From: an uncultured Anaerolineales bacterium
Lineage (GTDB): Bacteria; Chloroflexota; Anaerolineae; Anaerolineales; UBA4823
Direction: 5' to 3'
Assembly (NCBI GenBank): GCA_937928795.1
Contig: CALFWB010000040.1
Span: forward strand, 1 to 64,000
Length of the DNA stretch: 64,000 nt
The notes under the pieces were generated by a model that was given only the letters and a program-made list of their open reading frames with translations, had not been told where the DNA came from and ran no database searches. Numbering within the stretch: position 1 is the stretch's first letter; each line of letters starts with the position of its first letter. Made by a program: the position numbers and the translations under genes. Positions 1-64,000 of this stretch are shown here, piece by piece.

Positions 1-870
1 TTGGCGATAGCTTCCTTATCCAATTTGGTGGGTCCGTTTCTTTTTGGCGTTGCGGTGGCGACCACCATTGGAAATGAGGTGCTAGAAAGCCCAGCGGTTA
101 CTGTCCCGGTGGCGATGGCTGCCTTGCTGGGAGCGATCCTATGGAATATTTTAACCTGGTGGTTCGGAATCCCCTCTAGTTCGTCTCATGCTTTGATTGG
201 CGGCTTTGTTGGTGCAGCCCTCATGGGGCATGGTTGGATGGTCATCCGCATGGAAGGAATGGAAAAAGTGCTGGTTGGTCTCTTCGTTTCCCCTTTGATC
301 GGCTTGATCATCGGTTGGATTTTTATGCGCCTAACCTTGCAGATCGGAAGGGTAACTTCACCCTCCATTAACATCTTCTTTAAGCGCGCCCAATGGGTAA
401 CTGCTATTGCCTTGGGGTTGAGCCATGGCACCAACGATGCCCAGAAAACCATGGGCATCTTGACCCTCGGCTTAGTGGCTTTTGGGGCAATCCCAACCTT
501 CCACGTGCCCAATTGGGTGATTGAAGCTTGTGCTTTGGCAATTGCCGCAGGGACGGCATTGGGGGGATGGCGTCTGATCCGGACGATGGGCGGTAAATTT
601 TATCGCATCCGTCCCGTGCATGCCTTCTCCTCGCAGATAGCCAGTGCCACCGTGATCCTAGGCGCTGCTTTGTTGGGCGCTCCGGTGAGCACGACGCAAG
701 TGATCAGTTCAGCCATCGTGGGCGTGGGCTCGGCAGAGCGCATCCAAAAAGTGCGCTGGGGAGTTGCCTGGCAAATCGTCATCGCTTGGCTTTTGACCAT
801 TCCGTTTTCGGGCTTGCTTGGAGCCCTCTTTTATGCTTTGCTAAACCCAATTCTGGGAAAATCTGTTTGA
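1..870 (+). CDS. pit: Inorganic phosphate transporter, PiT family (5' truncated by window)
   Basis: Integral membrane carrier that imports inorganic phosphate by symport. The visible 289 residues are strongly hydrophobic and contain the internal family repeat with the signature LSHGTNDAQKTMG, plus a second-half motif SSSSHALIGG typical of PiT proteins. The TTG at position 1 is not a convincing start: family members carry about 40-50 further residues with the first ND signature before the NLVGPFLFGVAVATTIG segment, so the real start lies outside the window. The stop abuts the following PhoU-like gene, the usual pit-DUF47 pairing. Family assignment is secure; the exact ion coupled is not visible. 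Confidence 0.93.
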   Translation: MAIASLSNLVGPFLFGVAVATTIGNEVLESPAVTVPVAMAALLGAILWNILTWWFGIPSSSSHALIGGFVGAALMGHGWMVIRMEGMEKVLVGLFVSPLIGLIIGWIFMRLTLQIGRVTSPSINIFFKRAQWVTAIALGLSHGTNDAQKTMGILTLGLVAFGAIPTFHVPNWVIEACALAIAAGTALGGWRLIRTMGGKFYRIRPVHAFSSQIASATVILGAALLGAPVSTTQVISSAIVGVGSAERIQKVRWGVAWQIVIAWLLTIPFSGLLGALFYALLNPILGKSV

Positions 871-880
871 GGTGATTGAC

Positions 881-1537
881 ATGAAAAGAAGTACACCGTT
901 ATGGAAAAAGCTCTCTCTCAAAAACTTGTTGCAGCAAAAACCTGATCGGTTTGTTGAGCTGTTGATTCAGCAAGCCTCCTTGACAGAGGAGGGCATGCGG
1001 GCATTGGTAGATTATTTCCGCAACCCAAACGAGCAAAATGCGGAGACGGTGAGCAAATTGGAGGAAACCGCTGACGAAATCCGCCGCATCCTGATCGATG
1101 AACTCAATCGTACCTTTGTCACGCCTTTTGATCGGGAGGATATCCACGCCCTTTCACGCGCAATTGACGATATGTTGGATTATGCCTACACCACGACGGT
1201 CGAGATGGAGATTCTGGAAGTGGCGCCGAATGAGTATATGCTCGAGATTGGGCAACGTTTGGCGAAGATGGCTTCCGAAGTGCACTTAGGCGTGCAACGG
1301 CTTTCGGATCATAGCAGCGTCACCATGAGCCATGCGGTACGTGCCAAGCAGATCGAGAACCAAGTCGAGCGCCTCTACCGCGAAGCCCTAGCGGATTTGT
1401 TCCATCAGCCCAAAGACGCTGACCATATTGTGGAAATGTTGAAATATCGCGAAACTTATCGGCATCTGTCGAACGCGGCTGACCGAGGCGATGAAGCAGC
1501 CAATATCCTCTCGGACATTGTAGTCAAGATGGGCTAG
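881..1537 (+). CDS. DUF47 / PhoU-like phosphate transport accessory protein
   Basis: All-helical PhoU-related protein of about 218 residues, known to be paired with PiT transporters and thought to modulate them. Helical repeats with acidic motifs such as DREDIHALSRAIDD and the late RGDEAANILSDIV match the DUF47 family along its full length. The ATG at 881 is preferred over the GTG at 872 because GAGGTGAT lies at a suitable distance upstream. The gene starts 10 bases after the pit stop and is almost certainly co-transcribed. Its regulatory role is known from the family, not shown here. Confidence 0.9.
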   Translation: MKRSTPLWKKLSLKNLLQQKPDRFVELLIQQASLTEEGMRALVDYFRNPNEQNAETVSKLEETADEIRRILIDELNRTFVTPFDREDIHALSRAIDDMLDYAYTTTVEMEILEVAPNEYMLEIGQRLAKMASEVHLGVQRLSDHSSVTMSHAVRAKQIENQVERLYREALADLFHQPKDADHIVEMLKYRETYRHLSNAADRGDEAANILSDIVVKMG

Positions 1538-1647
1538 GTTTTGGTGATGTAGGCTCACCGAAAAGACTTTGGAGTGCGGAAGCTCTGCTTACGTTTAAGG
1601 AAAATCTGGCGTTTGGAATTCATCCGACCGAAGAAACGGGTGCACTA

Positions 1648-2532
1648 TCATCTACCCAAGACCGCGATACAAATTAATCCTGCCGTGATCAGCAAGGCGC
1701 CGCTAAGGCGCACGGCTACACCGCTTTCTTTGTAGTATGTCAGGGCTACCGCACTGCCAATAACAATGCTGAATTGGCGAAAGGCCACAATATAACTTGC
1801 GTAAGGGCTGAGCTGGTATGCCCATAGGATCAGCCAATAGGCGCCAAAGCTCAAGATGGCGCCTAGGATGGCAAGCTTCCAACCGCCCCGAGTGGTTGTC
1901 TCCTGTGGTTTGGATAAATGGGAATAACGCAAAAACAACGCATAGGGGATGAAAGAGACGGCAAAATAGATATAACCGTAGCGAGCGGCGGTGGCCGGGC
2001 TTTGCTGAACCACTTCGGCGGCGATCTTGTCCAAATAAGTATATCCAATCGTCCCCAAAGCGGTTAAGAGCATCCAAAGTGAAGTTGGCGTTAGATAAGA
2101 GCGCCAAGAAAAGGCACGCAGCGAGCGCTGCGGGACGAGAAAACACCCCAAGCTGACCAACCCAATCCCTACCCAGCCCCAAACTGTTAGGGGTCTGCCG
2201 CGCCAGGTGTCGATAATACCGATAAAGATGACCGGTAAGGAGCGTGCCACCGGGTAAACTACGGAAAAATCGGCACTTTCAAAAGCTTTAGCGAGGAAGA
2301 AAAGATAGAGTCCGGCAGAGAAGCCGGAGCCTAGTACGCATAACCAAGCCAGAGGTGGGAGCGATCTGGTTTGGATTTCGCTGAGCAAGGTTGGGAAAAA
2401 TCCGACCACGATAATAAAGATCAACATGCGCCGGTAAAACAAACTTTCGCTGCGGTCGTAATGGGCAAGCAGATTCCAGCCAGCGTGCATAAAAGTTGAA
2501 AGCAAGACGATGAGGATGACAAAAGGTGTCAT
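1648..2532 (-). CDS. EamA/DMT-superfamily membrane transporter
   Basis: About 294 residues in roughly ten hydrophobic segments arranged as two similar five-helix halves, the drug/metabolite transporter layout. The first half contains HAGWNLLAHYDRS and the second YKESGVAVRLSGALLITAG, a typical EamA ending. The ORF-track start is a TTG at 2550; the ATG at 2532 is more likely because GAGGTT lies about 12 bases before it. The GNAT gene lies 28 bases upstream on the same strand, so the two probably form an operon. The substrate cannot be read from the sequence. Confidence 0.8.
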   Translation of the reverse strand: MTPFVILIVLLSTFMHAGWNLLAHYDRSESLFYRRMLIFIIVVGFFPTLLSEIQTRSLPPLAWLCVLGSGFSAGLYLFFLAKAFESADFSVVYPVARSLPVIFIGIIDTWRGRPLTVWGWVGIGLVSLGCFLVPQRSLRAFSWRSYLTPTSLWMLLTALGTIGYTYLDKIAAEVVQQSPATAARYGYIYFAVSFIPYALFLRYSHLSKPQETTTRGGWKLAILGAILSFGAYWLILWAYQLSPYASYIVAFRQFSIVIGSAVALTYYKESGVAVRLSGALLITAGLICIAVLGR

Positions 2533-2560
2533 TAGGAATATGAACCTCAAAGTTGTGGTA

Positions 2561-3559
2561 TTAGATGAGTTCTGTCTGGGTTAAGGATCGTTGCATCCAG
2601 ACGAGGGTCTGAACAGGGGTAAAACCGAACTCCTGTAAGACCGGCGCTGCCCGTTGAGCGGGATAGTCCAAACTGATTTTGCCTCTAACCGCTTGGAGGT
2701 TGAAATAGTGGCTTAGGAAAGCCTGCAATGCCTCATCTTCCCATTGAGGATGACAGGCAACCCAAAGCACTTGACCCTCACGGGCACTGGACTGAAGGGT
2801 AGCAACGCCGATCAGGTGTTGATTTTTTAGGATAGAAAAGTGTTGATAGCGAAGGTCATTCAGGAATCCTCTCAGCCAAGCAAAAAAGCCCGGCGCAAAC
2901 CCGTCAAGGTGAAAATCGAGATGCCAATGATACTCTTGAGGGTAGGTGGCGAGAAGCCAACGCTTTTGCAACTCCCACTCGGAACGGGTGCGGCGGCGGA
3001 TTTGAACGCTTGTGCTTGGGTTTCTTATCGGTTGAGAGGGACATTTCGGAAAAGCGTTGGAGGACGGCCGATATTGCCAATGGGTGCGCCGCAGCCGTTC
3101 GGAAAAATCCAATTGCCGATAAAGAGAATAGGCAGCTTGATTGTCAGCACGCACGTTTAGCCAAGCGCGCCGACCACCGCGTTCGCGAATGGAATCTAGA
3201 GCGCACTCAGTTAATAAGCGGGCGATCCCTCGGCGGCGAAAGTCCGGGTGAACAGCTACATTGGCAATTAAGTACTCAACGCCTTGAGAAGTTTGAAACG
3301 GGAAGATCGAAAGGTTGCCGATAATTTTGCCCCCCTCTTCCCACACAAAACCCTCGCGGGGAGCATAAAGGTGATTCGTTGAAATCCCAATCCAGAAAGA
3401 AGAAGCGTCTTTGGCAACTTGACGCAATTGGCGAATATAATCGCGTCCGCTTTGATCGAGGGACTCGGCAAAACAGAGCTCGATTAAGTCTGCTATGGCT
3501 AGAAGATCCTTGCGAGGATCAAGCTTGCGAATCGGCGGAGGATAAGATGACTTGGTCAT
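2561..3559 (-). CDS. GNAT family N-acetyltransferase
   Basis: 332-residue protein. The N-terminal half carries a clear acetyl-CoA binding motif A, VAVHPDFRRRGIARLLTE, at about residues 103-120, followed by VRADNQAAYSLYRQLDF, the usual GNAT fourth strand and helix. The C-terminal half (about 180-330) looks like a second, weaker GNAT-like unit without an obvious R/Q-x-x-G-x-G/A loop. It is transcribed divergently from nurA and leads the EamA gene. The acceptor is unknown. Confidence 0.82.
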   Translation of the reverse strand: MTKSSYPPPIRKLDPRKDLLAIADLIELCFAESLDQSGRDYIRQLRQVAKDASSFWIGISTNHLYAPREGFVWEEGGKIIGNLSIFPFQTSQGVEYLIANVAVHPDFRRRGIARLLTECALDSIRERGGRRAWLNVRADNQAAYSLYRQLDFSERLRRTHWQYRPSSNAFPKCPSQPIRNPSTSVQIRRRTRSEWELQKRWLLATYPQEYHWHLDFHLDGFAPGFFAWLRGFLNDLRYQHFSILKNQHLIGVATLQSSAREGQVLWVACHPQWEDEALQAFLSHYFNLQAVRGKISLDYPAQRAAPVLQEFGFTPVQTLVWMQRSLTQTELI

Positions 3560-3648
3560 CTGCGGTTCTCAGCCCCCATTGATTTTGCTTTTAGAGAAGG
3601 TAAATGGTTCATCAAACCATCGTGATAAAATTGATCGAGTAACCAAAT

Positions 3649-3678
3649 TTTACCGCGAAAGATGCAGGATGATATAAG
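3649..3678 (+). promoter_or_regulatory. Possible promoter for the nurA operon
   Basis: TTTACC and TATAAG separated by 18 bases, about 60 bases upstream of the nurA GTG. It matches the sigma-70 consensus only partly (4/6 and 5/6). Confidence 0.3.
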
Positions 3679-3737
3679 CAAGTGTTTTTTGGTAGAGCCT
3701 TGCTTCACAAGTTGGTTTGGTAGGGAAAGGGATTTGG

Positions 3738-4916
3738 GTGACCATCGATTATCGCCAGCTTTACCCAAAGATTCGGCTGTTTGCCGATCAGGTTGAGCAA
3801 TCGACCCTAGGACGACAACAGCGGTGCGAGAGTGCCCTTCAAGTCTTGGCGCAATACGCTTCAGAGGTCGAATTTCTTCAAGAACGAGTTGACCAAGCTT
3901 TGATTCAAGAAGGCAAAACTTTGCGCTGTGCAAAGCCCTTTGAGACAACGCTCGATGCTTCCTATCCTTTGCCAAAGCCTCAGAGTCCAATGAATTTAGC
4001 CGCAGCGGATGGTTCGCAAATTTTGCCCGACCGTCATGCTGAATTGTATTTCGGGATGATTAACCTCGGAGGCGTCACTTTGCCACAGGGATCGGCGCTC
4101 TTCCCAATGGAAGTCTCCCAGAGTGAATTTTGGTATGGGGAAAGCGAAGATTTTAACGAGTCGCTTTTCAATTTCCGCCGCGACGTGCTGGAGAGGAAAC
4201 TACTGCTGGAAATCAGCCTTACGCTTGAGCCACCGGTTCTTGCTTTGACGGATGGCCCTTTAGAGCTTTGGATGGAATACCGAACATCGGACGAAGGACG
4301 CCAGGAATTACGAAGCCTGTTACAAAGCTATTTCGAGACTTTAGAGAGGTTTCGGGCACAAGGCATTTTATTGTGTGGGTATGTGGATCGGCCGCAGTCG
4401 GCCTATGTCATCCGTTTATTAGAGTTGGCAATTGCCGAAAGGCAAGATTTAGCCGAATCGCACCGTTTTCGACCTTTCAAGGGAGTTTTCGATGCGGATC
4501 TCTTTGTCCGCCTGCTCCGTCCCGGTGAACGCTCAGCCATCTTTCGTTTGCAATCCCCTTTGCAGGAGCAACTCCCTGCAGAGAGCGTAATCTGTTTTTT
4601 CTACTTACGCACGGGCAGCGAGGTGGAGGCAAATATCGTTCGAGTGGAGATACCGCTTTGGTTAGCGAGGGATCGGGTCTTGGTTGACCATCTTCAGTAT
4701 ACCCTGATTGCTCAATGTCGCCAGAGTGGAGCATACCCCTACCCCTATCTCCTGCACCGCGCCCACGAAGTGGCTGTGGTGCATCCTGAAGATCGAGAGG
4801 TGATCGTTCGTTCTTTGCTGACCGAATTGCACCGTCGCGGATACCCGCCGCCGCAACTCTCTCATAAACAGGCTTTGAAAAACTTACCTGTTCGACAAAA
4901 GAGTCATCTAGATTAA
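3738..4916 (+). CDS. nurA: NurA-family 5'-3' nuclease
   Basis: NurA is an RNase H-fold, Mn-dependent nuclease that works with the HerA translocase to resect DNA ends. The NurA signature is present: an early AAADGSQ motif with the metal-binding Asp, then a second acidic motif ALTDGPLELW about 80 residues later, and a C-terminal HRAHEVAVV segment carrying the late conserved His. The GTG at 3738 is preferred over the upstream TTG at 3717 because AAAGGG sits 6 bases before it. The gene is followed after 11 bases by a HAS-barrel protein and then herA, which supports the function strongly. Confidence 0.85.
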   Translation: MTIDYRQLYPKIRLFADQVEQSTLGRQQRCESALQVLAQYASEVEFLQERVDQALIQEGKTLRCAKPFETTLDASYPLPKPQSPMNLAAADGSQILPDRHAELYFGMINLGGVTLPQGSALFPMEVSQSEFWYGESEDFNESLFNFRRDVLERKLLLEISLTLEPPVLALTDGPLELWMEYRTSDEGRQELRSLLQSYFETLERFRAQGILLCGYVDRPQSAYVIRLLELAIAERQDLAESHRFRPFKGVFDADLFVRLLRPGERSAIFRLQSPLQEQLPAESVICFFYLRTGSEVEANIVRVEIPLWLARDRVLVDHLQYTLIAQCRQSGAYPYPYLLHRAHEVAVVHPEDREVIVRSLLTELHRRGYPPPQLSHKQALKNLPVRQKSHLD

Positions 4917-4927
4917 GGAATAAGAGG

Positions 4928-5542
4928 ATGAGTGAAATTCAGATCGGTCGATTGCTCAGCGCAAATAGTCGTCAGTTTCTGGTGGGTTGCCATGCCTCAC
5001 AGATCAATTTACCCTCCTTAGGGGCATTAGCACGAGTGGATTTGGAGAGTGGTTATGCAGTCTATGGTGTCATTATGGACATCTCCATCGCCGATGATGG
5101 CTTTGTGCGCCAGTTGGCAACGGTTGAACCGATTGATGAAGCCATCGTTCGTGATCATCGCTTGAACCGTAGCGTTCCGCTTGAGATTCGCGTCCAAATG
5201 GTCGGTTATCGATTGGGAGATAGAATTTCTCACCTTCTGCCGCCACAGCCGCCCCTCGGTCTTGACCGCATGGTGTTATGCTCATCGTCTGAGGTGGTTG
5301 AATTCACCTCCAGTGGACGCTTTGGTTACTTGCGCCATCTGCTGCAGGAGAACACCGCTTTTGTGAGCGAGGTTTTGGCCGCTCATCTCCAATTGGCTCA
5401 GCAAGCCCATCAAAAAGCCGCCAGGTCAGATTGGGCTGAGCGAGCCGTTCAAGAGATCATCACCCTACTGCGGGACGATTACCCAACTCTTATCCGAGTT
5501 CTCCATTGTCTCGCGGATACGCAGTTGTTTGACCGCTTATAA
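4928..5542 (+). CDS. HAS-barrel domain protein between nurA and herA
   Basis: 204-residue soluble protein. Its first ~100 residues (IGRLLSANSRQFLVGC, LGALARVDLESGYAVYGVI) resemble the HAS-barrel found at the N-terminus of HerA. The remainder is helical, with no Walker motifs. ATG follows AAGAGG closely. It sits 11 bases after nurA and 33 before herA. A plausible role is an adaptor or clamp for the HerA hexamer or NurA, but that is inference; no catalytic residues are evident. Confidence 0.65.
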   Translation: MSEIQIGRLLSANSRQFLVGCHASQINLPSLGALARVDLESGYAVYGVIMDISIADDGFVRQLATVEPIDEAIVRDHRLNRSVPLEIRVQMVGYRLGDRISHLLPPQPPLGLDRMVLCSSSEVVEFTSSGRFGYLRHLLQENTAFVSEVLAAHLQLAQQAHQKAARSDWAERAVQEIITLLRDDYPTLIRVLHCLADTQLFDRL

Positions 5543-5575
5543 ACTTCCTAACAAGCAAGGAAAGAGGCGTTGCAT

Positions 5576-7303
5576 ATGACAGCCAATACACCGCAAAAGG
5601 AAAGCATTGGTTACATTATTGGGGGTAGTTTGAAAGAGAACTTGCGCGCTCGTCTGACCGTGGCGGCCGATCAAGTCCAAGAAGGCAGTTTTGTCACCAT
5701 CTATAGCGGGGATTGGGCTTTTTACGGTTTGGTGACCGATTTACAATTAGGAGCGACCGATCCGCGCTTTGCCGACGAACAAACCGAACGGCGCTTTCCG
5801 GCAGCAATCGCCAAATCTCTTTTAGGGCAGACTCTGTTTACCAACATTGAAATTTTGCCCATCTTGATGATGGAACGCGGCCCTGAACCCGGCAGTGAGG
5901 CTTATCGAAAGTGGCAAGAAGAGATCGAGCGCGGTCTGAGAGTTAAACCGGGGGTCTTACCGGTCAAGACTGTTCCTGCCCACCATGCAGAAGTGTATCT
6001 TGCCTCGGCAGGCGATATTGCCGAAATCTTCGGAAAGCCCGAGGAGGAGATGAACTTTGTCATCGGTTATACACGCGAAGCGGGTTATGCGGTGTGTCTT
6101 AACTTGGATCGGTTCATCCAACGGTCGGCGGGAGTTTTTGGGGCAACCGGCACAGGGAAATCCTTCCTCACGCGCATACTCTTGGCTGGTTTGATCCGAC
6201 GCAATCGAGCTTCGCTTTTGGTTTTCGATATGCACAACGAATATGGCTTTGACGATGTTGCCTCCGATAGCGGCTTGAAGATCAAAGGCTTGCGCAGCGG
6301 TTTTCCGGCGCGGGTACGCGTGGTCGGATTGGGTCGAGGGAGCACCATTCGCGGTCAATCGCCCGATTTTCACCTAGAAATTGCCATGAAGGATATTCGC
6401 CCGGCGGATATCGAGCTCTTGAGCGGCGTTTTGAATTTGCGCGAGACCACCCCGACGACTCTGGAAGCGTTGGTTGCTTCCTTTGGGATTGAGGATTGGT
6501 TTCGCCAATTTCGCGCTCTGCGCAATGGAGCTATGGTTGAAAATGAAGATGGGAGGCGAGTGCCCGCTCCGGATAGCGTAGCCGCGTGGGCAAATCGCAG
6601 CGGAGTCCACCCTATGGCGGCGGAAGGTTTGCATTCAAAGTTGAGCCCTCTGTTTCACCGTGACTATATTGTCGAGCAAGCAGCAGCCGATGGGGTGGGG
6701 CAGATTGTGCAAATGTTAGAGCAAGGGCAGCATGTCATCCTTTCGTTTGGCAAATATGATCAGGATGTTGACTATCTGTTTGTCTCAAATTTGCTCACCC
6801 GGCGCATTCGCGAAGCTTGGGAACGACGCACCGATGCTTACCGCTCAACCAATACTGATGAACCGCGCCCCTTGGTCATTGTCCTTGAAGAAGCGCATAA
6901 ATTGCTCAACCGTGAGTTGGCAAGCCAAACGACCTTCAGCACCATTGCGCGCGAAATGCGCAAGTACTACGTCACCCTCTTGATCGTCGATCAACGTCCC
7001 TCGCAAATTTACGATGAAGTGATGTCCCAATTAGGCACACGTATCTCTGGTTGGCTGGGCGATGAGGAGGATATTCGCGCTGTGTTAGCTGGTTTAGCCG
7101 GTCGCGAGACCTTACGCGGCATGTTAAGCCATTTACAACCTAAAGAGGAGGTTTTATTGCTGGGTTGGGGAGTGCCGTTGCCGATCCCGCTCCGCTCGCG
7201 AAGGTATGATGAGCGTTTTTGGCAGGAATTATCTGGAAACGAGGTCAAGCCCAACGACGCCAAGCAAGCTCTGCGAGAATTGGGTTTTGCGGATGATTTG
7301 TGA
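5576..7303 (+). CDS. herA: HerA-family hexameric DNA translocase ATPase
   Basis: 575-residue ATPase of the FtsK/HerA superfamily that pumps double-stranded DNA and activates NurA. An N-terminal HAS-barrel (about 1-110) is followed by the motor: Walker A GATGTGKS near residue 190, Walker B PLVIVLEEAHKLL, and the downstream VDQRPSQIYDEVMSQLGTRI segment typical of HerA sensor and arginine-finger regions. The TTG at 5570 used by the ORF track is rejected in favour of ATG 5576, preceded by AAAGAGGCG. It is last gene of the nurA operon; a new promoter follows. Confidence 0.92.
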   Translation: MTANTPQKESIGYIIGGSLKENLRARLTVAADQVQEGSFVTIYSGDWAFYGLVTDLQLGATDPRFADEQTERRFPAAIAKSLLGQTLFTNIEILPILMMERGPEPGSEAYRKWQEEIERGLRVKPGVLPVKTVPAHHAEVYLASAGDIAEIFGKPEEEMNFVIGYTREAGYAVCLNLDRFIQRSAGVFGATGTGKSFLTRILLAGLIRRNRASLLVFDMHNEYGFDDVASDSGLKIKGLRSGFPARVRVVGLGRGSTIRGQSPDFHLEIAMKDIRPADIELLSGVLNLRETTPTTLEALVASFGIEDWFRQFRALRNGAMVENEDGRRVPAPDSVAAWANRSGVHPMAAEGLHSKLSPLFHRDYIVEQAAADGVGQIVQMLEQGQHVILSFGKYDQDVDYLFVSNLLTRRIREAWERRTDAYRSTNTDEPRPLVIVLEEAHKLLNRELASQTTFSTIAREMRKYYVTLLIVDQRPSQIYDEVMSQLGTRISGWLGDEEDIRAVLAGLAGRETLRGMLSHLQPKEEVLLLGWGVPLPIPLRSRRYDERFWQELSGNEVKPNDAKQALRELGFADDL

Positions 7304-7328
7304 ATTTCGAGACGTTTTTTGAAGTAAT

Positions 7329-7357
7329 TTGCAAGTTTTTGATTTTTTTGTTATAAT
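7329..7357 (+). promoter_or_regulatory. Sigma-70-type promoter
   Basis: TTGCAA, 17 bases of T-rich spacer, then TATAAT. It opens a new transcription unit for the nucleotidyltransferase-like and CBS genes, giving a leader of about 108 bases. Confidence 0.65.
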
Positions 7358-7471
7358 AGAGAGGTGGCAGTTCTGGATCGATGCAACGAACGGATCACTC
7401 TCAAGATTGATTCTTCGATCCAAACGCTTCTCACTCTTCCCCAATAAAATTCTGCTTTCAGGAGTTTAGGT

Positions 7472-8263
7472 ATGTCGACAAGTCCAATTGGCATGGGCAA
7501 ACAGGATGAAGCTGAGCGGAGGAAGTTTGAAGAGGAATTAAAACGCATCCTAAGTGCCAGTGAAAAAGGGGGTCTCCTTTTGAGAGTGATCGGTTCACTA
7601 GCCTTTCAAATGCATTGTCCAACCTATGGGTACTTACAAGCTGCAATGGGGCGAGCTTATACGGATATTGATTTTGCCGGTTATCGCGGACAGGCAAAAG
7701 ATGTCGCTATCCTCATGGCCGGTTTGGGTTATGAGGAGGAAAAAGAGGTTTTTATCGTCAGCGAGGGCGACCGGGCAATCTTCCATAATCCCCAAAACGG
7801 TTTGCATGTGGATGTCTTCTACGAAAAGCTGGATTTCTGTCACACCATCTATTGGACGGGAAGGTTGGAAGTGGATTCGCCAACGATCCCCTTGGCGGAA
7901 ATGCTCTTAGAGAAGATGCAAATCGTCAAGATCAACGAGAAAGATGTGATCGACACGATCATGCTTTTGCTGGAACATCCCCTGGGAGATGAGGATCAGG
8001 AGGTTATCAATGTTGCGCGCGTAGCGATGTTATGTGCTAAAGATTGGGGCTTGTGGCGAACGACTACAATGAATTTGGATAAAGTCAAGCGCTTGGCGTT
8101 CACCTATCCTCAACTGACCGAGGAACAGAAAGAGCATGTCCAGAAACAAGTGGATCAAATCTTGGCCCGACTAGAAACTGAGCCTAAAACGCTGGCTTGG
8201 CGTTTGCGAGCTAGAGTGGGCGATCGGGTCAAGTGGTATAAGGATGTAGATGAGGTTCATTGA
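7472..8263 (+). CDS. Nucleotidyltransferase-like protein (AbiEii-type fold suspected)
   Basis: 263-residue protein. The motif GRAYTDIDFAGYR fits the DxD metal-binding site of the Pol-beta nucleotidyltransferase fold, and LHVDVFYEKL about 50 residues later could supply the third acidic residue. A helical C-terminal half follows. The AbiEii toxin-like family is the closest match I recognise, but no antitoxin partner is adjacent. The downstream gene encodes a CBS protein that senses adenosine nucleotides, making a nucleotide-linked role plausible. The substrate is unknown. Confidence 0.6.
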   Translation: MSTSPIGMGKQDEAERRKFEEELKRILSASEKGGLLLRVIGSLAFQMHCPTYGYLQAAMGRAYTDIDFAGYRGQAKDVAILMAGLGYEEEKEVFIVSEGDRAIFHNPQNGLHVDVFYEKLDFCHTIYWTGRLEVDSPTIPLAEMLLEKMQIVKINEKDVIDTIMLLLEHPLGDEDQEVINVARVAMLCAKDWGLWRTTTMNLDKVKRLAFTYPQLTEEQKEHVQKQVDQILARLETEPKTLAWRLRARVGDRVKWYKDVDEVH

Positions 8264-8295
8264 TTTCTGATGGGAAAGATAAGGAGAAAAGTGCG

Positions 8296-9102
8296 ATGAC
8301 GAAAGTTAGAGATTTCATGCGACCCGGCGTGCTGACCTGCCGCAAAGATACTCGCATTGGACAGGTAGCTGTTATGCTCGATCAGCACAAAGTGCACTCC
8401 TTGATGGTTACCGATCGAGATGGGCGAATTATCGGTGTGATTACGGATTTTGACTTGCTAGCAGGAGAATGGCTTTCACAAGACCCAGAGAGTTTAGAGG
8501 TGATGAAAAGTCTAACTGCGGGTGACCTAATGTCCTCCCCCGTTGCAAGCATTGATGCGAATGCGTCCATCAAAGAAGCTGCCGAACGGATGATCAAGGA
8601 GGTCATTCGGCGTTTGCTCGTGACCGATCAGGGGAAACCGGTGGGGGTCATTTCGGTCTCGGACATTGTGGCACATATTGCCCAATCGGCGCCCCTCGGA
8701 CGCGGGCAGGTTGGGGATGTGATGTCGGATGCCTATTTGGTCTGCCGTGATAAAACCCCCATCGCTTCGGCGGCGCGGGCGATGACCAGCACGGGGTGGC
8801 GTTCGGTGCTTGTGGTGGATGCAAAAGGCGCTCCACTGGGCATTGTCAGTGGTCTGGATTTACTGCCCTATTGCCTAGATGATGAGTGCGGCAGCAAGCT
8901 GGTGACCGAAGTCATGCATCCGGCTTTGACGGTTGCAATTGACGCAACCTTACAGGAAGCTGCCAATAAAATGATCGAAAGCCATTATCATCGTTTGGTT
9001 GTGATCGACCCTGATGACCCCGATTCAATGCCACTTGGGGTGATTTCTTCGTTTGACATTGTCGGATTGATGGCACATCCGAGCTCGGTGTGGCAAAAAT
9101 AA
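8296..9102 (+). CDS. Protein with four CBS domains
   Basis: 268-residue protein consisting almost entirely of four CBS motifs in two Bateman pairs: VRDFMRPGVLTC, AGDLMSSPVASI, VGDVMSDAYLVC and VTEVMHPALTVA mark the four starts, each followed by a GVIS/GIVS-type strand. CBS pairs bind AMP, ATP or SAM and normally regulate a partner. There is no attached effector domain, so it probably works in trans. ATG 8296 has AAGGAG 9 bases upstream; the ORF-track start at 8260 overlaps the previous gene and is unlikely. It shares a transcription unit with the nucleotidyltransferase-like gene. Confidence 0.88.
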   Translation: MTKVRDFMRPGVLTCRKDTRIGQVAVMLDQHKVHSLMVTDRDGRIIGVITDFDLLAGEWLSQDPESLEVMKSLTAGDLMSSPVASIDANASIKEAAERMIKEVIRRLLVTDQGKPVGVISVSDIVAHIAQSAPLGRGQVGDVMSDAYLVCRDKTPIASAARAMTSTGWRSVLVVDAKGAPLGIVSGLDLLPYCLDDECGSKLVTEVMHPALTVAIDATLQEAANKMIESHYHRLVVIDPDDPDSMPLGVISSFDIVGLMAHPSSVWQK

Positions 9103-9116
9103 AATAAAGTGAAAAC

Positions 9117-9146
9117 GAGACCGGCCCGCATTGCGAGGCTGGTCTC
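9117..9146 (+). terminator. Rho-independent terminator after the CBS gene
   Basis: GAGACCGGCC and GGCTGGTCTC form a 10-bp stem with one G:U pair around a 10-base loop, followed by a weak T-rich stretch. It separates the CBS gene from the dehydrogenase. The ORF-track start for the next gene (9131) falls inside this hairpin. Confidence 0.7.
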
Positions 9147-9178
9147 TTGATTTATCTTCAAAAGAAAAGGAGAGTCCT

Positions 9179-11617
9179 ATGGCAGATTTACCCTCCCATG
9201 CTCAAGTGGTGATCATCGGTGGAGGTGTTGGGGGATGTAGCATTGCCTATCATCTGACCAAAATGGGGTGGAAAGACGTTGTCATCCTAGAGCGACATGA
9301 ACTGACGGCCGGTTCCACCTGGCACTCAGCCGGGTTGGTTGGTCAATTGCGTTCGGATGCCAACCTAACCCGCATGATGTTTTACAGCACGGATCTCTAT
9401 CGCCAACTAAAACAAGAGACTGGAGTCGACCCGGAATGGCATGAAGTCGGAGGGATTCGGCTGGCTTCTTCCCCCGAACGGATGGAAGACCTCAAACGTC
9501 TGGTTGGGATGGCGCGCTCGTTTGGGATGCAAATGGAGCTCATCAGCCCGCAAGAAGCCCAAAAGATGTTCCCCCTGATGAGCATTGATGGCGTTCTAGG
9601 CGCCGCCTATACCCCAACTGATGGGATTATTGATCCCTCGGGCTTGACCCAAGCTCTGGCGGCCGGAGCGAAAATGCGTGGCGCGCAAATCTTTCAGAAC
9701 ACCAATGTCGAAGCTATTAAGCTCAAAAATGGGCGTGTTGAAGAGGTGGTAACAGACAAAGGGTCAATCAAAACGGAGATTGTTGTGAATGCCGCTGGGC
9801 AGTGGGGCGGTGAAGTCGGTAAGATGGTCGGGCTGTTCCTCCCGGTTGTGCCGATGGCTCACCTCTATATCGTAACGAAACCCATTCCAGGGGTTGAGCA
9901 AAACATGCCAACCTTGCGCGACCCAGATTTGTTGGTTTACTGGCGCCGCGAAACCGGCGGACTGGTCACCGGCGGTTATGAGCGCGATCCGATGCCTTTT
10001 GGCCTCAATGGCATTCCCAAAGACTTCAAATACCAATTGCTACCCTTTGACATGGATCGTTTTACTCCCTTGATGGAAAATTCCATCAAACGTGTTCCGG
10101 CAATCGAAACAGCCGAGATCAAGATGTATTATAATGGTCCTGAAGGCTTTACACCCGATGGGGAGTTCCTGCTTGGCCCAACTTCGGTTAAGGGCTTTTG
10201 GGTAGCTTGTGCCTTCTGCGCCCACGGTTTAGCCGGCGCAGGTGGCATCGGCAAGGTGATGGCAGAGTGGATCATCGACGGTCAACCCGAATATGACGTC
10301 TGGCGCTTGGATGTGCGCCGCTTTGGCTCAAACTACGCCAGTATGAACTACACCGTCACGCGAACCATCGAGACCTATACCCAATACTACGATATTCACT
10401 ATCCCGGTGAAGAACGGATGAGCGGTCGTCCGTTGCGCCTATCGCCCACTTATTATCGCTTGCGCGATTTGGGGGCTTTCTTTGGCGAAAAGACCGGCTG
10501 GGAACGACCGAACTGGTTCAAGCCCCATGAAGCACTCGCCCGCCACGGCCATGAACCCAAAGGTTGGGCGCATCATAACTGGTCGCGAGCAATTGGTTAC
10601 GAGCATCTAATGACCCGCGAGATCGCCGGCCTTTTTGACGAGACCTCTTTCAATAAGTTTGAAGTGCGCGGTCCCGGCGCGCTGAATTTCTTGCAATACC
10701 TTTGCGCCAATGATATCGATAAACCGGTGGGCACAGTCATCTATACCCAGATGCTCAACAAGCGAGGCGGGATCGAGTGTGATTTTACAGTCACCCGCAT
10801 TGCAGAGGACCGCTTCTGGATCATTACCGGCACGGCTTTTGGGGAGCACGATCTATCCTGGATTCGCATGAACATGCCGGAAGATGGTTCGGTGATCGTT
10901 GAAGACATCACTTCTGCCTATGCTTGTATTGGCTTGTGGGGACCAAAAGCTCGCGAGATCCTTCAAAAAGTAACCAGCGATGATGTCTCCAACGAAGCTT
11001 TCCCCTATATGACCACGAAGAAAATTGCGGTCGGTGATGTGCCCTGTCAAGCGATGCGCGTTACCTACGTGGGCGAATTGGGCTGGGAGTTCTATTGCCC
11101 AATGGAATATGGCCAGCGATTGTGGGATGTGCTTTGGGAGGCCGGACGGCCTTTGGGAATGGTTCCGGCCGGTTATAAAGCCATCGATACCCTCCGCCTT
11201 GAGAAAGGCTATCGCTATTGGGCGAGCGAAACCACACCAGATTACACCCCCTATGAAGCTGGACTCGGTTTTGCGGTCAAACTGGACAAGGGCGATTTTC
11301 TCGGTCGCGAAGCGCTGCTTAGGCAGAAAGCCGAAGGGATCAAGCGCAAACTATGTTGCATCGTCCTAGATGATGACCGCACCGTTGCCTTGGGCAAAGA
11401 ACCGATCCGACTGGAAGGTAAAAACGAGATCATCGGTTGGGTTTCCTCCGGCGGCTATGGCTACTCGGTGAAGAAGAGCATTGTGTATGCTTACCTACCG
11501 ATTGAACACGCTAAGATCGGCACCCGTCTGGCGATTGAGTTTTTTGGTGAAATTGTTGGAGCAGAAGTGGTCAAGGAACCGCTGTGGGATCCAAAGGGTG
11601 AGCGCATTCGCAGCTAA
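9179..11617 (+). CDS. FAD-dependent dimethylglycine/sarcosine dehydrogenase-like protein with GcvT domains
   Basis: 812-residue two-module enzyme. The N-terminal DAO-type oxidoreductase starts with VVIIGGGVGGCSIAYHL (dinucleotide binding) and has GSTWHSAGL near residue 48, where family members carry the His that binds FAD covalently. A linker domain (about 365-425) leads to an aminomethyltransferase (GcvT) module and its C-terminal barrel, which in the family hands the released one-carbon unit to tetrahydrofolate. ATG 9179 has AAAGGAGAG upstream. etfB and etfA follow, and ETF is the known electron acceptor of DMGDH and SARDH, so an N-methyl amino acid oxidation role is well supported. The exact substrate is not determined. 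Confidence 0.88.
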   Translation: MADLPSHAQVVIIGGGVGGCSIAYHLTKMGWKDVVILERHELTAGSTWHSAGLVGQLRSDANLTRMMFYSTDLYRQLKQETGVDPEWHEVGGIRLASSPERMEDLKRLVGMARSFGMQMELISPQEAQKMFPLMSIDGVLGAAYTPTDGIIDPSGLTQALAAGAKMRGAQIFQNTNVEAIKLKNGRVEEVVTDKGSIKTEIVVNAAGQWGGEVGKMVGLFLPVVPMAHLYIVTKPIPGVEQNMPTLRDPDLLVYWRRETGGLVTGGYERDPMPFGLNGIPKDFKYQLLPFDMDRFTPLMENSIKRVPAIETAEIKMYYNGPEGFTPDGEFLLGPTSVKGFWVACAFCAHGLAGAGGIGKVMAEWIIDGQPEYDVWRLDVRRFGSNYASMNYTVTRTIETYTQYYDIHYPGEERMSGRPLRLSPTYYRLRDLGAFFGEKTGWERPNWFKPHEALARHGHEPKGWAHHNWSRAIGYEHLMTREIAGLFDETSFNKFEVRGPGALNFLQYLCANDIDKPVGTVIYTQMLNKRGGIECDFTVTRIAEDRFWIITGTAFGEHDLSWIRMNMPEDGSVIVEDITSAYACIGLWGPKAREILQKVTSDDVSNEAFPYMTTKKIAVGDVPCQAMRVTYVGELGWEFYCPMEYGQRLWDVLWEAGRPLGMVPAGYKAIDTLRLEKGYRYWASETTPDYTPYEAGLGFAVKLDKGDFLGREALLRQKAEGIKRKLCCIVLDDDRTVALGKEPIRLEGKNEIIGWVSSGGYGYSVKKSIVYAYLPIEHAKIGTRLAIEFFGEIVGAEVVKEPLWDPKGERIRS

Positions 11618-11717
11618 TTGAATTACGTCAGCCAGGGAGCGAGAGGTTGAATTGGCGTGGAAAATACTCGCTCCCATTTTGGATCATTGATTTTCAAGAT
11701 AAAAAAGGAGGTGAAAG

Positions 11718-12512
11718 TTGAATATCGTTGTCTGTGTCAAACAAGTGCCGGATACGGCAGCGAAGTTGCAAGTGGTTGACTCCCACGTGACCTGGGGAGA
11801 TTCGCCGCTCATTGTCAATCCTTGGGATGAGTATGCCTATGAAGAAGCCTTGTTGCTTAAGGAAAAATTCGGTGGCAAAGCCACAGCGATCAGCATGGGA
11901 CCAGAAAGCGCAGTGGAAGCGCTGAAGACCTGCCTTGCAGTTGGTTGCGACGAGGCTTATTTGATCACAGACCCAGCCCTCAAAGGATCGGATGCCTCGG
12001 CGACAGCCCTGACCCTTGCTAAGGCCGTGCAAAAACTCGGCGATGTGGACCTCGTTCTGTTGGGCAAGCAAGCCATCGATGGGGATACTGGCTTGACTGC
12101 TGCCATGCTTGGGCGTCATTTGGGTTGGACGGTTCTCACCCAGGTGATCAAAATTCACGAGATCGACCCAGCAGCTAAGACGATCAAAGTGGAACGTTTT
12201 ATGGAAGAAGGCCGCCAGGTTTGTTCGGCGAAATTACCGGCTGTGGTCAGCGTGATCAAGGGGATCAACGAGCCGCGCTATCCCTCCTTCATGGGGATTC
12301 GGAAAGCCTCCAAAGCGACCATTCCCAATTGGAGTATAGCCGATTTGGGAATTGAAGCCAGCCGAGTCGGAGCAAGCGGTGCCTTTGTCGCCTGGCCCGA
12401 AATCTATCCGATGCCGCTCAAAGAGACCAAAGTCGAATGGATCGAGGGCGGCAGCCCACAAGAGATCGCTGCCAAGCTGGCGGATAAACTGATTGCGGAA
12501 AAAGTGATTTAG
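11718..12512 (+). CDS. etfB: Electron transfer flavoprotein subunit beta
   Basis: 264 residues. Starts MNIVVCVKQVPDTAAK, the usual EtfB opening, with the CDEAYLITD and GKQAIDGDTG motifs of the nucleotide-binding fold. TTG start after a strong AAAAAGGAGGTGAAAG Shine-Dalgarno. With EtfA it forms the FAD-containing heterodimer that accepts electrons from flavin dehydrogenases, presumably the enzyme encoded just upstream, and passes them to ETF:quinone oxidoreductase or a bifurcating partner. Neither of those is in the window. Confidence 0.95.
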   Translation: MNIVVCVKQVPDTAAKLQVVDSHVTWGDSPLIVNPWDEYAYEEALLLKEKFGGKATAISMGPESAVEALKTCLAVGCDEAYLITDPALKGSDASATALTLAKAVQKLGDVDLVLLGKQAIDGDTGLTAAMLGRHLGWTVLTQVIKIHEIDPAAKTIKVERFMEEGRQVCSAKLPAVVSVIKGINEPRYPSFMGIRKASKATIPNWSIADLGIEASRVGASGAFVAWPEIYPMPLKETKVEWIEGGSPQEIAAKLADKLIAEKVI

Positions 12513-12525
12513 AGAGGGTAAAAAG

Positions 12526-13512
12526 ATGGCAAATCAAGTTTGGGTTTACATCGATCAATTCAAGGGGCAAGCTACTCCTTCAGCTTGGGAAGCGGTGAGC
12601 GCAGCGAAAAGTGTGGCGGAACAGTTGGGCAGCGGCATCACCGCATTGGTAATCGGCAGCGGCGTAGAGAGCCTTGCCCAACAAGCTTTTGACGTTGGCG
12701 TTGATGAAGTCGTTGTCTGTGAGGATGGCAGTTTAGCGGATTTTCGCGTTGAACCTTATGCAGCCGTATTTGCCAAGGTTTTGGGAGAGGCGCGCCCAAA
12801 GGTTGTGATCGGGACAGCGAGTACGCGTGTGCGCGATTTGTTCGCCTATGCTTCGATCGACTTGGAGAGCGGCGTTATAGTGGACGCAACGGGGTTAGAG
12901 ATCAAAGATGGCGCAATCGTAGTCACTCGCCCTGTCTATGCGGGCAAGCTGCTGTGCAACGAAGTGGCGAAAAAGGGGCAACCGTTGTTGGTCAGCGTTC
13001 GGGTGCGGGCGTTTCCTCCCCCTCAAAGTGGTGCTGGCAAGAGCGGCAGCGTGACCAAAGTCTCAGCAGTACTAGGCGAAGATCAATTGACTACCAAAGT
13101 TTTGGATTATGTAGTCGAAGAGGGTGAGGTATCGGTCGATGGAGCGGCGATCATTGTTTCAGGTGGTCGGGGCGTGAATGGACCCGAAGGTTTTGAGCCG
13201 TTGCGAGCATTGGCGAAGGTGCTAGGAGGAGCGGTCGGCGCTAGCCGCGCTGCGGTGGATGCAGGCTGGATTCCCTATTCTCATCAGGTTGGGCAAACTG
13301 GAAAGGTGGTCTCGCCTGATCTTTACATTGCGTGCGGCATTTCGGGGGCAGTGCAACACCAAGCCGGCATGCGCACTTCTAAAGTCATTGTGGCGATCAA
13401 CAAAGATAAAGACGCGCCCATCTTCAACCTAGCCAAATACGGTGTTGTAGGTGATTTGTTTGAGATTGTTCCTGCGCTAACGGAGGAGTTTAGAAAGCGT
13501 TTGGGCAAATAG
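12526..13512 (+). CDS. etfA: Electron transfer flavoprotein subunit alpha
   Basis: 328 residues. The C-terminal FAD-binding domain is clear: IIVSGGRGVNGPEGFEPLRALA, then GASRAAVDAGWIPYSHQVGQTGKVVSPDLYIACGISGA-type sequence in which the flavin-contacting QVGQTGK loop is intact, and a final INKDKDAPIF motif. It begins 13 bases after etfB and ends at a strong terminator, so dehydrogenase-etfB-etfA is one unit. Confidence 0.95.
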   Translation: MANQVWVYIDQFKGQATPSAWEAVSAAKSVAEQLGSGITALVIGSGVESLAQQAFDVGVDEVVVCEDGSLADFRVEPYAAVFAKVLGEARPKVVIGTASTRVRDLFAYASIDLESGVIVDATGLEIKDGAIVVTRPVYAGKLLCNEVAKKGQPLLVSVRVRAFPPPQSGAGKSGSVTKVSAVLGEDQLTTKVLDYVVEEGEVSVDGAAIIVSGGRGVNGPEGFEPLRALAKVLGGAVGASRAAVDAGWIPYSHQVGQTGKVVSPDLYIACGISGAVQHQAGMRTSKVIVAINKDKDAPIFNLAKYGVVGDLFEIVPALTEEFRKRLGK

Positions 13513-13537
13513 CTGTGCTTTTCTTTGTGAGGAATAG

Positions 13538-13574
13538 AGCCTGTGAGGTGCCTAGAAACCTCGCAGGCTTTTAT
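13538..13574 (+). terminator. Terminator of the etf operon
   Basis: AGCCTGTGAGGT and ACCTCGCAGGCT pair over 12 positions with one mismatch around an 8-base loop, followed by TTTATT. Its tail abuts the CRP-like site of the next gene. Confidence 0.85.
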
Positions 13575-13590
13575 TGTGACATTTGTCACA
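13575..13590 (+). promoter_or_regulatory. CRP/FNR-type operator
   Basis: TGTGACATTTGTCACA is a perfect two-fold palindrome that fits TGTGA-N6-TCACA exactly. It is centred about 65 bases upstream of the predicted start of transcription for the universal stress protein gene, a usual activator distance. No crp-family gene is in the window. Confidence 0.6.
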
Positions 13591-13600
13591 AGGTTAATAT

Positions 13601-13641
13601 GTGTTAATATTATTGAAACTAAATTAACACTATGCTATATT
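13601..13641 (+). promoter_or_regulatory. Promoter with flanking inverted repeat for the universal stress gene
   Basis: TTGAAA (13613) and TATATT (13636) are 17 bases apart, with a TGC extended -10. The -35 is bracketed by GTGTTAAT (13601) and ATTAACAC (13623), a perfect 8-bp inverted repeat that looks like a separate operator. Transcription should begin near 13648. Confidence 0.6.
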
Positions 13642-13647
13642 AATAGC

Positions 13648-13794
13648 AGAGATAACGTGCCAGGCCCACAAGGTCCTGGCAGCAAAAAACGAACAGTCTA
13701 CTCCTTGTGTGCCTGGCTTGCTGCCGTACCATCTTTGGAAGGGATGGGATGGTCAAAACGTAAGCGGGCTTTTTTATTCCGTAGGAGGTGGATA
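13648..13794 (+). ncRNA. Structured 5' leader, riboswitch-like, family not recognised
   Basis: The ~147-base leader can form several long-range pairings. Bases 13659-13673 pair with 13703-13717 (14 of 15). GGCAGCAA (13678) pairs exactly with TTGCTGCC (13718), which would interlock with the first helix as a pseudoknot. A shorter competing stem GCCAGG/CCTGGC (13659/13675) excludes the long helix. Then ACCATC/GATGGT (13728/13748) forms a further hairpin, followed by AAGCGGGCTTTTTT and the GGAGGTG ribosome site. Alternative pairing before a T-run suggests attenuation or ligand sensing. I could not match it to a known riboswitch class. Confidence 0.45.
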
Positions 13795-14754
13795 ATGTCC
13801 AGCGGAAAATTAGCAAAAAGGAGTAGCGATATGACCGCAGAATTTTATCTTCCCCAACCGATTCGGAGAGTTACCCTGCGGCCTTACCGAAGATATTTCA
13901 GCATACTGCTCGCCGATGATGGCTCTCCAGACATCCTTGCAGCAATTGATCTTCTTGTGGATTTGCCACTCTACAATTGCTCTGTTACCGCTTTGTCTGT
14001 GGTTAATGCCCACGAAACCCGAGGGATGGTCTTGCGAGAAGCGTGCCTAGAACAAACCCGTCAACGACTTGAACAAGCTGAAATTTGTGCTCACACAATT
14101 TTGAAGGTGGGAAATGAGGCAGAAGTCATTTTGCAAGTGGCAGAGGAACTCCGCCCCCATTTGGTGATCCTAGGTGCTACTGGATTGAACCACGCGTTTG
14201 GAGTCCTTTTGGGTGGGGTGGTAGAGAAAGTGGTCGAGCAAATTCACTTACCCGTCTTGGTCTATCGACAGCCCTATCGTGGCTTGCGGAAGGTCGGTTT
14301 CTTTACGGATGGATCTTCTCAGGCTGAAGGCGCTGCGCAGTACCTCGGCAAGTTTCCGCTACCCGATGAAGCCGAAATTCACGTTGTCCATGTAACGCCT
14401 TCTCTCGCTATGCAACCGGTTGATCGTGAGGCTTTCCAGCAGCCAAAACCGAATGGGAACGGAAAAGCGAAGAGGTTTGCTATCCAAGATGGTGATGAAA
14501 TTCTCCGCAGAGCGACCTTGATTTTACAGAGACACGAATTGCCCACCCGGGCCGTGTTGCTAGAAGGTGAGCCATGTGAACAAATACACAACTATGTGAC
14601 AAAAGAGGCGGTTGATTTGGTTGTGCTGGGTGCCAGCGGGTTGAGCAAAGGACCTCAATGGCAGTTGGGATCGCTGCCGCGCAAACTTTTGCATTATTGT
14701 CCTTGCCCAACTTTGATTGTCAAAGAACAACTCGATATGATCGGTAAGAATTAG
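13795..14754 (+). CDS. Tandem universal stress protein (two UspA domains)
   Basis: 319 residues with two UspA units. The first (about 38-150) contains EELRPHLVILGATGLNHAFGVLLGGVVEKVV and the second ends AVDLVVLGASGLSKGPQWQLGSLPRKLLHYCPCPTLIV, both close to the G-2x-G-9x-G-S/T nucleotide loop. ATG 13795 has TAGGAGGTG just upstream. The ORF-track start at 13543 lies inside the etf terminator and upstream of the promoter, so it is wrong. It is monocistronic, bounded by hairpins, and probably under a CRP/FNR-family regulator. Confidence 0.85.
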   Translation: MSSGKLAKRSSDMTAEFYLPQPIRRVTLRPYRRYFSILLADDGSPDILAAIDLLVDLPLYNCSVTALSVVNAHETRGMVLREACLEQTRQRLEQAEICAHTILKVGNEAEVILQVAEELRPHLVILGATGLNHAFGVLLGGVVEKVVEQIHLPVLVYRQPYRGLRKVGFFTDGSSQAEGAAQYLGKFPLPDEAEIHVVHVTPSLAMQPVDREAFQQPKPNGNGKAKRFAIQDGDEILRRATLILQRHELPTRAVLLEGEPCEQIHNYVTKEAVDLVVLGASGLSKGPQWQLGSLPRKLLHYCPCPTLIVKEQLDMIGKN

Positions 14755-14789
14755 CGATCATTAATGAGTTAGATACGATCAAACAGCCG

Positions 14790-14818
14790 GTGAGGACAAC
14801 TCAGCGAGTTGTCCTCAC
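14790..14818 (+). terminator. Palindromic hairpin after the stress gene
   Basis: GTGAGGACAACTC and GAGTTGTCCTCAC are perfect arms around AGC, followed by TTTG. The GGACAACTC core is the same as in the 78-bp dispersed element described below, so it is probably a repeat recruited as terminator. Confidence 0.55.
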
Positions 14819-15080
14819 TTTGCCTAGCCTAAGTTCAAGATAAGCTTCCTTTTTGACGCGTCATTACGGGGTTTTGAACCGCTGGCGGCTTACACGGTGG
14901 AGCAGGAGTAACATAGGCTTTAGCCTGTGCTATATATGGCAACAACACTCCAAAACAGAGTTGCGGTGTTATTTAATAAAATTTATTAGATTTCTCCTCG
15001 CTGCGCTGGTCGAAATGACAAATCTGCACTCCAAAAGAGCGAAGGGTTGGAGATGGGGATGAATAGACCTAGCCCCCAAA
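14819..15080. repeat. Repeat-derived spacer
   Basis: No credible gene. It holds a solitary GTAACATAGGCTTTAGCCTGTG (14908-14929) related to the 82-bp tandem repeat at 58.1 kb, and a fragment GATTTCTCCTCGCTGCGC..TCGAAATGAC (14989-15019) of the TCATTTCGA repeat family. Confidence 0.6.
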
Positions 15081-15081
15081 A

Positions 15082-15159
15082 GTGTCCACGCAAAAGTTGT
15101 AGGACAACTCAATGAGTTGTCCTACAAAGCAATGTTGCCAACAACTTTTGAGAGCACAC
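15082..15159 (+). mobile_element. 78-bp MITE-like element, copy A
   Basis: Ends GTGTCCACGCAAAAGTTGT and ACAACTTTTGAGAGCACAC are imperfect inverted repeats. The inside is the palindrome GTAGGACAACTC-AAT-GAGTTGTCCTAC. It is near-identical to copies at 38498 and 58535. It lies 16 bases upstream of the -35 of the GntR gene. Flanking duplication is not convincing here (6 of 9), suggesting an older insertion. Confidence 0.7.
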
Positions 15160-15175
15160 CTCAAAAAATTTTAAC

Positions 15176-15225
15176 TTGACAATCTTATAGCCATGCTGTA
15201 AAATATAGACGTCTATACGTCTATA
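15176..15225 (+). promoter_or_regulatory. Promoter and GntR operator
   Basis: TTGACA (15176) and TAAAAT (15199) are separated by 17 bases, a near-consensus promoter. Overlapping the -10 and start site is TATAGACGTCTATA (15204-15217), a perfect 14-bp palindrome, followed directly by another CGTCTATA half-site. The position fits autorepression by the GntR-type regulator encoded immediately downstream. Confidence 0.75.
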
Positions 15226-15244
15226 AAACTGCGGTGAGCCTTTT

Positions 15245-15973
15245 GTGAAAACGCTCCTCTCGACTGAAGGTGTTCCCCTCTATGTAAAAATTCGCGAAAC
15301 GCTGCGGGCTGAAATCCTGCAGGGCAAACTTCACCCCGGTCAGAAGATACCTTCCGAGGATGAATTAGCCAATCAATATCGGGTCAGCCGCATGACCGTT
15401 CGGCAGGGTATTTTAGAACTGATAAAAGAAGGTTTACTCCACCGCAGGCAAGGGGTTGGCACGTTTGTCTCCTATCCTCATTTTGACCGAGACCATACCC
15501 GCCTGACCAATTTCTTCGAAAGTGCCAGAGAACAGGGAATTGACGCTTCATCCACTGTTCTAAAAATAGAAATTTCTCCCCCAACCGAGAAAACTGCGAA
15601 AGAGCTACTTCTTAAACTCAGTGATCACGTGATTTGTATTCGTACCTTGCGCTATGTCAATCAGACGCCGGTTACCGTACATGACTCCTATCTTCCTCAG
15701 CGGTTATTTGCTGATATTCTCCATGAGAATCTGGAGAATGTGCACCTTTGGGATGTTATGGAGAAGTATGGTTATCGGGTGAAACGCGCCATTCAAAAGC
15801 TAGAGGCGCGCCCAGCTTCTATTGAGATTGCAAGGTTATTGGAGATTAAGCCCGGTGCCCCGATTCTCTATAAGGAACGCAAGATTTTAGCTACCGATGG
15901 CACTCCTGTGGAATTTACCTATTGCTATAACCGCGGCGATATGTACTCGCTAACGGTGGCAATGGAACGTTGA
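15245..15973 (+). CDS. GntR-family transcriptional regulator, HutC/UTRA type
   Basis: 242 residues. Winged helix at about 10-75 with LYVKIRETLRAEILQGKLHPGQKIPSE and the recognition part YRVSRMTVRQGILELIKEGLLHRRQGVGTFV. From about residue 90 a UTRA effector domain, which in the family binds small metabolites such as sugars or amino acids. GTG start 20 bases after the operator. It precedes the transaldolase gene and probably controls the transaldolase-transketolase region in response to a pathway intermediate. Confidence 0.9.
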   Translation: MKTLLSTEGVPLYVKIRETLRAEILQGKLHPGQKIPSEDELANQYRVSRMTVRQGILELIKEGLLHRRQGVGTFVSYPHFDRDHTRLTNFFESAREQGIDASSTVLKIEISPPTEKTAKELLLKLSDHVICIRTLRYVNQTPVTVHDSYLPQRLFADILHENLENVHLWDVMEKYGYRVKRAIQKLEARPASIEIARLLEIKPGAPILYKERKILATDGTPVEFTYCYNRGDMYSLTVAMER

Positions 15974-15990
15974 TGTCCGATTGGCATACT

Positions 15991-16039
15991 CAGAGAGCCG
16001 CTCTCTCTGTTAAAGTTGGCAACCTCAGCCAATGAGGTT
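15991..16039 (+). promoter_or_regulatory. Two small hairpins before the transaldolase gene
   Basis: CAGAGAG/CTCTCTG (15991/16003) and AACCTCA/TGAGGTT (16021/16033) are consecutive perfect stems in the gap after gntR. There is no T-run, so they may be processing or stability elements. Confidence 0.35.
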
Positions 16040-16078
16040 TCGTTCAGAAAATTTTGAAACAAGATAGGAGGTTTATCC

Positions 16079-17287
16079 ATGAATCCGAGTGTGATTGAGC
16101 GTTTGGTTGCCACCAACCCTGAGATGGAAATCTGGTGGGACTCCTCACCATTGGTCTATAAGTCCTGGAAACAGAAGATGATCGATTGGGCACCGCCCGA
16201 GCGCAAGAAGACCATAGAGGAAGAGTTAACCCGCTTCTTTAACGTTGATGATCCAGCAAAAAGCGTGATTCGCGGTTGTACCACGAATCCACCGCTCTCG
16301 CTTACGGCTGTGAAGAATGACCCCGAATTTTGGAACGAATGGATTGATAACTTAATTTCCGAGAATAAGGATAAAACCCAGCACGAGCTTTTCTGGATGA
16401 CTTACAAAGAGGTCATTCGGCGTGGCGCTGAAATGTTGATGCCGATTTGGGAAGCCTCAAATGGCCGCTTTGGCTATATTTCTGGCCAGCTAGACCCACG
16501 CATCAACTTTGATACCGAAAAAATGATTGCAGATGCCCAAGAGATCCGCGCCATTGCCCCGAATCTGATGATCAAGGTGCCCGGTACCACGCAAGGTGTA
16601 GAGGTCGTCAAGGTTTTGACCTCGATGGCAATCCCGACCAATGTCACAACTTGCTTTATGTTGCCCCAGATTATGGCGGTCGCCAATGCAGCAATGGAAG
16701 GGATCGAAATTGCCAAGAAGAACGGCGTGGATATGAGCAAGTGGCGCGCCGTGATCACTATGATGATCGGCCGCTTGACCGAAAATCCGGAGTTGGATGT
16801 GCAAGCTGCCCGCCGTGGCATAACCCTGACCTGGCAAGATAAACACTGGTTTGGCATCCATGTCTTCCGCAAAGCCTATCGCCTTTTGACCGAGGGCGGC
16901 TATGCTAGCAAGTTGTTGGCTTGTTCGATGCGCGACGGCCCGAATGTTGCCGGACGCTATCGCTTCTGGGATGTTGAGATGATTGCTGGTGGGGAAATCG
17001 TCTATACCATGCCGCCCTATGTCCTTGAGCCCTTGTGGCAAAAGTGCAATGATCTCCAGTTCTCGAATCGCATCGGCGAGGAAATCCCGTCTGAAGTGAT
17101 GAATAAATTAACCAAGATTCCTTACGCGATTCAAGCGATGGATCCCAATGGTTTGGAGATCACTGAGTTCAACGATCATCCAGCGACTGTAGCCACGGCC
17201 GAAGCCTTTGCCAAAGCCTCGATTGGGTTGGAAGAATATGTCGGTGAACGGATGAAGGTTGTTCTAGGTAACAAAGTGCCTGCGTAA
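16079..17287 (+). CDS. Transaldolase family protein
   Basis: 402 residues, longer than most bacterial transaldolases. The barrel motif NLMIKVPGTTQGVEVVKVL carries the Schiff-base Lys, and AIPTNVTTCFMLPQ is the typical following strand. The early CTTNPPLSLTAVKND corresponds to the conserved S/T-N-P segment. ATG has AGGAGG 8 bases upstream. Transaldolases transfer dihydroxyacetone units between sugar phosphates, and some paralogues act as aldolases on fructose-6-phosphate or sulfosugars; which applies here is open. It lies between a sugar-type GntR regulator and transketolase. Confidence 0.82.
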   Translation: MNPSVIERLVATNPEMEIWWDSSPLVYKSWKQKMIDWAPPERKKTIEEELTRFFNVDDPAKSVIRGCTTNPPLSLTAVKNDPEFWNEWIDNLISENKDKTQHELFWMTYKEVIRRGAEMLMPIWEASNGRFGYISGQLDPRINFDTEKMIADAQEIRAIAPNLMIKVPGTTQGVEVVKVLTSMAIPTNVTTCFMLPQIMAVANAAMEGIEIAKKNGVDMSKWRAVITMMIGRLTENPELDVQAARRGITLTWQDKHWFGIHVFRKAYRLLTEGGYASKLLACSMRDGPNVAGRYRFWDVEMIAGGEIVYTMPPYVLEPLWQKCNDLQFSNRIGEEIPSEVMNKLTKIPYAIQAMDPNGLEITEFNDHPATVATAEAFAKASIGLEEYVGERMKVVLGNKVPA

Positions 17288-17309
17288 CTGTTTCCTTTCG
17301 CTGCCCTTG

Positions 17310-17337
17310 ATCCCCTCTCCATCTCCGGAGAGGGGAT
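17310..17337. terminator. Strong palindrome between transaldolase and transketolase
   Basis: ATCCCCTCTCC and GGAGAGGGGAT form an 11-bp perfect stem around ATCTCC. No T-run follows on the plus strand, so termination would be partial at most. Confidence 0.45.
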
Positions 17338-17422
17338 TGGTGGTTGAAAGGTAAGATACACGATAAAAACTTGAGACAGGCACATTGAAAACAAAATAAA
17401 TTTTGTACTTTGGGCAGGGATA

Positions 17423-19402
17423 ATGACTGAATATACAAAACTCGATCAACTTGTTGCAACAACCTTGCGGATGCTTTCAATTGACGGGGTGCAGAAGGCG
17501 AATTCGGGACATCCTGGCTTGCCACTTGGAGCAGCAGATATTGTGACGGTGCTATGGGGGCACTATCTAAAACACAACCCCGCCGATCCCCGCTGGTTCA
17601 ATCGGGATCGATTCGTCCTTTCGGCGGGTCATGGCTCCATGCTCTTATACTCCCTCTTGCATGTCTTTGGTTACCCGATGCCGTTGGAGGAGTTACAACG
17701 CTTTCGCCAGTGGGAAAGCGCCACGCCAGGGCATCCGGAATATGACCCTGAACGCGGGGTTGAGATGACCACCGGCCCATTAGGACAAGGAATTTCGACC
17801 GCAGTGGGCATTGCCTTAGCTGAACGAATGTTAGCCGCTCGCTTTAATAAGCCCGAATTCCCTCTTATTGACCATTATACGTTTGTTTTGGCATCAGATG
17901 GTGACCTGATGGAGGGGATTTCACATGAGGCTGCATCGCTGGCGGGGCATTGGGGTTTAGGGAAATTGATTGTGTTCTACGATGACAACCGTATCTCGAT
18001 CGATGGCCCCACAGAATTGGCTTTTAGCGATGATGTGCTCACGCGCTTCAAGGGTTATGGCTGGCACACCCAGCGGGCAAATGGGCATAGCTTTGCCTCA
18101 ATTGACAAAGCATTGAGTGCAGCATTGGCAGAAACCCAACGCCCTTCGATTATTGCTTGTCGTACTCACATCGGATATAAAAGCCCAAAGCAGGACGATG
18201 CGGGTGTGCATGGTGCACCTTTGGGTGAGGAAAATGTCCTCAAGACCAAAAAAGCTTTTCGCTGGCCACTCGAACCGGCTTTTTATGTGCCGCCTGAAAT
18301 TCAGCCGTACATTGATCAAGTCAAACAGCGTGGTCAAAAGGCACAGCAGGAGTGGGAATCTTTATGGGCGCGTTATCAGCAGCAGTTTCCTGAGGAAGCA
18401 CAGCAGTTGCAGCGTTTTATGAAGGGAGAGCTGCCCGCAGGTTGGGAAAGAGTGTTGCCTCAATTCCCGGCGGATAAGCCTTTGGCGACCCGCGTTGCTT
18501 CCGGCAAAGTGTTGGAAGCTCTCGCTTCACGCTTAGAGACTTTGGTTGGTGGCTCTGCAGACTTGACGCCCAGCAATAATACCAAACCGAAGGATGCAAA
18601 AATCATTAAACGCGGCGATTTTAGCGGATCCTACATTCACTTTGGCGTCCGCGAACACGGCATGGGGACAATCATGAACGGGTTAGCTTTACATGGCTTT
18701 CGACCCTATGGCGGAACCTTTCTCGTGTTCTCGGATTACATGCGGCCAGCCATTCGTCTGGCTGCTTTGATGGGCTTGCCGGTCATCTATGTCTTCACGC
18801 ATGATAGCATTGGTTTGGGCGAGGATGGACCGACGCACCAGCCGGTTGAACATGCTATGGCCTTGCGAGCAATGCCGAATTTAGTCGTGATTCGCCCGGC
18901 GGATGCCAATGAAACTTCAGTGGCTTGGAAAGTAGCCCTGGAGCGCAAGGAGGGACCGACGGCTCTTTTGCTTACGCGGCAGGGGGTACCTGTTGTAACC
19001 ACCGATGGCAAGGGGCTGGAATGCGGTGCCTATGTTCTTGCTGAAGCTGAGGGCGGAAAGCCCCAAGTTATTCTCTTGGCAACCGGTTCCGAAGTAGCTC
19101 TTGCTGTTGGGGCAAGAGAACAACTAGCAAAAGAAGGGATTGCGGCACGCGTGGTTTCCATGCCCAGTTTTGAGTTGTTTGATCAGCAGCCAAAAGTGTA
19201 CCAAGAAGCGGTGCTACCGGAAAATGTGCCGACGGTAGCGATTGAGGCTGGCGTAAGCCTAGGATGGTACAAATACCTGCCTGCGAGGGCAAGCGTGGTG
19301 AGCTTGGAGCGCTTTGGTGCTTCAGCACCGGATAAAGTTGTTTTTGCTCAACTCGGATTCACGATTGAGCGAGTTATCGAAGAAGCAAAGCGGTTGCTTT
19401 AG
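17423..19402 (+). CDS. tkt: Transketolase
   Basis: 659 residues, full family length. N-terminal thiamine-diphosphate domain with GHPGLPLGAADIV and the binding motif DGDLMEGISHEAASLAGHWGLGKL..DDN. The central pyrimidine-binding domain has REHGMGTIMNGLALHG with the catalytic Glu, and GPTHQPVEH is intact. It is a two-carbon ketol transferase of the pentose phosphate pathway. The gene is on the same strand as transaldolase with a 135-base gap, so co-regulation by the GntR protein is likely. The C-terminus is complete. Confidence 0.95.
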   Translation: MTEYTKLDQLVATTLRMLSIDGVQKANSGHPGLPLGAADIVTVLWGHYLKHNPADPRWFNRDRFVLSAGHGSMLLYSLLHVFGYPMPLEELQRFRQWESATPGHPEYDPERGVEMTTGPLGQGISTAVGIALAERMLAARFNKPEFPLIDHYTFVLASDGDLMEGISHEAASLAGHWGLGKLIVFYDDNRISIDGPTELAFSDDVLTRFKGYGWHTQRANGHSFASIDKALSAALAETQRPSIIACRTHIGYKSPKQDDAGVHGAPLGEENVLKTKKAFRWPLEPAFYVPPEIQPYIDQVKQRGQKAQQEWESLWARYQQQFPEEAQQLQRFMKGELPAGWERVLPQFPADKPLATRVASGKVLEALASRLETLVGGSADLTPSNNTKPKDAKIIKRGDFSGSYIHFGVREHGMGTIMNGLALHGFRPYGGTFLVFSDYMRPAIRLAALMGLPVIYVFTHDSIGLGEDGPTHQPVEHAMALRAMPNLVVIRPADANETSVAWKVALERKEGPTALLLTRQGVPVVTTDGKGLECGAYVLAEAEGGKPQVILLATGSEVALAVGAREQLAKEGIAARVVSMPSFELFDQQPKVYQEAVLPENVPTVAIEAGVSLGWYKYLPARASVVSLERFGASAPDKVVFAQLGFTIERVIEEAKRLL

Positions 19403-19432
19403 CTGAGAGGGCACCTTAACAATCTAAATTTA

Positions 19433-19576
19433 CCTGAGTTCGAGTTAGGAATTCGGATTGTTCATTTCGACCTGCGCAGCGAGGAGAGAACTTCTCGCTT
19501 CGCTCGAAGGGGCCCCCCAAGGGTGTGCTTTGCTTGAAGTGGCATACCAAGATAGTAAGCTTATCCTGAACTCAGG
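19433..19576. repeat. TCATTTCGA-family palindromic repeat, copy 2
   Basis: Bounded by CCTGAGTTCGAG and CTGAACTCAGG, an inverted pair. It contains TTCATTTCGACCTGCGCAGCGAGGAG and a reverse-complement-like CTTCTCGCTTCGCTCGAAG. Related copies lie at 14989, 32195, 38361 and 48643. Non-coding. Confidence 0.6.
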
Positions 19577-19589
19577 TTAACCTAATGAG

Positions 19590-19800
19590 CAATCGGGGAG
19601 TCTCTCTTAATCGGTAGCCTGTCCGGTTCGGAGGAGGAGCAGCGCGGATTACATTACGCCAATTCTCAGACCGGTGGTGAAGATGGGCGGAATCGCCTAA
19701 TCTGTTTGGGAAGGAGGTGGTCGAAGGAGGCTGATTGTTGATTTTCCTGGTTTGGGTACTGAAGACTTAATTATTCTAAATCATTCTAACTTAAGGAGTA
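19590..19800 (+). promoter_or_regulatory. Possible structured leader of the permease gene
   Basis: About 200 bases without a gene, rich in short stems: AGATGGGCGGAATCGCCTAATCT folds as a hairpin with GGCG/CGCC, and CCGGT/ACCGG can pair across 19630-19670. A GGGAAGGAGG tract follows about 90 bases before the start codon. No riboswitch class recognised. Confidence 0.3.
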
Positions 19801-19806
19801 CCTACG

Positions 19807-21483
19807 ATGGCTGATCAAAAAAGCAAATCCAGAGAAGAGATCATTAAGCAAGACGTAAAAGACCTGCACCGTTTGGGCTATGCCCAACAACTGTTCCGCG
19901 AAATGGGGGGATTTTCGAACTTCGCTATTTCATTTTCGATTATTTCTATCTTGACCGGGGCCATGATCCTTTACGGATATGGCTTGAGATTCGCCGGCCC
20001 AATTATCAACACGGTGGGTTGGCCGGTTGTTGCCCTTTTCACCCTCACCGTAGCAGCCTCTATGGCGGAGTTGGCTTCTGCCTACCCAACTGCTGGTGGT
20101 TTGTATTATTGGGCACACCGTTTGGGCGGTAAGCGATGGGCATGGGTTACAGCTTGGCTGAACATGCTGGGGCAGATTACGATCACGGCCGGCATCGATA
20201 TTGCTGCTTCGATTTATATTGTGGGAATGGTCGTAAGAATGCTCGGTATCCCAGCCGATGCTCCGGTACCTCTTTTTGGAACGGCCAACTCCTGGGGCTT
20301 CTACCTGTTCGTGATGGTCATCATCATGATCCCGCAGATTCTCATCAATGCCTTTGGGATTCGGCTGACGGCTCTCCTCAACGATTTTAGTGTGTATTGG
20401 CATATTGGTGGTGTGGCGATCATTGCTATCCTGTTATTCTTCTTTGGCAAGACCCACCAACCCTTCTCCTTTGGTTTCACCACTGTGACAACCGTTAATC
20501 CACTGGATGCCTCCTCGGCAGAGTTCCCGGATGGGACAGTAGCTCCAGCGTTGGTGGTTGGGAATCTGGTATTGCATTCACCGCTTTTCAATCTTATTCC
20601 CGGCTTAGAAAACCTTTATCGGGCTGCACCGTTTGCTCTGGTGTTCGTGCTTGCCTTCCTTCAGGCGCAGTGGACCTTCACCGGTTATGATGCTTCGGCG
20701 CACGTGGCTGAGGAGACGGTGATGGCGCGCTTGAACAGCGCTTGGGGTGTCTTCCTCTCCGTTGCGGTCTCGGCGGTGGTTGGCTATGTCATCCTACTCG
20801 CATTAACCTACTCGATCCCAGACATTGCCGCAACAGCAACCGATGACTACCCGGTGCTGTACATCGCCTATTCGAATTTGAGCAAGTTCTTTGCAGACAT
20901 CATTGCCATCATTGTTGCCGGTGGCATGTGGTTGTGCGGTTTATCCTCGATTACAAGTATGAGCCGCATGTGGTTTGCTTTTGCTCGCGATGACGGAATG
21001 CCCGGCTCGAGCATTATTAAGCAAATTCATCCCAAGTACCGCACGCCAGTTAACTCCATTTTGATCACTTGTGTGATTGCCTTCCTCCTAACTGTCTATT
21101 CAGCCGCCTACTATGTCGTGACTTCGATTAGCACCATTGCCTTGTATCTTGCCTATGGTATCCCAATTTACCTAAACTGGCGCAACAAACGCAAGAAAGA
21201 AGGTGAATATACCACACCGGAAACGGCACCATGGAACCTAGGTAAATGGGGCCCCTTCATCAACATTATCGCCTTCATTTGGATCGGTTTCATCACCATT
21301 CTGTTTATCCTGCCACCGAATGAGCTAACGTTGTGGACAATGGTGGCATTGGGTATCTTCATGGTGATCTATTGGCAACTCGGTCCAAAACACTGGTTCG
21401 AGGGACCCAAGAAAGCCTCCGAGGAAGAACTGCGGAGAATCGAAGAGGAGCTGGAAAAAATTATTGCCCGCGGGGATGATTAA
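19807..21483 (+). CDS. APC-superfamily permease (amino acid/choline transporter type)
   Basis: 558 residues with about 12 membrane segments. The opening LHRLGYAQQLFREMGGFSNFAISFSIISILTG and AELASAYPTAGGLYYWAHRLGG match the amino acid/choline transporter branch of the APC superfamily, as does FTGYDASAHVAEET in the middle. A charged helical tail rich in Glu closes the protein. ATG follows AAGGAG. The next gene is a choline-kinase-like phosphotransferase, suggesting the cargo is an amino alcohol or related amine; this is inference. Own leader upstream. Confidence 0.87.
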   Translation: MADQKSKSREEIIKQDVKDLHRLGYAQQLFREMGGFSNFAISFSIISILTGAMILYGYGLRFAGPIINTVGWPVVALFTLTVAASMAELASAYPTAGGLYYWAHRLGGKRWAWVTAWLNMLGQITITAGIDIAASIYIVGMVVRMLGIPADAPVPLFGTANSWGFYLFVMVIIMIPQILINAFGIRLTALLNDFSVYWHIGGVAIIAILLFFFGKTHQPFSFGFTTVTTVNPLDASSAEFPDGTVAPALVVGNLVLHSPLFNLIPGLENLYRAAPFALVFVLAFLQAQWTFTGYDASAHVAEETVMARLNSAWGVFLSVAVSAVVGYVILLALTYSIPDIAATATDDYPVLYIAYSNLSKFFADIIAIIVAGGMWLCGLSSITSMSRMWFAFARDDGMPGSSIIKQIHPKYRTPVNSILITCVIAFLLTVYSAAYYVVTSISTIALYLAYGIPIYLNWRNKRKKEGEYTTPETAPWNLGKWGPFINIIAFIWIGFITILFILPPNELTLWTMVALGIFMVIYWQLGPKHWFEGPKKASEEELRRIEEELEKIIARGDD

Positions 21484-21500
21484 TCTCGATTACATGAAAA

Positions 21501-21521
21501 GGGCAGGCTTTATGCCTGCCC
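21501..21521 (+). terminator. Hairpin between permease and kinase genes
   Basis: GGGCAGGC-TTTAT-GCCTGCCC, 8 perfect pairs. It lacks a T-run, so it may be a 3' stabiliser or partial terminator that lowers kinase expression relative to the permease. Confidence 0.5.
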
Positions 21522-21550
21522 CATAATCCTAGACGGACTTGGAGGAAACG

Positions 21551-22477
21551 ATGACACTCACACTTGAAGAAGCCATTCAGCGTGTCCCGTTTTTGCGAGA
21601 TGCAAAGGAAATCAAGACGACAGTTTTGAAAGGCGGCATTACCAATAATAACTACCGCATCGATGCAGATGGAAAATCCTATATGCTGCGCATCACCGGC
21701 GAAAACACCGATTTGTTAGGCATTCGTCGCGATGTGGAATATGCCTCCAACAAAGCAGCCGGTCTTTTGGGCATAGCTCCGGAAGTTTTGTATTTCATCG
21801 AGCCAGAAGGGTATTTGGTTACCCGATTCATCAAGGGGAAAACCATTCCTCCGGAAGAAATGAATAAGGAGTATAACATACGCCGTGTGGCGCGCAAGTT
21901 GCGTCTCTACCACCGCAACGCCCCGCCGGTGGATGGCGAATTCAATGTCTTTCGGCGGGTGGAGTGGCTGACCAAAGTTTCGAAGGAACATGGTAGCAAG
22001 TTCCCCTTCGATTTCGATTGGATTATGCAGAAGATGCGCGAGGTCGAGGAAGCCTTGCTAAAGGACCCCTATATTCCCACGCCTTGTCACGATGACCTTT
22101 TGAACCTGAACTTTTTGGATGAAGACGTGCCGGGCGAGAAGGGCGAACTGAAAATCTTGGACTGGGAATATGCTGGCATGGGTGACATTTTCTTCGACTT
22201 GGGCAACTTCTGCCATCATCATCGCTTCAATGATGACCAGGTACGTATTTTGCTCCAAGAGTACTTTGGCGAGGTCACACCGAAAAATTTTGCGCGCACC
22301 AAGTTAATGTGGTGCATGTCCGAAATCCACGAAGCAATGTGGGGAACCACCCAGACGGGCATCTCCAAATTGGATGAAGACTTCCAAGGCTATGCCGATT
22401 TATGGTTTGGCCGCTTCCGTGAAGACATCACCGATTACCGCTATGAACAATGGCTAAAAGACGTTGCGGCGAAGTAA
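21551..22477 (+). CDS. Choline/ethanolamine kinase-like phosphotransferase
   Basis: 308 residues of the aminoglycoside/choline kinase fold. KGGITNNNYRI is the nucleotide loop, MLRITGENTDLLGIRRDVE contains the ATP-contact region, PCHDDLLNLNFL is the catalytic Brenner motif with the Asp base, and ILDWEYAGMGDIFFDLGNF the metal-binding DWE motif, as in choline kinases. ATG 21551 has GGAGG five bases upstream. It probably phosphorylates a hydroxylated amine brought in by the adjacent permease. Substrate not determined; a methylthioribose-kinase-like role is less likely given its length. Confidence 0.85.
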   Translation: MTLTLEEAIQRVPFLRDAKEIKTTVLKGGITNNNYRIDADGKSYMLRITGENTDLLGIRRDVEYASNKAAGLLGIAPEVLYFIEPEGYLVTRFIKGKTIPPEEMNKEYNIRRVARKLRLYHRNAPPVDGEFNVFRRVEWLTKVSKEHGSKFPFDFDWIMQKMREVEEALLKDPYIPTPCHDDLLNLNFLDEDVPGEKGELKILDWEYAGMGDIFFDLGNFCHHHRFNDDQVRILLQEYFGEVTPKNFARTKLMWCMSEIHEAMWGTTQTGISKLDEDFQGYADLWFGRFREDITDYRYEQWLKDVAAK

Positions 22478-22509
22478 GGGGCTTGCTGATTGGTTAGGTA
22501 CGGTGAAAG

Positions 22510-22537
22510 GTAGGACAACTCGCTCGAGTTGTCCTAC
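22510..22537. repeat. Solo palindrome core of the 78-bp element
   Basis: GTAGGACAACTC-GCTC-GAGTTGTCCTAC, perfect 12-bp arms, identical to the core of the MITE-like element but without its ends. It sits just before the promoter of the aminotransferase gene and may terminate or insulate. Confidence 0.6.
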
Positions 22538-22553
22538 CCTCTCCCGTTTGGAG

Positions 22554-22559
22554 TATAAT
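22554..22559 (+). promoter_or_regulatory. Likely -10 element for the aminotransferase gene
   Basis: TATAAT 36 bases before the start codon. The only -35-like sequence, TTGTCC in the palindrome above, is 19 bases away, so the full promoter is uncertain. Confidence 0.4.
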
Positions 22560-22595
22560 CGCTGTTTGTGAATATTATTACGAAAAGGAGTTGCT

Positions 22596-23702
22596 ATGTC
22601 CCCAGTTGAAGATTACTTTGTCCCGTGGATCAAAGGTGTGCCGATGTATATTTCCGAGCACATCGAGCTTGCCTGGCGGAATCCGAGTTTAGCCCGCATG
22701 ATGTCCAACGAAAACCCCCTGCCACCTTCCGAGAATGTTTTAGCCGCCATTGAAAAATATGCTCGCGTTGCCAATCGCTACATGGATCAAGGTCTTTTGG
22801 TGCGCAGCAAGATCGCCGAACTCAATGGGTTGCCCGGACCAGAAAACGTTCTGTTGGGCAACGGCTCATCAGAGATCTTTGATATGGTGTTTCGCTCGTT
22901 CGTTGCTCCGGGTGAAGAGGTGATCCAGCAGACTCCCTGCTTTGGAATTTACAAGCTGCGCTGCACCGTGGTTGGTGGTAAATTGGTTTCGACCAAGATG
23001 GTCTATAAGGATAAACAGATTTTGTTTGATGCTGACGCCATTCTAAATGCAATTACCCCCAAGACAAAGATCATTGTAGTTGCACATCCCAACAATCCAA
23101 CCGGCAACTTTATGGACGAGAAGGATATTGTGCGCATCGCCGAGACAGGGATTCCCTTCATCGTCGATGAGGCTTACATTGAGTACTCAGGCATGAACCT
23201 CGAGCGCTCCATGGTCAAATTGGTAAAGGATTATAAGAACGTCATTATCTCCCGCACGCTCTCCAAAGCCTATGGCTTAGCCGGCTTGCGTTTTGGTTAT
23301 GCATTGGGTGATCGCGATGTAATTATGCAAATTGCAGCGACCCTAATCCCTTGGAACGTCAGCACGATTGCCATGTGGGCCGCTTTAGCGGCTTTGGAAG
23401 ACCGTGAAGCCCTGCGCCAACGCGTAGAATTTAACCGCCGGGAAATTGAATTTTACAAACAATCTTTGGCTGATATTCCCGGCTTAACCGTTTATGATTC
23501 CTATGGAAACTATATGCTCTTTGACGGCACCGATACCGGAAAACCGGGCAAAGAGATGATCAAGTACGCCGAGCAACACGGGATCATCTTGCGCGGCCAG
23601 GAGGATATCTTTGGGCGCAATGGTTGGTGGCGTGTGACCATCGGCACGCACGAGGAAAACGAGAAGCTTGTGCGTTTAGCCCACGAATTCTACGCCCAAT
23701 AA
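22596..23702 (+). CDS. Class I/II PLP aminotransferase, HisC-like
   Basis: 368 residues. The fold-type I motifs are intact: GNGSSEIFDMVFRSF, VVAHPNNPTGNFM with the Asn that contacts PLP, FIVDEAYIEYSG with the Asp, and SRTLSKAYGLAGLRFGYALG with the PLP-binding Lys. This is the histidinol-phosphate aminotransferase subgroup, whose members act on phosphorylated amino alcohols as well as aromatic substrates. ATG has AAAAGGAG 6 bases upstream. No other histidine biosynthesis gene is near. The kinase immediately upstream makes a phosphorylated amine a likely substrate. Confidence 0.86.
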   Translation: MSPVEDYFVPWIKGVPMYISEHIELAWRNPSLARMMSNENPLPPSENVLAAIEKYARVANRYMDQGLLVRSKIAELNGLPGPENVLLGNGSSEIFDMVFRSFVAPGEEVIQQTPCFGIYKLRCTVVGGKLVSTKMVYKDKQILFDADAILNAITPKTKIIVVAHPNNPTGNFMDEKDIVRIAETGIPFIVDEAYIEYSGMNLERSMVKLVKDYKNVIISRTLSKAYGLAGLRFGYALGDRDVIMQIAATLIPWNVSTIAMWAALAALEDREALRQRVEFNRREIEFYKQSLADIPGLTVYDSYGNYMLFDGTDTGKPGKEMIKYAEQHGIILRGQEDIFGRNGWWRVTIGTHEENEKLVRLAHEFYAQ

Positions 23703-23729
23703 ATTTACCAATATCGCTCCCCGTTTTTT

Positions 23730-23779
23730 CCCTCACCCCACTCCCTCTTTCTCCTTTGAGAAGAAGGCTGGGGTGAGGG
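23730..23779. terminator. Convergent palindrome (CCCTCACCCCA repeat)
   Basis: CCCTCACCCCA and TGGGGTGAGGG are perfect 11-bp arms flanking a smaller internal stem. It lies between convergent genes and can serve both. The sequence type is a common intergenic palindrome. Confidence 0.6.
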
Positions 23780-23792
23780 CGCTTAAGGGGAA

Positions 23793-24212
23793 TTATTCAC
23801 CGATGATTTTGATTAAAACCCGTTTGCGTCGCCGACCGTCAAACTCCCCATAGAAAATTTGCTCCCACGGACCAAAGTCTAGCTTTCCGTTGGTGACCGC
23901 AACAACCACCTCGCGCCCCATGACTTGGCGTTTGAGATGAGCATCGGCGTTATCCTCTCCCGTGCGGTTGTGCAGATATTGAGCCACCGGCTCATGAGGG
24001 GCGAGTTGTTCCAACCAACGTTCATAGTCTTGATGAAGTCCAGGCTCGTCATCATTGATAAAAACCGAAGCCGTGATATGCATAGCATTGACCAAGACCA
24101 AACCCTCTCGAATACCGCTTTCGCGCAAAGCTTCTTCGACTTGAGGAGTAATATTGATGAAGCCGCGCCGACTCGGCACGTTAAACCATAGCTCCTTGCG
24201 ATAAGATTTCAT
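23793..24212 (-). CDS. YjbQ-family protein (UPF0047)
   Basis: 139 residues spanning the whole family. [32 protein letters not shown] and [18 protein letters not shown] hold the conserved His/Asp/Glu cluster. Some members show weak thiamine-phosphate synthase activity in vitro; the physiological role is unclear. Its start overlaps the end of the next upstream gene by 4 bases (ATGA), so the two are translationally coupled. Confidence 0.92.
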
Positions 24213-24670
24213 GGTTGGCTTTTCCTTTCTACTGGGTATAGGATCTCAGCGATGGTTTCGACAGCGAAAGCTACATATTGCGGACATTGATTTTGAAAAA
24301 CACCGCTCTCTTTGGCTGCATGATGCTTTTGGGGCGTATCCAATTCTCGGTTGATCAGGAAGCGGCAGTGTTGCTCGCCAAAACGGCTCCGAAAGCTTTC
24401 AATGAAGTTTTGTCCCAATTGGTACAGACGATCTTTTCTCTCATTGTCTGTAGGGTCATAAGTAGCCAAACAGAGCCCTAATGCCATCAAGCCCCCACTG
24501 ATGGCGCCGCATAATTCACCACTCCGGGCGATCCCGCCGCCAAAGAGGGCAGCGATCTGACGCGCCGTCTCTAGGTCTAAGCCGTATTCAGTGGCAAAGA
24601 CTGTAAACACCGACTGGGCACAGTTATAACCCTGAGAAAAGCGCTGTAAGGCAATTTCAGTTCGGTTCAT
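24209..24670 (-). CDS. C_GCAxxG_C_C family redox-type protein
   Basis: 153 residues. Conserved cysteines are present in the family pattern: [24 protein letters not shown], and two later Cys in EQHCRFLI and QNQCPQYV. Family members are thought to bind metal or act in redox reactions, without a proven activity. It heads a two-gene operon with yjbQ, transcribed divergently from the acyltransferase. Confidence 0.88.
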
Positions 24671-24750
24671 CTGAGGTTGTTTACTCCATGCTAAGGGGCA
24701 ACTAGGCGAGAGTTTCCTTGGACCTTCCGTTCATCAAGTTGCAGCGTTTA

Positions 24751-24772
24751 TGCTATACTTTCTATCGCCGTG
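24751..24772 (+). promoter_or_regulatory. Extended -10 promoter giving a leaderless start
   Basis: TGCTATACT is an extended -10, with its last base only 10 bases before the GTG start of the acyltransferase. There is no Shine-Dalgarno, so the mRNA probably starts at or a few bases before the start codon. Confidence 0.5.
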
Positions 24773-25687
24773 AGTAATCCAGATTTACATCAGGCAATTC
24801 TCACAGAATTTTACCATCTTATAGGCATTACCAACCAGACGTGGTTGCAGCGAGCAGTTGCGCGCTTGATGGCAAAGCCACTTGACCGATTCATTGGCAT
24901 TGCTTTGCAGTTTGATGCCTTAGTTGAGAAAGAAGGCTTTACAACTGCTGCCCGTTGGGCGTTGCCTCGTTTTGTGCAAGGGTTGTATGTGCGCGGTCTA
25001 GAGAAAATTCCGCGCAGAGGTCCGTTATTGATTGCTGGCAACCATCCAGGCGCAATCGACTCTTTGTTGATATCGGCTTGCCTGCCGCGAGACGATTTGC
25101 GAATTTTAGCTTCGGGGTTAGATTTTTTGCGTCGATTGCCCTCTCTGCAACGTTATTTGATTTTTATTCCTCGCCAGGGCAGTGGCCGAGCCTGGGCAGC
25201 CCGTGAAGCCATCCGTCACCTCGAAGCTGGTGGCGCCTTGCTGATCTTTCCGAGTGGTGGGGTGGATCCAGACCCAGCCTTTCTTTCCGAGGCTCGTCTT
25301 TACTTGGAAACTTGGTCGGAGAGCCTTGCCCTTTTCATAAGTCGTGTTCCTCAAACCATGCTCCAAACGGTCATTTGTAGTCATGTCCTCATTGAGCGTT
25401 ATTTTCGTCATCCCATTACCCGTTTGGGGAAATCTCTACGCCAGCGGTTGGTGATTTCTGAATACATCCAGATGGCAAACCAACTGGTGCGCAAAAAAAG
25501 GGAACGCTGGTTACCTTACCTTTCGTTTGGGGATGCTTTGCAAGGAGAGGAATTCAGCGAGTGTGAGGCAGAGACGGTGGTCAGGAAGATTGTGCTTTAC
25601 GCCCAGCGACTCCTAGAGGAACATCTTTGCCATCAGGGTCGGTTTACGCTGTTACCGTCCACCAAATTCTCTTTCCCCTATTGTTAA
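24770..25687 (+). CDS. PlsC-like phospholipid acyltransferase
   Basis: 305 residues. Acyltransferase block I appears as AGNHPGAIDSLLIS (the H-x4-D catalytic pair; here N-H-P-G-A-I-D), followed by FIPRQGSGRAW, and LLIFPSGGVDPD for block III. It probably acylates a glycerol phosphate or related lipid at the membrane. A helical N-terminal extension of about 80 residues precedes the domain. GTG start without a ribosome site; see the promoter entry. Confidence 0.78.
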   Translation: MSNPDLHQAILTEFYHLIGITNQTWLQRAVARLMAKPLDRFIGIALQFDALVEKEGFTTAARWALPRFVQGLYVRGLEKIPRRGPLLIAGNHPGAIDSLLISACLPRDDLRILASGLDFLRRLPSLQRYLIFIPRQGSGRAWAAREAIRHLEAGGALLIFPSGGVDPDPAFLSEARLYLETWSESLALFISRVPQTMLQTVICSHVLIERYFRHPITRLGKSLRQRLVISEYIQMANQLVRKKRERWLPYLSFGDALQGEEFSECEAETVVRKIVLYAQRLLEEHLCHQGRFTLLPSTKFSFPYC

Positions 25688-26005
25688 TCTGCTTCGCCAA
25701 GTAACGATGGCATTGTGTGGAAACTTTAAGGCGATTTTTGGCGAGGGGTTTGGGATAGGGCTCACTTGCGCCGATTTTCCGTTTTTCCTCACCCTCCGAG
25801 CGGCTCAGGGCAACACCCTTTGGTGCGCGCATCGGGAGAGAAACAGGGATTGAGGGAAACATTCTTCAAAACCGCTCACCGTTGTTCCCCTAACAAGCGA
25901 AATTGTCTGAGTGAGTTGCCAATCTATGGGGTGTGCCTGTTCGACAAGTGTCTCCCGAATTTTGGTGATTTCAAATTTGGAATTAACAACCAGCTACTAA
26001 GTTTA
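25688..26005. other. Non-coding spacer
   Basis: About 320 bases with no convincing gene on either strand. The 98-residue ORF-track entry here has no recognisable features and runs through the promoter of the next gene. Confidence 0.5.
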
Positions 26006-26046
26006 TTGAATAATAATCTACATTATGGTATAATAACTACGTTATT
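26006..26046 (+). promoter_or_regulatory. Promoter and operator of the Na/Pi cotransporter gene
   Basis: TTGAAT (26006), 17 bases, TATAAT (26029) with a TGG extended -10. AATAAC-TAC-GTTATT (26032-26046) is an inverted repeat over the start site. GTTAATA copies follow at about 26050 and 26073, a motif also repeated in front of the universal stress gene. Confidence 0.6.
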
Positions 26047-26183
26047 GTATGTTAATAATTAATCTCGGGTGTTAATAGTTCACTACATAAGAGCGTGCCA
26101 CAAAATCAACGACGCGCCTTGTGTCAATCAATGTGGAACGATCCATCTTAAACCAATAAATTTTGCTAAAAGGAGTGCTTTCT

Positions 26184-27782
26184 ATGGTGATCACAGCCAT
26201 TGGAGGGGTTGCTATATTCTTACTGGGGATGATCCTAATGACCGATGGTCTCAAGGCAATTGCTGGATCGGCCCTAAACCGGGCTTTAAGAAAACTCACA
26301 CGCAACCCTTTTATTGGCTTCTTATTTGGTGCCACCACTACTGCACTGGTTCAATCCTCAAGTGTTGTTACCCTGGCACTTATCGGCTTTGTTGGGGCTG
26401 GCTTATTACCTTTTCCTAACGCTCTTGGTGTCATTTTCGGTTCCAACATTGGCACAACGAGTACAGCTTGGATTGTCTCTCAAATTGGTTTGAAGGTGAA
26501 TATCGGTGTTCTTGCTTTTCCCCTTGTTGGGATGGGCACATTGCTGAAGCTTTTCGGCTCCAAAAAAAGTGATAACATCGGTTCGGTTTTATGTGGCTTC
26601 GGTTTGATTTTCATTGGAATTTCCATACTTCAAGAAGGAATGGCACAAATTGCGACCCAATTTACGCCGCAATCATTCCCCGGTGGCAGCTTTGGTGGTA
26701 ATTTGCTTTTGCTCCTCATTGGGATTGCCATGACAGTTGTCATGCAATCCAGCAGCGCAGCAATGGCAACCACCCTTGCCGCTCTCTACGGTTCTGCCAT
26801 CTCTCTTGAACAAGCTGCAGTTCTGGCGATTGGGCAAAACATCGGGACAACTGCAACAGCGTTGATGGCTTCACTTGGTTCTACTCTTTCCGCTTATCGC
26901 ACTGCTTTAGCACACACTCTCTTTAACGTCATCACCGCCGCCATTGCCCTGCTCCTTCTGCCTACTTTTATAGAGATTATGCAAACTCTAAGAGATGTTT
27001 ATCTCTGGGACCCTACAACCATATTAGCTTCCTTCCATACTGCCTTCAACGGCCTTGGAGTGTTGTTGTTGATGCCTCTTATCTCTCCCTTTACCAAGTT
27101 GATGTACCGCATTCTACCCGACAACGAGCCACCACTTACGCGTCATCTGGATGCGCGCAAAATCCGCATTTATTCAATGGGCGTTGAGGCTGCACGACAA
27201 GCCATCCTCGATGTCGCCAAACTGCTAATTGATTTCGCTAACCGAGCCTTTAGCGGCACACTTAGACCGCGGGTTGCCCTTAATCTTCTCAACACAGCAA
27301 ATTTAGCCTTAGCTGAGACGCGTCGGTTCATTTCGAATGTCAATCCAAATACCTCGAATGAAAAAGATAAAGCTGTCTCGATCTTTCATGCCATGGACCA
27401 CCTTCAACAGCTCTCGGAGGAATTTCGCCTTTACGAACTCACTACAGTTGCCAGGCAGTCAGAATCCGTCAAGGATACCTTTGAGCGGGTTAAGGATGTC
27501 TTCTCGCGTCTTTATCAATATAGGGACAATAATCACTTAGATGAAATCGTCCATTTTTTGAAAGAATTCTCCCTCGAGGTGGCAGACCGCCGCCGAAATC
27601 AAAGACGCCTTGTCTTAGAAGAAACTGCAAGATTATCCATTCATCCCGATAAAGCGCTGATAGAGCTCGAAGCCATGCGCTGGCTTGACAGAGTCACCTA
27701 CCACCTCTGGCGTGCTTATCACCACTTACAGCCCAGTTCCACAAACGGGCAATTAGGCACAGATACAGAAGATATGTTTTAA
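26184..27782 (+). CDS. Na+/phosphate cotransporter family protein with PhoU-like tail
   Basis: 532 residues. Two copies of the family signature with glutamine and serine clusters are visible: TTALVQSSSVVTLALIGFVGAGLL with SNIGTTSTAW, and VVMQSSSAAMATTLAAL with GQNIGTTATALMA. After about residue 320 comes a soluble helical PhoU-like region. ATG 26184 follows AAAAGGAG. It should import phosphate with sodium. It is the second phosphate-uptake system in the window after Pit, with its own regulated promoter. Confidence 0.92.
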   Translation: MVITAIGGVAIFLLGMILMTDGLKAIAGSALNRALRKLTRNPFIGFLFGATTTALVQSSSVVTLALIGFVGAGLLPFPNALGVIFGSNIGTTSTAWIVSQIGLKVNIGVLAFPLVGMGTLLKLFGSKKSDNIGSVLCGFGLIFIGISILQEGMAQIATQFTPQSFPGGSFGGNLLLLLIGIAMTVVMQSSSAAMATTLAALYGSAISLEQAAVLAIGQNIGTTATALMASLGSTLSAYRTALAHTLFNVITAAIALLLLPTFIEIMQTLRDVYLWDPTTILASFHTAFNGLGVLLLMPLISPFTKLMYRILPDNEPPLTRHLDARKIRIYSMGVEAARQAILDVAKLLIDFANRAFSGTLRPRVALNLLNTANLALAETRRFISNVNPNTSNEKDKAVSIFHAMDHLQQLSEEFRLYELTTVARQSESVKDTFERVKDVFSRLYQYRDNNHLDEIVHFLKEFSLEVADRRRNQRRLVLEETARLSIHPDKALIELEAMRWLDRVTYHLWRAYHHLQPSSTNGQLGTDTEDMF

Positions 27783-27854
27783 ACCTTCAGCTCTTTTCAT
27801 AATATTCCGCTAGATATCAAAATGTAATTCCAAATTCACCCTTCGGATAAAAAT

Positions 27855-27884
27855 AAAAGGGCACCTTCGATAGGTACCCTTTTT
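27855..27884. terminator. Bidirectional terminator
   Basis: AAAAGGGCACC and GGTACCCTTTTT pair around TTCGATA, with A-run and T-run on the two sides. It ends the Na/Pi gene and, on the other strand, the phosphonate-type importer operon. Confidence 0.85.
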
Positions 27885-27905
27885 GGGTAATGGATACATG
27901 TTCGC

Positions 27906-29660
27906 TTATCTTCTCCGCCAAGCTTGCGTACGCAGTTCCACACCTCGCGTCGCAAGGTAGAACAAACCGCGAGCCATAAAACCGCTTAAGATGATTAGTA
28001 AGGAGAGGGCCATTGCTTGAGCAGTCTCCCCCGCATCGTCTAGCAACATGACAGAGAGGGAGGCTAATTCCTTGCCTGGCACAAACAGGAACACAACTGC
28101 TGATAAGGTTACCATCGCATTTAGGAAGAAATATGAAGCAATCGAAATAATCGCCGGCAGAGAAACCGGCACCGTTACCCGCCAAAAGGTACGATAAAAG
28201 GGAGACTTAAGTGATTCGCCGATCGCTTCAAATTCCGGGGCGAGCTGCTTCAAGGCTGTCGTCGCAGTCAAAAATGGCACGGTATAGTAGTGAATGATGG
28301 TCGAGATCACCAAAATCGTCATCGTCCCATACAAGAAATTTAAAGGACTGCGCGGGTCGTTGAAGGTGAGAATATACGAAAGCCCTAAAACCATGCCCGG
28401 GATCGCCAATGGCAAAATAGATAGTAAATATAGAACCGAACGGAAGAAGTTAAGCCCTCGACTCTTTTCAATCAAATAAGCGCTAACAAACACAACTAAC
28501 GTTCCAATGGCTGCAGAACCGAGAGCCATCCTTATACTATTCATCATAACCAAAAAGGCTCCTCCTCGATGATGAGCGCCGGCAACGTAGAAAGTGAAAT
28601 TCCGCAAGGTGAATGACAAATCATAAGGCCAATAGCGCGTAAAGGCACCGACAATTACAATCCCATATACACCTAAAATAAAGGTAATTATCAATAAGAT
28701 AAAACCAAACAGACTCCACTGGACAATGGGTGTATGGGGTTTCGGGCCCATCGGAACAATCCCGCTTGAGATCATTGCTACTTGTTTGCGCTGGACAATG
28801 CGGTCAAGAACAAACGCAATCAAGGCCGGTATCAGCAACAAGGCGCTAATCGTTGCGCCCATGGTGAAGTTTTGCTGCCCAATCACCTTGTTGTAGATAT
28901 CGGTTGCTAGCACATCGTAGTTTCCACCAACTACCTTTGGCGCACCAAAATCCGTGATAGCCAGAGTAAAAACCACAAAAGCGGCGCTCATCAACCCATA
29001 TCTTACGCCGGGTAAGGTAATTGTTGTGAACATGCGCCATCCCTTGGTGCGAAGAGACTCGGCTGCCTCATATAGGCGTGCATCTGACAGAGAAAGAGCT
29101 GTCGAGAGGATGATATAAGCATGAGGAAATGCATAAAACACTTCCGACATGACAATCCCAACCGGCCCATATAGCCCAATATTGATCTTGAAAAGGCGGG
29201 TAAAAAAGCCATTGTTCCCAAAAACGTAGATTAATGCCAGCGCTTGGACAAGCGAAGGCATAAATATAGGCAGCAAAGCAATTCCGTGCAGGATTTTCTT
29301 GCCAGGAATCGTTGTGCGGCTTACTCCATAGGCATAAATGAAACACAAGACTACCGTGATCGCCATACTCAAGAAAGAAACGTTGAGACTGTTGAAAAAA
29401 GAGTCGGCTGTTGCAGGGTTGGAGAAATATGTGACATAATTCTCAAAGCCGACAAATTCTCCAGCAGCATTCTGAAAACTGCGCCCTAACATCCGATAGA
29501 GGGGAAAGATCAAAAAAAGAAAGAGCGAGGCAGCAATCAACACAAACAAAGCACGGCGCAGGTAATCTTCTACCCCCAACTTTTGAGTGACAACCCTTTT
29601 CTTTAGCGTGCGAACAGAAGTTATATCAGCAACCGGTTGAGAGGGCAGAGATATATTCAT
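27906..29660 (-). CDS. ABC permease, fused two-domain, 2-aminoethylphosphonate/iron type
   Basis: 584 residues with about 12 membrane segments in two BPD_transp_1 domains fused in one chain. EAA loops are seen as EAAESLRTKGWRMFTTITLPG and EAIGESLKSPFYRTFWRVTVPVSLPA, one per half. This FbpB-like fused layout is shared by ferric iron and putative 2-aminoethylphosphonate importers; the binding protein of this operon points to the latter. Its start overlaps the ATPase stop by 4 bases. Confidence 0.88.
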   Translation of the reverse strand: MNISLPSQPVADITSVRTLKKRVVTQKLGVEDYLRRALFVLIAASLFLFLIFPLYRMLGRSFQNAAGEFVGFENYVTYFSNPATADSFFNSLNVSFLSMAITVVLCFIYAYGVSRTTIPGKKILHGIALLPIFMPSLVQALALIYVFGNNGFFTRLFKINIGLYGPVGIVMSEVFYAFPHAYIILSTALSLSDARLYEAAESLRTKGWRMFTTITLPGVRYGLMSAAFVVFTLAITDFGAPKVVGGNYDVLATDIYNKVIGQQNFTMGATISALLLIPALIAFVLDRIVQRKQVAMISSGIVPMGPKPHTPIVQWSLFGFILLIITFILGVYGIVIVGAFTRYWPYDLSFTLRNFTFYVAGAHHRGGAFLVMMNSIRMALGSAAIGTLVVFVSAYLIEKSRGLNFFRSVLYLLSILPLAIPGMVLGLSYILTFNDPRSPLNFLYGTMTILVISTIIHYYTVPFLTATTALKQLAPEFEAIGESLKSPFYRTFWRVTVPVSLPAIISIASYFFLNAMVTLSAVVFLFVPGKELASLSVMLLDDAGETAQAMALSLLIILSGFMARGLFYLATRGVELRTQAWRRR

Positions 29661-30772
29661 GATACCCTATTCCTTGTTGGATAGACTCGAATAAGTTCAG
29701 GAGGAACATGTAAGTAAAGGGAACTGCCCTGCCTAATTCCCAAGGCCCGCATACGGTTGATCGAGACCTCCGCCACGATCTTACCTCCATCTAAGCCGAG
29801 CAGCGAGAGTGTCAAACGATAAAATGAACCCAAGAACTCCAACTCTTGAACGATCACTGAGAAGATATTTTCGCCCTCTATCTTCTCAGCCCTCAGATTG
29901 ACATCTTCTGGCCGAATAGCGATCAGGACTGGGGTCTCCGTTTCAAATGGTGTGCTGCCATGATACTTAAAGTGGACGCTCCCGCAACGCACGATGGTGT
30001 TACCCCGCTCTGCAACCCCGGAGAGAAAATTCATCATTCCGATAAAATCGGCAACAAAGGGAGTAGCTGGGAAACGGTAAATCTCTTCTGGCGTGCCAAT
30101 CTGCTCAATGGTGCCTTTATTCATGACAACAATCCGATCGGACATCACCAAAGCTTCTTCTTGATCATGGGTTACAAAAATTGTGGTAACACCCAACCGA
30201 TCTTGGAGGTGTTTGATCTCCAGACGAAGCGCGATCCGAACCCGGGCATCCAAAGCCGAGAGTGGTTCATCGAGCAGCAACAGACTAGGTGAAGTGGCAA
30301 GGGCTCTAGCCAATGCAATCCGTTGCTGCTGTCCACCTGATAATTGTGATGGATACTTATGTCCAACATCCGGCAAGCCGATGAGTTGCAATAACTCTTT
30401 TACTCGCTCTTCAATCTCTTTGCGTGGCTTTTTCAAATTGACCAAACCATAGGCGATGTTTTCGGACGCAGTTAGATTTGGAAATAACGCATAAGATTGA
30501 AAGACAATTCCATAATCTCGATCTTTGGGTGGTAAGCGGGAGATGTCTCGCCCTGCCAAGATAATCTCCCCCTGATTTTGTTGCTCAAGCCCGGCAATGA
30601 TCCGCAATAGAGTTGTCTTCCCACAACCACTTGGGCCGAGCAAGGTGATTAACTCACCTTCTTTAACAGAAAACGAGATATCTTTCAATGCCACGACTTC
30701 ATCCCCAAATATTTTGGTGATCTTTCGTATCTCCAAGTAAGGTTTTTCGTTGGCAGTGAATTGTTTTTCCAT
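29657..30772 (-). CDS. ABC ATPase of the 2-aminoethylphosphonate-type importer
   Basis: 371 residues from the preferred start. Walker A LLGPSGCGKTTLL, signature QLSGGQQQRIALARAL, Walker B LLLLDEPLSALDA and the H-loop VTHDQEEAL are intact, followed by a TOBE-type C-terminal domain (about 270-371). ORF-track start 30811 lies inside the loop-and-stem of a perfect hairpin; ATG 30772, opening MEKQFTAN, has AAGGACGAG upstream and is better. It is co-transcribed with the binding protein and permease. Confidence 0.9.
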   Translation of the reverse strand: MEKQFTANEKPYLEIRKITKIFGDEVVALKDISFSVKEGELITLLGPSGCGKTTLLRIIAGLEQQNQGEIILAGRDISRLPPKDRDYGIVFQSYALFPNLTASENIAYGLVNLKKPRKEIEERVKELLQLIGLPDVGHKYPSQLSGGQQQRIALARALATSPSLLLLDEPLSALDARVRIALRLEIKHLQDRLGVTTIFVTHDQEEALVMSDRIVVMNKGTIEQIGTPEEIYRFPATPFVADFIGMMNFLSGVAERGNTIVRCGSVHFKYHGSTPFETETPVLIAIRPEDVNLRAEKIEGENIFSVIVQELEFLGSFYRLTLSLLGLDGGKIVAEVSINRMRALGIRQGSSLYLHVPPELIRVYPTRNRVS

Positions 30773-30786
30773 TTTCTCGTCCTTAG

Positions 30787-30820
30787 AAGCTTCCGACAAG
30801 TAAGAACTCATCGGAAGCTT
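30787..30820 (-). terminator. Intra-operon hairpin between binding protein and ATPase
   Basis: AAGCTTCCGA and TCGGAAGCTT are perfect 10-bp arms with a 14-base loop and no T-run. Such stems often protect the binding-protein mRNA and lower downstream expression. Confidence 0.65.
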
Positions 30821-30846
30821 TGAGTCAGATCAAGGTGTTGAGAGGA

Positions 30847-31908
30847 TTATTGGGTCTCAGCTTTGGCAGAATAAAGCTCTGACCACTTAGTTATGATCGC
30901 CTCCCGGTTATCCGAAGACCATTGAAAATCCATGGGGAATAAGCGATTAGCAATATCGCTGGGAATTCCGGGTGGCGTTGGAAAGCCGGGCTTTGCCAGA
31001 ACACCGAAGAACTCAGCGTAGAGGTTCATCGCTTCATCACTGATTGCCCAATCTAGGAAGCGTTTAGCGCCCTCTTTGTTTTTTGCGCCTTTCATAAGAG
31101 CATTAACTTCCATCTCGTAACCAGAACCTTCGGCTGGTAATACCAACTGAAGGGGAGCACCCGCCGCAATCTGCTTGGCAGCAACGAACTCGAAGGAAAT
31201 ACCGATGGCGTATTCACCGGCTCCTGCCATTTTACAAGGCTTTGAACCAGATTTGGTATAGACTGCCATGTTCTTATCTAATTCCTTGAGATACTCCCAC
31301 CCTTTTGCTTCACCAAGTCCCTGCAGAACGCTAGAAACAAACATGTAGCCGGTCCCAGAGGAGGCTGGGTTAGGCATCACGATCTGCCCTTGATACACAG
31401 GGTTCAGCAAATCCTGCCAGGATTGCGGGATAGGCAAACCCAACTCCTCACTCAGTTTCGTGTTAACACAAAATGCGGTAACATAGGCATCGACACCAAC
31501 CCAATAAGGAGGGGTATTCTTATCTTTAAACTGCGGCAAGATCGACTCCCATCCCTTGGGTGCATAGGGTTCCAACATGCCTTCTTTCTGGAAGATCATC
31601 ATCGAGGTAGCTGCCGTGCCGTAGATCACATCGTTTTGAGGATTGTCTTTCTCGGCTAATAGCCTAGCTGTTAGGTCGCCTGTGGAAAGCCTGAGAATTT
31701 CCAGTTTTAGATCGGGAAGCGCCTTTTCAGCCACGGGCAAATATTTTTCAATCTCATCATTTTCTTTTGCGGTGTAAATGATCACCGTTTTAGTTTCGGC
31801 AGGTTTGGAAGGGCCTGCACAAGCCCCCAAAACAAAGGATAGAGCTATTAGAAGGGTTACCCAAGGAAGCATCTTTGAAATAAACGAGTTAGAAGCAAAT
31901 GTCCTCAT
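30847..31908 (-). CDS. Lipoprotein binding protein, 2-aminoethylphosphonate ABC importer type (PhnS-like)
   Basis: 353 residues from ATG 31908, chosen because AAAAGGAGAAG precedes it and a lipoprotein signal follows directly (hydrophobic stretch ending LGACAG). The mature part has YTAKENDEIEKYLP, VMPNPASSGTGYMF and SGSKPCKMAGAGEYAIGISFE, which I recognise as the pattern of putative 2-aminoethylphosphonate binding proteins rather than ferric-binding FbpA. Tethered to the outer face of the membrane, it feeds the fused permease. No phosphonatase or AEP transaminase is nearby, so the ligand is inferred. Confidence 0.82.
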   Translation of the reverse strand: MRTFASNSFISKMLPWVTLLIALSFVLGACAGPSKPAETKTVIIYTAKENDEIEKYLPVAEKALPDLKLEILRLSTGDLTARLLAEKDNPQNDVIYGTAATSMMIFQKEGMLEPYAPKGWESILPQFKDKNTPPYWVGVDAYVTAFCVNTKLSEELGLPIPQSWQDLLNPVYQGQIVMPNPASSGTGYMFVSSVLQGLGEAKGWEYLKELDKNMAVYTKSGSKPCKMAGAGEYAIGISFEFVAAKQIAAGAPLQLVLPAEGSGYEMEVNALMKGAKNKEGAKRFLDWAISDEAMNLYAEFFGVLAKPGFPTPPGIPSDIANRLFPMDFQWSSDNREAIITKWSELYSAKAETQ

Positions 31909-32043
31909 CTTTCTTCTCCTTTTGAATTGATGATTTGATTTGGATTGATATTGAGCAGAAATGAAAGTGGGGGGTGGATCCAAGTTTGCGGAAATACGCA
32001 ATAAGGCACCTCCTTCCATGGGCAATTGCGCCAATCGGGTTGC

Positions 32044-32069
32044 TTGTCCAATATATTCAATATGGACAA
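32044..32069. promoter_or_regulatory. Palindrome in the binding-protein leader
   Basis: TTGTCCA and TGGACAA are perfect 7-bp arms 12 bases apart, about 45-70 bases into the predicted mRNA leader. It could be an operator or an RNA stem. Confidence 0.45.
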
Positions 32070-32086
32070 TTTTTGCATATTTCAGA

Positions 32087-32148
32087 TTATTAACTTCGTT
32101 AATGTTCATTAATAACTCTATTATACTAGATTTTTTTCAAGAATGAAA
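32087..32148 (-). promoter_or_regulatory. Promoter and operator of the phosphonate-type importer operon
   Basis: On the minus strand TATAAT lies at 32125-32120, with a weak TTTCAT 17 bases upstream. TTATTAA/TTAATAA (32087/32109) is a perfect inverted repeat overlapping the start of transcription, the classical place for a repressor. The resulting leader is about 205 bases. Confidence 0.5.
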
Positions 32149-32194
32149 ACCATGGCGTCGGTTTGTGTAGAACTTTTCAGAAGTTTAATGTTAG

Positions 32195-32298
32195 CCTGAG
32201 TTCAGGATAAGTTTGCCTCATTAGCGTGCCACTTCGAGCGAAGCAAGAAGTCTTTAGATTTCTCCTCGCTGCGCTCGTCGAAATGACCTAAACTCAGG
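32195..32298. repeat. TCATTTCGA-family palindromic repeat, copy 3
   Basis: Ends CCTGAGTTCAGG and AACTCAGG are inverted. It contains ATTTCTCCTCGCTGCGCTCGTCGAAATGAC and TCGAGCGAAGC. The surrounding 32149-32502 spacer shows nothing else. Confidence 0.6.
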
Positions 32299-32502
32299 TT
32301 GAATGAAAACTAACTCAGTTGTCCGAAGGGAGTACAGGCTACGTACTGTAAGGCGAATCCCTGGTTTGTGCGTGACAATTTATCGGCCTTTCTTCACGAA
32401 CACCAGCGATTAGGTTGGGATTTCCGTCTAACTTTAGAATTGCAGATTCCAAGGGGACTTGACGGTACAACCGATTGTACCTCAACGGATCTTCCCACGC
32501 AG

Positions 32503-33294
32503 TTAGTATAGCGCTTTGTACATTCCTCCATCGACTGTTAACATGACACCGGTAATGTAAGAAGCGAGGGGAGAGAGAAGGAATACGACCGCATTGGCAA
32601 GTTCCTCGGCTGTCCCCATCCGTCCGAAGACGCTTTGTTGGGCTTGTTTTTCAATCTCTTCCTCGACGCTGGTCTTGTTGGCCTGGGCTCGACTTTCCAT
32701 GAGGGTCATTACCCTTTCGGTCTCAATCCAAGCTGGTAAGACGGAATTGAAGCGAATGCCTAGCGCACCATATTCTTGGGATAAGCTCTTGGTCAAGCCT
32801 AATACGCCAGCTCTTAACGTGTTGGAGAGGATCAGATTGGGAATGGGTTGCTTGGCAGAGTAGGAGGTGAACGTGACAACCGAAGCCGCTTTGGATTGGC
32901 GCAAAGCAGGTAAGGCGGCGCGGATCAAGCGCACATGCATCATCAAACAAAGCTCGAACGCGCTTTGCCACAGGGTGTCATCGATCTCCTCAAACTTGGC
33001 TGGAGGAGGTCCACCGGCATTCGTGGTCAAGAGATCCAGCCCTCCCAAGCCATCAATTGCCCTTTGGACGACCTCTTCAGCGCTTTCTTTCTTAGTTACA
33101 TCGCCTGGGAGTGTGAGGGGCTTGACACCCGTCAGAGCCTCAATTTTTGAAGCTGCCTCCATGAGGTTTTGCGGGTTGCGGCTATTTATCGCTAAATTGA
33201 CGCCTTCAGCGGCAAGTTTTTGAGCTGTGGCAAAACCTAAGCCACGGCTGGCACCGCAAACCAGTGCACACAAACCTTTGAGTTTCAAGTCCAT
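32503..33294 (-). CDS. SDR-family NAD(P)-dependent oxidoreductase
   Basis: 263 residues, a classical short-chain dehydrogenase. Cofactor motif CGASRGLGFATAQKL (TGxxxGxG type), NNAG replaced by TTNAGGPPP at about residue 90, and a C-terminal GRMGTAEELANAVVFLLSPLASYITGVMLTVDGG. The expected catalytic YxxxK is not standard: the segment reads SYSAKQPIPNLILSNTLRAG, with Ser149-Tyr-Ser-Ala-Lys providing a Y-x-x-K-like spacing shifted by one and no Tyr-x-x-x-Lys, as in a known divergent SDR subgroup. Substrate unknown. It follows DUF503 by 12 bases. Confidence 0.85.
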   Translation of the reverse strand: MDLKLKGLCALVCGASRGLGFATAQKLAAEGVNLAINSRNPQNLMEAASKIEALTGVKPLTLPGDVTKKESAEEVVQRAIDGLGGLDLLTTNAGGPPPAKFEEIDDTLWQSAFELCLMMHVRLIRAALPALRQSKAASVVTFTSYSAKQPIPNLILSNTLRAGVLGLTKSLSQEYGALGIRFNSVLPAWIETERVMTLMESRAQANKTSVEEEIEKQAQQSVFGRMGTAEELANAVVFLLSPLASYITGVMLTVDGGMYKALY

Positions 33295-33306
33295 ATTTTC
33301 CTCCGA

Positions 33307-33591
33307 TTATAGGAATTCATAGGTATCATTAAGCACTGTTACATCCGGCCAGCAGCGTTCGATCCAATCCGTAACGGCTTGAAGAGATCGCTGGCTGTGA
33401 TCTTGATGGTTGCTGACCGTGGCAATCACTAATAAAGAATCTTGCCAAGCATCTTGGAAATCCATTTCGGCGACGGAGATGTTGAATTCTTTTCTCAAGC
33501 GGGCAATGAGCGGTTTCAGTCGGCTGCGTTTCTCTTTTAAAGATCGACAACCTGGAATCTGAAGATGAAGGGTTAGAACTCCAACAGCCAT
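33307..33591 (-). CDS. DUF503 protein
   Basis: 94 residues, the full family length: VGVLTLHLQIPGCRSLKEKRS at the start and FNISVAEMDFQDAWQ in the middle are diagnostic. Function unknown; it is a small conserved bacterial protein often next to ribosome-binding factor genes, which are not here. First gene of a two-gene operon with the SDR. Confidence 0.9.
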   Translation of the reverse strand: MAVGVLTLHLQIPGCRSLKEKRSRLKPLIARLRKEFNISVAEMDFQDAWQDSLLVIATVSNHQDHSQRSLQAVTDWIERCWPDVTVLNDTYEFL

Positions 33592-33637
33592 AAAGAGAGC
33601 TTAACACCCGGCAAAGAGAATTCTCCAACTTTAGCAA

Positions 33638-33644
33638 GTATAAT
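33638..33644. promoter_or_regulatory. Overlapping divergent -10 elements
   Basis: The sequence AGTATAAT reads TATAAT on the plus strand (toward DUF4230) and TATACT on the minus strand (toward DUF503). The plus -10 ends 7 bases before the DUF4230 ATG, which lacks a Shine-Dalgarno, so that mRNA is probably leaderless. Confidence 0.5.
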
Positions 33645-33651
33645 AAGAACT

Positions 33652-34329
33652 ATGGAAAATCGCAATAACTTACCTTTTTACGTATTTGGCATTCTAACCG
33701 TTGGCGTATTGTTGCTGATCGGATTTGTCCTAATAAACACGGTCGAGCGGGGATTGCGCCAAGCACAATCTGCCATTCGGCCGCTTTCGGATCTAACCCA
33801 AAATGTCGGTACCCAAGTGGCTCAAGTGCTTAACCCAACGCCGACCATCATTCCTGATCCAGTGACGATCATCCATTCGGTGCGCTCTTTGGCGCGCCTA
33901 GAGACGATCCAGTATTCGGTTGAGAAAGTGATTACAGCCGAAAGCGGTCAAGGGGCGTTTGGTTTCCTTTTTGGAGACCGCTTATTGTTGGTGGCGCATG
34001 GGATTGTGATCGCCGGCGTGGATTTGGAGAAGTTAAGCCCGCAGGATTTGCGCCTTGAGAATGGCGTTTTGGTTGTGCGCTTGCCAGAAGCGGAAATCTT
34101 TATTGCGACACTGGATAATGCTAAGTCTTATGTTTATGATCGCGAAACTGGCTTGTTTACCAAGGGCAATATCCAACTGGAGACCGAAGCTCGCCGGGCT
34201 GCCGAGGAGGAAATTCGCAAGGCTGCTTTAGAGGATGGCATTCTTGAACAGGCAAACCGCAATGCCCAAGCTTACCTCCTCCGCCTGTTCTTGCAATTGG
34301 GATATCGGGATGTGATCTTCGAGCAGTAG
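33652..34329 (+). CDS. DUF4230 membrane-anchored protein
   Basis: 225 residues. One N-terminal membrane segment (about 9-29), a linker rich in Pro/Thr, then a DUF4230 domain: LARLETIQYSVEKVI, GDRLLLVAHGIVIAGVDL and LPEAEIFIATLDNAKSYVYDRETG. The C-terminal helix is highly charged. Function unknown. It probably faces outside with a single anchor. It ends 5 bases from the convergent lipoate ligase gene. Confidence 0.87.
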   Translation: MENRNNLPFYVFGILTVGVLLLIGFVLINTVERGLRQAQSAIRPLSDLTQNVGTQVAQVLNPTPTIIPDPVTIIHSVRSLARLETIQYSVEKVITAESGQGAFGFLFGDRLLLVAHGIVIAGVDLEKLSPQDLRLENGVLVVRLPEAEIFIATLDNAKSYVYDRETGLFTKGNIQLETEARRAAEEEIRKAALEDGILEQANRNAQAYLLRLFLQLGYRDVIFEQ

Positions 34330-34334
34330 CGGTT

Positions 34335-35201
34335 TTATAGGCGGTGATTCCAACTGAGGCTGGTATATTTTTCATGGTAAAGCTCTTCGGCACGAGCCAT
34401 TTCAAAACCGCTCAGATCGGCTTGGATGAAGCGCAGGTCAAGAACGAGTTCAAAAGCTTGAATGAACGCACTGGCGGCTTGTTGCCAGCTTATCCTCTCA
34501 CCGCGAGCTTCTTCGGCGGTGATGGCGCGTTGGCACAAGCGTTCTTTAGCTTCTTGTCGGGCTTTTTCATCGGAAAACGTTAAGACTTGAAGGATGCGCG
34601 TGAGGTCTCCATAGAGGGGAAAAGAGCCGTGTTGTAAAACGCCTTCTTTGCGTCTGGCTTGGGCACTGCCGATAATCTTCTTGCCCCGCACGAGGATTTC
34701 ATAATTCGAGGGTACTTCGAAACAGACTGGGTTGATTGGAGCTGAGGAATTTAGGGGTTGGTTGGAAGATTCGCTAGGAGGTTGGATTCTTGAAGGATTT
34801 GCAGCCGTCAAGAGTTTAGCTTGGGCTGAAATGTTGAGCAATTCAAGAGCTTTTAACAAGGCTTGTGAAAGGCGTTGATAACTTTCCAGAACTCCGCCTT
34901 GAAGATGCGGTTCATGATGGGGTCCGATGACAGCATAGGTTAGCTCGTCAGTGTGAAGGATGGCTCGTCCACCGGTAGGCCGACGGACAAGGTCCCACCC
35001 ATTGGAAAACAAGGCGACCAAATCGACTTCTGCGATGGACTGCGCATAGCCCAAAGAAAGGCAAGGCGGATCCCAAGCATAAAGGCGCAAGGTGGGCGGT
35101 ACGAGTTCCTTTCCAATTGCTTCTAGGATTGCCTCATCTACGGCCATGTTCCACGCGCCGCGCGCTGGGGGAGTGATAACCAGTCGCCAGGAAATCTGCA
35201 T
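34335..35201 (-). CDS. Lipoate-protein ligase / octanoyltransferase family (LplA/LipM-like)
   Basis: 288 residues of the BPL/LplA fold. The signature RRPTGGRAILHTDELTYAVIGP near residue 75 holds the acyl-adenylate or thioester binding RRxxGGxxxxH motif, and the later GSAQARRKEGVLQHGSFPLYGD matches with the Lys and GS motif before. It attaches lipoyl or octanoyl groups to E2 or GcvH proteins. Choice between ligase and transferase cannot be made here. A 30-residue low-complexity insert (Ser/Asn/Pro) sits around 140-165. Confidence 0.83.
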   Translation of the reverse strand: MQISWRLVITPPARGAWNMAVDEAILEAIGKELVPPTLRLYAWDPPCLSLGYAQSIAEVDLVALFSNGWDLVRRPTGGRAILHTDELTYAVIGPHHEPHLQGGVLESYQRLSQALLKALELLNISAQAKLLTAANPSRIQPPSESSNQPLNSSAPINPVCFEVPSNYEILVRGKKIIGSAQARRKEGVLQHGSFPLYGDLTRILQVLTFSDEKARQEAKERLCQRAITAEEARGERISWQQAASAFIQAFELVLDLRFIQADLSGFEMARAEELYHEKYTSLSWNHRL

Positions 35202-35285
35202 CGTGATCCCTCAGATTCAGAGATATATGTTCAGGTGGCGATTATAACTCAGGCAGGATAGGTAAGCATTCGATCCGACAAGACT

Positions 35286-36554
35286 TCATTCGATCTTCAG
35301 TTGAGGGTTTGTCGGTAGGGTAGAGGCTGTCCGCAGAGCTGATCGAATTTTTTCAACGGCACCGTGAACTGTTGTTTCTTGAGATACCTCCTCCAGAATA
35401 TCCTTGATCAGTTCAGCGCGCAACCGTGTGATATCCTCCTCGTTTGAGGACGTCTGCTCGAATTTGGGGAGATGATCCTTTGCAGGGGATTGAGGCTGCC
35501 AGGTCTTGAGCAGCTCTTGTTTGTAGCCTTCTTTTTCGAGGTCGAATAAACCAACATTGATCCACAGGAGTTCGGTGCCCATTTTGCGCAGACGCTCGCG
35601 AAAAGCGCGAGATTGGAAGGTTTTCTTGAGATCAGCATAAGGATTGTAATCCGCGGGTGGTTTGAGTAATTCGGTAACTGTGTGTTGGTAGATAAAGTCG
35701 CAAATGGTTGAGCCGATCATTCCCTTGACCATGCCTCGCCAATCGCTAAGCCCGTTTTCGGTCACGACGCGGCTTTGCCTGAGATTGCGCAAGGCTTGTA
35801 ATGAAAAAGGATAAGGTTTTAATGCCTTGTTAGGGGATTCGATGGGTGGGGATTGCCTGAGGTGATACCCAAAGTGGATATCGGAAATCCGAATGGCAAC
35901 TCCTTCATGAGAAAATGCGCTGATGGATTCGATGTGGTCTTGTTGGTCATTCAAGTCAGCAATTTCCTCCACTTTTTCGCTGCGAATCAGAAAATGTTCT
36001 CCTTCACCGTAGATGTTCGAGGTGGCTCTTGGGCAGCCAATCGCCACCGCATACCCGGCTGAAACGTCGAGGTAGCCAGGACCCCCAATTTCGGACAGGT
36101 AAGAGGGATCGGCGGCTTCTTTACCCTCCTCAGAAGTTCCAACTCTCATCCTCGGATAGCCGATTCCAAAAAGGCATGCCAAAAGATAACGCAAACAGGG
36201 TTTGAGTTCAGATAAATTGTATATATCTTGAAGATAACGCGCACCCAAGAATATTGCCAAAACCAAAGCAAAGAGTGGTACAAGAAAATACCGCAAAGAA
36301 ACCCATTGAAACGGCGTAAGAAGAAAGAGCACCAGAGGATCGGGCAGCCATTCCAAAAAAGGGAGATTGGCTTTGTATCCTTCGGCTAAGCTTGATAATC
36401 GCTCTCTCTCTAGGGCAACTCCCCAGAGCATACTTAGACCGCTTCCTAAGGCGATGATGAGCACCAGACGAACCATCCCCCAACCGTGATAGCCACTAAG
36501 CAGGTTTTGAAAGAATAAGAAGGACAAGAAAAAGGTGGCTTTCTTTCGTTTCAT
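35286..36554 (-). CDS. Membrane protein with degenerate SPFH/band-7-like core (downstream member of pair)
   Basis: 422 residues. Three membrane segments in the first ~115 residues, then IGGPGYLDVSAGYAVAIGCPRATSNIYGEGEHFL and HEGVAIRISDIHFGYHL, which resemble the band-7 start and the DGV strand of SPFH proteins. The rest is charged and helical, with a C-terminal coil region. It overlaps the upstream gene by 4 bases and is distantly similar to it, so the two look like a heteromeric pair of HflK/HflC style. No experimental family known to me. Confidence 0.6.
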   Translation of the reverse strand: MKRKKATFFLSFLFFQNLLSGYHGWGMVRLVLIIALGSGLSMLWGVALERERLSSLAEGYKANLPFLEWLPDPLVLFLLTPFQWVSLRYFLVPLFALVLAIFLGARYLQDIYNLSELKPCLRYLLACLFGIGYPRMRVGTSEEGKEAADPSYLSEIGGPGYLDVSAGYAVAIGCPRATSNIYGEGEHFLIRSEKVEEIADLNDQQDHIESISAFSHEGVAIRISDIHFGYHLRQSPPIESPNKALKPYPFSLQALRNLRQSRVVTENGLSDWRGMVKGMIGSTICDFIYQHTVTELLKPPADYNPYADLKKTFQSRAFRERLRKMGTELLWINVGLFDLEKEGYKQELLKTWQPQSPAKDHLPKFEQTSSNEEDITRLRAELIKDILEEVSQETTVHGAVEKIRSALRTASTLPTNPQLKIE

Positions 36555-38194
36555 AGCTTCTCGTCAGAGGGAAAGGAACGTGTTGGAGATAAGAGTTTGC
36601 TGCGGAGAGATTGAAGGTGTTGAACGGTTTCAGACGATATCCACTGTTGGGTCTGAGGATCATTCAGTTCAGCTTGAATGATCGCCAGAAACTGTGTCAG
36701 GATTGCCTGATCGGACAGAGAGGGGGAGTTTAAGGTTTCAGCTAGTCTGTTTACCAATTCACGGCGCTCATTCGCCTTCTTCTCCTCGACACTCGAGGGC
36801 GTTGTAGACATCCTGTCGGGTGGTGAGGTAAGTTGTTTCTGATAGCCGGCCAGCCACTGGTCAAAAAGCTTTCTCTCGATGGTTTCGTCGGCCGGTCGGA
36901 GTTCACCGAACGTTGCGTTGAGGATTTTGATTCCTTTTGAACGCAAAAACTTTGGCGTATTCAAGGTTTGAACTGGGTAGAAGATCAGGTCGGAAACTTG
37001 CCATTCATCGCCGATTCGGATAGGTTGATTGTCTTTACGTTGGACGAATTGAAAAGCCAGCACTCCTTGATTGCGAATGCGTTTCGAAAATTGAGATTTC
37101 AGTTCGCTCAGCGCTCGCAAAAACGGGCGATGGGGGAAATAAATGGACTCATAAGGGATGGAGGCAATGAACTCGCGAAAGAGATCGATGACAATTTGGA
37201 GGGGGAGTTCGGTCCAAGCATCAGAGGTTTGTAAGGGTTGAGACGAAGGTGTAGCATAAAAGGCAGCCATAATGCGTTGTGGGTCAACCGTGTAAGTGGA
37301 TGGACGATAACCTCCTTGCCTTTGCTCGGTGAAGATGCGGTCAGGATTTTCTAGGTGAAAATTTTGGACAAAGCGATGGATTTCTTCTCGATCGTCAGGT
37401 TCGATCTCGTTGGAGAGAGAAGCTACCGTGCGGTGTAGTGAGCGAGTATAATGGGAGGATGGCATGGGGTCTGAGAATTGGATCACGCGCAGAGAATCGG
37501 CTTTGGGTTGGCTTTGGGTTTGATCAAGATGATAGGTAACCAGCAGAACTTCGGGTTCTTGCCCGAGTGTAAATGTCGTTGAGAGGTGGGTGACGATCTC
37601 AACTCCGTCTTTCGTATAGGCGTGCAAGTCGGGGATTGAGCGCCTTTGGGGACGTAAATCAACGCTGCCGCGAATTTTCTGTGTTTGGTTGAGAAAGACC
37701 ACGCCCGCGGAATATACCCTAACCTGCGTGCTTTGATGGCGGTTCAGTTCCTCAACAATGACTGCGCTTTGGCGGTCGATCAAAAGTAACCCAACCCCCT
37801 TTTTGTTTTTCTCACCCAGTTCTCCAACGATTTTCCCATCGCGAACAAAAACGGCTGCCCCGTGTTTACCGATGAGGTATAACCAAAGCCTCTTCCATAG
37901 TTCAATTTGTTGTTCCAAAGATGGATTGGGTAACAAAAAATGAGCAATCAGCAGTTGAAAGAGGGCAAAGGTGAATAAGAATAAGACTGCGAATAGTGCA
38001 AATCTCCCCCAGGTTCTAAGTAATTCTGCTGGCAATGAAACCGCGAGATCTTGTGGACGGATCAATAAAACGAATCCTCGCAAGATTCCACCGATCAGAT
38101 CCCAGTAAAGGACGAGAAAGAGCAGCAGGAAAAGAAAAGAAAGGCGTTTAGTGCTAAAATGGCTACGCTTAGAGGGGGAGGTCCATTTTGTCAT
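36551..38194 (-). CDS. Membrane protein with SPFH-like domain (upstream member of pair)
   Basis: 547 residues. Membrane segments at about 18-38 and 60-85, then GVGLLLIDRQSAVIVEEL and, from about 155, YSAGVVFLNQTQKIRGSVDLRPQRRSIPDLHAYTKDGVEIVTHLSTTF, a recognisable SPFH/band-7 core. A Gln/Ser-rich hydrophilic stretch and a C-terminal helical region follow. Likely forms oligomers at the membrane with the co-translated partner. Function unknown; the analogy to HflK/C is inference. Confidence 0.65.
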   Translation of the reverse strand: MTKWTSPSKRSHFSTKRLSFLFLLLFLVLYWDLIGGILRGFVLLIRPQDLAVSLPAELLRTWGRFALFAVLFLFTFALFQLLIAHFLLPNPSLEQQIELWKRLWLYLIGKHGAAVFVRDGKIVGELGEKNKKGVGLLLIDRQSAVIVEELNRHQSTQVRVYSAGVVFLNQTQKIRGSVDLRPQRRSIPDLHAYTKDGVEIVTHLSTTFTLGQEPEVLLVTYHLDQTQSQPKADSLRVIQFSDPMPSSHYTRSLHRTVASLSNEIEPDDREEIHRFVQNFHLENPDRIFTEQRQGGYRPSTYTVDPQRIMAAFYATPSSQPLQTSDAWTELPLQIVIDLFREFIASIPYESIYFPHRPFLRALSELKSQFSKRIRNQGVLAFQFVQRKDNQPIRIGDEWQVSDLIFYPVQTLNTPKFLRSKGIKILNATFGELRPADETIERKLFDQWLAGYQKQLTSPPDRMSTTPSSVEEKKANERRELVNRLAETLNSPSLSDQAILTQFLAIIQAELNDPQTQQWISSETVQHLQSLRSKLLSPTRSFPSDEKL

Positions 38195-38360
38195 GGGTTA
38201 AGGGTATTATAAATTCATTTCGAGGAAAATTCCTAACTGTCTGCCCTCAAACCGGTCATAATTCGGCAGGATAAATCCCTTCCTCATCCCACTAAAGTCG
38301 GCTTTGGCTCGCCAGAGCAGATATACGTGGGCATTTAGGGAAATTCACCTCGTTTAATGT

Positions 38361-38447
38361 GGGTTCGGGCTAGGAATTCGGATGGGTCATTTCGACGAGC
38401 GCAGCGAGGAGAAATCCTAAAGATTTCTAGCTGCGCTCAAAGTGACC
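38361..38447. repeat. TCATTTCGA-family palindromic repeat, copy 4
   Basis: GGGTTCGGGCTAGGAATTCGG then TCATTTCGACGAGCGCAGCGAGGAGAAATCC, closing with GCTGCGCTCAAAGTGACC, the inverted partner. No gene in the 38195-38667 gap. Confidence 0.6.
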
Positions 38448-38497
38448 TACGAAATTTTCGCCATCAGCGGATTTTTGGGCGGGCTGCACACTTATTG

Positions 38498-38575
38498 GTG
38501 TGCACTCAAAAGTTGTTGGCAACATTGCTTTGTAGGACAACTCATTGAGTTGTCCTACAACTTTTGCGTGGACAC
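38498..38575 (-). mobile_element. 78-bp MITE-like element, copy B, with target duplication
   Basis: Reverse-oriented copy: GTGTGCACTCAAAAGTTGT at one end and ACAACTTTTGCGTGGACAC at the other, around the GTAGGACAACTC palindrome. It is flanked by direct repeats ACTTATTG on both sides (38490-38497 and 38576-38583), extendable to CACTTATTGG if shared end bases are counted. This is a target-site duplication and shows insertion. Confidence 0.8.
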
Positions 38576-38621
38576 ACTTATTGGAAGCCTTTCCCAAACG
38601 AGGGGCTGTTCTCCAGAATAT

Positions 38622-38630
38622 TGGTATAAT
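38622..38630 (+). promoter_or_regulatory. Extended -10 promoter of the L,D-transpeptidase gene
   Basis: TGGTATAAT with no clear -35, about 38 bases before the start codon. It lies just downstream of MITE copy B. Confidence 0.45.
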
Positions 38631-38667
38631 GTTTTTTGATCATGCACCCTTTAGAGGTTATATAGCT

Positions 38668-39666
38668 ATGAACCGACGTGAATTTTTGAAACTGGGTTTG
38701 GCAAGCCTCTTTTCTCTTGCCTTTACCGCTCAAAAAAGATTTCGTCCATTGGCAGCCCTTCAAGAGAAACCGATCTTGCTTGGGCGGACGGTGAGTTCCC
38801 TGCGTTACTACGACCGACCGAGTTTGAATAGCATTGAATTGGGCTACTACGTAACCGATACGGTGGTTAACATTTATGAGAGCGCAATCGGTGACCCGGA
38901 ACCGCGCCATAACCCTCTTTGGTTGCGCACCGATCAGGGCTGGGTTCACTCTTCTGCGGTTCAATTTGTCCGCAATGAACCGGCAATGCCGATCAATACC
39001 ATTCCAAATGGTGGATTCTTAGGCGAGGTCTGTGTCCCTTTCACTCAGGCTTGGACGCGCAAAGGGGATGGCTTAAAGCGAAGTTATCGCTATTACTATG
39101 GCAGCACCCATTGGGTGACTTCCCTGACTACCGATACCTTTGGCAATCCGTGGTATGAAATTGTCGATGATTTGTTTGGGGGGTTTCATTATGTTGACGC
39201 AACTCATTTGCGCCCAATAACCGAAGAAGAGGTGACACCGATCCGAGTATCGGTGGCGGATAAGAAAATTGTCATCAAGCTGAGCGAACAAAAACTCTAT
39301 GCTTATGAAAACGGGCGGGTTATTTTGACCGCTCGTTGTTCCACCGGCACCTTTGAAGGCGATACACCAACGGGTGAATTTCGGGTGGAGCGCAAACAGC
39401 CCTCCCGTCACATGGCCGCCAATGAAGAGCGAGGCAATGGTTTTGATCTGCCAGGGGTGCCATGGGTTTCTTTTATCTCCTGGACCGGTGTCTCGATTCA
39501 CGGCACCTATTGGCACAATGACTATGGACGCCCGCGCAGCCACGGCTGTATCAATCTAACCCCGGCAGCTTCTAAATGGATTTATCGCTGGACTCTACCC
39601 AATGTGCCGCCGGGGGGAAATTACGTTGAGTCGAAAGAGGGTACTTTGGTTTTGGTGGAGGCATAA
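38668..39666 (+). CDS. L,D-transpeptidase (YkuD) with Tat signal
   Basis: 332 residues from ATG 38668. The N-terminus MNRREFLKLGLASLFSLAF is a twin-arginine type signal (N-R-R-E-F-L-K). The YkuD domain starts near IRVSVADKKIVIKLSEQKLYAYENG and has the active-site SIHGTYWHNDYG..RSHGCINL with catalytic His and Cys. A preceding region (about 60-190) may be SH3-like. It should crosslink peptidoglycan 3-3 or attach proteins outside the membrane. The ORF-track start at 38545 lies in the mobile element and upstream of the promoter. The last 46 bases overlap the convergent HD-GYP gene. Confidence 0.9.
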   Translation: MNRREFLKLGLASLFSLAFTAQKRFRPLAALQEKPILLGRTVSSLRYYDRPSLNSIELGYYVTDTVVNIYESAIGDPEPRHNPLWLRTDQGWVHSSAVQFVRNEPAMPINTIPNGGFLGEVCVPFTQAWTRKGDGLKRSYRYYYGSTHWVTSLTTDTFGNPWYEIVDDLFGGFHYVDATHLRPITEEEVTPIRVSVADKKIVIKLSEQKLYAYENGRVILTARCSTGTFEGDTPTGEFRVERKQPSRHMAANEERGNGFDLPGVPWVSFISWTGVSIHGTYWHNDYGRPRSHGCINLTPAASKWIYRWTLPNVPPGGNYVESKEGTLVLVEA

Positions 39667-40634
39667 ATCGCTTGGATTTTATTCTGCTCCCAAGCGCGTT
39701 GAAAGGCTTTGACGACTTGCGGGTCAAAGTGAGTGCCGCTGCATTTTAGGATCTCCTGATAGGCTTCTTCGAGTGCCCGTCCATTGCGGTAAGGGCGGTC
39801 AATACTCATTGCGTCAAATGAGTCTGCAACTGCTACAATCCGCGCCCCTAAGGGGATTTCTTCCCCTTTTAAGCCATCTGGGTAACCACTGCCATCCCAG
39901 CGCTCATGATGGTGGCGGATGATCGGTGCTGCTGCGGCAAGGTAAGAGATGTCTTTGATCATCTCAGCTCCGGTGATGGGGTGTTGGCGCATTTTTTCCC
40001 ATTCTTGCGCACTTAAGGGGTTGGATTTCAATAAGACTTCATCTTGGATGACAATTTTTCCAATGTCATGAAGGATCGATCCAAAGCGGATTTGCTCTAA
40101 AAGTCCATCACGGCAGCCCATTTGTTGAGCGATGATCTGGGCATAAGCCGTAACCCGTTCGACATGACCGCGCGTGTATGGATCGCGCACATCGATTGCG
40201 TTCGCAAGGGCGGTTAAGCTGTCTTCATAGGCTTTGTGCAATTGAGCCAGTCGGATCTCTTGCGCCCGGCTCAAGCGGGCGTTGACTGCGGTAAGCAATT
40301 CTTGGCGGGTGAGGGGTTTGACGAGATAATCCTCGGCGCCAAGGCTTTTTCCAGCCAAGACATCGTCCTTTTCACCGCGCGCCGTGAGGATCAGGAAGGG
40401 GATCGTCACCCATTCTGGACGAGAACGAACGGCCTGCAAAAATTCAAAGCCATCCATTTCTGGCATGGCAATATCCGACAGGATTAAGTCGGGGTTGAAG
40501 GTTGACATTTCCTTGAGGGCTTCTTTACCATTTGATGCACATAGGACGTGATAGCCTTCTCCTAATAAAATTTCGCGAATGCCATCTTGCAATACTTGGT
40601 TGTCTTCGACAATAAGAATTGTCTCACCACTCAT
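39621..40634 (-). CDS. Response regulator with HD-GYP domain
   Basis: 337 residues. REC domain (1-120) with acidic pocket VEDN, phosphoacceptor Asp in LILSDIAMP and the Lys of LVKP; a short coiled linker (120-150); then an HD-GYP phosphodiesterase with SILHDIGKI and HHERWDGSGYPDGLKGEEIPLGARIVAVAD. Such proteins hydrolyse cyclic di-GMP when phosphorylated. No histidine kinase is adjacent. The C-terminal 15 residues are encoded opposite the transpeptidase 3' end. Confidence 0.95.
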   Translation of the reverse strand: MSGETILIVEDNQVLQDGIREILLGEGYHVLCASNGKEALKEMSTFNPDLILSDIAMPEMDGFEFLQAVRSRPEWVTIPFLILTARGEKDDVLAGKSLGAEDYLVKPLTRQELLTAVNARLSRAQEIRLAQLHKAYEDSLTALANAIDVRDPYTRGHVERVTAYAQIIAQQMGCRDGLLEQIRFGSILHDIGKIVIQDEVLLKSNPLSAQEWEKMRQHPITGAEMIKDISYLAAAAPIIRHHHERWDGSGYPDGLKGEEIPLGARIVAVADSFDAMSIDRPYRNGRALEEAYQEILKCSGTHFDPQVVKAFQRAWEQNKIQAIYASTKTKVPSFDST

Positions 40635-40680
40635 CTTACCTTCTCCAGCTTATTGCTAGTTCGTCAAAAGATGATCACCA

Positions 40681-41673
40681 CTAAGACGAGGCGGCAGGTA
40701 ATCCAGCAATGGGCTTTGCCTGTTGAACTCCTCGAACGATGGCTTGAGCAAAAACTTCTGCAGCAAAGGCACCAACAATGTTGACATCGGCTTTCTTTTC
40801 GCCAGTGGCAAGGGCAAAAATGGTATCCCCATCTAACATCGTGTGGGCAGGCCGAACGGCGCGAGCAATGCCATCTTGAGCCATTTGGGCAACCTTGGTA
40901 ACTTGTTCCTTCGATAAGCGGGCGTTGGTCACCACGCATCCGATGACGGTATGCCCACGACTGGCAAAGGATAGTACCGTGCGACCGATCAAGCCTTTCA
41001 TGACTTCTAAGGTGTTGGCAAAATACTCTCCCTTGCCAATTTTCAGCGGCCCTCTCTGGAAACTGCGCGCCCCGGCGATGATCTCTCCGCTTTGGGGGTT
41101 GATGATGTCGCCAAAAGCATTGACAGCAACAATTGCGGTGACAAGGACGCCACCCAAGTTAATCCCTGCACAACCAATCCCGCCTTTCATAGCTTGTCTG
41201 ATGCCGAGAATTTTCCCTACGGTTGCCCCCATCCCAGCACCGACATTTCCTTCGGCTGCTTCGGTAGCTGAGGCGTTTAGGCAGGCTTGATAACCCATTT
41301 GGGCATCCGGACGGATTTTTGGATTGCCGAGATTAAGATCGAATAGGATTGCGGCTGGGACAATCGGAACTTTTGCCACGCCAGTATCAAACCCGATCCC
41401 TCGCTCCTCCAAATAGCGAACTACTCCGCTGGCTGCATCTAGACCAAAAGCTGAACCGCCGGATAGAACGACAGCATGAACAACATCTACTAAGTGGGCG
41501 AGATGCAGAGCATCGGTCTCGCGCGTGCCGGGCGCCCCGCCGCGTTGATCCACTCCTCCCACTGCGCCTTGCTCGCAAAGGATCACGGTGCAGCCGGTAA
41601 GGGCTTCCTCATCTTGGGCGTGGCCGATGCGGATGCCCTTGATGGAAGTTGGAGTGATCCGTTGGGAATTCAT
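40681..41673 (-). CDS. P1-family peptidase (DmpA/L-aminopeptidase-like)
   Basis: 330 residues. The family motifs GGSAFGLDAASGVVRYLEERGIG and GGIGCAGINLGGVLVTAIVAVNAFG are present, and CVVTNARLSKEQV marks the autocleavage-site region used by these N-terminal nucleophile-like enzymes, though the nucleophile context is not standard DmpA. The last part, HTMLDGDTIFALATG, is typical of the family. Likely a self-processing aminopeptidase of unknown substrate. Confidence 0.88.
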   Translation of the reverse strand: MNSQRITPTSIKGIRIGHAQDEEALTGCTVILCEQGAVGGVDQRGGAPGTRETDALHLAHLVDVVHAVVLSGGSAFGLDAASGVVRYLEERGIGFDTGVAKVPIVPAAILFDLNLGNPKIRPDAQMGYQACLNASATEAAEGNVGAGMGATVGKILGIRQAMKGGIGCAGINLGGVLVTAIVAVNAFGDIINPQSGEIIAGARSFQRGPLKIGKGEYFANTLEVMKGLIGRTVLSFASRGHTVIGCVVTNARLSKEQVTKVAQMAQDGIARAVRPAHTMLDGDTIFALATGEKKADVNIVGAFAAEVFAQAIVRGVQQAKPIAGLPAASS

Positions 41674-41718
41674 TTAAGCTAAGGATAGCAAAGAACCTGA
41701 AAATCGTCAATAAAGGTT

Positions 41719-41746
41719 TGACAGAATCGGGCAACGCGGTATAATT
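41719..41746 (+). promoter_or_regulatory. Consensus promoter of tRNA-Lys
   Basis: TTGACA and TATAAT, both perfect, 16 bases apart, ending 10 bases before the tRNA. Confidence 0.85.
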
Positions 41747-41756
41747 TTAACGCTTG

Positions 41757-41830
41757 GCCCGTTAGCTCAACCCGGTAGAGCAGCTGACTCTTAATCAGTT
41801 GGTTGCAGGTTCGAGTCCTGCACGGGTCAC
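41757..41830 (+). tRNA. tRNA-Lys (anticodon CUU)
   Basis: 74 nucleotides with a 7-bp acceptor stem (GGCCCGT/ACGGGTC, one G:U), D-arm with GCTCAACCCGGTAGAGC, anticodon stem-loop CTGACTCTTAATCAG reading CTT, and T-arm GCAGGTTCGAGTCCTGC. Discriminator A; the CCA end is not encoded (CCT follows). A consensus promoter precedes it. Confidence 0.95.
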
Positions 41831-42508
41831 CTGAAGGGGTAGAAGGCGGGGTAATTCACTAACATCCGCAATCACTTCGTCGGCTCCGGCTGCCCAAAGC
41901 TCTTTTTCTTCCCCAAAACCGCTGAGAACACCCACCGTTTGAGCCCCGGCGTTTACCCCAGCGCGGATATCCACCGTTGTATCACCGACCATAAGGCATT
42001 CAGATGGACTCACCCTAAGTTGCTCTGCAACCCAATTGATCGGGTCGGGATAAGGTTTAGTGTGAAGGGTTGTCTCGGCGCTTGCCCAGCATTTGATGAT
42101 GGAAGATAAGCTCATTTGCTCGATGAAAGATTGGGTCAGATGGGCATCGCGAACACTGATGATTGCTAGAGGATATCGCTCAGCAAGCACCGTGAGGGTT
42201 TCTACAACCCCCTCGATCGGTTGCCAAAGAGGGCTCAATCTTCGATGTCCAGGCAGAACCCTTTTCCGGAGGCGAAAGAACCATTCGTCGAGACCCAGCT
42301 TGTCGAGGAGAGCCAGTAGTTTGTTCGCCGGTGTTTCAATCGTCATCAGAAATTTACGGGCAAATTTGAGACGGCTTTGGAGCGGAAAGAAAGCGAAAGG
42401 CAGCGAAAGGTATTTTGCCAATTTCTCGACCATGAGATCATCGGTGTCGGCGAGGGTGCCGTCAATATCAAAACAGATTACCTTTATGCGGCTACAGTCA
42501 AGGGACAT
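41795..42508 (-). CDS. HAD-family phosphatase (phosphoglycolate phosphatase-like)
   Basis: 237 residues. Motif I FDIDGTLADTDD, motif II SVRDAH-type region, motif III region K and motif IV MVGDTTVDIRAGVNAG are in order, with a helical cap between. The reading frame has no stop before the tRNA gene and its last 12 codons run antisense through the tRNA-Lys 3' half, producing the tail AGLEPATN. A possible partner is the small membrane ORF just upstream. Substrate unknown. Confidence 0.87.
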   Translation of the reverse strand: MSLDCSRIKVICFDIDGTLADTDDLMVEKLAKYLSLPFAFFPLQSRLKFARKFLMTIETPANKLLALLDKLGLDEWFFRLRKRVLPGHRRLSPLWQPIEGVVETLTVLAERYPLAIISVRDAHLTQSFIEQMSLSSIIKCWASAETTLHTKPYPDPINWVAEQLRVSPSECLMVGDTTVDIRAGVNAGAQTVGVLSGFGEEKELWAAGADEVIADVSELPRLLPLQVTRAGLEPATN

Positions 42509-42509
42509 T

Positions 42510-42644
42510 TCAATTGGATCCCAAAATCCATAAGAGAATTAAAACAAAGCCGCTGAGATAGCAGCAGCAGCCTGTGGCGAATAGCACAACACAGGAGATG
42601 AAAGCAGGTTTCCAAGATGCTTGGGTGCTTGCAGGTTTATCCAT
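42510..42644 (-). CDS. Possible 44-residue membrane peptide upstream of the HAD gene
   Basis: Too short for the ORF track. MDKPASTQASWKP, then about 29 strongly hydrophobic residues including TGCCCYLSG, ending ILGSN. The stop is separated from the HAD ATG by one base, a spacing typical of coupled genes. No strong ribosome site (weak AGGCTGAG-like). One membrane segment predicted. No homologue recognised. Confidence 0.35.
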   Translation of the reverse strand: MDKPASTQASWKPAFISCVVLFATGCCCYLSGFVLILLWILGSN

Positions 42645-42859
42645 CTCAGCCTGATTGTAATCGATGAATCGAAAGTAATCGTTTATTTTGCAAAAAATCC
42701 TTAGATGACGCAGATTTCGCAGAAAAATTCAAAAAATTCGCTCTATGATTCGGTGAGCACTTAAGAGTTGTTGACCGCTTGATTTGACGGATATAAACGC
42801 AACTAGCTTTGTGGAGAAACGTATATACGGAGGAAGTAGTTTTTAGAAAGGAGTTTACA

Positions 42860-44218
42860 ATGTCTAAGGTTAAGAAAAGTGTGTATTTGGGAGTGCTAAT
42901 GATTTTCGTATTTGTCTTCTCACTGATCATTCCCATGGGTGTGCAGGCAGTTGAAACTGATCCAGATGGAAAGATCGAGAAAGGACAGATGATTGACGAT
43001 GATTGGTTTGCAAGTGGAGAGCGGGTAGTTGTGGATGGGGTTATCAAAGGCGACCTATATGCTGCAGCTAATACAATCGTGATCAACGGGGTTGTTCATG
43101 GAAGCGCTTTCCTCGCCGCTCAGACGATTGAGATCAATGGAGCAGTAAAGGGAAGCCTGTACGGCGCTGCTCAATCGCTTTATTTGGGGGAAGAAGCGCG
43201 AATTGAACGCAACCTCTTCTATGCCGGGTTTGCGCTTCAGGCCAAAGCAGGATCGAAGGTGGGGAAAGATGCATTATTTACTGGTTATCAAGCTGCTCTA
43301 GAAGGGCAAATCCAACGCGATGTTCTTGCTTCGGTAGGGGCATTAGAAGTCAATGGCGAGATTGGGCGCAATGTGCGGGTGACGGTTGGGGAGCCTGAGG
43401 AAGGTCAGACCCGTTCCATGCCATTTTACACAGCTCCCGGTGCGCCACCGATGATCCCCACCGGCTTGCGCATTAAAGAAGGCGCAAAGATTGGTGGCAC
43501 ATTGACTTACAGCAGCACAAAGGAGCAATCCGAGGGCATAAAGGCTAAACCTAAAGGAGAAGTTATCTACAAACCCATTGAAACCGCAGATCGGCAAACT
43601 ATGCTGGGAAAATCACGCGATAGTTTGCCTTATAGGGTGGGCATGTATGTCCTAAACCGCCTTCAGGAAATTGTCACCCTGTTTATCATCGGCCTGCTGG
43701 GAGTTTGGTTGCTCCCTCAGCATTTACAGGGTTGGAAGGAGCGCATGAAAACCGAACCTCTTGCTGCGGGGATCAGCGGTTTGTTGACCGTGTTGGTCGG
43801 ATATGGCGGAGCTGCTTTGCTTGCGTTGGTGCTTCTAGCAATTGGCATATTAATAGGTGTCCTAACGCTTGGGGGATTAAGCAGAACAGTGTTGGGGATC
43901 GGTTTTTCATCGCTAGGCTTGGCTCTAGCAATTTTTAGCCTGATAGTTACCTATGTGAGTAAGGTCTTGGTCTCTTTGTGGATTGGGGAGTGGACGATGC
44001 GACGCTTTGCACCGCAGGCGGCTGAGAAAATTCTCCTCGTTCTTCTGGTGGGAATTTTGATTTACGTGTTTGTACGCTCGATTCCGATTTTGGGTTGGGT
44101 GGTTGGGCTACTTGCAACCTTAGTGGGTGTGGGTGCCATCTATTTGGTTCTACGAGATCGCATCCGCCTGCCATCTAAACCCATGAGCAGTGTCGAGGCC
44201 TTGTCTTCGGACGGCTGA
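42860..44218 (+). CDS. Exported membrane protein with bactofilin-like repeats
   Basis: 452 residues from ATG 42860, preceded by AAAGGAG. A signal peptide (hydrophobic core then MGVQAVE) is followed by bactofilin-type beta repeats: VVDGVIKGDLYAAANTIVINGVVHGSAFLAAQ and EINGAVKGSLYGAAQ, continuing to about 230. After a linker come about five membrane segments (270-440). Bactofilins are normally cytoplasmic polymers; here the signal sequence places the repeat domain outside. It may form a surface or periplasm-side scaffold. Function unknown. Confidence 0.78.
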   Translation: MSKVKKSVYLGVLMIFVFVFSLIIPMGVQAVETDPDGKIEKGQMIDDDWFASGERVVVDGVIKGDLYAAANTIVINGVVHGSAFLAAQTIEINGAVKGSLYGAAQSLYLGEEARIERNLFYAGFALQAKAGSKVGKDALFTGYQAALEGQIQRDVLASVGALEVNGEIGRNVRVTVGEPEEGQTRSMPFYTAPGAPPMIPTGLRIKEGAKIGGTLTYSSTKEQSEGIKAKPKGEVIYKPIETADRQTMLGKSRDSLPYRVGMYVLNRLQEIVTLFIIGLLGVWLLPQHLQGWKERMKTEPLAAGISGLLTVLVGYGGAALLALVLLAIGILIGVLTLGGLSRTVLGIGFSSLGLALAIFSLIVTYVSKVLVSLWIGEWTMRRFAPQAAEKILLVLLVGILIYVFVRSIPILGWVVGLLATLVGVGAIYLVLRDRIRLPSKPMSSVEALSSDG

Positions 44219-44256
44219 AAGCCAGAAGCATTCTCTGGTGGGGAATTGTTGAAGCG

Positions 44257-44314
44257 AAGGGGACAGAGGGCGATAAGCGAGAAAATAAATTCCCAAGATC
44301 GCCCTTGTCCCTTT
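44257..44314. terminator. Long hairpin between the bactofilin-like gene and DUF3054
   Basis: AAGGGGACAGAGGGCGAT pairs with ATCGCCCTTGTCCCTTT with one bulge, around a 23-base loop. It probably ends the upstream gene. Confidence 0.6.
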
Positions 44315-44340
44315 ACTAGGATTAGGGTAGGATATTGAGT

Positions 44341-44733
44341 ATGAAACAGAATAACCTGATCTGGCTGGTGATAGGTGATCTGATTGCTCTTTTTCTCTTA
44401 ACTGTTGTTGGTTTTGCCTCTCATCAGGAATTGCAGTCGGCCGGCTGGCGTCTATTGACAACATTTCTGCCGCTCTGTGCTGCCTGGCTGCTGAGTGCGC
44501 CGGTCTTAGGGCTTTATCGCCAAGAGGTTTATTCCTCGCCGAATCAGCTCTGGAAGCCGATCTGGGGCATGTTTCTTGCCGGACCCCTAGCTGCCCTGCT
44601 GCGTGGCTTATGGTTGAGTCGGCCAGTGCAGCCAGTTTTTGCTTTGGTTCTAACGGCATTTGGTATGCTATGTATCTTCCTGTGGCGTTTTATTTTTTGG
44701 GTGCTGATTGCGCGTCGCATCAGGGATGGATGA
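44341..44733 (+). CDS. DUF3054 membrane protein
   Basis: About 130 residues and four membrane segments. LVIGDLIALFLLTVVGFASH at the start and the PIWGMFLAGPLAALLRGLWL middle match DUF3054. ATG 41 bases after the hairpin with AGGATATTGAG near. The sigma-factor gene overlaps its end by 8 bases, so they are coupled. Function unknown. Confidence 0.82.
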   Translation: MKQNNLIWLVIGDLIALFLLTVVGFASHQELQSAGWRLLTTFLPLCAAWLLSAPVLGLYRQEVYSSPNQLWKPIWGMFLAGPLAALLRGLWLSRPVQPVFALVLTAFGMLCIFLWRFIFWVLIARRIRDG

Positions 44734-45331
44734 ACAAAGGTTGATTTACGATGCCCAAAAGGGCGATTTGGAAGCTTTTAATCGTTTGGTATTAGCTTAT
44801 CAAGACGTAATCTATACTCATGCTTTTCGGATGCTTGGGGATGAAAGCGCTGCGGATGATGCTGCGCAAGAGACGTTTATTGCTGCTTATAAGGCGATCT
44901 GCACCTTTCGCGGTGGCTCCTTTCGAGCTTGGTTGTTTCGCATTGCGACCAATCAATGCTATGACGAACTGCGTCGGCGGCAACGGCGACCCACTACTCC
45001 TCTTGAACCCTTCACGGCTGATGATGAAGGAGTCGAGTCTCCGAAGTGGATGGGGGATGACTCGAATTCCCCTGAAGATGCCCTTGAGCAAGAAGCCCTT
45101 AAGGAAGCGCTGCAAAAATGCCTCAATGGGTTGCCTCGAGAGTTTCGGAGTGTTGTCCTCTTGATCGACGTGCAAGGGCTGGATTATGCAGAGGCTTCTC
45201 AAGCCTTGGGCGTACCAATCGGAACGATCAAAAGCCGCTTAGCGCGGGCACGGCTGCGGATGCAGCACTGCCTACAAGCCTATTGGGAACTCTTACCTGA
45301 AAAGTTTCGTCTAAAGGACGAGGGTTCTTGA
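44726..45331 (+). CDS. ECF-type RNA polymerase sigma factor
   Basis: 201 residues from ATG 44726. Region 2 FNRLVLAYQDVIYTHAFRMLGDESAADDAAQETFIAAYK with FRAWLFRIATNQCYDELRR, a variable linker of about 40 residues, and region 4 LPREFRSVVLLIDVQGLDYAEASQALGVPIGTIKSRLARARLRM. The start lies within the end of DUF3054. The anti-sigma gene begins in the stop codon (TGATG). It directs transcription of a stress or envelope regulon whose members are not defined here. Confidence 0.93.
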   Translation: MDEQRLIYDAQKGDLEAFNRLVLAYQDVIYTHAFRMLGDESAADDAAQETFIAAYKAICTFRGGSFRAWLFRIATNQCYDELRRRQRRPTTPLEPFTADDEGVESPKWMGDDSNSPEDALEQEALKEALQKCLNGLPREFRSVVLLIDVQGLDYAEASQALGVPIGTIKSRLARARLRMQHCLQAYWELLPEKFRLKDEGS

Positions 45332-46176
45332 TGATGAAGTCATCCTTGTCTAATCGCGATTATGAGTTGATTTCCGCTTACTTGGACGGTGAAGTGGACG
45401 CTAGGCAGAAGAAGGCAATTGAAATGCGCCTAGGTCATGATCCTCAATTCAAATCAGCTTATGAACAATTGTGGCAGACGCGTTGGTTGCTGAGAAGCCA
45501 AGCCGCTTTGCGCGCTCCGCGCAATTATCTCCTTTCCCCAAAAATGATTGCTGCCTCTCAAACTTCTGCAAGCCCATTTTTCTCCTTCGCCGCTTTGTTG
45601 CGACCCGTGTCGGCTTTGGTAAGCATTTTATTCCTCATCTTGTTCGGCTTAAATTGGTTTTCAGCGGGAAGGATGATGAGCGCTCCTCCGATGGAAAATA
45701 GCAAAATGCTTTATCAGCAGGCACCTGTTGAGATGGCTCCAGCCCAACCTACTCCGAGTGGAACTACGGCTGAGGACGAACAACCGATGGCGAAGAGTAT
45801 GGCAACCACAGTGCCTAATCCGCAGGCAATTGCTCCGCCAATGATAGAGGGAGGCGGAGGAATGGGTGCAGGGGAAGGCGGTGAAGGTGCAGTTGAGGCA
45901 CCTCTCTTGGAACCTTACAGCGCTACCTTACTGATGGCTCCAACCGAGACAATCACTGCAACCTTACTTCCCGAAACCACAGAGGAAATTGTGGCATCGC
46001 AGGATCAGACCGAAGCGGAAACCTTGCAGTCCTCTCTCGCAGAGAGCGAGGAGACGGAAACTGGTTTTTCGAGCGGACAAGCGCAAACGGGGTGGTTAAT
46101 CAAACAAGTTCTCTTTGGATTTTTAGCCATTTTCTTTGCTTTTCTTGCTATTCGCCTCAGAAAAGTGGGATCGTGA
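45331..46176 (+). CDS. Membrane anti-sigma factor (zinc-less)
   Basis: 281 residues. N-terminal anti-sigma domain NRDYELISAYLDGEVDARQKKAIEMRLGHDPQFKSAYEQL; the zinc-binding His/Cys triad is absent. Membrane segment at about 93-110, a Pro/Thr/Gly-rich outside linker of about 130 residues, then a second membrane segment and RLRKVGS at the end. It sequesters the sigma factor encoded immediately upstream. The start overlaps the sigma stop by one base, showing translational coupling. Confidence 0.82.
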   Translation: MMKSSLSNRDYELISAYLDGEVDARQKKAIEMRLGHDPQFKSAYEQLWQTRWLLRSQAALRAPRNYLLSPKMIAASQTSASPFFSFAALLRPVSALVSILFLILFGLNWFSAGRMMSAPPMENSKMLYQQAPVEMAPAQPTPSGTTAEDEQPMAKSMATTVPNPQAIAPPMIEGGGGMGAGEGGEGAVEAPLLEPYSATLLMAPTETITATLLPETTEEIVASQDQTEAETLQSSLAESEETETGFSSGQAQTGWLIKQVLFGFLAIFFAFLAIRLRKVGS

Positions 46177-46179
46177 TAG

Positions 46180-46695
46180 ATGAGTGCTGCCGATGAAGCT
46201 CGTTATTGCATTCGCTGCGGGTCACTCCTGTCCCTACAGGAGATGTTTGGAAAGCTGCGTCCAGTTTGTCCAGCTTGTGGTTGGATTTATTTTGCCGATC
46301 CCAAAGTTGCAGTGGCTGTTCTGATCCCTCGCAACGGGCAAGTTCTTTTAGGACGCAGAGTGAACGACCCCGGAAGGGGGCAGTGGACTTTGCCGGCCGG
46401 CTTTATTGACGCCGACGAAGACCCGCGCGAGGCAGCCCGTCGGGAGTGTCTCGAAGAAACCGGCCTTGAGGTCGAGGTGGTCGGCTTGCTGGATGTCCTC
46501 TTTGGGCGCGAACACGAACGCGGTGCACATATTCTAATCGTCTTTCAAGCGCAAATTGTCGGCGGACAACTTATTCCTTCGGACGACGTCGATGCGGTTG
46601 ATTTCTTTGAATTGGATTGCTTGCCTCCCTTAGCTTTTACAACCACCCAAAGAATCTTGCGAAAGTGGCAGGAAAAAACCTTGTCATCTTGCTAG
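46180..46695 (+). CDS. Nudix hydrolase with zinc ribbon
   Basis: 171 residues. An N-terminal zinc ribbon CIRCG...CPACGW is followed by the Nudix domain. Its box GFIDADEDPREAARRECLEETGL matches G-x5-E-x7-R-E-U-x-E-E-x-G-U. This arrangement is seen in NADH pyrophosphatase relatives and other nucleotide-cleaning enzymes. It follows the anti-sigma gene by 3 bases, so it belongs to the sigma operon. Confidence 0.9.
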   Translation: MSAADEARYCIRCGSLLSLQEMFGKLRPVCPACGWIYFADPKVAVAVLIPRNGQVLLGRRVNDPGRGQWTLPAGFIDADEDPREAARRECLEETGLEVEVVGLLDVLFGREHERGAHILIVFQAQIVGGQLIPSDDVDAVDFFELDCLPPLAFTTTQRILRKWQEKTLSSC

Positions 46696-46708
46696 GTTAT
46701 GCTAAAAT
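46681..46708 (+). promoter_or_regulatory. Promoter of the HtrA-like gene
   Basis: TTGTCA and TAAAAT 16 bases apart with a TATGC extended -10, overlapping the end of the Nudix gene. It gives a leader of about 185 bases before the protease gene. Confidence 0.5.
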
Positions 46709-46901
46709 ACAGGAGAAAATTACTCGGAAATCCCTCTAAAGCGATGCGTCTTTTGTAGAGATCATTTCTCCGTGTGTGCCTGTTGGCTTTCGGGCGATCA
46801 TAGCAGGAATTTCCCCCTTTTTCCACGGCAGAAAAGTTGCTCAATTAAGATAACTCGTGAGAAGATATTTTATCTTACCTAATGAATGAAGGAATGTGGA
46901 G

Positions 46902-48641
46902 ATGAAAAATAGAACGATGCGAATCCTGTATGTTGTAGCCCTCTTGCTTCTCTTGAGTCTGGCATGTCGTCTTGGCGGTTCGTCTTCAAGCCAACCGAGC
47001 AGTAGCTCTTCACCTCAAATCACCGAACAACCCATATCGGAAACCTCCCCCAACGCTCCCTCGGGTGGGGCGATTAGTGATTTGGAAAATGTTCGCCAAG
47101 CGGTGGTACAAATTGAAGCGGTTGGCACCTTTGTTGATCCCGAGTTTGGAGAAACCCTTCAGGGGGGTGCTGGTTCTGGGTTTATCATTGACCCTGCAGG
47201 GATTGCCGTGACGAACAATCATGTCGTTTCAGGGGGTACGGTGTTTCGTGTCTATGTCGGCGGCGATACTAGTAAAACCTATAATGCCAGAGTGTTGGGT
47301 TATTCGGAGTGTTCGGATTTAGCGGTCATTGATATCGAAGGGGATGGATTCCCGTATCTAAAATGGTATGAGGGTCCCATCAAGGTTGGAATGGATATCT
47401 ACGTTGCCGGCTTTCCGCTCGGTGATCCGAATTTCACCCTAACCAAAGGAATTATCTCGAAGGAAAAGGCCGATGGCAAGAGCGGCTTTTCCTCGGTGGA
47501 GTCAGTTGTCGAGTACGATGCAACCTCCAACCCCGGCAATTCGGGTGGACCGGTGGTGACGGCAAACGGTGAGGTTGTGGCAGTCCATTACATGGGCAAT
47601 CGACAGACTCGACAGGCTTTTGGCATCGCCGGCAACCTTGCCCGAAAGGTGGTCGAAACTTTGCGCAACGGTGAGAACCTTGACTCGATCGGCGTTAACG
47701 GTGCTGCGGTCTCCAATGATGACCAAACCATCGTGGGTGTCTGGGCATATTCGATCCAACCCGGATCGCCGGCGGACAAAGCCGGCCTGAAACCGGGTGA
47801 CATTATCACCCGCTTAGGGAATGTGCCGGTCGCAACCGATGGTACCCTGTATGACTATTGTGACATCATCCGTAGCCATTCTCCAACCGAGACCTTGCCG
47901 GTTGAAGTCTTGCGATTATCCACCGGAGAGTTGTTGAGCGGCCAACTCAATGGACGGTCGCTGGAAGTTGTTTCCACCTTTGGTTTACCAACCGCTGGAG
48001 GTGAGACGCCTAGCGTTGGCTCTACAGGCGGTTCGGTGCCTGGCACAACCGTGAATCCCAATGCTAGCCAACCTGGGGAATACTATTACACCACCGAATT
48101 TGAAGATATGAGCGATTGGGAATACGTTCTCATGAAAGGGAAAGAAAGCGGGCTTAAACAAGAAGCGCGCAACGGAAAATTCCGCGTTGACATTCTCGAA
48201 CCGAATACCTGGGTTTACTTCTTCAATACCAATTTCACCTATCAGGATGTGCAATTAGATACCCTTGTCGAAAACTTGGGACAAAACACCAACTATACCG
48301 GATTGTTCTGCCGCTATTCAGCGGACGGTTGGTATGAAGCGAATATCTTGAACACAGGTGAATGGTATATCTATGCTTCTAATGGTAGTCGTCTGGAATT
48401 AATGTTTAGCGGCGCTTCACGGTTGATTAATACCGGCAAGAAGACCAATTCTTACACATTCATTTGCAAAGGCGATGAACTGACTTTAGGCATTAACGGA
48501 GTAGAAGTCAAAACCATCTCGACCGATCTAAGCCCCTTTATGCCTTTACGAGAAGGAGAGGTGGGTTTCTTTGTCGCTTCAACAAACGTTTTCCCGCTGC
48601 GAGTAGAGTTTGATTGGTTCACCGCCTCGGTTGTATATTGA
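46902..48641 (+). CDS. HtrA/Deg-type serine protease lipoprotein with PDZ and a C-terminal beta-sandwich
   Basis: 579 residues. Lipoprotein signal ends LSLACRLGG. The trypsin-like domain has all three catalytic residues: VTNNHVVSGG (His), SDLAVIDIEGD (Asp) and TSNPGNSGGPVV (Ser). A PDZ follows (GVWAYSIQPGSPADKAGLKPGDIITRLG). From about 395 to the end is a laminin-G/DUF1080-like sandwich with Trp/Tyr-rich strands, unusual for HtrA. It should act in protein quality control on the outer surface. Own promoter; ATG 46902 has GTGGAG just before. Confidence 0.88.
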   Translation: MKNRTMRILYVVALLLLLSLACRLGGSSSSQPSSSSSPQITEQPISETSPNAPSGGAISDLENVRQAVVQIEAVGTFVDPEFGETLQGGAGSGFIIDPAGIAVTNNHVVSGGTVFRVYVGGDTSKTYNARVLGYSECSDLAVIDIEGDGFPYLKWYEGPIKVGMDIYVAGFPLGDPNFTLTKGIISKEKADGKSGFSSVESVVEYDATSNPGNSGGPVVTANGEVVAVHYMGNRQTRQAFGIAGNLARKVVETLRNGENLDSIGVNGAAVSNDDQTIVGVWAYSIQPGSPADKAGLKPGDIITRLGNVPVATDGTLYDYCDIIRSHSPTETLPVEVLRLSTGELLSGQLNGRSLEVVSTFGLPTAGGETPSVGSTGGSVPGTTVNPNASQPGEYYYTTEFEDMSDWEYVLMKGKESGLKQEARNGKFRVDILEPNTWVYFFNTNFTYQDVQLDTLVENLGQNTNYTGLFCRYSADGWYEANILNTGEWYIYASNGSRLELMFSGASRLINTGKKTNSYTFICKGDELTLGINGVEVKTISTDLSPFMPLREGEVGFFVASTNVFPLRVEFDWFTASVVY

Positions 48642-48642
48642 T

Positions 48643-48774
48643 GTGAGTTCTGGTTGAGAATTGGGATTGGTCATTTGACAAGAGAAGCGAGGAGAATTCT
48701 TAAGTTGTCATAAAGACTTTTTCTCGCTGCGCTCGAGGTGACAGTCAAAGGGTGCGCTTTGCTCGAAGTGACAA
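48643..48774. repeat. TCATTTCGA-family palindromic repeat, copy 5
   Basis: GTGAGTTCTGGTTGAGAATTGGG then TCATTTGACAAGAGAAGCGAGGAG, and TTCTCGCTGCGCTCGAGGTGACA with TTTGCTCGAAGTGACA on the other side. Most diverged copy. Confidence 0.55.
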
Positions 48775-48779
48775 GCGTA

Positions 48780-48821
48780 AGCGGAGAACAAATTCCACAA
48801 GAGTTTGTCCTCCGCTTTTTT
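48780..48821. terminator. Convergent terminator
   Basis: AGCGGAGAACAAA and TTTGTCCTCCGCT pair with one mismatch around an 11-base loop, followed by TTTTTT. It ends the HtrA-like gene and lies close after the stop of the opposite lipoprotein gene. Confidence 0.85.
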
Positions 48822-48836
48822 GCTCGTGTTGAATTC

Positions 48837-49901
48837 TCAAGGTTGACTGAGGAAGCGGTTGCTCAGGGTGTAATGGACATAATTTTGAATTAGGCTGGTC
48901 ACCATGTCGCGACGGTAGTTATGCGAAGAGAAGGTTTGGATGATCACGCGGCCGCCCAGACAACTGGCAATCACTCCATGATCCGATTTTGAAGTTGCCT
49001 TTGTTCCGGCTATAAGCTGTGCGTCTCCGCTGCCGGTGATTTTGAGCAGATCACCTTGATCAGTTTCGTCCCAAAAGACACTGAAATTGCGCAAGGAGAT
49101 GCCTTTGTTGGGAGACGTAAAAATTGGGTGATCTGGGACTAGCGGATAAACCGATAGGTCAGCAAGCCACCATTCCTTGAAGTACCAATCTCGATAGATG
49201 CCCACACCACACTTCATTAGAATTGGGGCAACTTTGCCTTGTGAGAGATCATCGAGCGCCCAATGTTCGATAATCACTGCAGTGCCTCGGTTGATGTGAT
49301 CGAGCAAATACACAAAAAACTCACCTTGAATTTTGGTGCGAGCTTCTGAGGCAGCGATAATTAGATCCCATTGGTTAGAAGAGAGTAAATCATCCTTAAA
49401 CCATCCTTGGGCGCTGCCATCGTCTTTGAAGGTATAACCGCCCATTTCCAGGGCTTCTTGGTAGTACTCCAGTTGTCCTGTGCCGGACATATCTTCAAAG
49501 AGAAGGATTTTTGCATTCTTGATTTTTTGCTCAATATCTACGCTCGGTTCGGGGGAAGAAGGGGGTAAGGGAGGAGCTTCTGTGGCTTGGGGTGGTGGGG
49601 GATTGGTCGGTGGAATCTGCCCGGCTTGTTGGGTCAGTTGAGCAATTTGTTCAGCAAGCATGGTCGCTTGGACTTCCTGAGCAATGCGGGTACGTTCTGC
49701 AGCCGCTGCAGTCTCCTGTGCGCCTTGGTTGGCTTGTTGAGCTTGCAGGGTGAGCTGAACTTGGAGGGCGGTTTGGGTTTGGAGCAGGGATTGATCGGCC
49801 TGGCTACTTGAGATACAAGCGATCGCTGCAAAAAAGAACACAAAGGGAAGGATGACCCATCGGTAAACTGGCAAACCATAGGGTGGGGTAATTCGTTTCA
49901 T
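48837..49901 (-). CDS. Lipoprotein with coiled coil and GATase-like C-terminal domain
   Basis: 354 residues. Signal with lipobox FAAIAC. Residues 35-95 are a Gln/Ala-rich coiled coil (LQTQTALQVQLTLQAQQANQ), then a Pro-rich linker. From about 125, KILLFEDMSGTG, WDLIIAASEART and GTAVIIEHWALDD suggest a class I GATase-like/ThuA-like sheet, without an obvious catalytic Cys. Start has TAGGAGAATAGT upstream. Surface-exposed, function unknown. Confidence 0.7.
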   Translation of the reverse strand: MKRITPPYGLPVYRWVILPFVFFFAAIACISSSQADQSLLQTQTALQVQLTLQAQQANQGAQETAAAAERTRIAQEVQATMLAEQIAQLTQQAGQIPPTNPPPPQATEAPPLPPSSPEPSVDIEQKIKNAKILLFEDMSGTGQLEYYQEALEMGGYTFKDDGSAQGWFKDDLLSSNQWDLIIAASEARTKIQGEFFVYLLDHINRGTAVIIEHWALDDLSQGKVAPILMKCGVGIYRDWYFKEWWLADLSVYPLVPDHPIFTSPNKGISLRNFSVFWDETDQGDLLKITGSGDAQLIAGTKATSKSDHGVIASCLGGRVIIQTFSSHNYRRDMVTSLIQNYVHYTLSNRFLSQP

Positions 49902-50235
49902 ACTATTCTCCTAAAAATTCACAGAAATTCCGATCCGATTTTCAAACGACGGCTACTCGCTTCCTTTTACTTCAGATAGAATGAGGTGAGGGGAAATGGG
50001 TTGCCTTTTCTATGAGCAGTTTCAGATACAAACCGGCTTGTTAAGTTGTGGGGGGAACAGCTCTCCAATTAGAAAAAGATCGTCGATTTTTGACCTTAAG
50101 TTATTCAGGCAATTGAAGTATATAGGGGAATAAATAGAAAGTCAATATAAAATCCGAAAATGCCGAAATTCCAAATTATCCAAGTTTGCAAAATCTGCGT
50201 CATCTGCGGTTTTGGGGCAGGTTGAACAGTTACCC
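49902..50235. other. Non-coding spacer
   Basis: 334 bases, AT-rich, no gene seen. AAATCTGCGTCATCTGCGG near 50190 matches in reverse the GATGACGCAGATTTCGCAG at about 42704, a short dispersed repeat. Confidence 0.5.
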
Positions 50236-53160
50236 TCAGTCCGTGATCTTAAAGATGACCTCTGCTTGGGAAGCATTGCCGGCTAAATCGTATACGATGG
50301 CAACTACGCGATGAGAGCCTACACGGGATTGCCACGGAAAAGCATAGGGTGGTTGGGTGAAGGTATGGATGATACCTCCATCCAAGTAGAGCTCAACTCT
50401 TTGAATGTCCAAATTGTCGGCGGCTTGAATTTGAAAGGTAAGGGTGGTGAATTCTTTGATGGAATAAGTTCTTTCGCTTTCGGGAAAGGTTATGCTCAAG
50501 GTCGGAGGAGTATTATCAACAGTCAGTTGAAGGAGGGCAGTTTCAACGCGATTTTCCTTACCAACGACTTGGAGTTGAAGCGTGTATAAACCGCTCAACC
50601 CCTGGGTATCCCAAGAGCCGAGCTTTCCGTCTTTCACAGGATTTGGCTGATCGCTGCCGATTTGAATCCAACGGCGGGGAAACAATCCCTCGCCAACTTG
50701 CAAGCGATAATATTGAAAGTTTTCACCACCTGCACTGCCGACAATCGGGATAATGCCGCGCACATAAGAAAACATTTGAGGTGAGGTGATTCGGGCGTTC
50801 TGGGAAGAGAGTGAGGGCGACTGAATTCGATCATACTCTTTCGGAGGGAGGGGAATGCCTTCTGCTAATGCCCACTGGTGCGCTTCCGCTGGGATTACCA
50901 TGTAACGTTGTTCTTTAACCAATTCCAAAGGCGTGAAAACGGTTGCCAGTCGTCCGGTTTGCTCATTAATCAAGTAGGTCTGAAAGAGCTGATCGGTTTG
51001 GCGAGGCTCGAACCCGGAAATAAAAATCTCGCTCACGATTGACGGACAATCTGCGTCAGGTAACATCCCAGACGGATCGCAGACATTTTGTCTTAATAAT
51101 GTCGGCGGCATTGTCCAATCCGAAGCTGGAAATTTTTGAGAGCTATATTGCATCAAGGCATGCCAAAGATTCATTACACTGGAGGGTTTGAGAGAGAGCT
51201 CGGGGGTTTGTTCGTTTCCCAGCCAAACTGCAACTAACCGCTGAGGCGTATAACCAACTGTCCAATATTGATTGGGATGGAAAGTGCGACCTAGTTTAGC
51301 AGCGCTGCGCCGCCCAATTTCAAAAGGATTGGGGTGTCCAAATGTCTGCCAACGTGCTGCCTCATCAGCCAAGACATGCGTGAGAAGATAGGCAAGCTCA
51401 GGGCTGATAACAGCTCGGTTTTCAAGGGTGGTTTGATCGTTATCAAGGTCAAAGAGCGTTTTACCGTTCCGTTCGCTTGCCTTTTGGATCAGGATAGGAT
51501 AGACCTGTGGCGTGGATTGAAAGGATGCTTTCGTCCTTCTCCACCCTCTGAGTAGGCCTTGATTTGCGAGGACTTGATAGGCTTGGGCAATTTCCAAGAT
51601 GGAGACTTTACTTGAGAAGAAAAGCTGCTTGGGGTCAAGCGCAGTTGTGGTTGTCTTTTCTGGGGATTCGTCTAGGCGGATACCCAGTTGTTGAATGACG
51701 TTTGAAATGGTTTCTGTCCCAATTTGATTAAATAGAGATAAAGCTGGCGCAAAATAATCATTGGCAAGGGCGATGCGAGCTCGCAGCGGGCCATGAAACT
51801 TTCCATCGAGGTTGGCGAGAATTTCTTCAGAGTCTGGGGGAATATCCCATTGAAGCGTTGCCGGTTGAATACCACGGGAGAAGGCGGCTAAATAGACAAA
51901 AGGAGTCAGAATTGTGCCTCCCCGATGCTTTTCTAGGGCTTTATTTACAAAGGGTTGTTTTTCATCTAAAGTTTGGGCAAAACTTGCCAAAGCCAGAACT
52001 TGGTTTGTAGCTGGTTCGATAATTATCCCTTGAGCTTGCAATGGGAATGAGAAAGTATTAGAAGTAGCAGCTACTCCGGGCAAGAGCAGCGCTGCGGGAC
52101 AATCCGTGGCTGTGGGGGTAGAAGGATCGTCAGTGTGTGTGATTCGAGACATCTGCACTTGCAGCGTGCATTCGAGATTGTGTTGCAGATCGGGATCGAT
52201 TGTGGTTAGAACATCCCAACCGCCGCGCTCGACCACTTCCAAAGGAAAAAGCTCAGAAAGTTGTTGAAGGATGATCGCAACATACGCAGGATGATGTAAC
52301 TCAAGATTGATAGAAGAGGGGGCAAATTTTAGATTTTCCAAATTCGCTGACCCGATTTCCTCCGTTCGCATCCAACCGCTTTTGATCAGATGGACAAGAA
52401 TATCCCCGGTTCGCTTGCGCACGACCTCTGGCGCATTGAGAGGGTGAATCGTTGGGCTCTCAAGGATGGAAACGAGCGCCGCAGCTTCGATCATATCCAA
52501 CTCTGCAGCCGATTTATTGAAATACAGTTGCGCTGCAGTTTCAGCTCCGTAAATCAGGGGTCCAAATTTGGCGCTATTGAGATACCAGATCAATGTCTGT
52601 AGTTTTCCATAGCGCTGGTTGAGTTGTGCGCCGAGGATCTTGGCGCGTAAGGTTTTTCGCCAGCTTGGGGTTTCGCTCCACAGGATCAAATCGTAAGCTA
52701 AGTGCTGAGCGATAGTGTTGAGTTGAGGGGTGGCGAAATCGCGTAAGCTTAATGCGGGGTTTGGGGAGAAATCCGGTTCGAGGGAAGCAATTACGGCGCG
52801 GGCAAGGGGAGATTCTAGAGCGAGTTTTGGGAGGGGGCTTGAGGAGTCGGGTAAGTCTAACCACAAGCGTTGAATGGCGGGATACTCTAAGCTGGCAAGA
52901 ACCGTTTTTCCATCGCGAGCAAGAAATCGAGTTGGGTTCTTTAGGTCACCATCTTGAGTATTAAGGAGTTGCTCGACTTTTTCAAAGGGTGGGAGATCGC
53001 TTAATAGACTGGTAACAAACCCTCCTAACCCAAGGATGGCAAAAGTCAAAGAAAGGCTGATCACGGTTGCTATGAACCAGCCAGTGACGGGCAGAGGATT
53101 GCGACGCCAAACCTGTTCCCGTCTGCGGCGTTGACGAATGATCTGCGTGACTGTTTTCAT
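50236..53160 (-). CDS. Class A penicillin-binding protein homologue with degenerate active sites
   Basis: 974 residues with the class A layout: membrane segment (25-50), GT51-like domain (about 75-265), transpeptidase-like domain (about 300-680) and a C-terminal Ig-like domain (about 880-974). Every catalytic motif is altered. GT51: the EDxxF motif reads LEPDF (127-131), GGSTxTQQ reads QLNTIAQH, and the second Glu in RKxxE is Arg (RKTLR). Transpeptidase: SxxK reads TILT (416-419), SxN reads DYF (468-470), KTG reads KLG (622-624). The frame is intact, so this looks like a retained pseudoenzyme. It starts 3 bases after recN. Confidence 0.82.
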   Translation of the reverse strand: MKTVTQIIRQRRRREQVWRRNPLPVTGWFIATVISLSLTFAILGLGGFVTSLLSDLPPFEKVEQLLNTQDGDLKNPTRFLARDGKTVLASLEYPAIQRLWLDLPDSSSPLPKLALESPLARAVIASLEPDFSPNPALSLRDFATPQLNTIAQHLAYDLILWSETPSWRKTLRAKILGAQLNQRYGKLQTLIWYLNSAKFGPLIYGAETAAQLYFNKSAAELDMIEAAALVSILESPTIHPLNAPEVVRKRTGDILVHLIKSGWMRTEEIGSANLENLKFAPSSINLELHHPAYVAIILQQLSELFPLEVVERGGWDVLTTIDPDLQHNLECTLQVQMSRITHTDDPSTPTATDCPAALLLPGVAATSNTFSFPLQAQGIIIEPATNQVLALASFAQTLDEKQPFVNKALEKHRGGTILTPFVYLAAFSRGIQPATLQWDIPPDSEEILANLDGKFHGPLRARIALANDYFAPALSLFNQIGTETISNVIQQLGIRLDESPEKTTTTALDPKQLFFSSKVSILEIAQAYQVLANQGLLRGWRRTKASFQSTPQVYPILIQKASERNGKTLFDLDNDQTTLENRAVISPELAYLLTHVLADEAARWQTFGHPNPFEIGRRSAAKLGRTFHPNQYWTVGYTPQRLVAVWLGNEQTPELSLKPSSVMNLWHALMQYSSQKFPASDWTMPPTLLRQNVCDPSGMLPDADCPSIVSEIFISGFEPRQTDQLFQTYLINEQTGRLATVFTPLELVKEQRYMVIPAEAHQWALAEGIPLPPKEYDRIQSPSLSSQNARITSPQMFSYVRGIIPIVGSAGGENFQYYRLQVGEGLFPRRWIQIGSDQPNPVKDGKLGSWDTQGLSGLYTLQLQVVGKENRVETALLQLTVDNTPPTLSITFPESERTYSIKEFTTLTFQIQAADNLDIQRVELYLDGGIIHTFTQPPYAFPWQSRVGSHRVVAIVYDLAGNASQAEVIFKITD

Positions 53161-53163
53161 CGG

Positions 53164-54903
53164 TCAAAAGGTAGCGCTCTGGGCGATTTTCTCACTGACC
53201 ATGTGGAGCAATTCGCGTGCCGATTGCAGGGTGGCTTGGTTGAGATCGCCCATCATTTGCGCCAATTCTTCGACCCTTTGTTCACCTTTCAGGGTTTGCA
53301 CCTCAGTGATAGTGCGATTGTCGACAATCTTCTTACGGACTAGGAGATGTTGATCGCCGAAAGCGGCCAATTGGGGCAGGTGAGTGACACAGAAAACTTG
53401 ATGATGGCGCGCAAGTTGCCATAATTTCTCTCCGACAACTGCCCCGACTCGTCCACCTATGCCTTGGTCAATCTCATCAAAGACCAAACAAGGTACGTCA
53501 TCGGCTGCCGCCAAGACGCCTTTCAAAGCCAGCATCAGCCGTGAGGTTTCACCGCCGGAAGCAATCTTGATGAGGGGCTTATACCCTTCGCCGGGATTGG
53601 GGGCGATCAAGAATTCCACTTGATCAATGCCGCTGGAGTTAAAGGCGACCTTACGAGTGTTTCCCAGAGGGATACCGTTCTCCGCGTCGGTCTGATGAAT
53701 TTGCACCTGGAAGCGCGCTTTTTCCATGTTTAGGGAAGCCAGTTCGCGTTCAATGGCTTGAGCTAATGATAAGCTGTGTTGGCGACGATTCTCGGATAAC
53801 TTAAGAGCCACCTCGCCCAATTCGGTTAGCAGGTTTGTTTCAAGCTTGGACAGGGCTTCAATCCGCTCTGATGCAGAGGTGATTTCTTCCAATTGGCTAT
53901 GGGCCCGTTGGGCATACTTCAAGATGTCTTCCACACTCTCGCCGTATTTGCGTTTTAGGGATTGAATCAGATTGAGCCGCTCTTCGATAAAGTCAAGCCG
54001 TTTAGGGTTGTATTCGATTTCTTCGGCGTAGTGACGCAATTCTCGCGCAAGCTCGTTAAGCCTTTCAAAGATTTCCTCAGCCGACTCTAAGGTGCCGCTC
54101 TGCGAGCTATCCAGCCGCACAAGACTACCTAAATGGTGGACAACCTCACCCATCTGGTCAATAATTGAAGGATTTTCCGGGCTGCCCTCGTCTAGGATTA
54201 GGATGGATTGTTGAATCAAACTGGCAAGATTTTCGGCATTGGCTAAGCGGTTGCGCTCAGCAAGGAGGGTTTCTTCCTCACCTGTTTTTAGGTGAGCATT
54301 TTCGATCTCGGCGATTTGGTATCGGAGGACATCTAATCGCCGCGCTGCTTCTTGTTCGATTTGGCGCAGATGAAACAATTCCCGCTGAACCTCTGTCAAT
54401 TCCCGATATATCTTTTGGTATGCGGAACGCAAGGGTTCGTTTTTGGCGTAATTGTCCAATAAGTGCAGATGCTGATTGACCTTCAGCAAGGATAAATGCT
54501 CCGATTGACCATGGATATCTACCAAATATTCGCCGATTTCCCTTAGGGTTGACAGGCTAACAACCCGCCCGTTAACGCGTGCAATGTGACGGCCGCTTGA
54601 GCGGATTTCACGGCATAGAGAAACTTGCTCGTTATCTTCATCCAGCTCCTCCCGCATTAAGATTTCTAGCAGGGGCTTGCGGATGGTTTGCGGGATAAAG
54701 AAATCTCCTTCTATGAGTGCTTTCTCTGCGCCACTGCGGATGTAGCTAATATCTGCCTTCCCTCCCACAAGTGCTTCGAGGGCATCAACTAAGATGGATT
54801 TTCCTGCTCCTGTCTCGCCGGTTAGGATGACCAAGCCGGGCTCAAAGTGGAGATTGAGTTCTTCAATGATCGCAAAATTGGAGATGCGCAATTCTTCGAG
54901 CAT
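53164..54903 (-). CDS. recN: DNA repair protein RecN
   Basis: 579 residues, SMC-like ATPase. Walker A GETGAGKSILVDALEALVGGKAD, N-terminal LRISNFAIIEELNLHFEPGLVILTGETG, central coiled coils (about 150-370), signature GGETSRLMLALKG and Walker B VPCLVFDEIDQGIGGRVG, then CVTHLPQLAAFGDQHL. It acts early at double-strand breaks. It is in one operon downstream of nadK and the zinc-finger membrane gene. Confidence 0.96.
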   Translation of the reverse strand: MLEELRISNFAIIEELNLHFEPGLVILTGETGAGKSILVDALEALVGGKADISYIRSGAEKALIEGDFFIPQTIRKPLLEILMREELDEDNEQVSLCREIRSSGRHIARVNGRVVSLSTLREIGEYLVDIHGQSEHLSLLKVNQHLHLLDNYAKNEPLRSAYQKIYRELTEVQRELFHLRQIEQEAARRLDVLRYQIAEIENAHLKTGEEETLLAERNRLANAENLASLIQQSILILDEGSPENPSIIDQMGEVVHHLGSLVRLDSSQSGTLESAEEIFERLNELARELRHYAEEIEYNPKRLDFIEERLNLIQSLKRKYGESVEDILKYAQRAHSQLEEITSASERIEALSKLETNLLTELGEVALKLSENRRQHSLSLAQAIERELASLNMEKARFQVQIHQTDAENGIPLGNTRKVAFNSSGIDQVEFLIAPNPGEGYKPLIKIASGGETSRLMLALKGVLAAADDVPCLVFDEIDQGIGGRVGAVVGEKLWQLARHHQVFCVTHLPQLAAFGDQHLLVRKKIVDNRTITEVQTLKGEQRVEELAQMMGDLNQATLQSARELLHMVSEKIAQSATF

Positions 54904-54918
54904 GGTTACAGCCGAGGT

Positions 54919-55452
54919 TTAGATTTTGAGTTGAATGCCGGAGAGCCGATAGTACACCGAAGAAGTGACAAGGAAGGAATACAAAGCTTGTAAGGCTAAG
55001 CTGATCAGTCCGCCAAAACTAGCCGAGGAGAGAGCGTTTAGGGCGATAAAAAGGCTGAGAAGCAAGTAGGGCAGTGATCCTAACGCAGTAGCGATGGCAA
55101 TGGTTTGATAGAGCCTTTTCGCGCGCCTTTTTTGGATCACAGCCCGACAGACTTCGGCGATGATCGTCCCAGCAATTGGCGATAAGAGAATGGCAAAGAA
55201 CCACAAGCGCGGGATCCATTGACTACCGAAGAAGGAAAGAACGGCCGCAAGAATGCTGGCGGTGATGTAATCATACCAAAGGGCGGTTTCAAAGGCTTTC
55301 TGCTGGCCCCGCACACAATCCTTACAGCGATAGCCGGTCGGGGTGAGAATGGCGCATTTGGGGCAAATGGGTTTTTCGCAGGTGCTACAACGTAAACTGG
55401 TTTCAGTGTTCGGATGGTAATAACAAGTGAGAGAAGGCGGTTGTTCGCTCAT
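54919..55452 (-). CDS. Membrane protein with N-terminal B-box-like zinc finger
   Basis: 177 residues. An N-terminal cysteine/histidine finger (CYYHPNTETSLRCSTCEKPICPKCAI..GYRCKDC) is followed by about four membrane segments. Such proteins are common in Chloroflexota and related groups, with unknown function. It overlaps nadK by 4 bases and precedes recN by 15 bases. Confidence 0.75.
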   Translation of the reverse strand: MSEQPPSLTCYYHPNTETSLRCSTCEKPICPKCAILTPTGYRCKDCVRGQQKAFETALWYDYITASILAAVLSFFGSQWIPRLWFFAILLSPIAGTIIAEVCRAVIQKRRAKRLYQTIAIATALGSLPYLLLSLFIALNALSSASFGGLISLALQALYSFLVTSSVYYRLSGIQLKI

Positions 55453-56324
55453 CGTGAGATTCCAGTAGCAGGGTTACGATTCATATGAGGAGTGAGGTTA
55501 CGATAAAAATAGCCCGGATCTTGAAAGCGGACAAAGTGGGCATCATGTTCACTTGCCCGTACCTCCACTTGGTCTTGATCGATCAGGGGGATAGGAGCTT
55601 GACCATCGATGCAGAGTAGGGCATCGTGATCCGTATGGATGATCACACGCACCGACGAGCCTTCAGCCAAAACGATGCCGCGGTCGATTGAAAGATGGGG
55701 CGCTACAGCTACAAGTAGGATATTGCGCAACTCAGGGGGTAAGATCGGGCCTCCCGCTGCCAGAGCGTATGCAGTTGATCCGGTAGCGGTGGATGCAATT
55801 AAGGCATCGGCAACGTAGGTGGTCAGGTATCGCCCGTCAACATGAGTCTCCAAGTGCACCGGGCGCACCATTTGACCGCGCCCGACGACAACTTCGTTAA
55901 GGACATGGTGGGTGCTTAAGGCCTTCTCATTGCGTTGATGGGTGCATGAAAGCATCATCCGCTTTTCTAACCAGAAATCGCCCTTTAGCACTCGCGGCAA
56001 ATATTGTTTCCATTCATTGAGGCGGATCTCCATCAAGAAGCCGAAACGACCAGCGTTAATACCGAGGATTGGGATGTCATAGGGTCCGCAAATATGACCC
56101 GCTCGGAGCATGGTGCCATCTCCGCCGAGGACAATGAGCAGATCAATTTCGTGATTTTTGATGCTCTGTGCTAATTTTTCCTCGTAAAGCATGGCAATTA
56201 AGGAGTCTTGACCATGTCGCTTGAGGAAATGAGCGATCTTATAGGCTTCTTGATTAGCTTCAGGCAAGCTAGGGTGAGCCGCAATCGCAATTTTCCGAAA
56301 AGTTGTTAAGTTCTTCTCGTTCAC
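55449..56324 (-). CDS. nadK: NAD(+)/NADH kinase
   Basis: 291 residues. VLGGDGTMLRAGH (GGDG motif with catalytic Asp), ILGINAGRFGFL, and STATGSTAYALAAGGPILPP, the NE/D and GGD hallmarks of NAD kinases, are intact. It makes NADP from NAD and ATP. GTG start with no ribosome site; TATAAT ends six bases before it on the minus strand, so the message is probably leaderless. It heads the nadK-membrane-recN-PBP operon. Confidence 0.95.
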   Translation of the reverse strand: MNEKNLTTFRKIAIAAHPSLPEANQEAYKIAHFLKRHGQDSLIAMLYEEKLAQSIKNHEIDLLIVLGGDGTMLRAGHICGPYDIPILGINAGRFGFLMEIRLNEWKQYLPRVLKGDFWLEKRMMLSCTHQRNEKALSTHHVLNEVVVGRGQMVRPVHLETHVDGRYLTTYVADALIASTATGSTAYALAAGGPILPPELRNILLVAVAPHLSIDRGIVLAEGSSVRVIIHTDHDALLCIDGQAPIPLIDQDQVEVRASEHDAHFVRFQDPGYFYRNLTPHMNRNPATGISR

Positions 56325-56336
56325 AGGTTTATTATA
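56322..56336 (-). promoter_or_regulatory. -10 element giving a leaderless nadK start
   Basis: TATAAT on the minus strand (56336-56331), followed after six bases by the GTG start codon. Confidence 0.5.
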
Positions 56337-56530
56337 ACCAGAGAACGGCGAATCGGGCTTAATTCGTTAGGAGGTTAGGTAGGGGGAGCCGTTGCCACTC
56401 CGGGGTTGTCTCCAGCAGGTATCGATTGGGCTATCCGAGCATGATGATCAGCCAAAGCCCAAGCGCAGCTTCAGCTTGAGAATTGCTGGCATACGAGAAA
56501 TTTTGAATGAGAGAAATACCAGTCAAGCGT

Positions 56531-56536
56531 TATAAT
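56531..56536 (+). promoter_or_regulatory. Likely -10 of the dipeptidase gene
   Basis: TATAAT 57 bases before ATG 56594. It lies inside the longer ORF-track frame and argues for the downstream start. No good -35 at 16-18 bases. Confidence 0.4.
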
Positions 56537-56593
56537 TTGATTGAGATCGAAAAAAGAGTGCGCGCGATCCAAACGGAGAGGAGTGAGCAAGCG

Positions 56594-57958
56594 ATGTGCG
56601 ATACTATGGTTGCAGTTGGAAATGCCACAAAAGATGGGTCAGTGATTTTGGCGAAGAATAGCGATCGGGAACCAAACGAAGCCCATGTCTTAGTCCATAT
56701 TCCCCACCAGAAGCATCCACCGAACAGCACCGTAAAATGCACCTATATTGAAATTCCGCAGGTTGAAGAAACCTATGAGGTTTTTCTAGCCAAGCCTTTT
56801 TGGATTTGGGGGTGCGAAATGGGGGTTAACGAGTATGGTGTGGCAATTGGAAATGAAGCGGTCTTTACTAAAGAACCTTATCAGAAAGAAGGGGGCTTAA
56901 TCGGGATGGATTTGATCCGTCTTGCCTTGGAGCGATCCCAAACCGCTTATCAAGCTCTGCGGGTGATTGTCGAATTATTGGAGCGATATGGTCAGGGTGG
57001 GAACTGCGGCTTTGAACATCCCACCTTTTATCACAATTCGTTCATTCTCGCTGATCCGAATGAAGCCTGGGTGCTAGAGACAGCCGGAAAATATTGGGCG
57101 GCAGAGCGCGTCAAAGATGTGCGCAGTATATCCAATGGGTTGACGATCGGGGAGACTTGGGACGAGGCATCGCCAGGCTTGGTTGAACACGCCATTGAAA
57201 AAGGGTGGTGTAAGTCCCGTGAAGATTTTCACTTTGCGCGGTGCTACTCTGACTTTCTCTATACCCGTTTGGATGGTTGTGTTCCACGCCAATGTCGTTC
57301 GATGGATTTGCTTCGAGAACAGGCCGCCAATATCGATGCGACAACGATGATGAAATTCTTGCGCGACCACGGACCGAGGGCACAAACTGATCCGACCTGG
57401 GATCCGAGCCGAGGGTGGATCATGGATACGCTTTGTGTCCATGCCAGCTTCGGACCCACCCGCCCTAGCCAATCCACTGGGGCAATGGTGGCTCATCTCA
57501 CCAAGGAACTACCCATCATTTGGGCAACCGGTACTTCAGCAACTTGCACTTCGGTTTTCAAGCCGCTCTTTCTGTGTGGCGAAGACTTTCCACCGTTGGG
57601 GAAAACCCCAAGCGGAAGTTACGATCCAGACTCTTTGTGGTGGCAACATGAACGTTTGCATCGTCAAGTTCTGCGCGATTATGCTCACCGAATTGCTGTT
57701 TATCGGGAAGACCGCGATCGATTGGAAAAAGAGTTTTTGAGCGAAACTGCGGCCACTTTGGAGGCTGTCCTCAAGCAAGATCCGACTGTTCGAGCTCGAA
57801 AGCTTAATGAATTAAGTCATCGCTGTTTTGAGCAGGCTGATCAAGCAACTCAAGCCTGGATTGAAAAGGTTGCTGCTACGCCTGTGAAAAAACCGCCCTC
57901 TTTTTTATTTTCCCTAAGCTGGCGAACTTTCAACAGGAAAGCTGGTTTATCCGTGTGA
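56594..57958 (+). CDS. C69-family dipeptidase
   Basis: 454 residues from ATG 56594. This start places Cys at position 2 (MCDTMVAVGNATKDGSVILAKNSDREPNEA), which becomes the N-terminal nucleophile of these Ntn hydrolases after Met removal. AGAGGAG lies about 10 bases upstream. The rest matches PepD-type dipeptidases, including WGCEMGVNEYGVAIGNEA and ILADPNEAWVLETAG. It is cytoplasmic; no signal peptide. Monocistronic. Confidence 0.9.
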   Translation: MCDTMVAVGNATKDGSVILAKNSDREPNEAHVLVHIPHQKHPPNSTVKCTYIEIPQVEETYEVFLAKPFWIWGCEMGVNEYGVAIGNEAVFTKEPYQKEGGLIGMDLIRLALERSQTAYQALRVIVELLERYGQGGNCGFEHPTFYHNSFILADPNEAWVLETAGKYWAAERVKDVRSISNGLTIGETWDEASPGLVEHAIEKGWCKSREDFHFARCYSDFLYTRLDGCVPRQCRSMDLLREQAANIDATTMMKFLRDHGPRAQTDPTWDPSRGWIMDTLCVHASFGPTRPSQSTGAMVAHLTKELPIIWATGTSATCTSVFKPLFLCGEDFPPLGKTPSGSYDPDSLWWQHERLHRQVLRDYAHRIAVYREDRDRLEKEFLSETAATLEAVLKQDPTVRARKLNELSHRCFEQADQATQAWIEKVAATPVKKPPSFLFSLSWRTFNRKAGLSV

Positions 57959-58105
57959 GTTGGACGGTGAGGTAGGATTTTTTAGCATCATGGTTTTGTA
58001 GTACCAAGCCCTGCTTAGTAGAAGCCTGTCACCTCAAGCGAGGCAAAGGCAGCAATTCTAAATTTGCACATTTGTTCGTCTTTGAGCAAGAAAGAGCAAA
58101 TTTTC

Positions 58106-58400
58106 GTAACATAGGCTTCAGCCTGTGTCGCGTTTCCACAAGCTAAAGCTTATGTTACGCGTGATAAGCTGCGCCAAGCGGATTTTTGTAACATAGGCTT
58201 CAGCCTGTTTTGCGTTTCCACAAGCTAAAGCTTATGTTACGCGTGATAAGCTGCGCCAAGCGGATTTTCGTAACATAGGCTTCAGCCTGTTTTGCGTTTC
58301 CACAAGCTAAAGCTTATGTTACGCGTAATAAGTCGCACCAAGCAGATTTTCGTAACATAGGCTTCAGCCTGTTTATGGTTTGCACAAGTGAGATTTATGC
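58106..58400. repeat. 82-bp tandem repeat, about 3.6 copies
   Basis: Copies start at 58106, 58188, 58270 and 58352, exactly 82 bases apart, nearly identical. Each begins GTAACATAGGCTTCAGCCTGT and contains ACAAGCTAAAGCTTATGTTAC, its imperfect inverse, so each copy can fold as one hairpin of about 60 bases. The last copy is truncated and diverged. A solitary relative is at 14908. Confidence 0.85.
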
Positions 58401-58534
58401 TACCTTTGCATGATATTCCCATGATGAAGGGAAAAGTTAGCATGGCATAAGTGGAACCGCACAAGTGGGGGGGCAGGACAAGAGAAAGAGCCCCAAAAAT
58501 CACATAGAACTCTTAGAGCCCGGATGGCGGTATA

Positions 58535-58612
58535 GTGTCCACGCAAAAGTCGTAGGACAACTCATTGAGTTGTCCTACAAAGCAACGTTGCCAACAACTT
58601 TTGAGTGCACAC
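58535..58612 (+). mobile_element. 78-bp MITE-like element, copy C, with 9-bp target duplication
   Basis: Ends GTGTCCACGCAAAAGTCGT and ACAACTTTTGAGTGCACAC around the GTAGGACAACTC palindrome. Flanked by perfect direct repeats GGCGGTATA (58526-58534 and 58613-58621). A clear insertion footprint. Confidence 0.85.
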
Positions 58613-58628
58613 GGCGGTATAAATTCAT

Positions 58629-58657
58629 TTGACAAAAAATTACAAGGCGGTTACACT
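58629..58657 (+). promoter_or_regulatory. Promoter of the liv operon
   Basis: TTGACA, 17 bases, TACACT. It begins a leader of about 280 bases. This leader includes CTATTTATAAATAG (58844-58857), a perfect 14-bp palindrome, and two CCAAAAGGGGGG tracts, possible regulatory sites. Confidence 0.55.
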
Positions 58658-58942
58658 ATAGAAAGCGAACGGTGCAATTTCTTTGCAGTGGTAGTGGTAG
58701 GTGTCTTAATCCAACGGATAAACTACCGAGCAAGGAGTGACAAAGTGCAATTTAGCCTTCGAAAAGCTCCAAAAGGGGGGGCAAGTTTTGCGGAGATGGT
58801 TGCTTCACCAAAAGGGGGGAGAGAAACTTCTGTTATTCTTTGTCTATTTATAAATAGAAAGGAGGGTATACCGGCCAATATACTGACTTAGCGATCCAAA
58901 TCACCCGTGTTCAAACTTTATTTAGACCAAGGAGTAGGAGAA

Positions 58943-60121
58943 ATGAGAAAATCTTTTCTTGTAGTGAGCATCACGGCTTCATTGGTCTTGGCTATTTTAC
59001 TCAGTGCTTGCGGTGGGGCAGCTCAACCGGTTATCAAAATCGGCGTCAACGCGCCATTGACCGGCGACATCCCCAAAGTGGGGGAAGGTACAAAATATGC
59101 GGCCGAATTGTGGCTCGAAGATATCAAGAACGCAGGGGGATTAGATGTCGGAGGTAAGAAATATCAAGTTGAGTTAGTGATTGAGGACAATGAATCCAAA
59201 GCCGAATCGGCTGTGGCTGCCAACACGAAAATGATCACGCAGGACGAAGTCTTAGTGATTGTTGGCCCACAAGCTTCTAAGCAAGCAGTTCCGGCCGGCG
59301 AGGTTGCAAACAACTATGAAACACCGATGATTAGTCCGTGGTCAACCAATCCAAACACGACCAAAGACCGCCCCTGGGTCTTCCGCGCCTGCTTCCTAGA
59401 CCCCTTCCAAGGTCCGGTGGTAGCGAACTTCGTTACCGAAGAATTCGGTTTTACTAAAGCGGGTGTCCTCTATGACGTAGCAAGCGATTATCCGAAGGGA
59501 CTAGCCGAATTTTTCAAGAAAGCCTGGGAAGAACTTCATGGGCCGGGTTCGGTGGTGGCTTACGAGTCGTTTACTACTAAGGATACCGACTTTAGTGCTC
59601 AGTTGACCAAGATCAAGGATTCTGGTGCAGAGTTCATCTTTACCCCCCAGTATTACAACGAAGTTGCCTTGATTGTCAAACAGGCTCATCAATTGGGTTG
59701 GGATAAGCCCATTGTGGGCAGTGATAGCTGGGGTTCTTCGGAGCTGATCCCGTTGTGTGGGGCGGATTGTTACGGTTTGTTCTTCAGCACGCACTATGCT
59801 GCAGCCGGTGCAACCGGAAAGACAAAAGAGTTTATCGATCGTTACAACGCCAAATATGGCTATATCCCCGATGACGTCGCAGCGCTAACCTGGGACGCCT
59901 TTGGTTTGGTTCAACAAGCCATCCAAAACTGTGGCAAGATCACTGGCGACATCAAGGCCGATCGTAAATGCGTGCGTGATGCCCTAGCTCAAATTAAGGC
60001 TTATGACGGCATTACCGGGAAGATGGACTTTACCCAAGGCAACGATCCGGTCAAATGCGCAGTGATCGTCAAAATTGACGACAAGGGAGAGTTTACCTTC
60101 TATAAATCCGTTTGCCCGTAA
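58943..60121 (+). CDS. livK: Branched-chain amino acid type ABC substrate-binding lipoprotein
   Basis: 392 residues from ATG 58943, with GGAGTAGGAG upstream. Lipobox LLSACGG. The mature part is a type I periplasmic-binding (ANF) fold: KIGVNAPLTGDIPKVGEGTKYAAELWLEDIKNAGG, LVIEDNESKAESAVAANTKMITQDEVLVIVGPQAS. Family members bind Leu/Ile/Val but also amides, urea or aromatic compounds, so the ligand is uncertain. First gene of livKHMGF. Confidence 0.9.
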   Translation: MRKSFLVVSITASLVLAILLSACGGAAQPVIKIGVNAPLTGDIPKVGEGTKYAAELWLEDIKNAGGLDVGGKKYQVELVIEDNESKAESAVAANTKMITQDEVLVIVGPQASKQAVPAGEVANNYETPMISPWSTNPNTTKDRPWVFRACFLDPFQGPVVANFVTEEFGFTKAGVLYDVASDYPKGLAEFFKKAWEELHGPGSVVAYESFTTKDTDFSAQLTKIKDSGAEFIFTPQYYNEVALIVKQAHQLGWDKPIVGSDSWGSSELIPLCGADCYGLFFSTHYAAAGATGKTKEFIDRYNAKYGYIPDDVAALTWDAFGLVQQAIQNCGKITGDIKADRKCVRDALAQIKAYDGITGKMDFTQGNDPVKCAVIVKIDDKGEFTFYKSVCP

Positions 60122-60157
60122 TGGAGAGAAGGACTTTGTTGTAAATTGAATAATGTT

Positions 60158-60267
60158 GAGGCTGTCATCGAGAGCAGTGGTCTTCTATCCCAGATATAGG
60201 TGTGTCATAAAATCCATCTGTTAAGGGGAGCCGATCATTAACCCTGTTCAAGGACAGCCTCGCTATT
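60158..60267 (+). terminator. Attenuator-like stem between livK and livH
   Basis: GAGGCTGTC (60158) and GACAGCCTC (60253) are perfect 9-bp arms about 86 bases apart, followed by GCTATTTTTT. A partial terminator here would keep the binding protein more abundant than the membrane parts. Confidence 0.5.
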
Positions 60268-60290
60268 TTTTGAGTTGAGGAGCACCTTCT

Positions 60291-61214
60291 ATGGCATTTT
60301 TCTTTCAAAATGTGGTCAATGCTCTTCAGTGGGGGAGTTTTTACGCCCTCATTGCGCTTGGGTATTCTATGGTGTATGGAGTGTTGATGTTGTTCAATTT
60401 TGCGCATGGGGATATTTTTATGACTGGCGCCTATATTGGCTTTTTTGTTGCTACGATGTTTGTTGGCTTATCTGCGACCGGCATCCTTGTATTGCCAAAT
60501 TGGTTGATTCTCATCTTGACCATCTTGATCTCCATGTTTCTCACTTCATTTGTGGGGATGGCAGTAGAGCGGGTCGCCTACCGCCCCTTGCGCGGCGCCC
60601 CACGCGCTTCGGCGGCCATCACCGGCTTGATGGTCGGGATCATCTTGGAGACCGGCAACCTTGCCCTTTTAGGTGCCCGCCGCCAAAAATTCCCGGAATT
60701 GATTGTTTCGCAGACTTATGATTTCGGTGGAGTAAGCGTTACAAATAGCAAGATCATGATTGTTTTGGTCTCGATCGGTCTGATGATAGCTCTCCATCAA
60801 TTCGTGCGCCGCACCAAATGGGGGATGGCGATGCGAGCCATGGCGTATGATTTCGTCGTGGTACCGTTGATGGGGGTTTCGATCAACTTGATCGCGGCGC
60901 TGACCTTTGGCTTAGGCTCTGCCTTGGCATCTGCAGCGGGGATCCTCTTCGGCATCGCTTACCCGGTGCTTGACCCCTATATGGGCATCCTATTTGGTTG
61001 GAAGGCCTTTGTGGCAGCCATTTTGGGTGGGCGCGGTTCGATCTTGGGGGCAGCGTTGGCTGGTTTTTTGCTGGGTTTCATTGAGATTTTCGTGGCGACC
61101 ATCTTTCCTTCAACCCTGCGTGACCTGATTGCTTATTCGATCATTTTGATCATCCTCACCTTCCGACCGCATGGATTTTTTGGTGAGCCATATAGCGCCC
61201 AGTTACGCTTATAA
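60291..61214 (+). CDS. livH: Branched-chain amino acid type ABC permease
   Basis: 307 residues, about eight membrane segments. QWGSFYALIALGYSMVYGVLMLFNFAHGDIFMTGAY is the usual LivH opening, and GRGSILGAALAGFLLGFIEI the typical late segment. ATG with GAGGAGC upstream. Forms the membrane channel with LivM. Confidence 0.93.
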   Translation: MAFFFQNVVNALQWGSFYALIALGYSMVYGVLMLFNFAHGDIFMTGAYIGFFVATMFVGLSATGILVLPNWLILILTILISMFLTSFVGMAVERVAYRPLRGAPRASAAITGLMVGIILETGNLALLGARRQKFPELIVSQTYDFGGVSVTNSKIMIVLVSIGLMIALHQFVRRTKWGMAMRAMAYDFVVVPLMGVSINLIAALTFGLGSALASAAGILFGIAYPVLDPYMGILFGWKAFVAAILGGRGSILGAALAGFLLGFIEIFVATIFPSTLRDLIAYSIILIILTFRPHGFFGEPYSAQLRL

Positions 61215-61250
61215 AGAGCGTTATATTCTGTTTTCAATGAGGAAAGATCT

Positions 61251-62564
61251 ATGGCTGTTGTTAGCGAAACCATTGATGAGCGAACTACTCTTTGGAGCAG
61301 GATGCGAGTTTGGTTGCGAAAAAATTATGGAGAAGTTCCCTTATTTGCCTGGTTAGTCGGGGCTTTGGTTGCGGCAATCATTGAGATGTTGGTTGGCAAT
61401 CCGTTTGCGCGGCTAATTGGGATGCCGCGCGGACCGGTTCTGTTTGGTTTCTTAATCGTGCTCAAAACCCCCTTATTAATTCCGCCTGCCATTCTCTACA
61501 ACCTTGTGATTTACATTTTCCCTACACTGCTTGTGGCTCGTTTGCTTGGATCGCTTTCCAATCGCATTGCAGGATGGTTGATGGATCGCTCCGTGATCCT
61601 CTCTACCCTCATCCATTTAGGACTCCTGTATGCAACGTTGCATATCTGGGCAAGTTTCAACGATTATCGGGTTTTGGTTGTGAAACTGATCTTACTTGCC
61701 ATTATGATTACCCTTAGTCTCAATGTGGTTAACGGTTATATGGGTGAATTTTCGTGTTCCCATCCGGGCTTTATGGCTATGGGAGCGTACACGGCGTCGA
61801 TCTTAAGTGTGGTTTTCTTTGTCGATGATAGTGTGTTTGGTCCTGCGATCTTGCCTCCTGTCCTTGGGCAATTCGCTTTTCCTCTTATCCTGATCATCAG
61901 TGGTTTGGTCGCCTCGATCAGCGCTTTGTTGGTGGCGGTTCCATCTTTCCGCACGCGGGGAGACTATTTGGCGATCATTTCGCTGGCGTTTACTTTTATT
62001 GTTAAGTCTCTCATCGAGAATTTAGAGATTGTTGGGGGACCGCGTGGGATGCGCGGCCAACCAGATTGGGCAACCCTTCCGGTGGTTTTTGTGTGGACAA
62101 TGCTGTGTGTATGGGTGATCAACAATTATGTCCGCTCAACTTTTGGCAAAACGATGAACGCTGTGCGAGACGGAGAGATGGCAGCCAATGCGATGACCAT
62201 TAACACAAGACGAACAAAAATGGTCACCTTTTTGTTTGCGGCTTTTTGGGCTGGCGTTGCCGGGGGGTTGCTTGCCCATGTTTTACGTTACGTGAACCCC
62301 GGATCCTTTGGCATCCAGAAATTAGCCGAAGTGTTAGCGATGGTTTATTTTGGTGGCTTGAACTCTGTGGTCGGATCAATTGTAGGGGCAGTTGGGTTTA
62401 ATCTCTTGAGTGAAGCCTTACGTCCGCTAGAGCTTTATAAGTGGATTATCATCCCGATCATGATTATCTTGATCATGATCTATCGTCCAACCGGTTTGAT
62501 CGCCTTTACCGAGTTTGATGTCAAAAAAATCATTCAGCCCCGCAATCGGGATCGGGAGGCGTAA
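61251..62564 (+). CDS. livM: Branched-chain amino acid type ABC permease, long N-terminus
   Basis: 437 residues. The LivM core starts near residue 150 (SLNVVNGYMGEFSCSHPGFMAMGAYTASI) and includes RGDYLAIISLAFTFIVKSLIENLEIVGGPRGM and the GVAGGLLAHVLRYVNPGSF segment. The first 150 residues add about three membrane segments and a charged N-terminus. That is longer than standard LivM. ATG follows GAGGAAAGATCT. Confidence 0.92.
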   Translation: MAVVSETIDERTTLWSRMRVWLRKNYGEVPLFAWLVGALVAAIIEMLVGNPFARLIGMPRGPVLFGFLIVLKTPLLIPPAILYNLVIYIFPTLLVARLLGSLSNRIAGWLMDRSVILSTLIHLGLLYATLHIWASFNDYRVLVVKLILLAIMITLSLNVVNGYMGEFSCSHPGFMAMGAYTASILSVVFFVDDSVFGPAILPPVLGQFAFPLILIISGLVASISALLVAVPSFRTRGDYLAIISLAFTFIVKSLIENLEIVGGPRGMRGQPDWATLPVVFVWTMLCVWVINNYVRSTFGKTMNAVRDGEMAANAMTINTRRTKMVTFLFAAFWAGVAGGLLAHVLRYVNPGSFGIQKLAEVLAMVYFGGLNSVVGSIVGAVGFNLLSEALRPLELYKWIIIPIMIILIMIYRPTGLIAFTEFDVKKIIQPRNRDREA

Positions 62565-62565
62565 G

Positions 62566-63336
62566 ATGGCACTACTGGAAGTCAAAAACATGACGCACTA
62601 TTTTGGTGGATTGCGGGCGGTATATAACTACAATCTAACGATTGAGCAGGGCGAGATCCGCGGTTTGATTGGCCCAAATGGGGCGGGGAAGACCACAATT
62701 TTTAATTTGATCACCGGCATCTATAAGCCTACGGAAGGCATAATTACGTTAGATGGAGAAAACATTGTCGGTTTACAGCCCTATCAGATTGCTGCGAAGG
62801 GTATCGGGCGTACCTTTCAAAACTTGCAATTATGGCGACACATGAGCGTGATCGACCATGTCAAGTTAGCCCAATACTCGAAGATTCGTTATGGTTTAGT
62901 TGGCGCTTTTTTTGGCACCCCTTTGCGCCATCGCCAAGAGCAGGAGATCGAGGATCGATCCTTAGAACTTTTGGAGCTGGTTGGCATCCGTCATTTGGCT
63001 GATCAGATTGTTACCAATTTACCTTATGGGGCGCAACGGCGGGTAGAGATGGCAAGGGCTTTAGCTACCGATCCAAAAATTCTATTTCTGGATGAGCCAA
63101 CTGTGGGGATGAATCCGGAAGAGCTCAAAGATATGATGGAGATCATCCGTCGCGTCCATGAAGAATTGGGACTTGCGATCTTCTTGATTGAACACCGTAT
63201 GAAAGTGGTGATGGATTTGTGCCAACGCATCCAGACCTTAGTCTTTGGAGAGGTGGTTGCAGAAGGGACACCGGAGGAAATCCGCAATAATCCCATTGTG
63301 ATCGAAGCTTATCTGGGCAAGGAGATAGAGACCTGA
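62566..63336 (+). CDS. livG: Branched-chain amino acid type ABC ATPase
   Basis: 256 residues from ATG 62566, one base after the livM stop, with GGGAGG upstream. Walker A GPNGAGKTTIF, Q-loop GIGRTFQNLQL, Walker B ILFLDEPTVGMN and the H-loop LIEHRM are intact. The signature is unusual: LPYGAQRRVEMARAL in place of LSGGQ-type, which is normal for LivG. The ORF-track start 62515 lies inside livM. Confidence 0.93.
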   Translation: MALLEVKNMTHYFGGLRAVYNYNLTIEQGEIRGLIGPNGAGKTTIFNLITGIYKPTEGIITLDGENIVGLQPYQIAAKGIGRTFQNLQLWRHMSVIDHVKLAQYSKIRYGLVGAFFGTPLRHRQEQEIEDRSLELLELVGIRHLADQIVTNLPYGAQRRVEMARALATDPKILFLDEPTVGMNPEELKDMMEIIRRVHEELGLAIFLIEHRMKVVMDLCQRIQTLVFGEVVAEGTPEEIRNNPIVIEAYLGKEIET

Positions 63337-64000
63337 TGTTGCTATCCATTGAAAACTTGCGCGTATCCTACGATCGGATTAAGGCTCTACACGGCATCGA
63401 TTTCGAGGTTGAAGAGGGGGAGATTGTGTGCATCATTGGTGCCAACGGGGCCGGTAAGAGCACAACCTTGCGGGCGATTTCCCGCTTGGTGCCGGTTGAG
63501 CCGGGTTCAAAGATGACGTTTGCCGGCAAGAATTTGCTTGATTATCCCCCCGATAAAGTGGTTAGCGAACTGGGGATTTCTCATGTCCCGGAGGGCAGAC
63601 GCCTGTTTGGCAACCTAACAGTCATAGAGAATTTGCGTTTAGCAGCATTTGCCCGCAAGGAACCCCGCACTGTCGAGAGGGATATCGAGCGTGTGTTCAC
63701 CATTTTTCCGCGTTTGAAAGAGCGCACCTATCAAAAGGCAGAAACCCTCAGCGGTGGTGAACAGCAGATGTTAGCTGTTGGACGGGCATTGGTCTCCGCC
63801 AAGCGCTTGATGTTATTGGATGAACCTTCGATGGGGTTGGCTCCTTTGATGATGATGAGCGTCTTTGATGTTCTTAAGGAGATTAATCAGCAAGGAACGA
63901 CGATTTTACTCGTTGAACAGAATGCCCGCTTGGCGCTCAAGTTTGCCACACGCGGCTATGTTTTGGAAAGCGGCAATCTCGTCCTTCAAGGCAAATCGAG
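63336..64000 (+). CDS. livF: Branched-chain amino acid type ABC ATPase (3' truncated by window)
   Basis: 221 residues visible, not in the ORF track because the frame runs off the end. MLLSIENLRVSYDRIKALHGIDFEV start, Walker A GANGAGKSTTL, signature LSGGEQQMLAVGRAL, Walker B LMLLDEPSMGLAP and H-loop region LLVEQNA are all present. ATG overlaps the livG stop by one base. Only about 15 residues are missing by comparison with the usual family length. Confidence 0.95.
   Translation, partial: MLLSIENLRVSYDRIKALHGIDFEVEEGEIVCIIGANGAGKSTTLRAISRLVPVEPGSKMTFAGKNLLDYPPDKVVSELGISHVPEGRRLFGNLTVIENLRLAAFARKEPRTVERDIERVFTIFPRLKERTYQKAETLSGGEQQMLAVGRALVSAKRLMLLDEPSMGLAPLMMMSVFDVLKEINQQGTTILLVEQNARLALKFATRGYVLESGNLVLQGKS

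Follow-up and report, generated by a model that had tools for sequence, protein, structure and literature searches.

A full-length class A penicillin-binding protein homologue with replaced catalytic motifs, maintained across an order of Anaerolineae

The active sites are the defining feature of penicillin-binding proteins (PBPs), and homology-based annotation labels such proteins as wall synthases; the structural roles of class A PBPs, as opposed to the catalytic ones, are otherwise studied through engineered point mutants. Among described systems, the class A PBP (GT51 plus PF00905; PBP1A/PBP1C-like, including canonical Chloroflexota orthologues) shares with the protein analyzed here the domain order, the membrane anchor, the predicted fold, homology over the whole length and direct common descent, but the protein analyzed here differs in the apparent loss of both catalytic centers. 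In Bacillus subtilis, PBP 2B with an active site inactivated by engineering revealed a structural role that is independent of catalysis (PMC5656894); such a role would be shared with our protein, but PBP 2B belongs to class B, is naturally active and was inactivated artificially. Clostridioides difficile PBP3 has a non-catalytic regulatory role in division, in which it acts with a class A synthase and for which its own activity is experimentally dispensable (PMC12539705); this protein, too, is of class B, whereas in the protein described here the motifs were lost in nature, long ago. Among the open-access papers searched, none was found to describe a family of class A PBPs that is dead in nature, in line with the original prediction, made from the sequence alone, that knew of no description of a dead class A PBP.

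In the window, that is, the whole stretch of 64,000 nucleotides that was analyzed, the gene (Table 1) is an intact open reading frame (ORF) that runs from ATG to the stop codon with 0 internal stops, so that the claim of a gene without frameshift or stop stands. The protein matches the Pfam families Transgly (4.6e-18, profile positions 68-174 only), Transpeptidase (3.3e-6) and Big_7 (6.6e-10), and a phmmer search against solved structures yielded class A PBPs over the main part and Ig/FN3-like modules at the C-terminus. The scores with the NCBIfam models are 211.7 bits for TIGR02074 (PBP_1a_fam), under the cut-off of 508.75, and 146 bits for TIGR02073 (PBP_1c), under the cut-off of 494.2. The layout of a class A PBP, with an N-terminal membrane anchor, GT51 and transpeptidase domains in a single chain, is present: strongly hydrophobic 19-mers start at residues 29-31 only, the model contains a helix at residues 23-53, and the cytoplasmic part comprises about 25 residues. 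The AF2 model of the full protein (mean pLDDT 85.5, pTM 0.72) matched class A PBP structures in Foldseek, the best being 3dwk (3dwk_D; molecule name, penicillin-binding protein 2) with TMt of 0.74-0.77 over ~700 columns, and the model of the C-terminal piece (pLDDT 93.9) resembled FN3/Ig-like modules (CbhA 3pdd, SiiE); the class A fold is predicted to be retained. In a tree that included two types of canonical paralogue and canonical relatives from across the phylum, the window protein falls within the class A PBPs, of which it represents a pseudoenzyme branch. A phage origin of the gene was rejected (no PHROG match).

Table 1. Coordinates of the PBP-like gene, its domains and motif remnants, and the genes upstream of it in the window
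Feature	Coordinates	Strand	Evidence
Class A PBP homologue, probably catalytically dead, 974 aa	50236..53160	-	ORF, Pfam, orthologues, AF2 pLDDT 85.5
Basic cytoplasmic N-terminus and single membrane anchor, residues 1-53	53002..53160	-	Hydrophobicity, AF2 helix
GT51-like domain, residues 115-265	52366..52818	-	PF00912 149-255; conservation ~25-32% below active clade
Remnant of GT51 motif 1, LEPDF (catalytic Glu to Leu)	52768..52782	-	Alignment, pattern scan
Remnant of GT51 motif 3, RKTLRAKILGAQL (RKxxE Glu to Ala)	52621..52659	-	Alignment, pattern scan
Linker, residues 266-373, with conserved Cys331 and Cys354	52042..52365	-	Both Cys in 42/42 dead core sequences
Transpeptidase-like domain, residues 374-680	51121..52041	-	PF00905 379-624; Foldseek to class A PBPs
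SxxK remnant TILT	51904..51915	-	Alignment, pattern scan
NDYF, including SxN remnant DYF; Asp468 invariant in dead core clade	51751..51762	-	Alignment, conservation, pattern scan
KTG remnant KLG (Lys622 and Gly624 kept)	51289..51297	-	Alignment, conservation, pattern scan
Post-transpeptidase segment, residues 681-785, with Cys694 and Cys705	50806..51120	-	Conservation ratio 1.06; AF2
First Ig-like domain, residues 786-882	50515..50805	-	Ratio 1.09; Foldseek to FN3/Ig-like modules
Second Ig-like domain (Big_7), residues 883-974	50239..50514	-	PF17957; missing in one dead family
recN, upstream gene, 3-nt gap	53164..54903	-	PF02463; synteny
B-box-like zinc-finger membrane protein	54919..55452	-	PF00643 below cut-off; synteny
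nadK	55449..56324	-	PF20143 and PF01513; synteny

The lesions were placed column by column in an alignment of the window protein with relatives, including ones with intact motifs, and this bore out the claim that both GT51 glutamates and the SxxK, SxN and KTG motifs are replaced. In the GT51-like domain, motif 1 (IAxEDxxF) reads IASLEPDF, with LEPDF at residues 127-131, GGSTITQQ reads QLNTIAQH, and RKxxE has lost its Glu, such that the two glutamates by which an active GT51 is recognized (that of EDxxF in motif 1 and that of RKxxE) are Leu and Ala. The three motifs of an active DD-transpeptidase are likewise replaced, SxxK by TILT (residues 416-419), SxN by DYF (residues 468-470) and KTG by KLG (residues 622-624). 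A pattern scan of the window protein found no E[DE]xxF, no RKxxE and, in the transpeptidase-like region, no KTG-type triad; the four SxxK strings elsewhere in the protein (residues 166, 499, 619 and 673) are all misplaced, and an intact replacement motif elsewhere in the chain was rejected, since none is in register. Because four further genomes of this genus have orthologues (63-70% identity) with the same motif changes, chance or an assembly artefact is excluded as their origin. Judged from these substitutions, the loss of activity in the window protein is well supported, and both pockets are probably dead.

The extent of the lesions varies among the orthologues that lack the transpeptidase motifs (hereafter, dead). 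The second GT51 glutamate was lost only in the genus of the window protein and in part of its kin, and many other dead orthologues keep it (LRERLL), with the first one lost; in family f33, the transpeptidase motifs are lost, both GT51 glutamates are mostly kept, and GGSTITQQ and RK are not, which suggests that the transpeptidase activity was lost before the glycosyltransferase activity. These retained glutamates, together with the KTG remnant, of which Lys622 and Gly624 are present in >90% of the sequences, and with the invariant Asp468 of the core clade, are what could be expected under residual or changed catalysis, i.e., a glycosyltransferase working through the second Glu or a new hydrolase based on Asp468 and Lys622. 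We consider this improbable, given that the window protein lacks both glutamates and GGSTITQQ, that the SxxK Lys is gone from every dead sequence examined, with the Ser/Thr position varying, and that the catalytic regions show the largest drop in conservation (see below).

The window protein has matches in 61 of the 61 genomes of the relatives set, and its profile matches 197 of the 199 genomes of the class, counts that include active paralogues and orthologues. The PF00912 scores of the matches are bimodal (~175-219 bits for canonical proteins, plus some contig-end fragments, and ~35-108 bits for dead ones), and among the 98 sequences that were fetched and read, 64 are dead by their transpeptidase motifs and 34 are canonical. 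The orthologue search identified full-length dead proteins, with the same kind of lesions, that fill an order of Anaerolineae. Almost all of the ~60 dead copies have intact full-length frames; judged by ORF lengths, the internal stops in a few matches seem to coincide with, or adjoin, the natural end of proteins that are shorter. All 19 relatives with the same C-terminal module that were sampled from outside the order of the window are canonical (two of these, L219 and L220, belong to the same class), and a twentieth that was fetched, L223 from the window's order, is dead. In most genomes with the dead protein, it coexists with canonical class A PBPs (1-2 per genome); the genome of the window itself encodes two further class A PBPs, both motif-intact, and three SEDS genes. 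Gain or loss of SEDS was rejected as an explanation because every one of the 61 genomes has SEDS genes, whether it carries the dead or the active form. In one genome (G021; one contig, 84% complete), the dead protein (L058) is the only PF00912 match, and this organism may be without any active class A PBP.

Of the dead proteins in the 98-row tree, 60 make up a single clade (support 98) that adjoins canonical proteins of other families in the same order, and four dead proteins of family f46 (L102, L114, L118 and L125) are nested among active proteins of that family (99/100). Constraining the dead proteins to one clade lowered the log-likelihood by 49.9 units in a 38-row subset (AU test, p-AU = 0.035), so that a single loss is disfavored, albeit not strongly, and at least two independent losses are likely, though not certain, with long branches in play. 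When paralogues from the same genomes were included, the dead protein proved orthologous to one canonical subfamily and separate from both of the canonical paralogue types that are kept; a non-exhaustive look found no genome in which the dead and active versions of that subfamily occur together. Descent of the dead protein from an active bifunctional class A PBP is the best explanation. Family f46 also includes an apparent decay intermediate (L114/L123, G224), in which SxxK is changed to SxxQ and KTG to QTG, SxN is intact, and the GT domain is already broken.

The PBP-like gene starts 3 nt past the stop codon of recN and follows nadK, the gene for the B-box protein and recN in an order that recurs across family f1 and in one other family, f8. 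The original prediction called the gene the last one of a nadK-recN operon, but the linkage does not extend to the dead genes of other families: these, like all active copies examined, lie at other loci and are not linked to recN, so the operon is a local setting and does not belong to the mechanism. The recN-linked copies examined are all dead, and none of them has functional motifs; functional orthologues were found at other loci, in other families, as expected for a descendant of an active enzyme. The conserved neighbors of the recN-linked group are recN, nadK, the B-box protein gene and nearby nudix, sigma factor and protease genes, and a search for a partner through gene neighborhoods found no gene that accompanies the dead form in families outside this group.

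The neighborhoods also bear on a role as a ligand sensor, whose dead pockets would bind, but not react with, beta-lactams, lipid II or muropeptides and would relay a signal. The shell persists, as does part of the pocket frame, and PBP-type sensors are known, e.g., PbpP of B. thuringiensis (PMC8092216); however, the short cytoplasmic part contains no signaling domain, no conserved regulator gene lies alongside across families, and the pocket residues differ among dead families, which makes a sensor quite improbable.

Other features of the window include, as the next gene downstream, a gene for a 354-aa lipoprotein-like protein without a Pfam match (48837-49901, minus strand), homologues of which lie near the dead gene in several relatives. 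In a 469-aa protein (42809-44218, plus strand), hydrophobic segments that probably span the membrane are joined to a bactofilin-like stretch that falls just short of the Pfam cut-off. A tRNA gene (41756-41829, plus strand) is the sole Rfam match in the window.

For five pairs of dead genes, pairwise maximum likelihood codon estimates (GY94-type, F3x4; several dS values are >1 and only approximate) gave omega values of 0.28, 0.14, 0.12, 0.13 and 0.13, and omega = 1 was rejected in each pair (2dlnL 66-519). In matching genome pairs, omega was 0.07-0.16 for recN and 0.06-0.15 for active PBPs. Purifying selection on the dead genes is thus real, but the constraint is somewhat weaker than in active enzymes, i.e., partly relaxed. 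A recent pseudogene is rejected by these omega values and the intact frames. The loss of catalytic residues with maintenance of the frame and of purifying selection is one mark of a pseudoenzyme and holds for these genes. The proposal of a maintained pseudoenzyme rather than a pseudogene is upheld by the selection, the order-wide full-length orthologues and newly fixed residues, whereas the structural, sensing or scaffolding role proposed along with it is an inference.

Regional conservation was measured by comparing mean pairwise identities between 42 core dead sequences and 31 active ones; as these sets are not equally deep, weight should be given to differences among regions rather than to the ratios themselves. 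Relative to the active set, conservation in the dead set is 0.68-0.75 for the GT and transpeptidase domains and the linker (a fall of 25-32%), compared to 1.06 in the post-transpeptidase segment (residues 681-785), 1.09 in the first Ig-like domain (residues 786-882) and 0.88 in the second Ig-like domain. At individual positions, the Cys331/Cys354 and Cys694/Cys705 pairs are invariant in the dead core; Asp468 is present in 42 of the 42 core sequences, where all active proteins have the Ser of SxN (a type II site, S468D); and Trp604, Glu600 and Arg460 are newly fixed in the dead core (>=90%). Many shell residues (W192, N195, G205, Y213, K216, G457, P458, R462, W633 and W646) exceed 90% in both the dead and the active sets. 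Slow decay of a functionless gene could account for the lower conservation of the catalytic domains compared to the active clade and for the strong divergence of some lineages (L080, L081 and L078), but is highly improbable, considering that omega is far below 1, that the frames of almost all dead copies are full-length, and that residues 681-882 are as conserved as in active enzymes while new residues have been fixed.

The reading that we favor, at a probability of roughly 0.55, is that of a maintained, membrane-anchored pseudoenzyme that serves as a scaffold or allosteric partner in wall synthesis, with a retained function in the module of residues 681-882. Catalysis would have been lost at both centers with the class A fold predicted to persist; the membrane-anchored GT/transpeptidase shell would still dock with wall-synthesis partners, namely, canonical class A PBPs or SEDS synthases of the same cell, and the docked protein would act as a scaffold or allosteric regulator, with residues 681-882 still making contact with an envelope polymer or a partner protein. 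A role without a need for catalysis would explain why residues 681-882 keep the conservation of active enzymes while the catalytic domains drifted. The conserved module consists of the post-transpeptidase segment and the first Ig-like domain and does not include the terminal Ig domain: the dead proteins of family f12 (L067 and kin) stop after the first Ig-like domain, and the second one is therefore dispensable. The suggestion that a C-terminal Ig-like domain supports binding rather than catalysis is weak, given that the canonical active sisters carry this domain and one dead family is without it. Several observations argue against the scaffold reading: no neighbor is conserved outside the recN-linked group, omega is somewhat above that of recN and most active PBPs, and the conserved C-terminal module is also found in active enzymes, where it may serve folding or export and not a specific contact.

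The concentration of conservation in residues 681-882, and the resemblance of the Ig-like domains to modules of surface proteins and adhesins in Foldseek, are also compatible with an envelope tether, that is, a wall- or polymer-binding anchor in which the GT/transpeptidase shell is an inert stalk, the post-transpeptidase segment and first Ig-like domain bind, and synthases are not regulated. This alternative appears unlikely: an inert stalk would need neither the many shell residues kept in both sets nor the newly fixed shell residues D468, W604 and E600, and the matches of the Ig-like fold are generic.

As a bifunctional PBP that is full-length and dead at both sites across an order, the protein would be a case in nature in which the structural role of class A PBPs has been uncoupled from catalysis, and residues 681-882 are a concrete starting point toward the non-catalytic partner. 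Counts of active PBPs in Anaerolineae genomes would be too high. More broadly, and tentatively, as we rate this at somewhat less than an even chance, Anaerolineae may harbor a standing class of class A PBPs without catalysis that arose on two or more occasions and is dedicated to regulating or scaffolding wall synthesis; together with the SEDS fusions to dead transpeptidase domains, this would make reliance on pseudo-PBPs a general principle of wall synthesis in the class Anaerolineae.

These fusions are a supporting parallel for a non-catalytic PBP role in the same genomes. The genome of the window contains, on another contig (C71), a SEDS (FtsW/RodA) protein fused to a class B-type transpeptidase domain (L224:957-3383, minus strand); the fusion ORFs of this protein and its relatives (L225-L236, L242-L244) are ~810-960 aa long, SxxK and KTG are gone from every member read, and the SEDS DFI motif is present in most. 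Like the dead class A protein, the fusions have a PBP-type transpeptidase domain without SxxK and KTG that is conserved across the order, but this domain is of class B type, is fused to a SEDS polymerase and is encoded by a separate gene. In L237, L238 and L240, the SEDS and transpeptidase parts are separate neighboring ORFs that are likewise motif-less.
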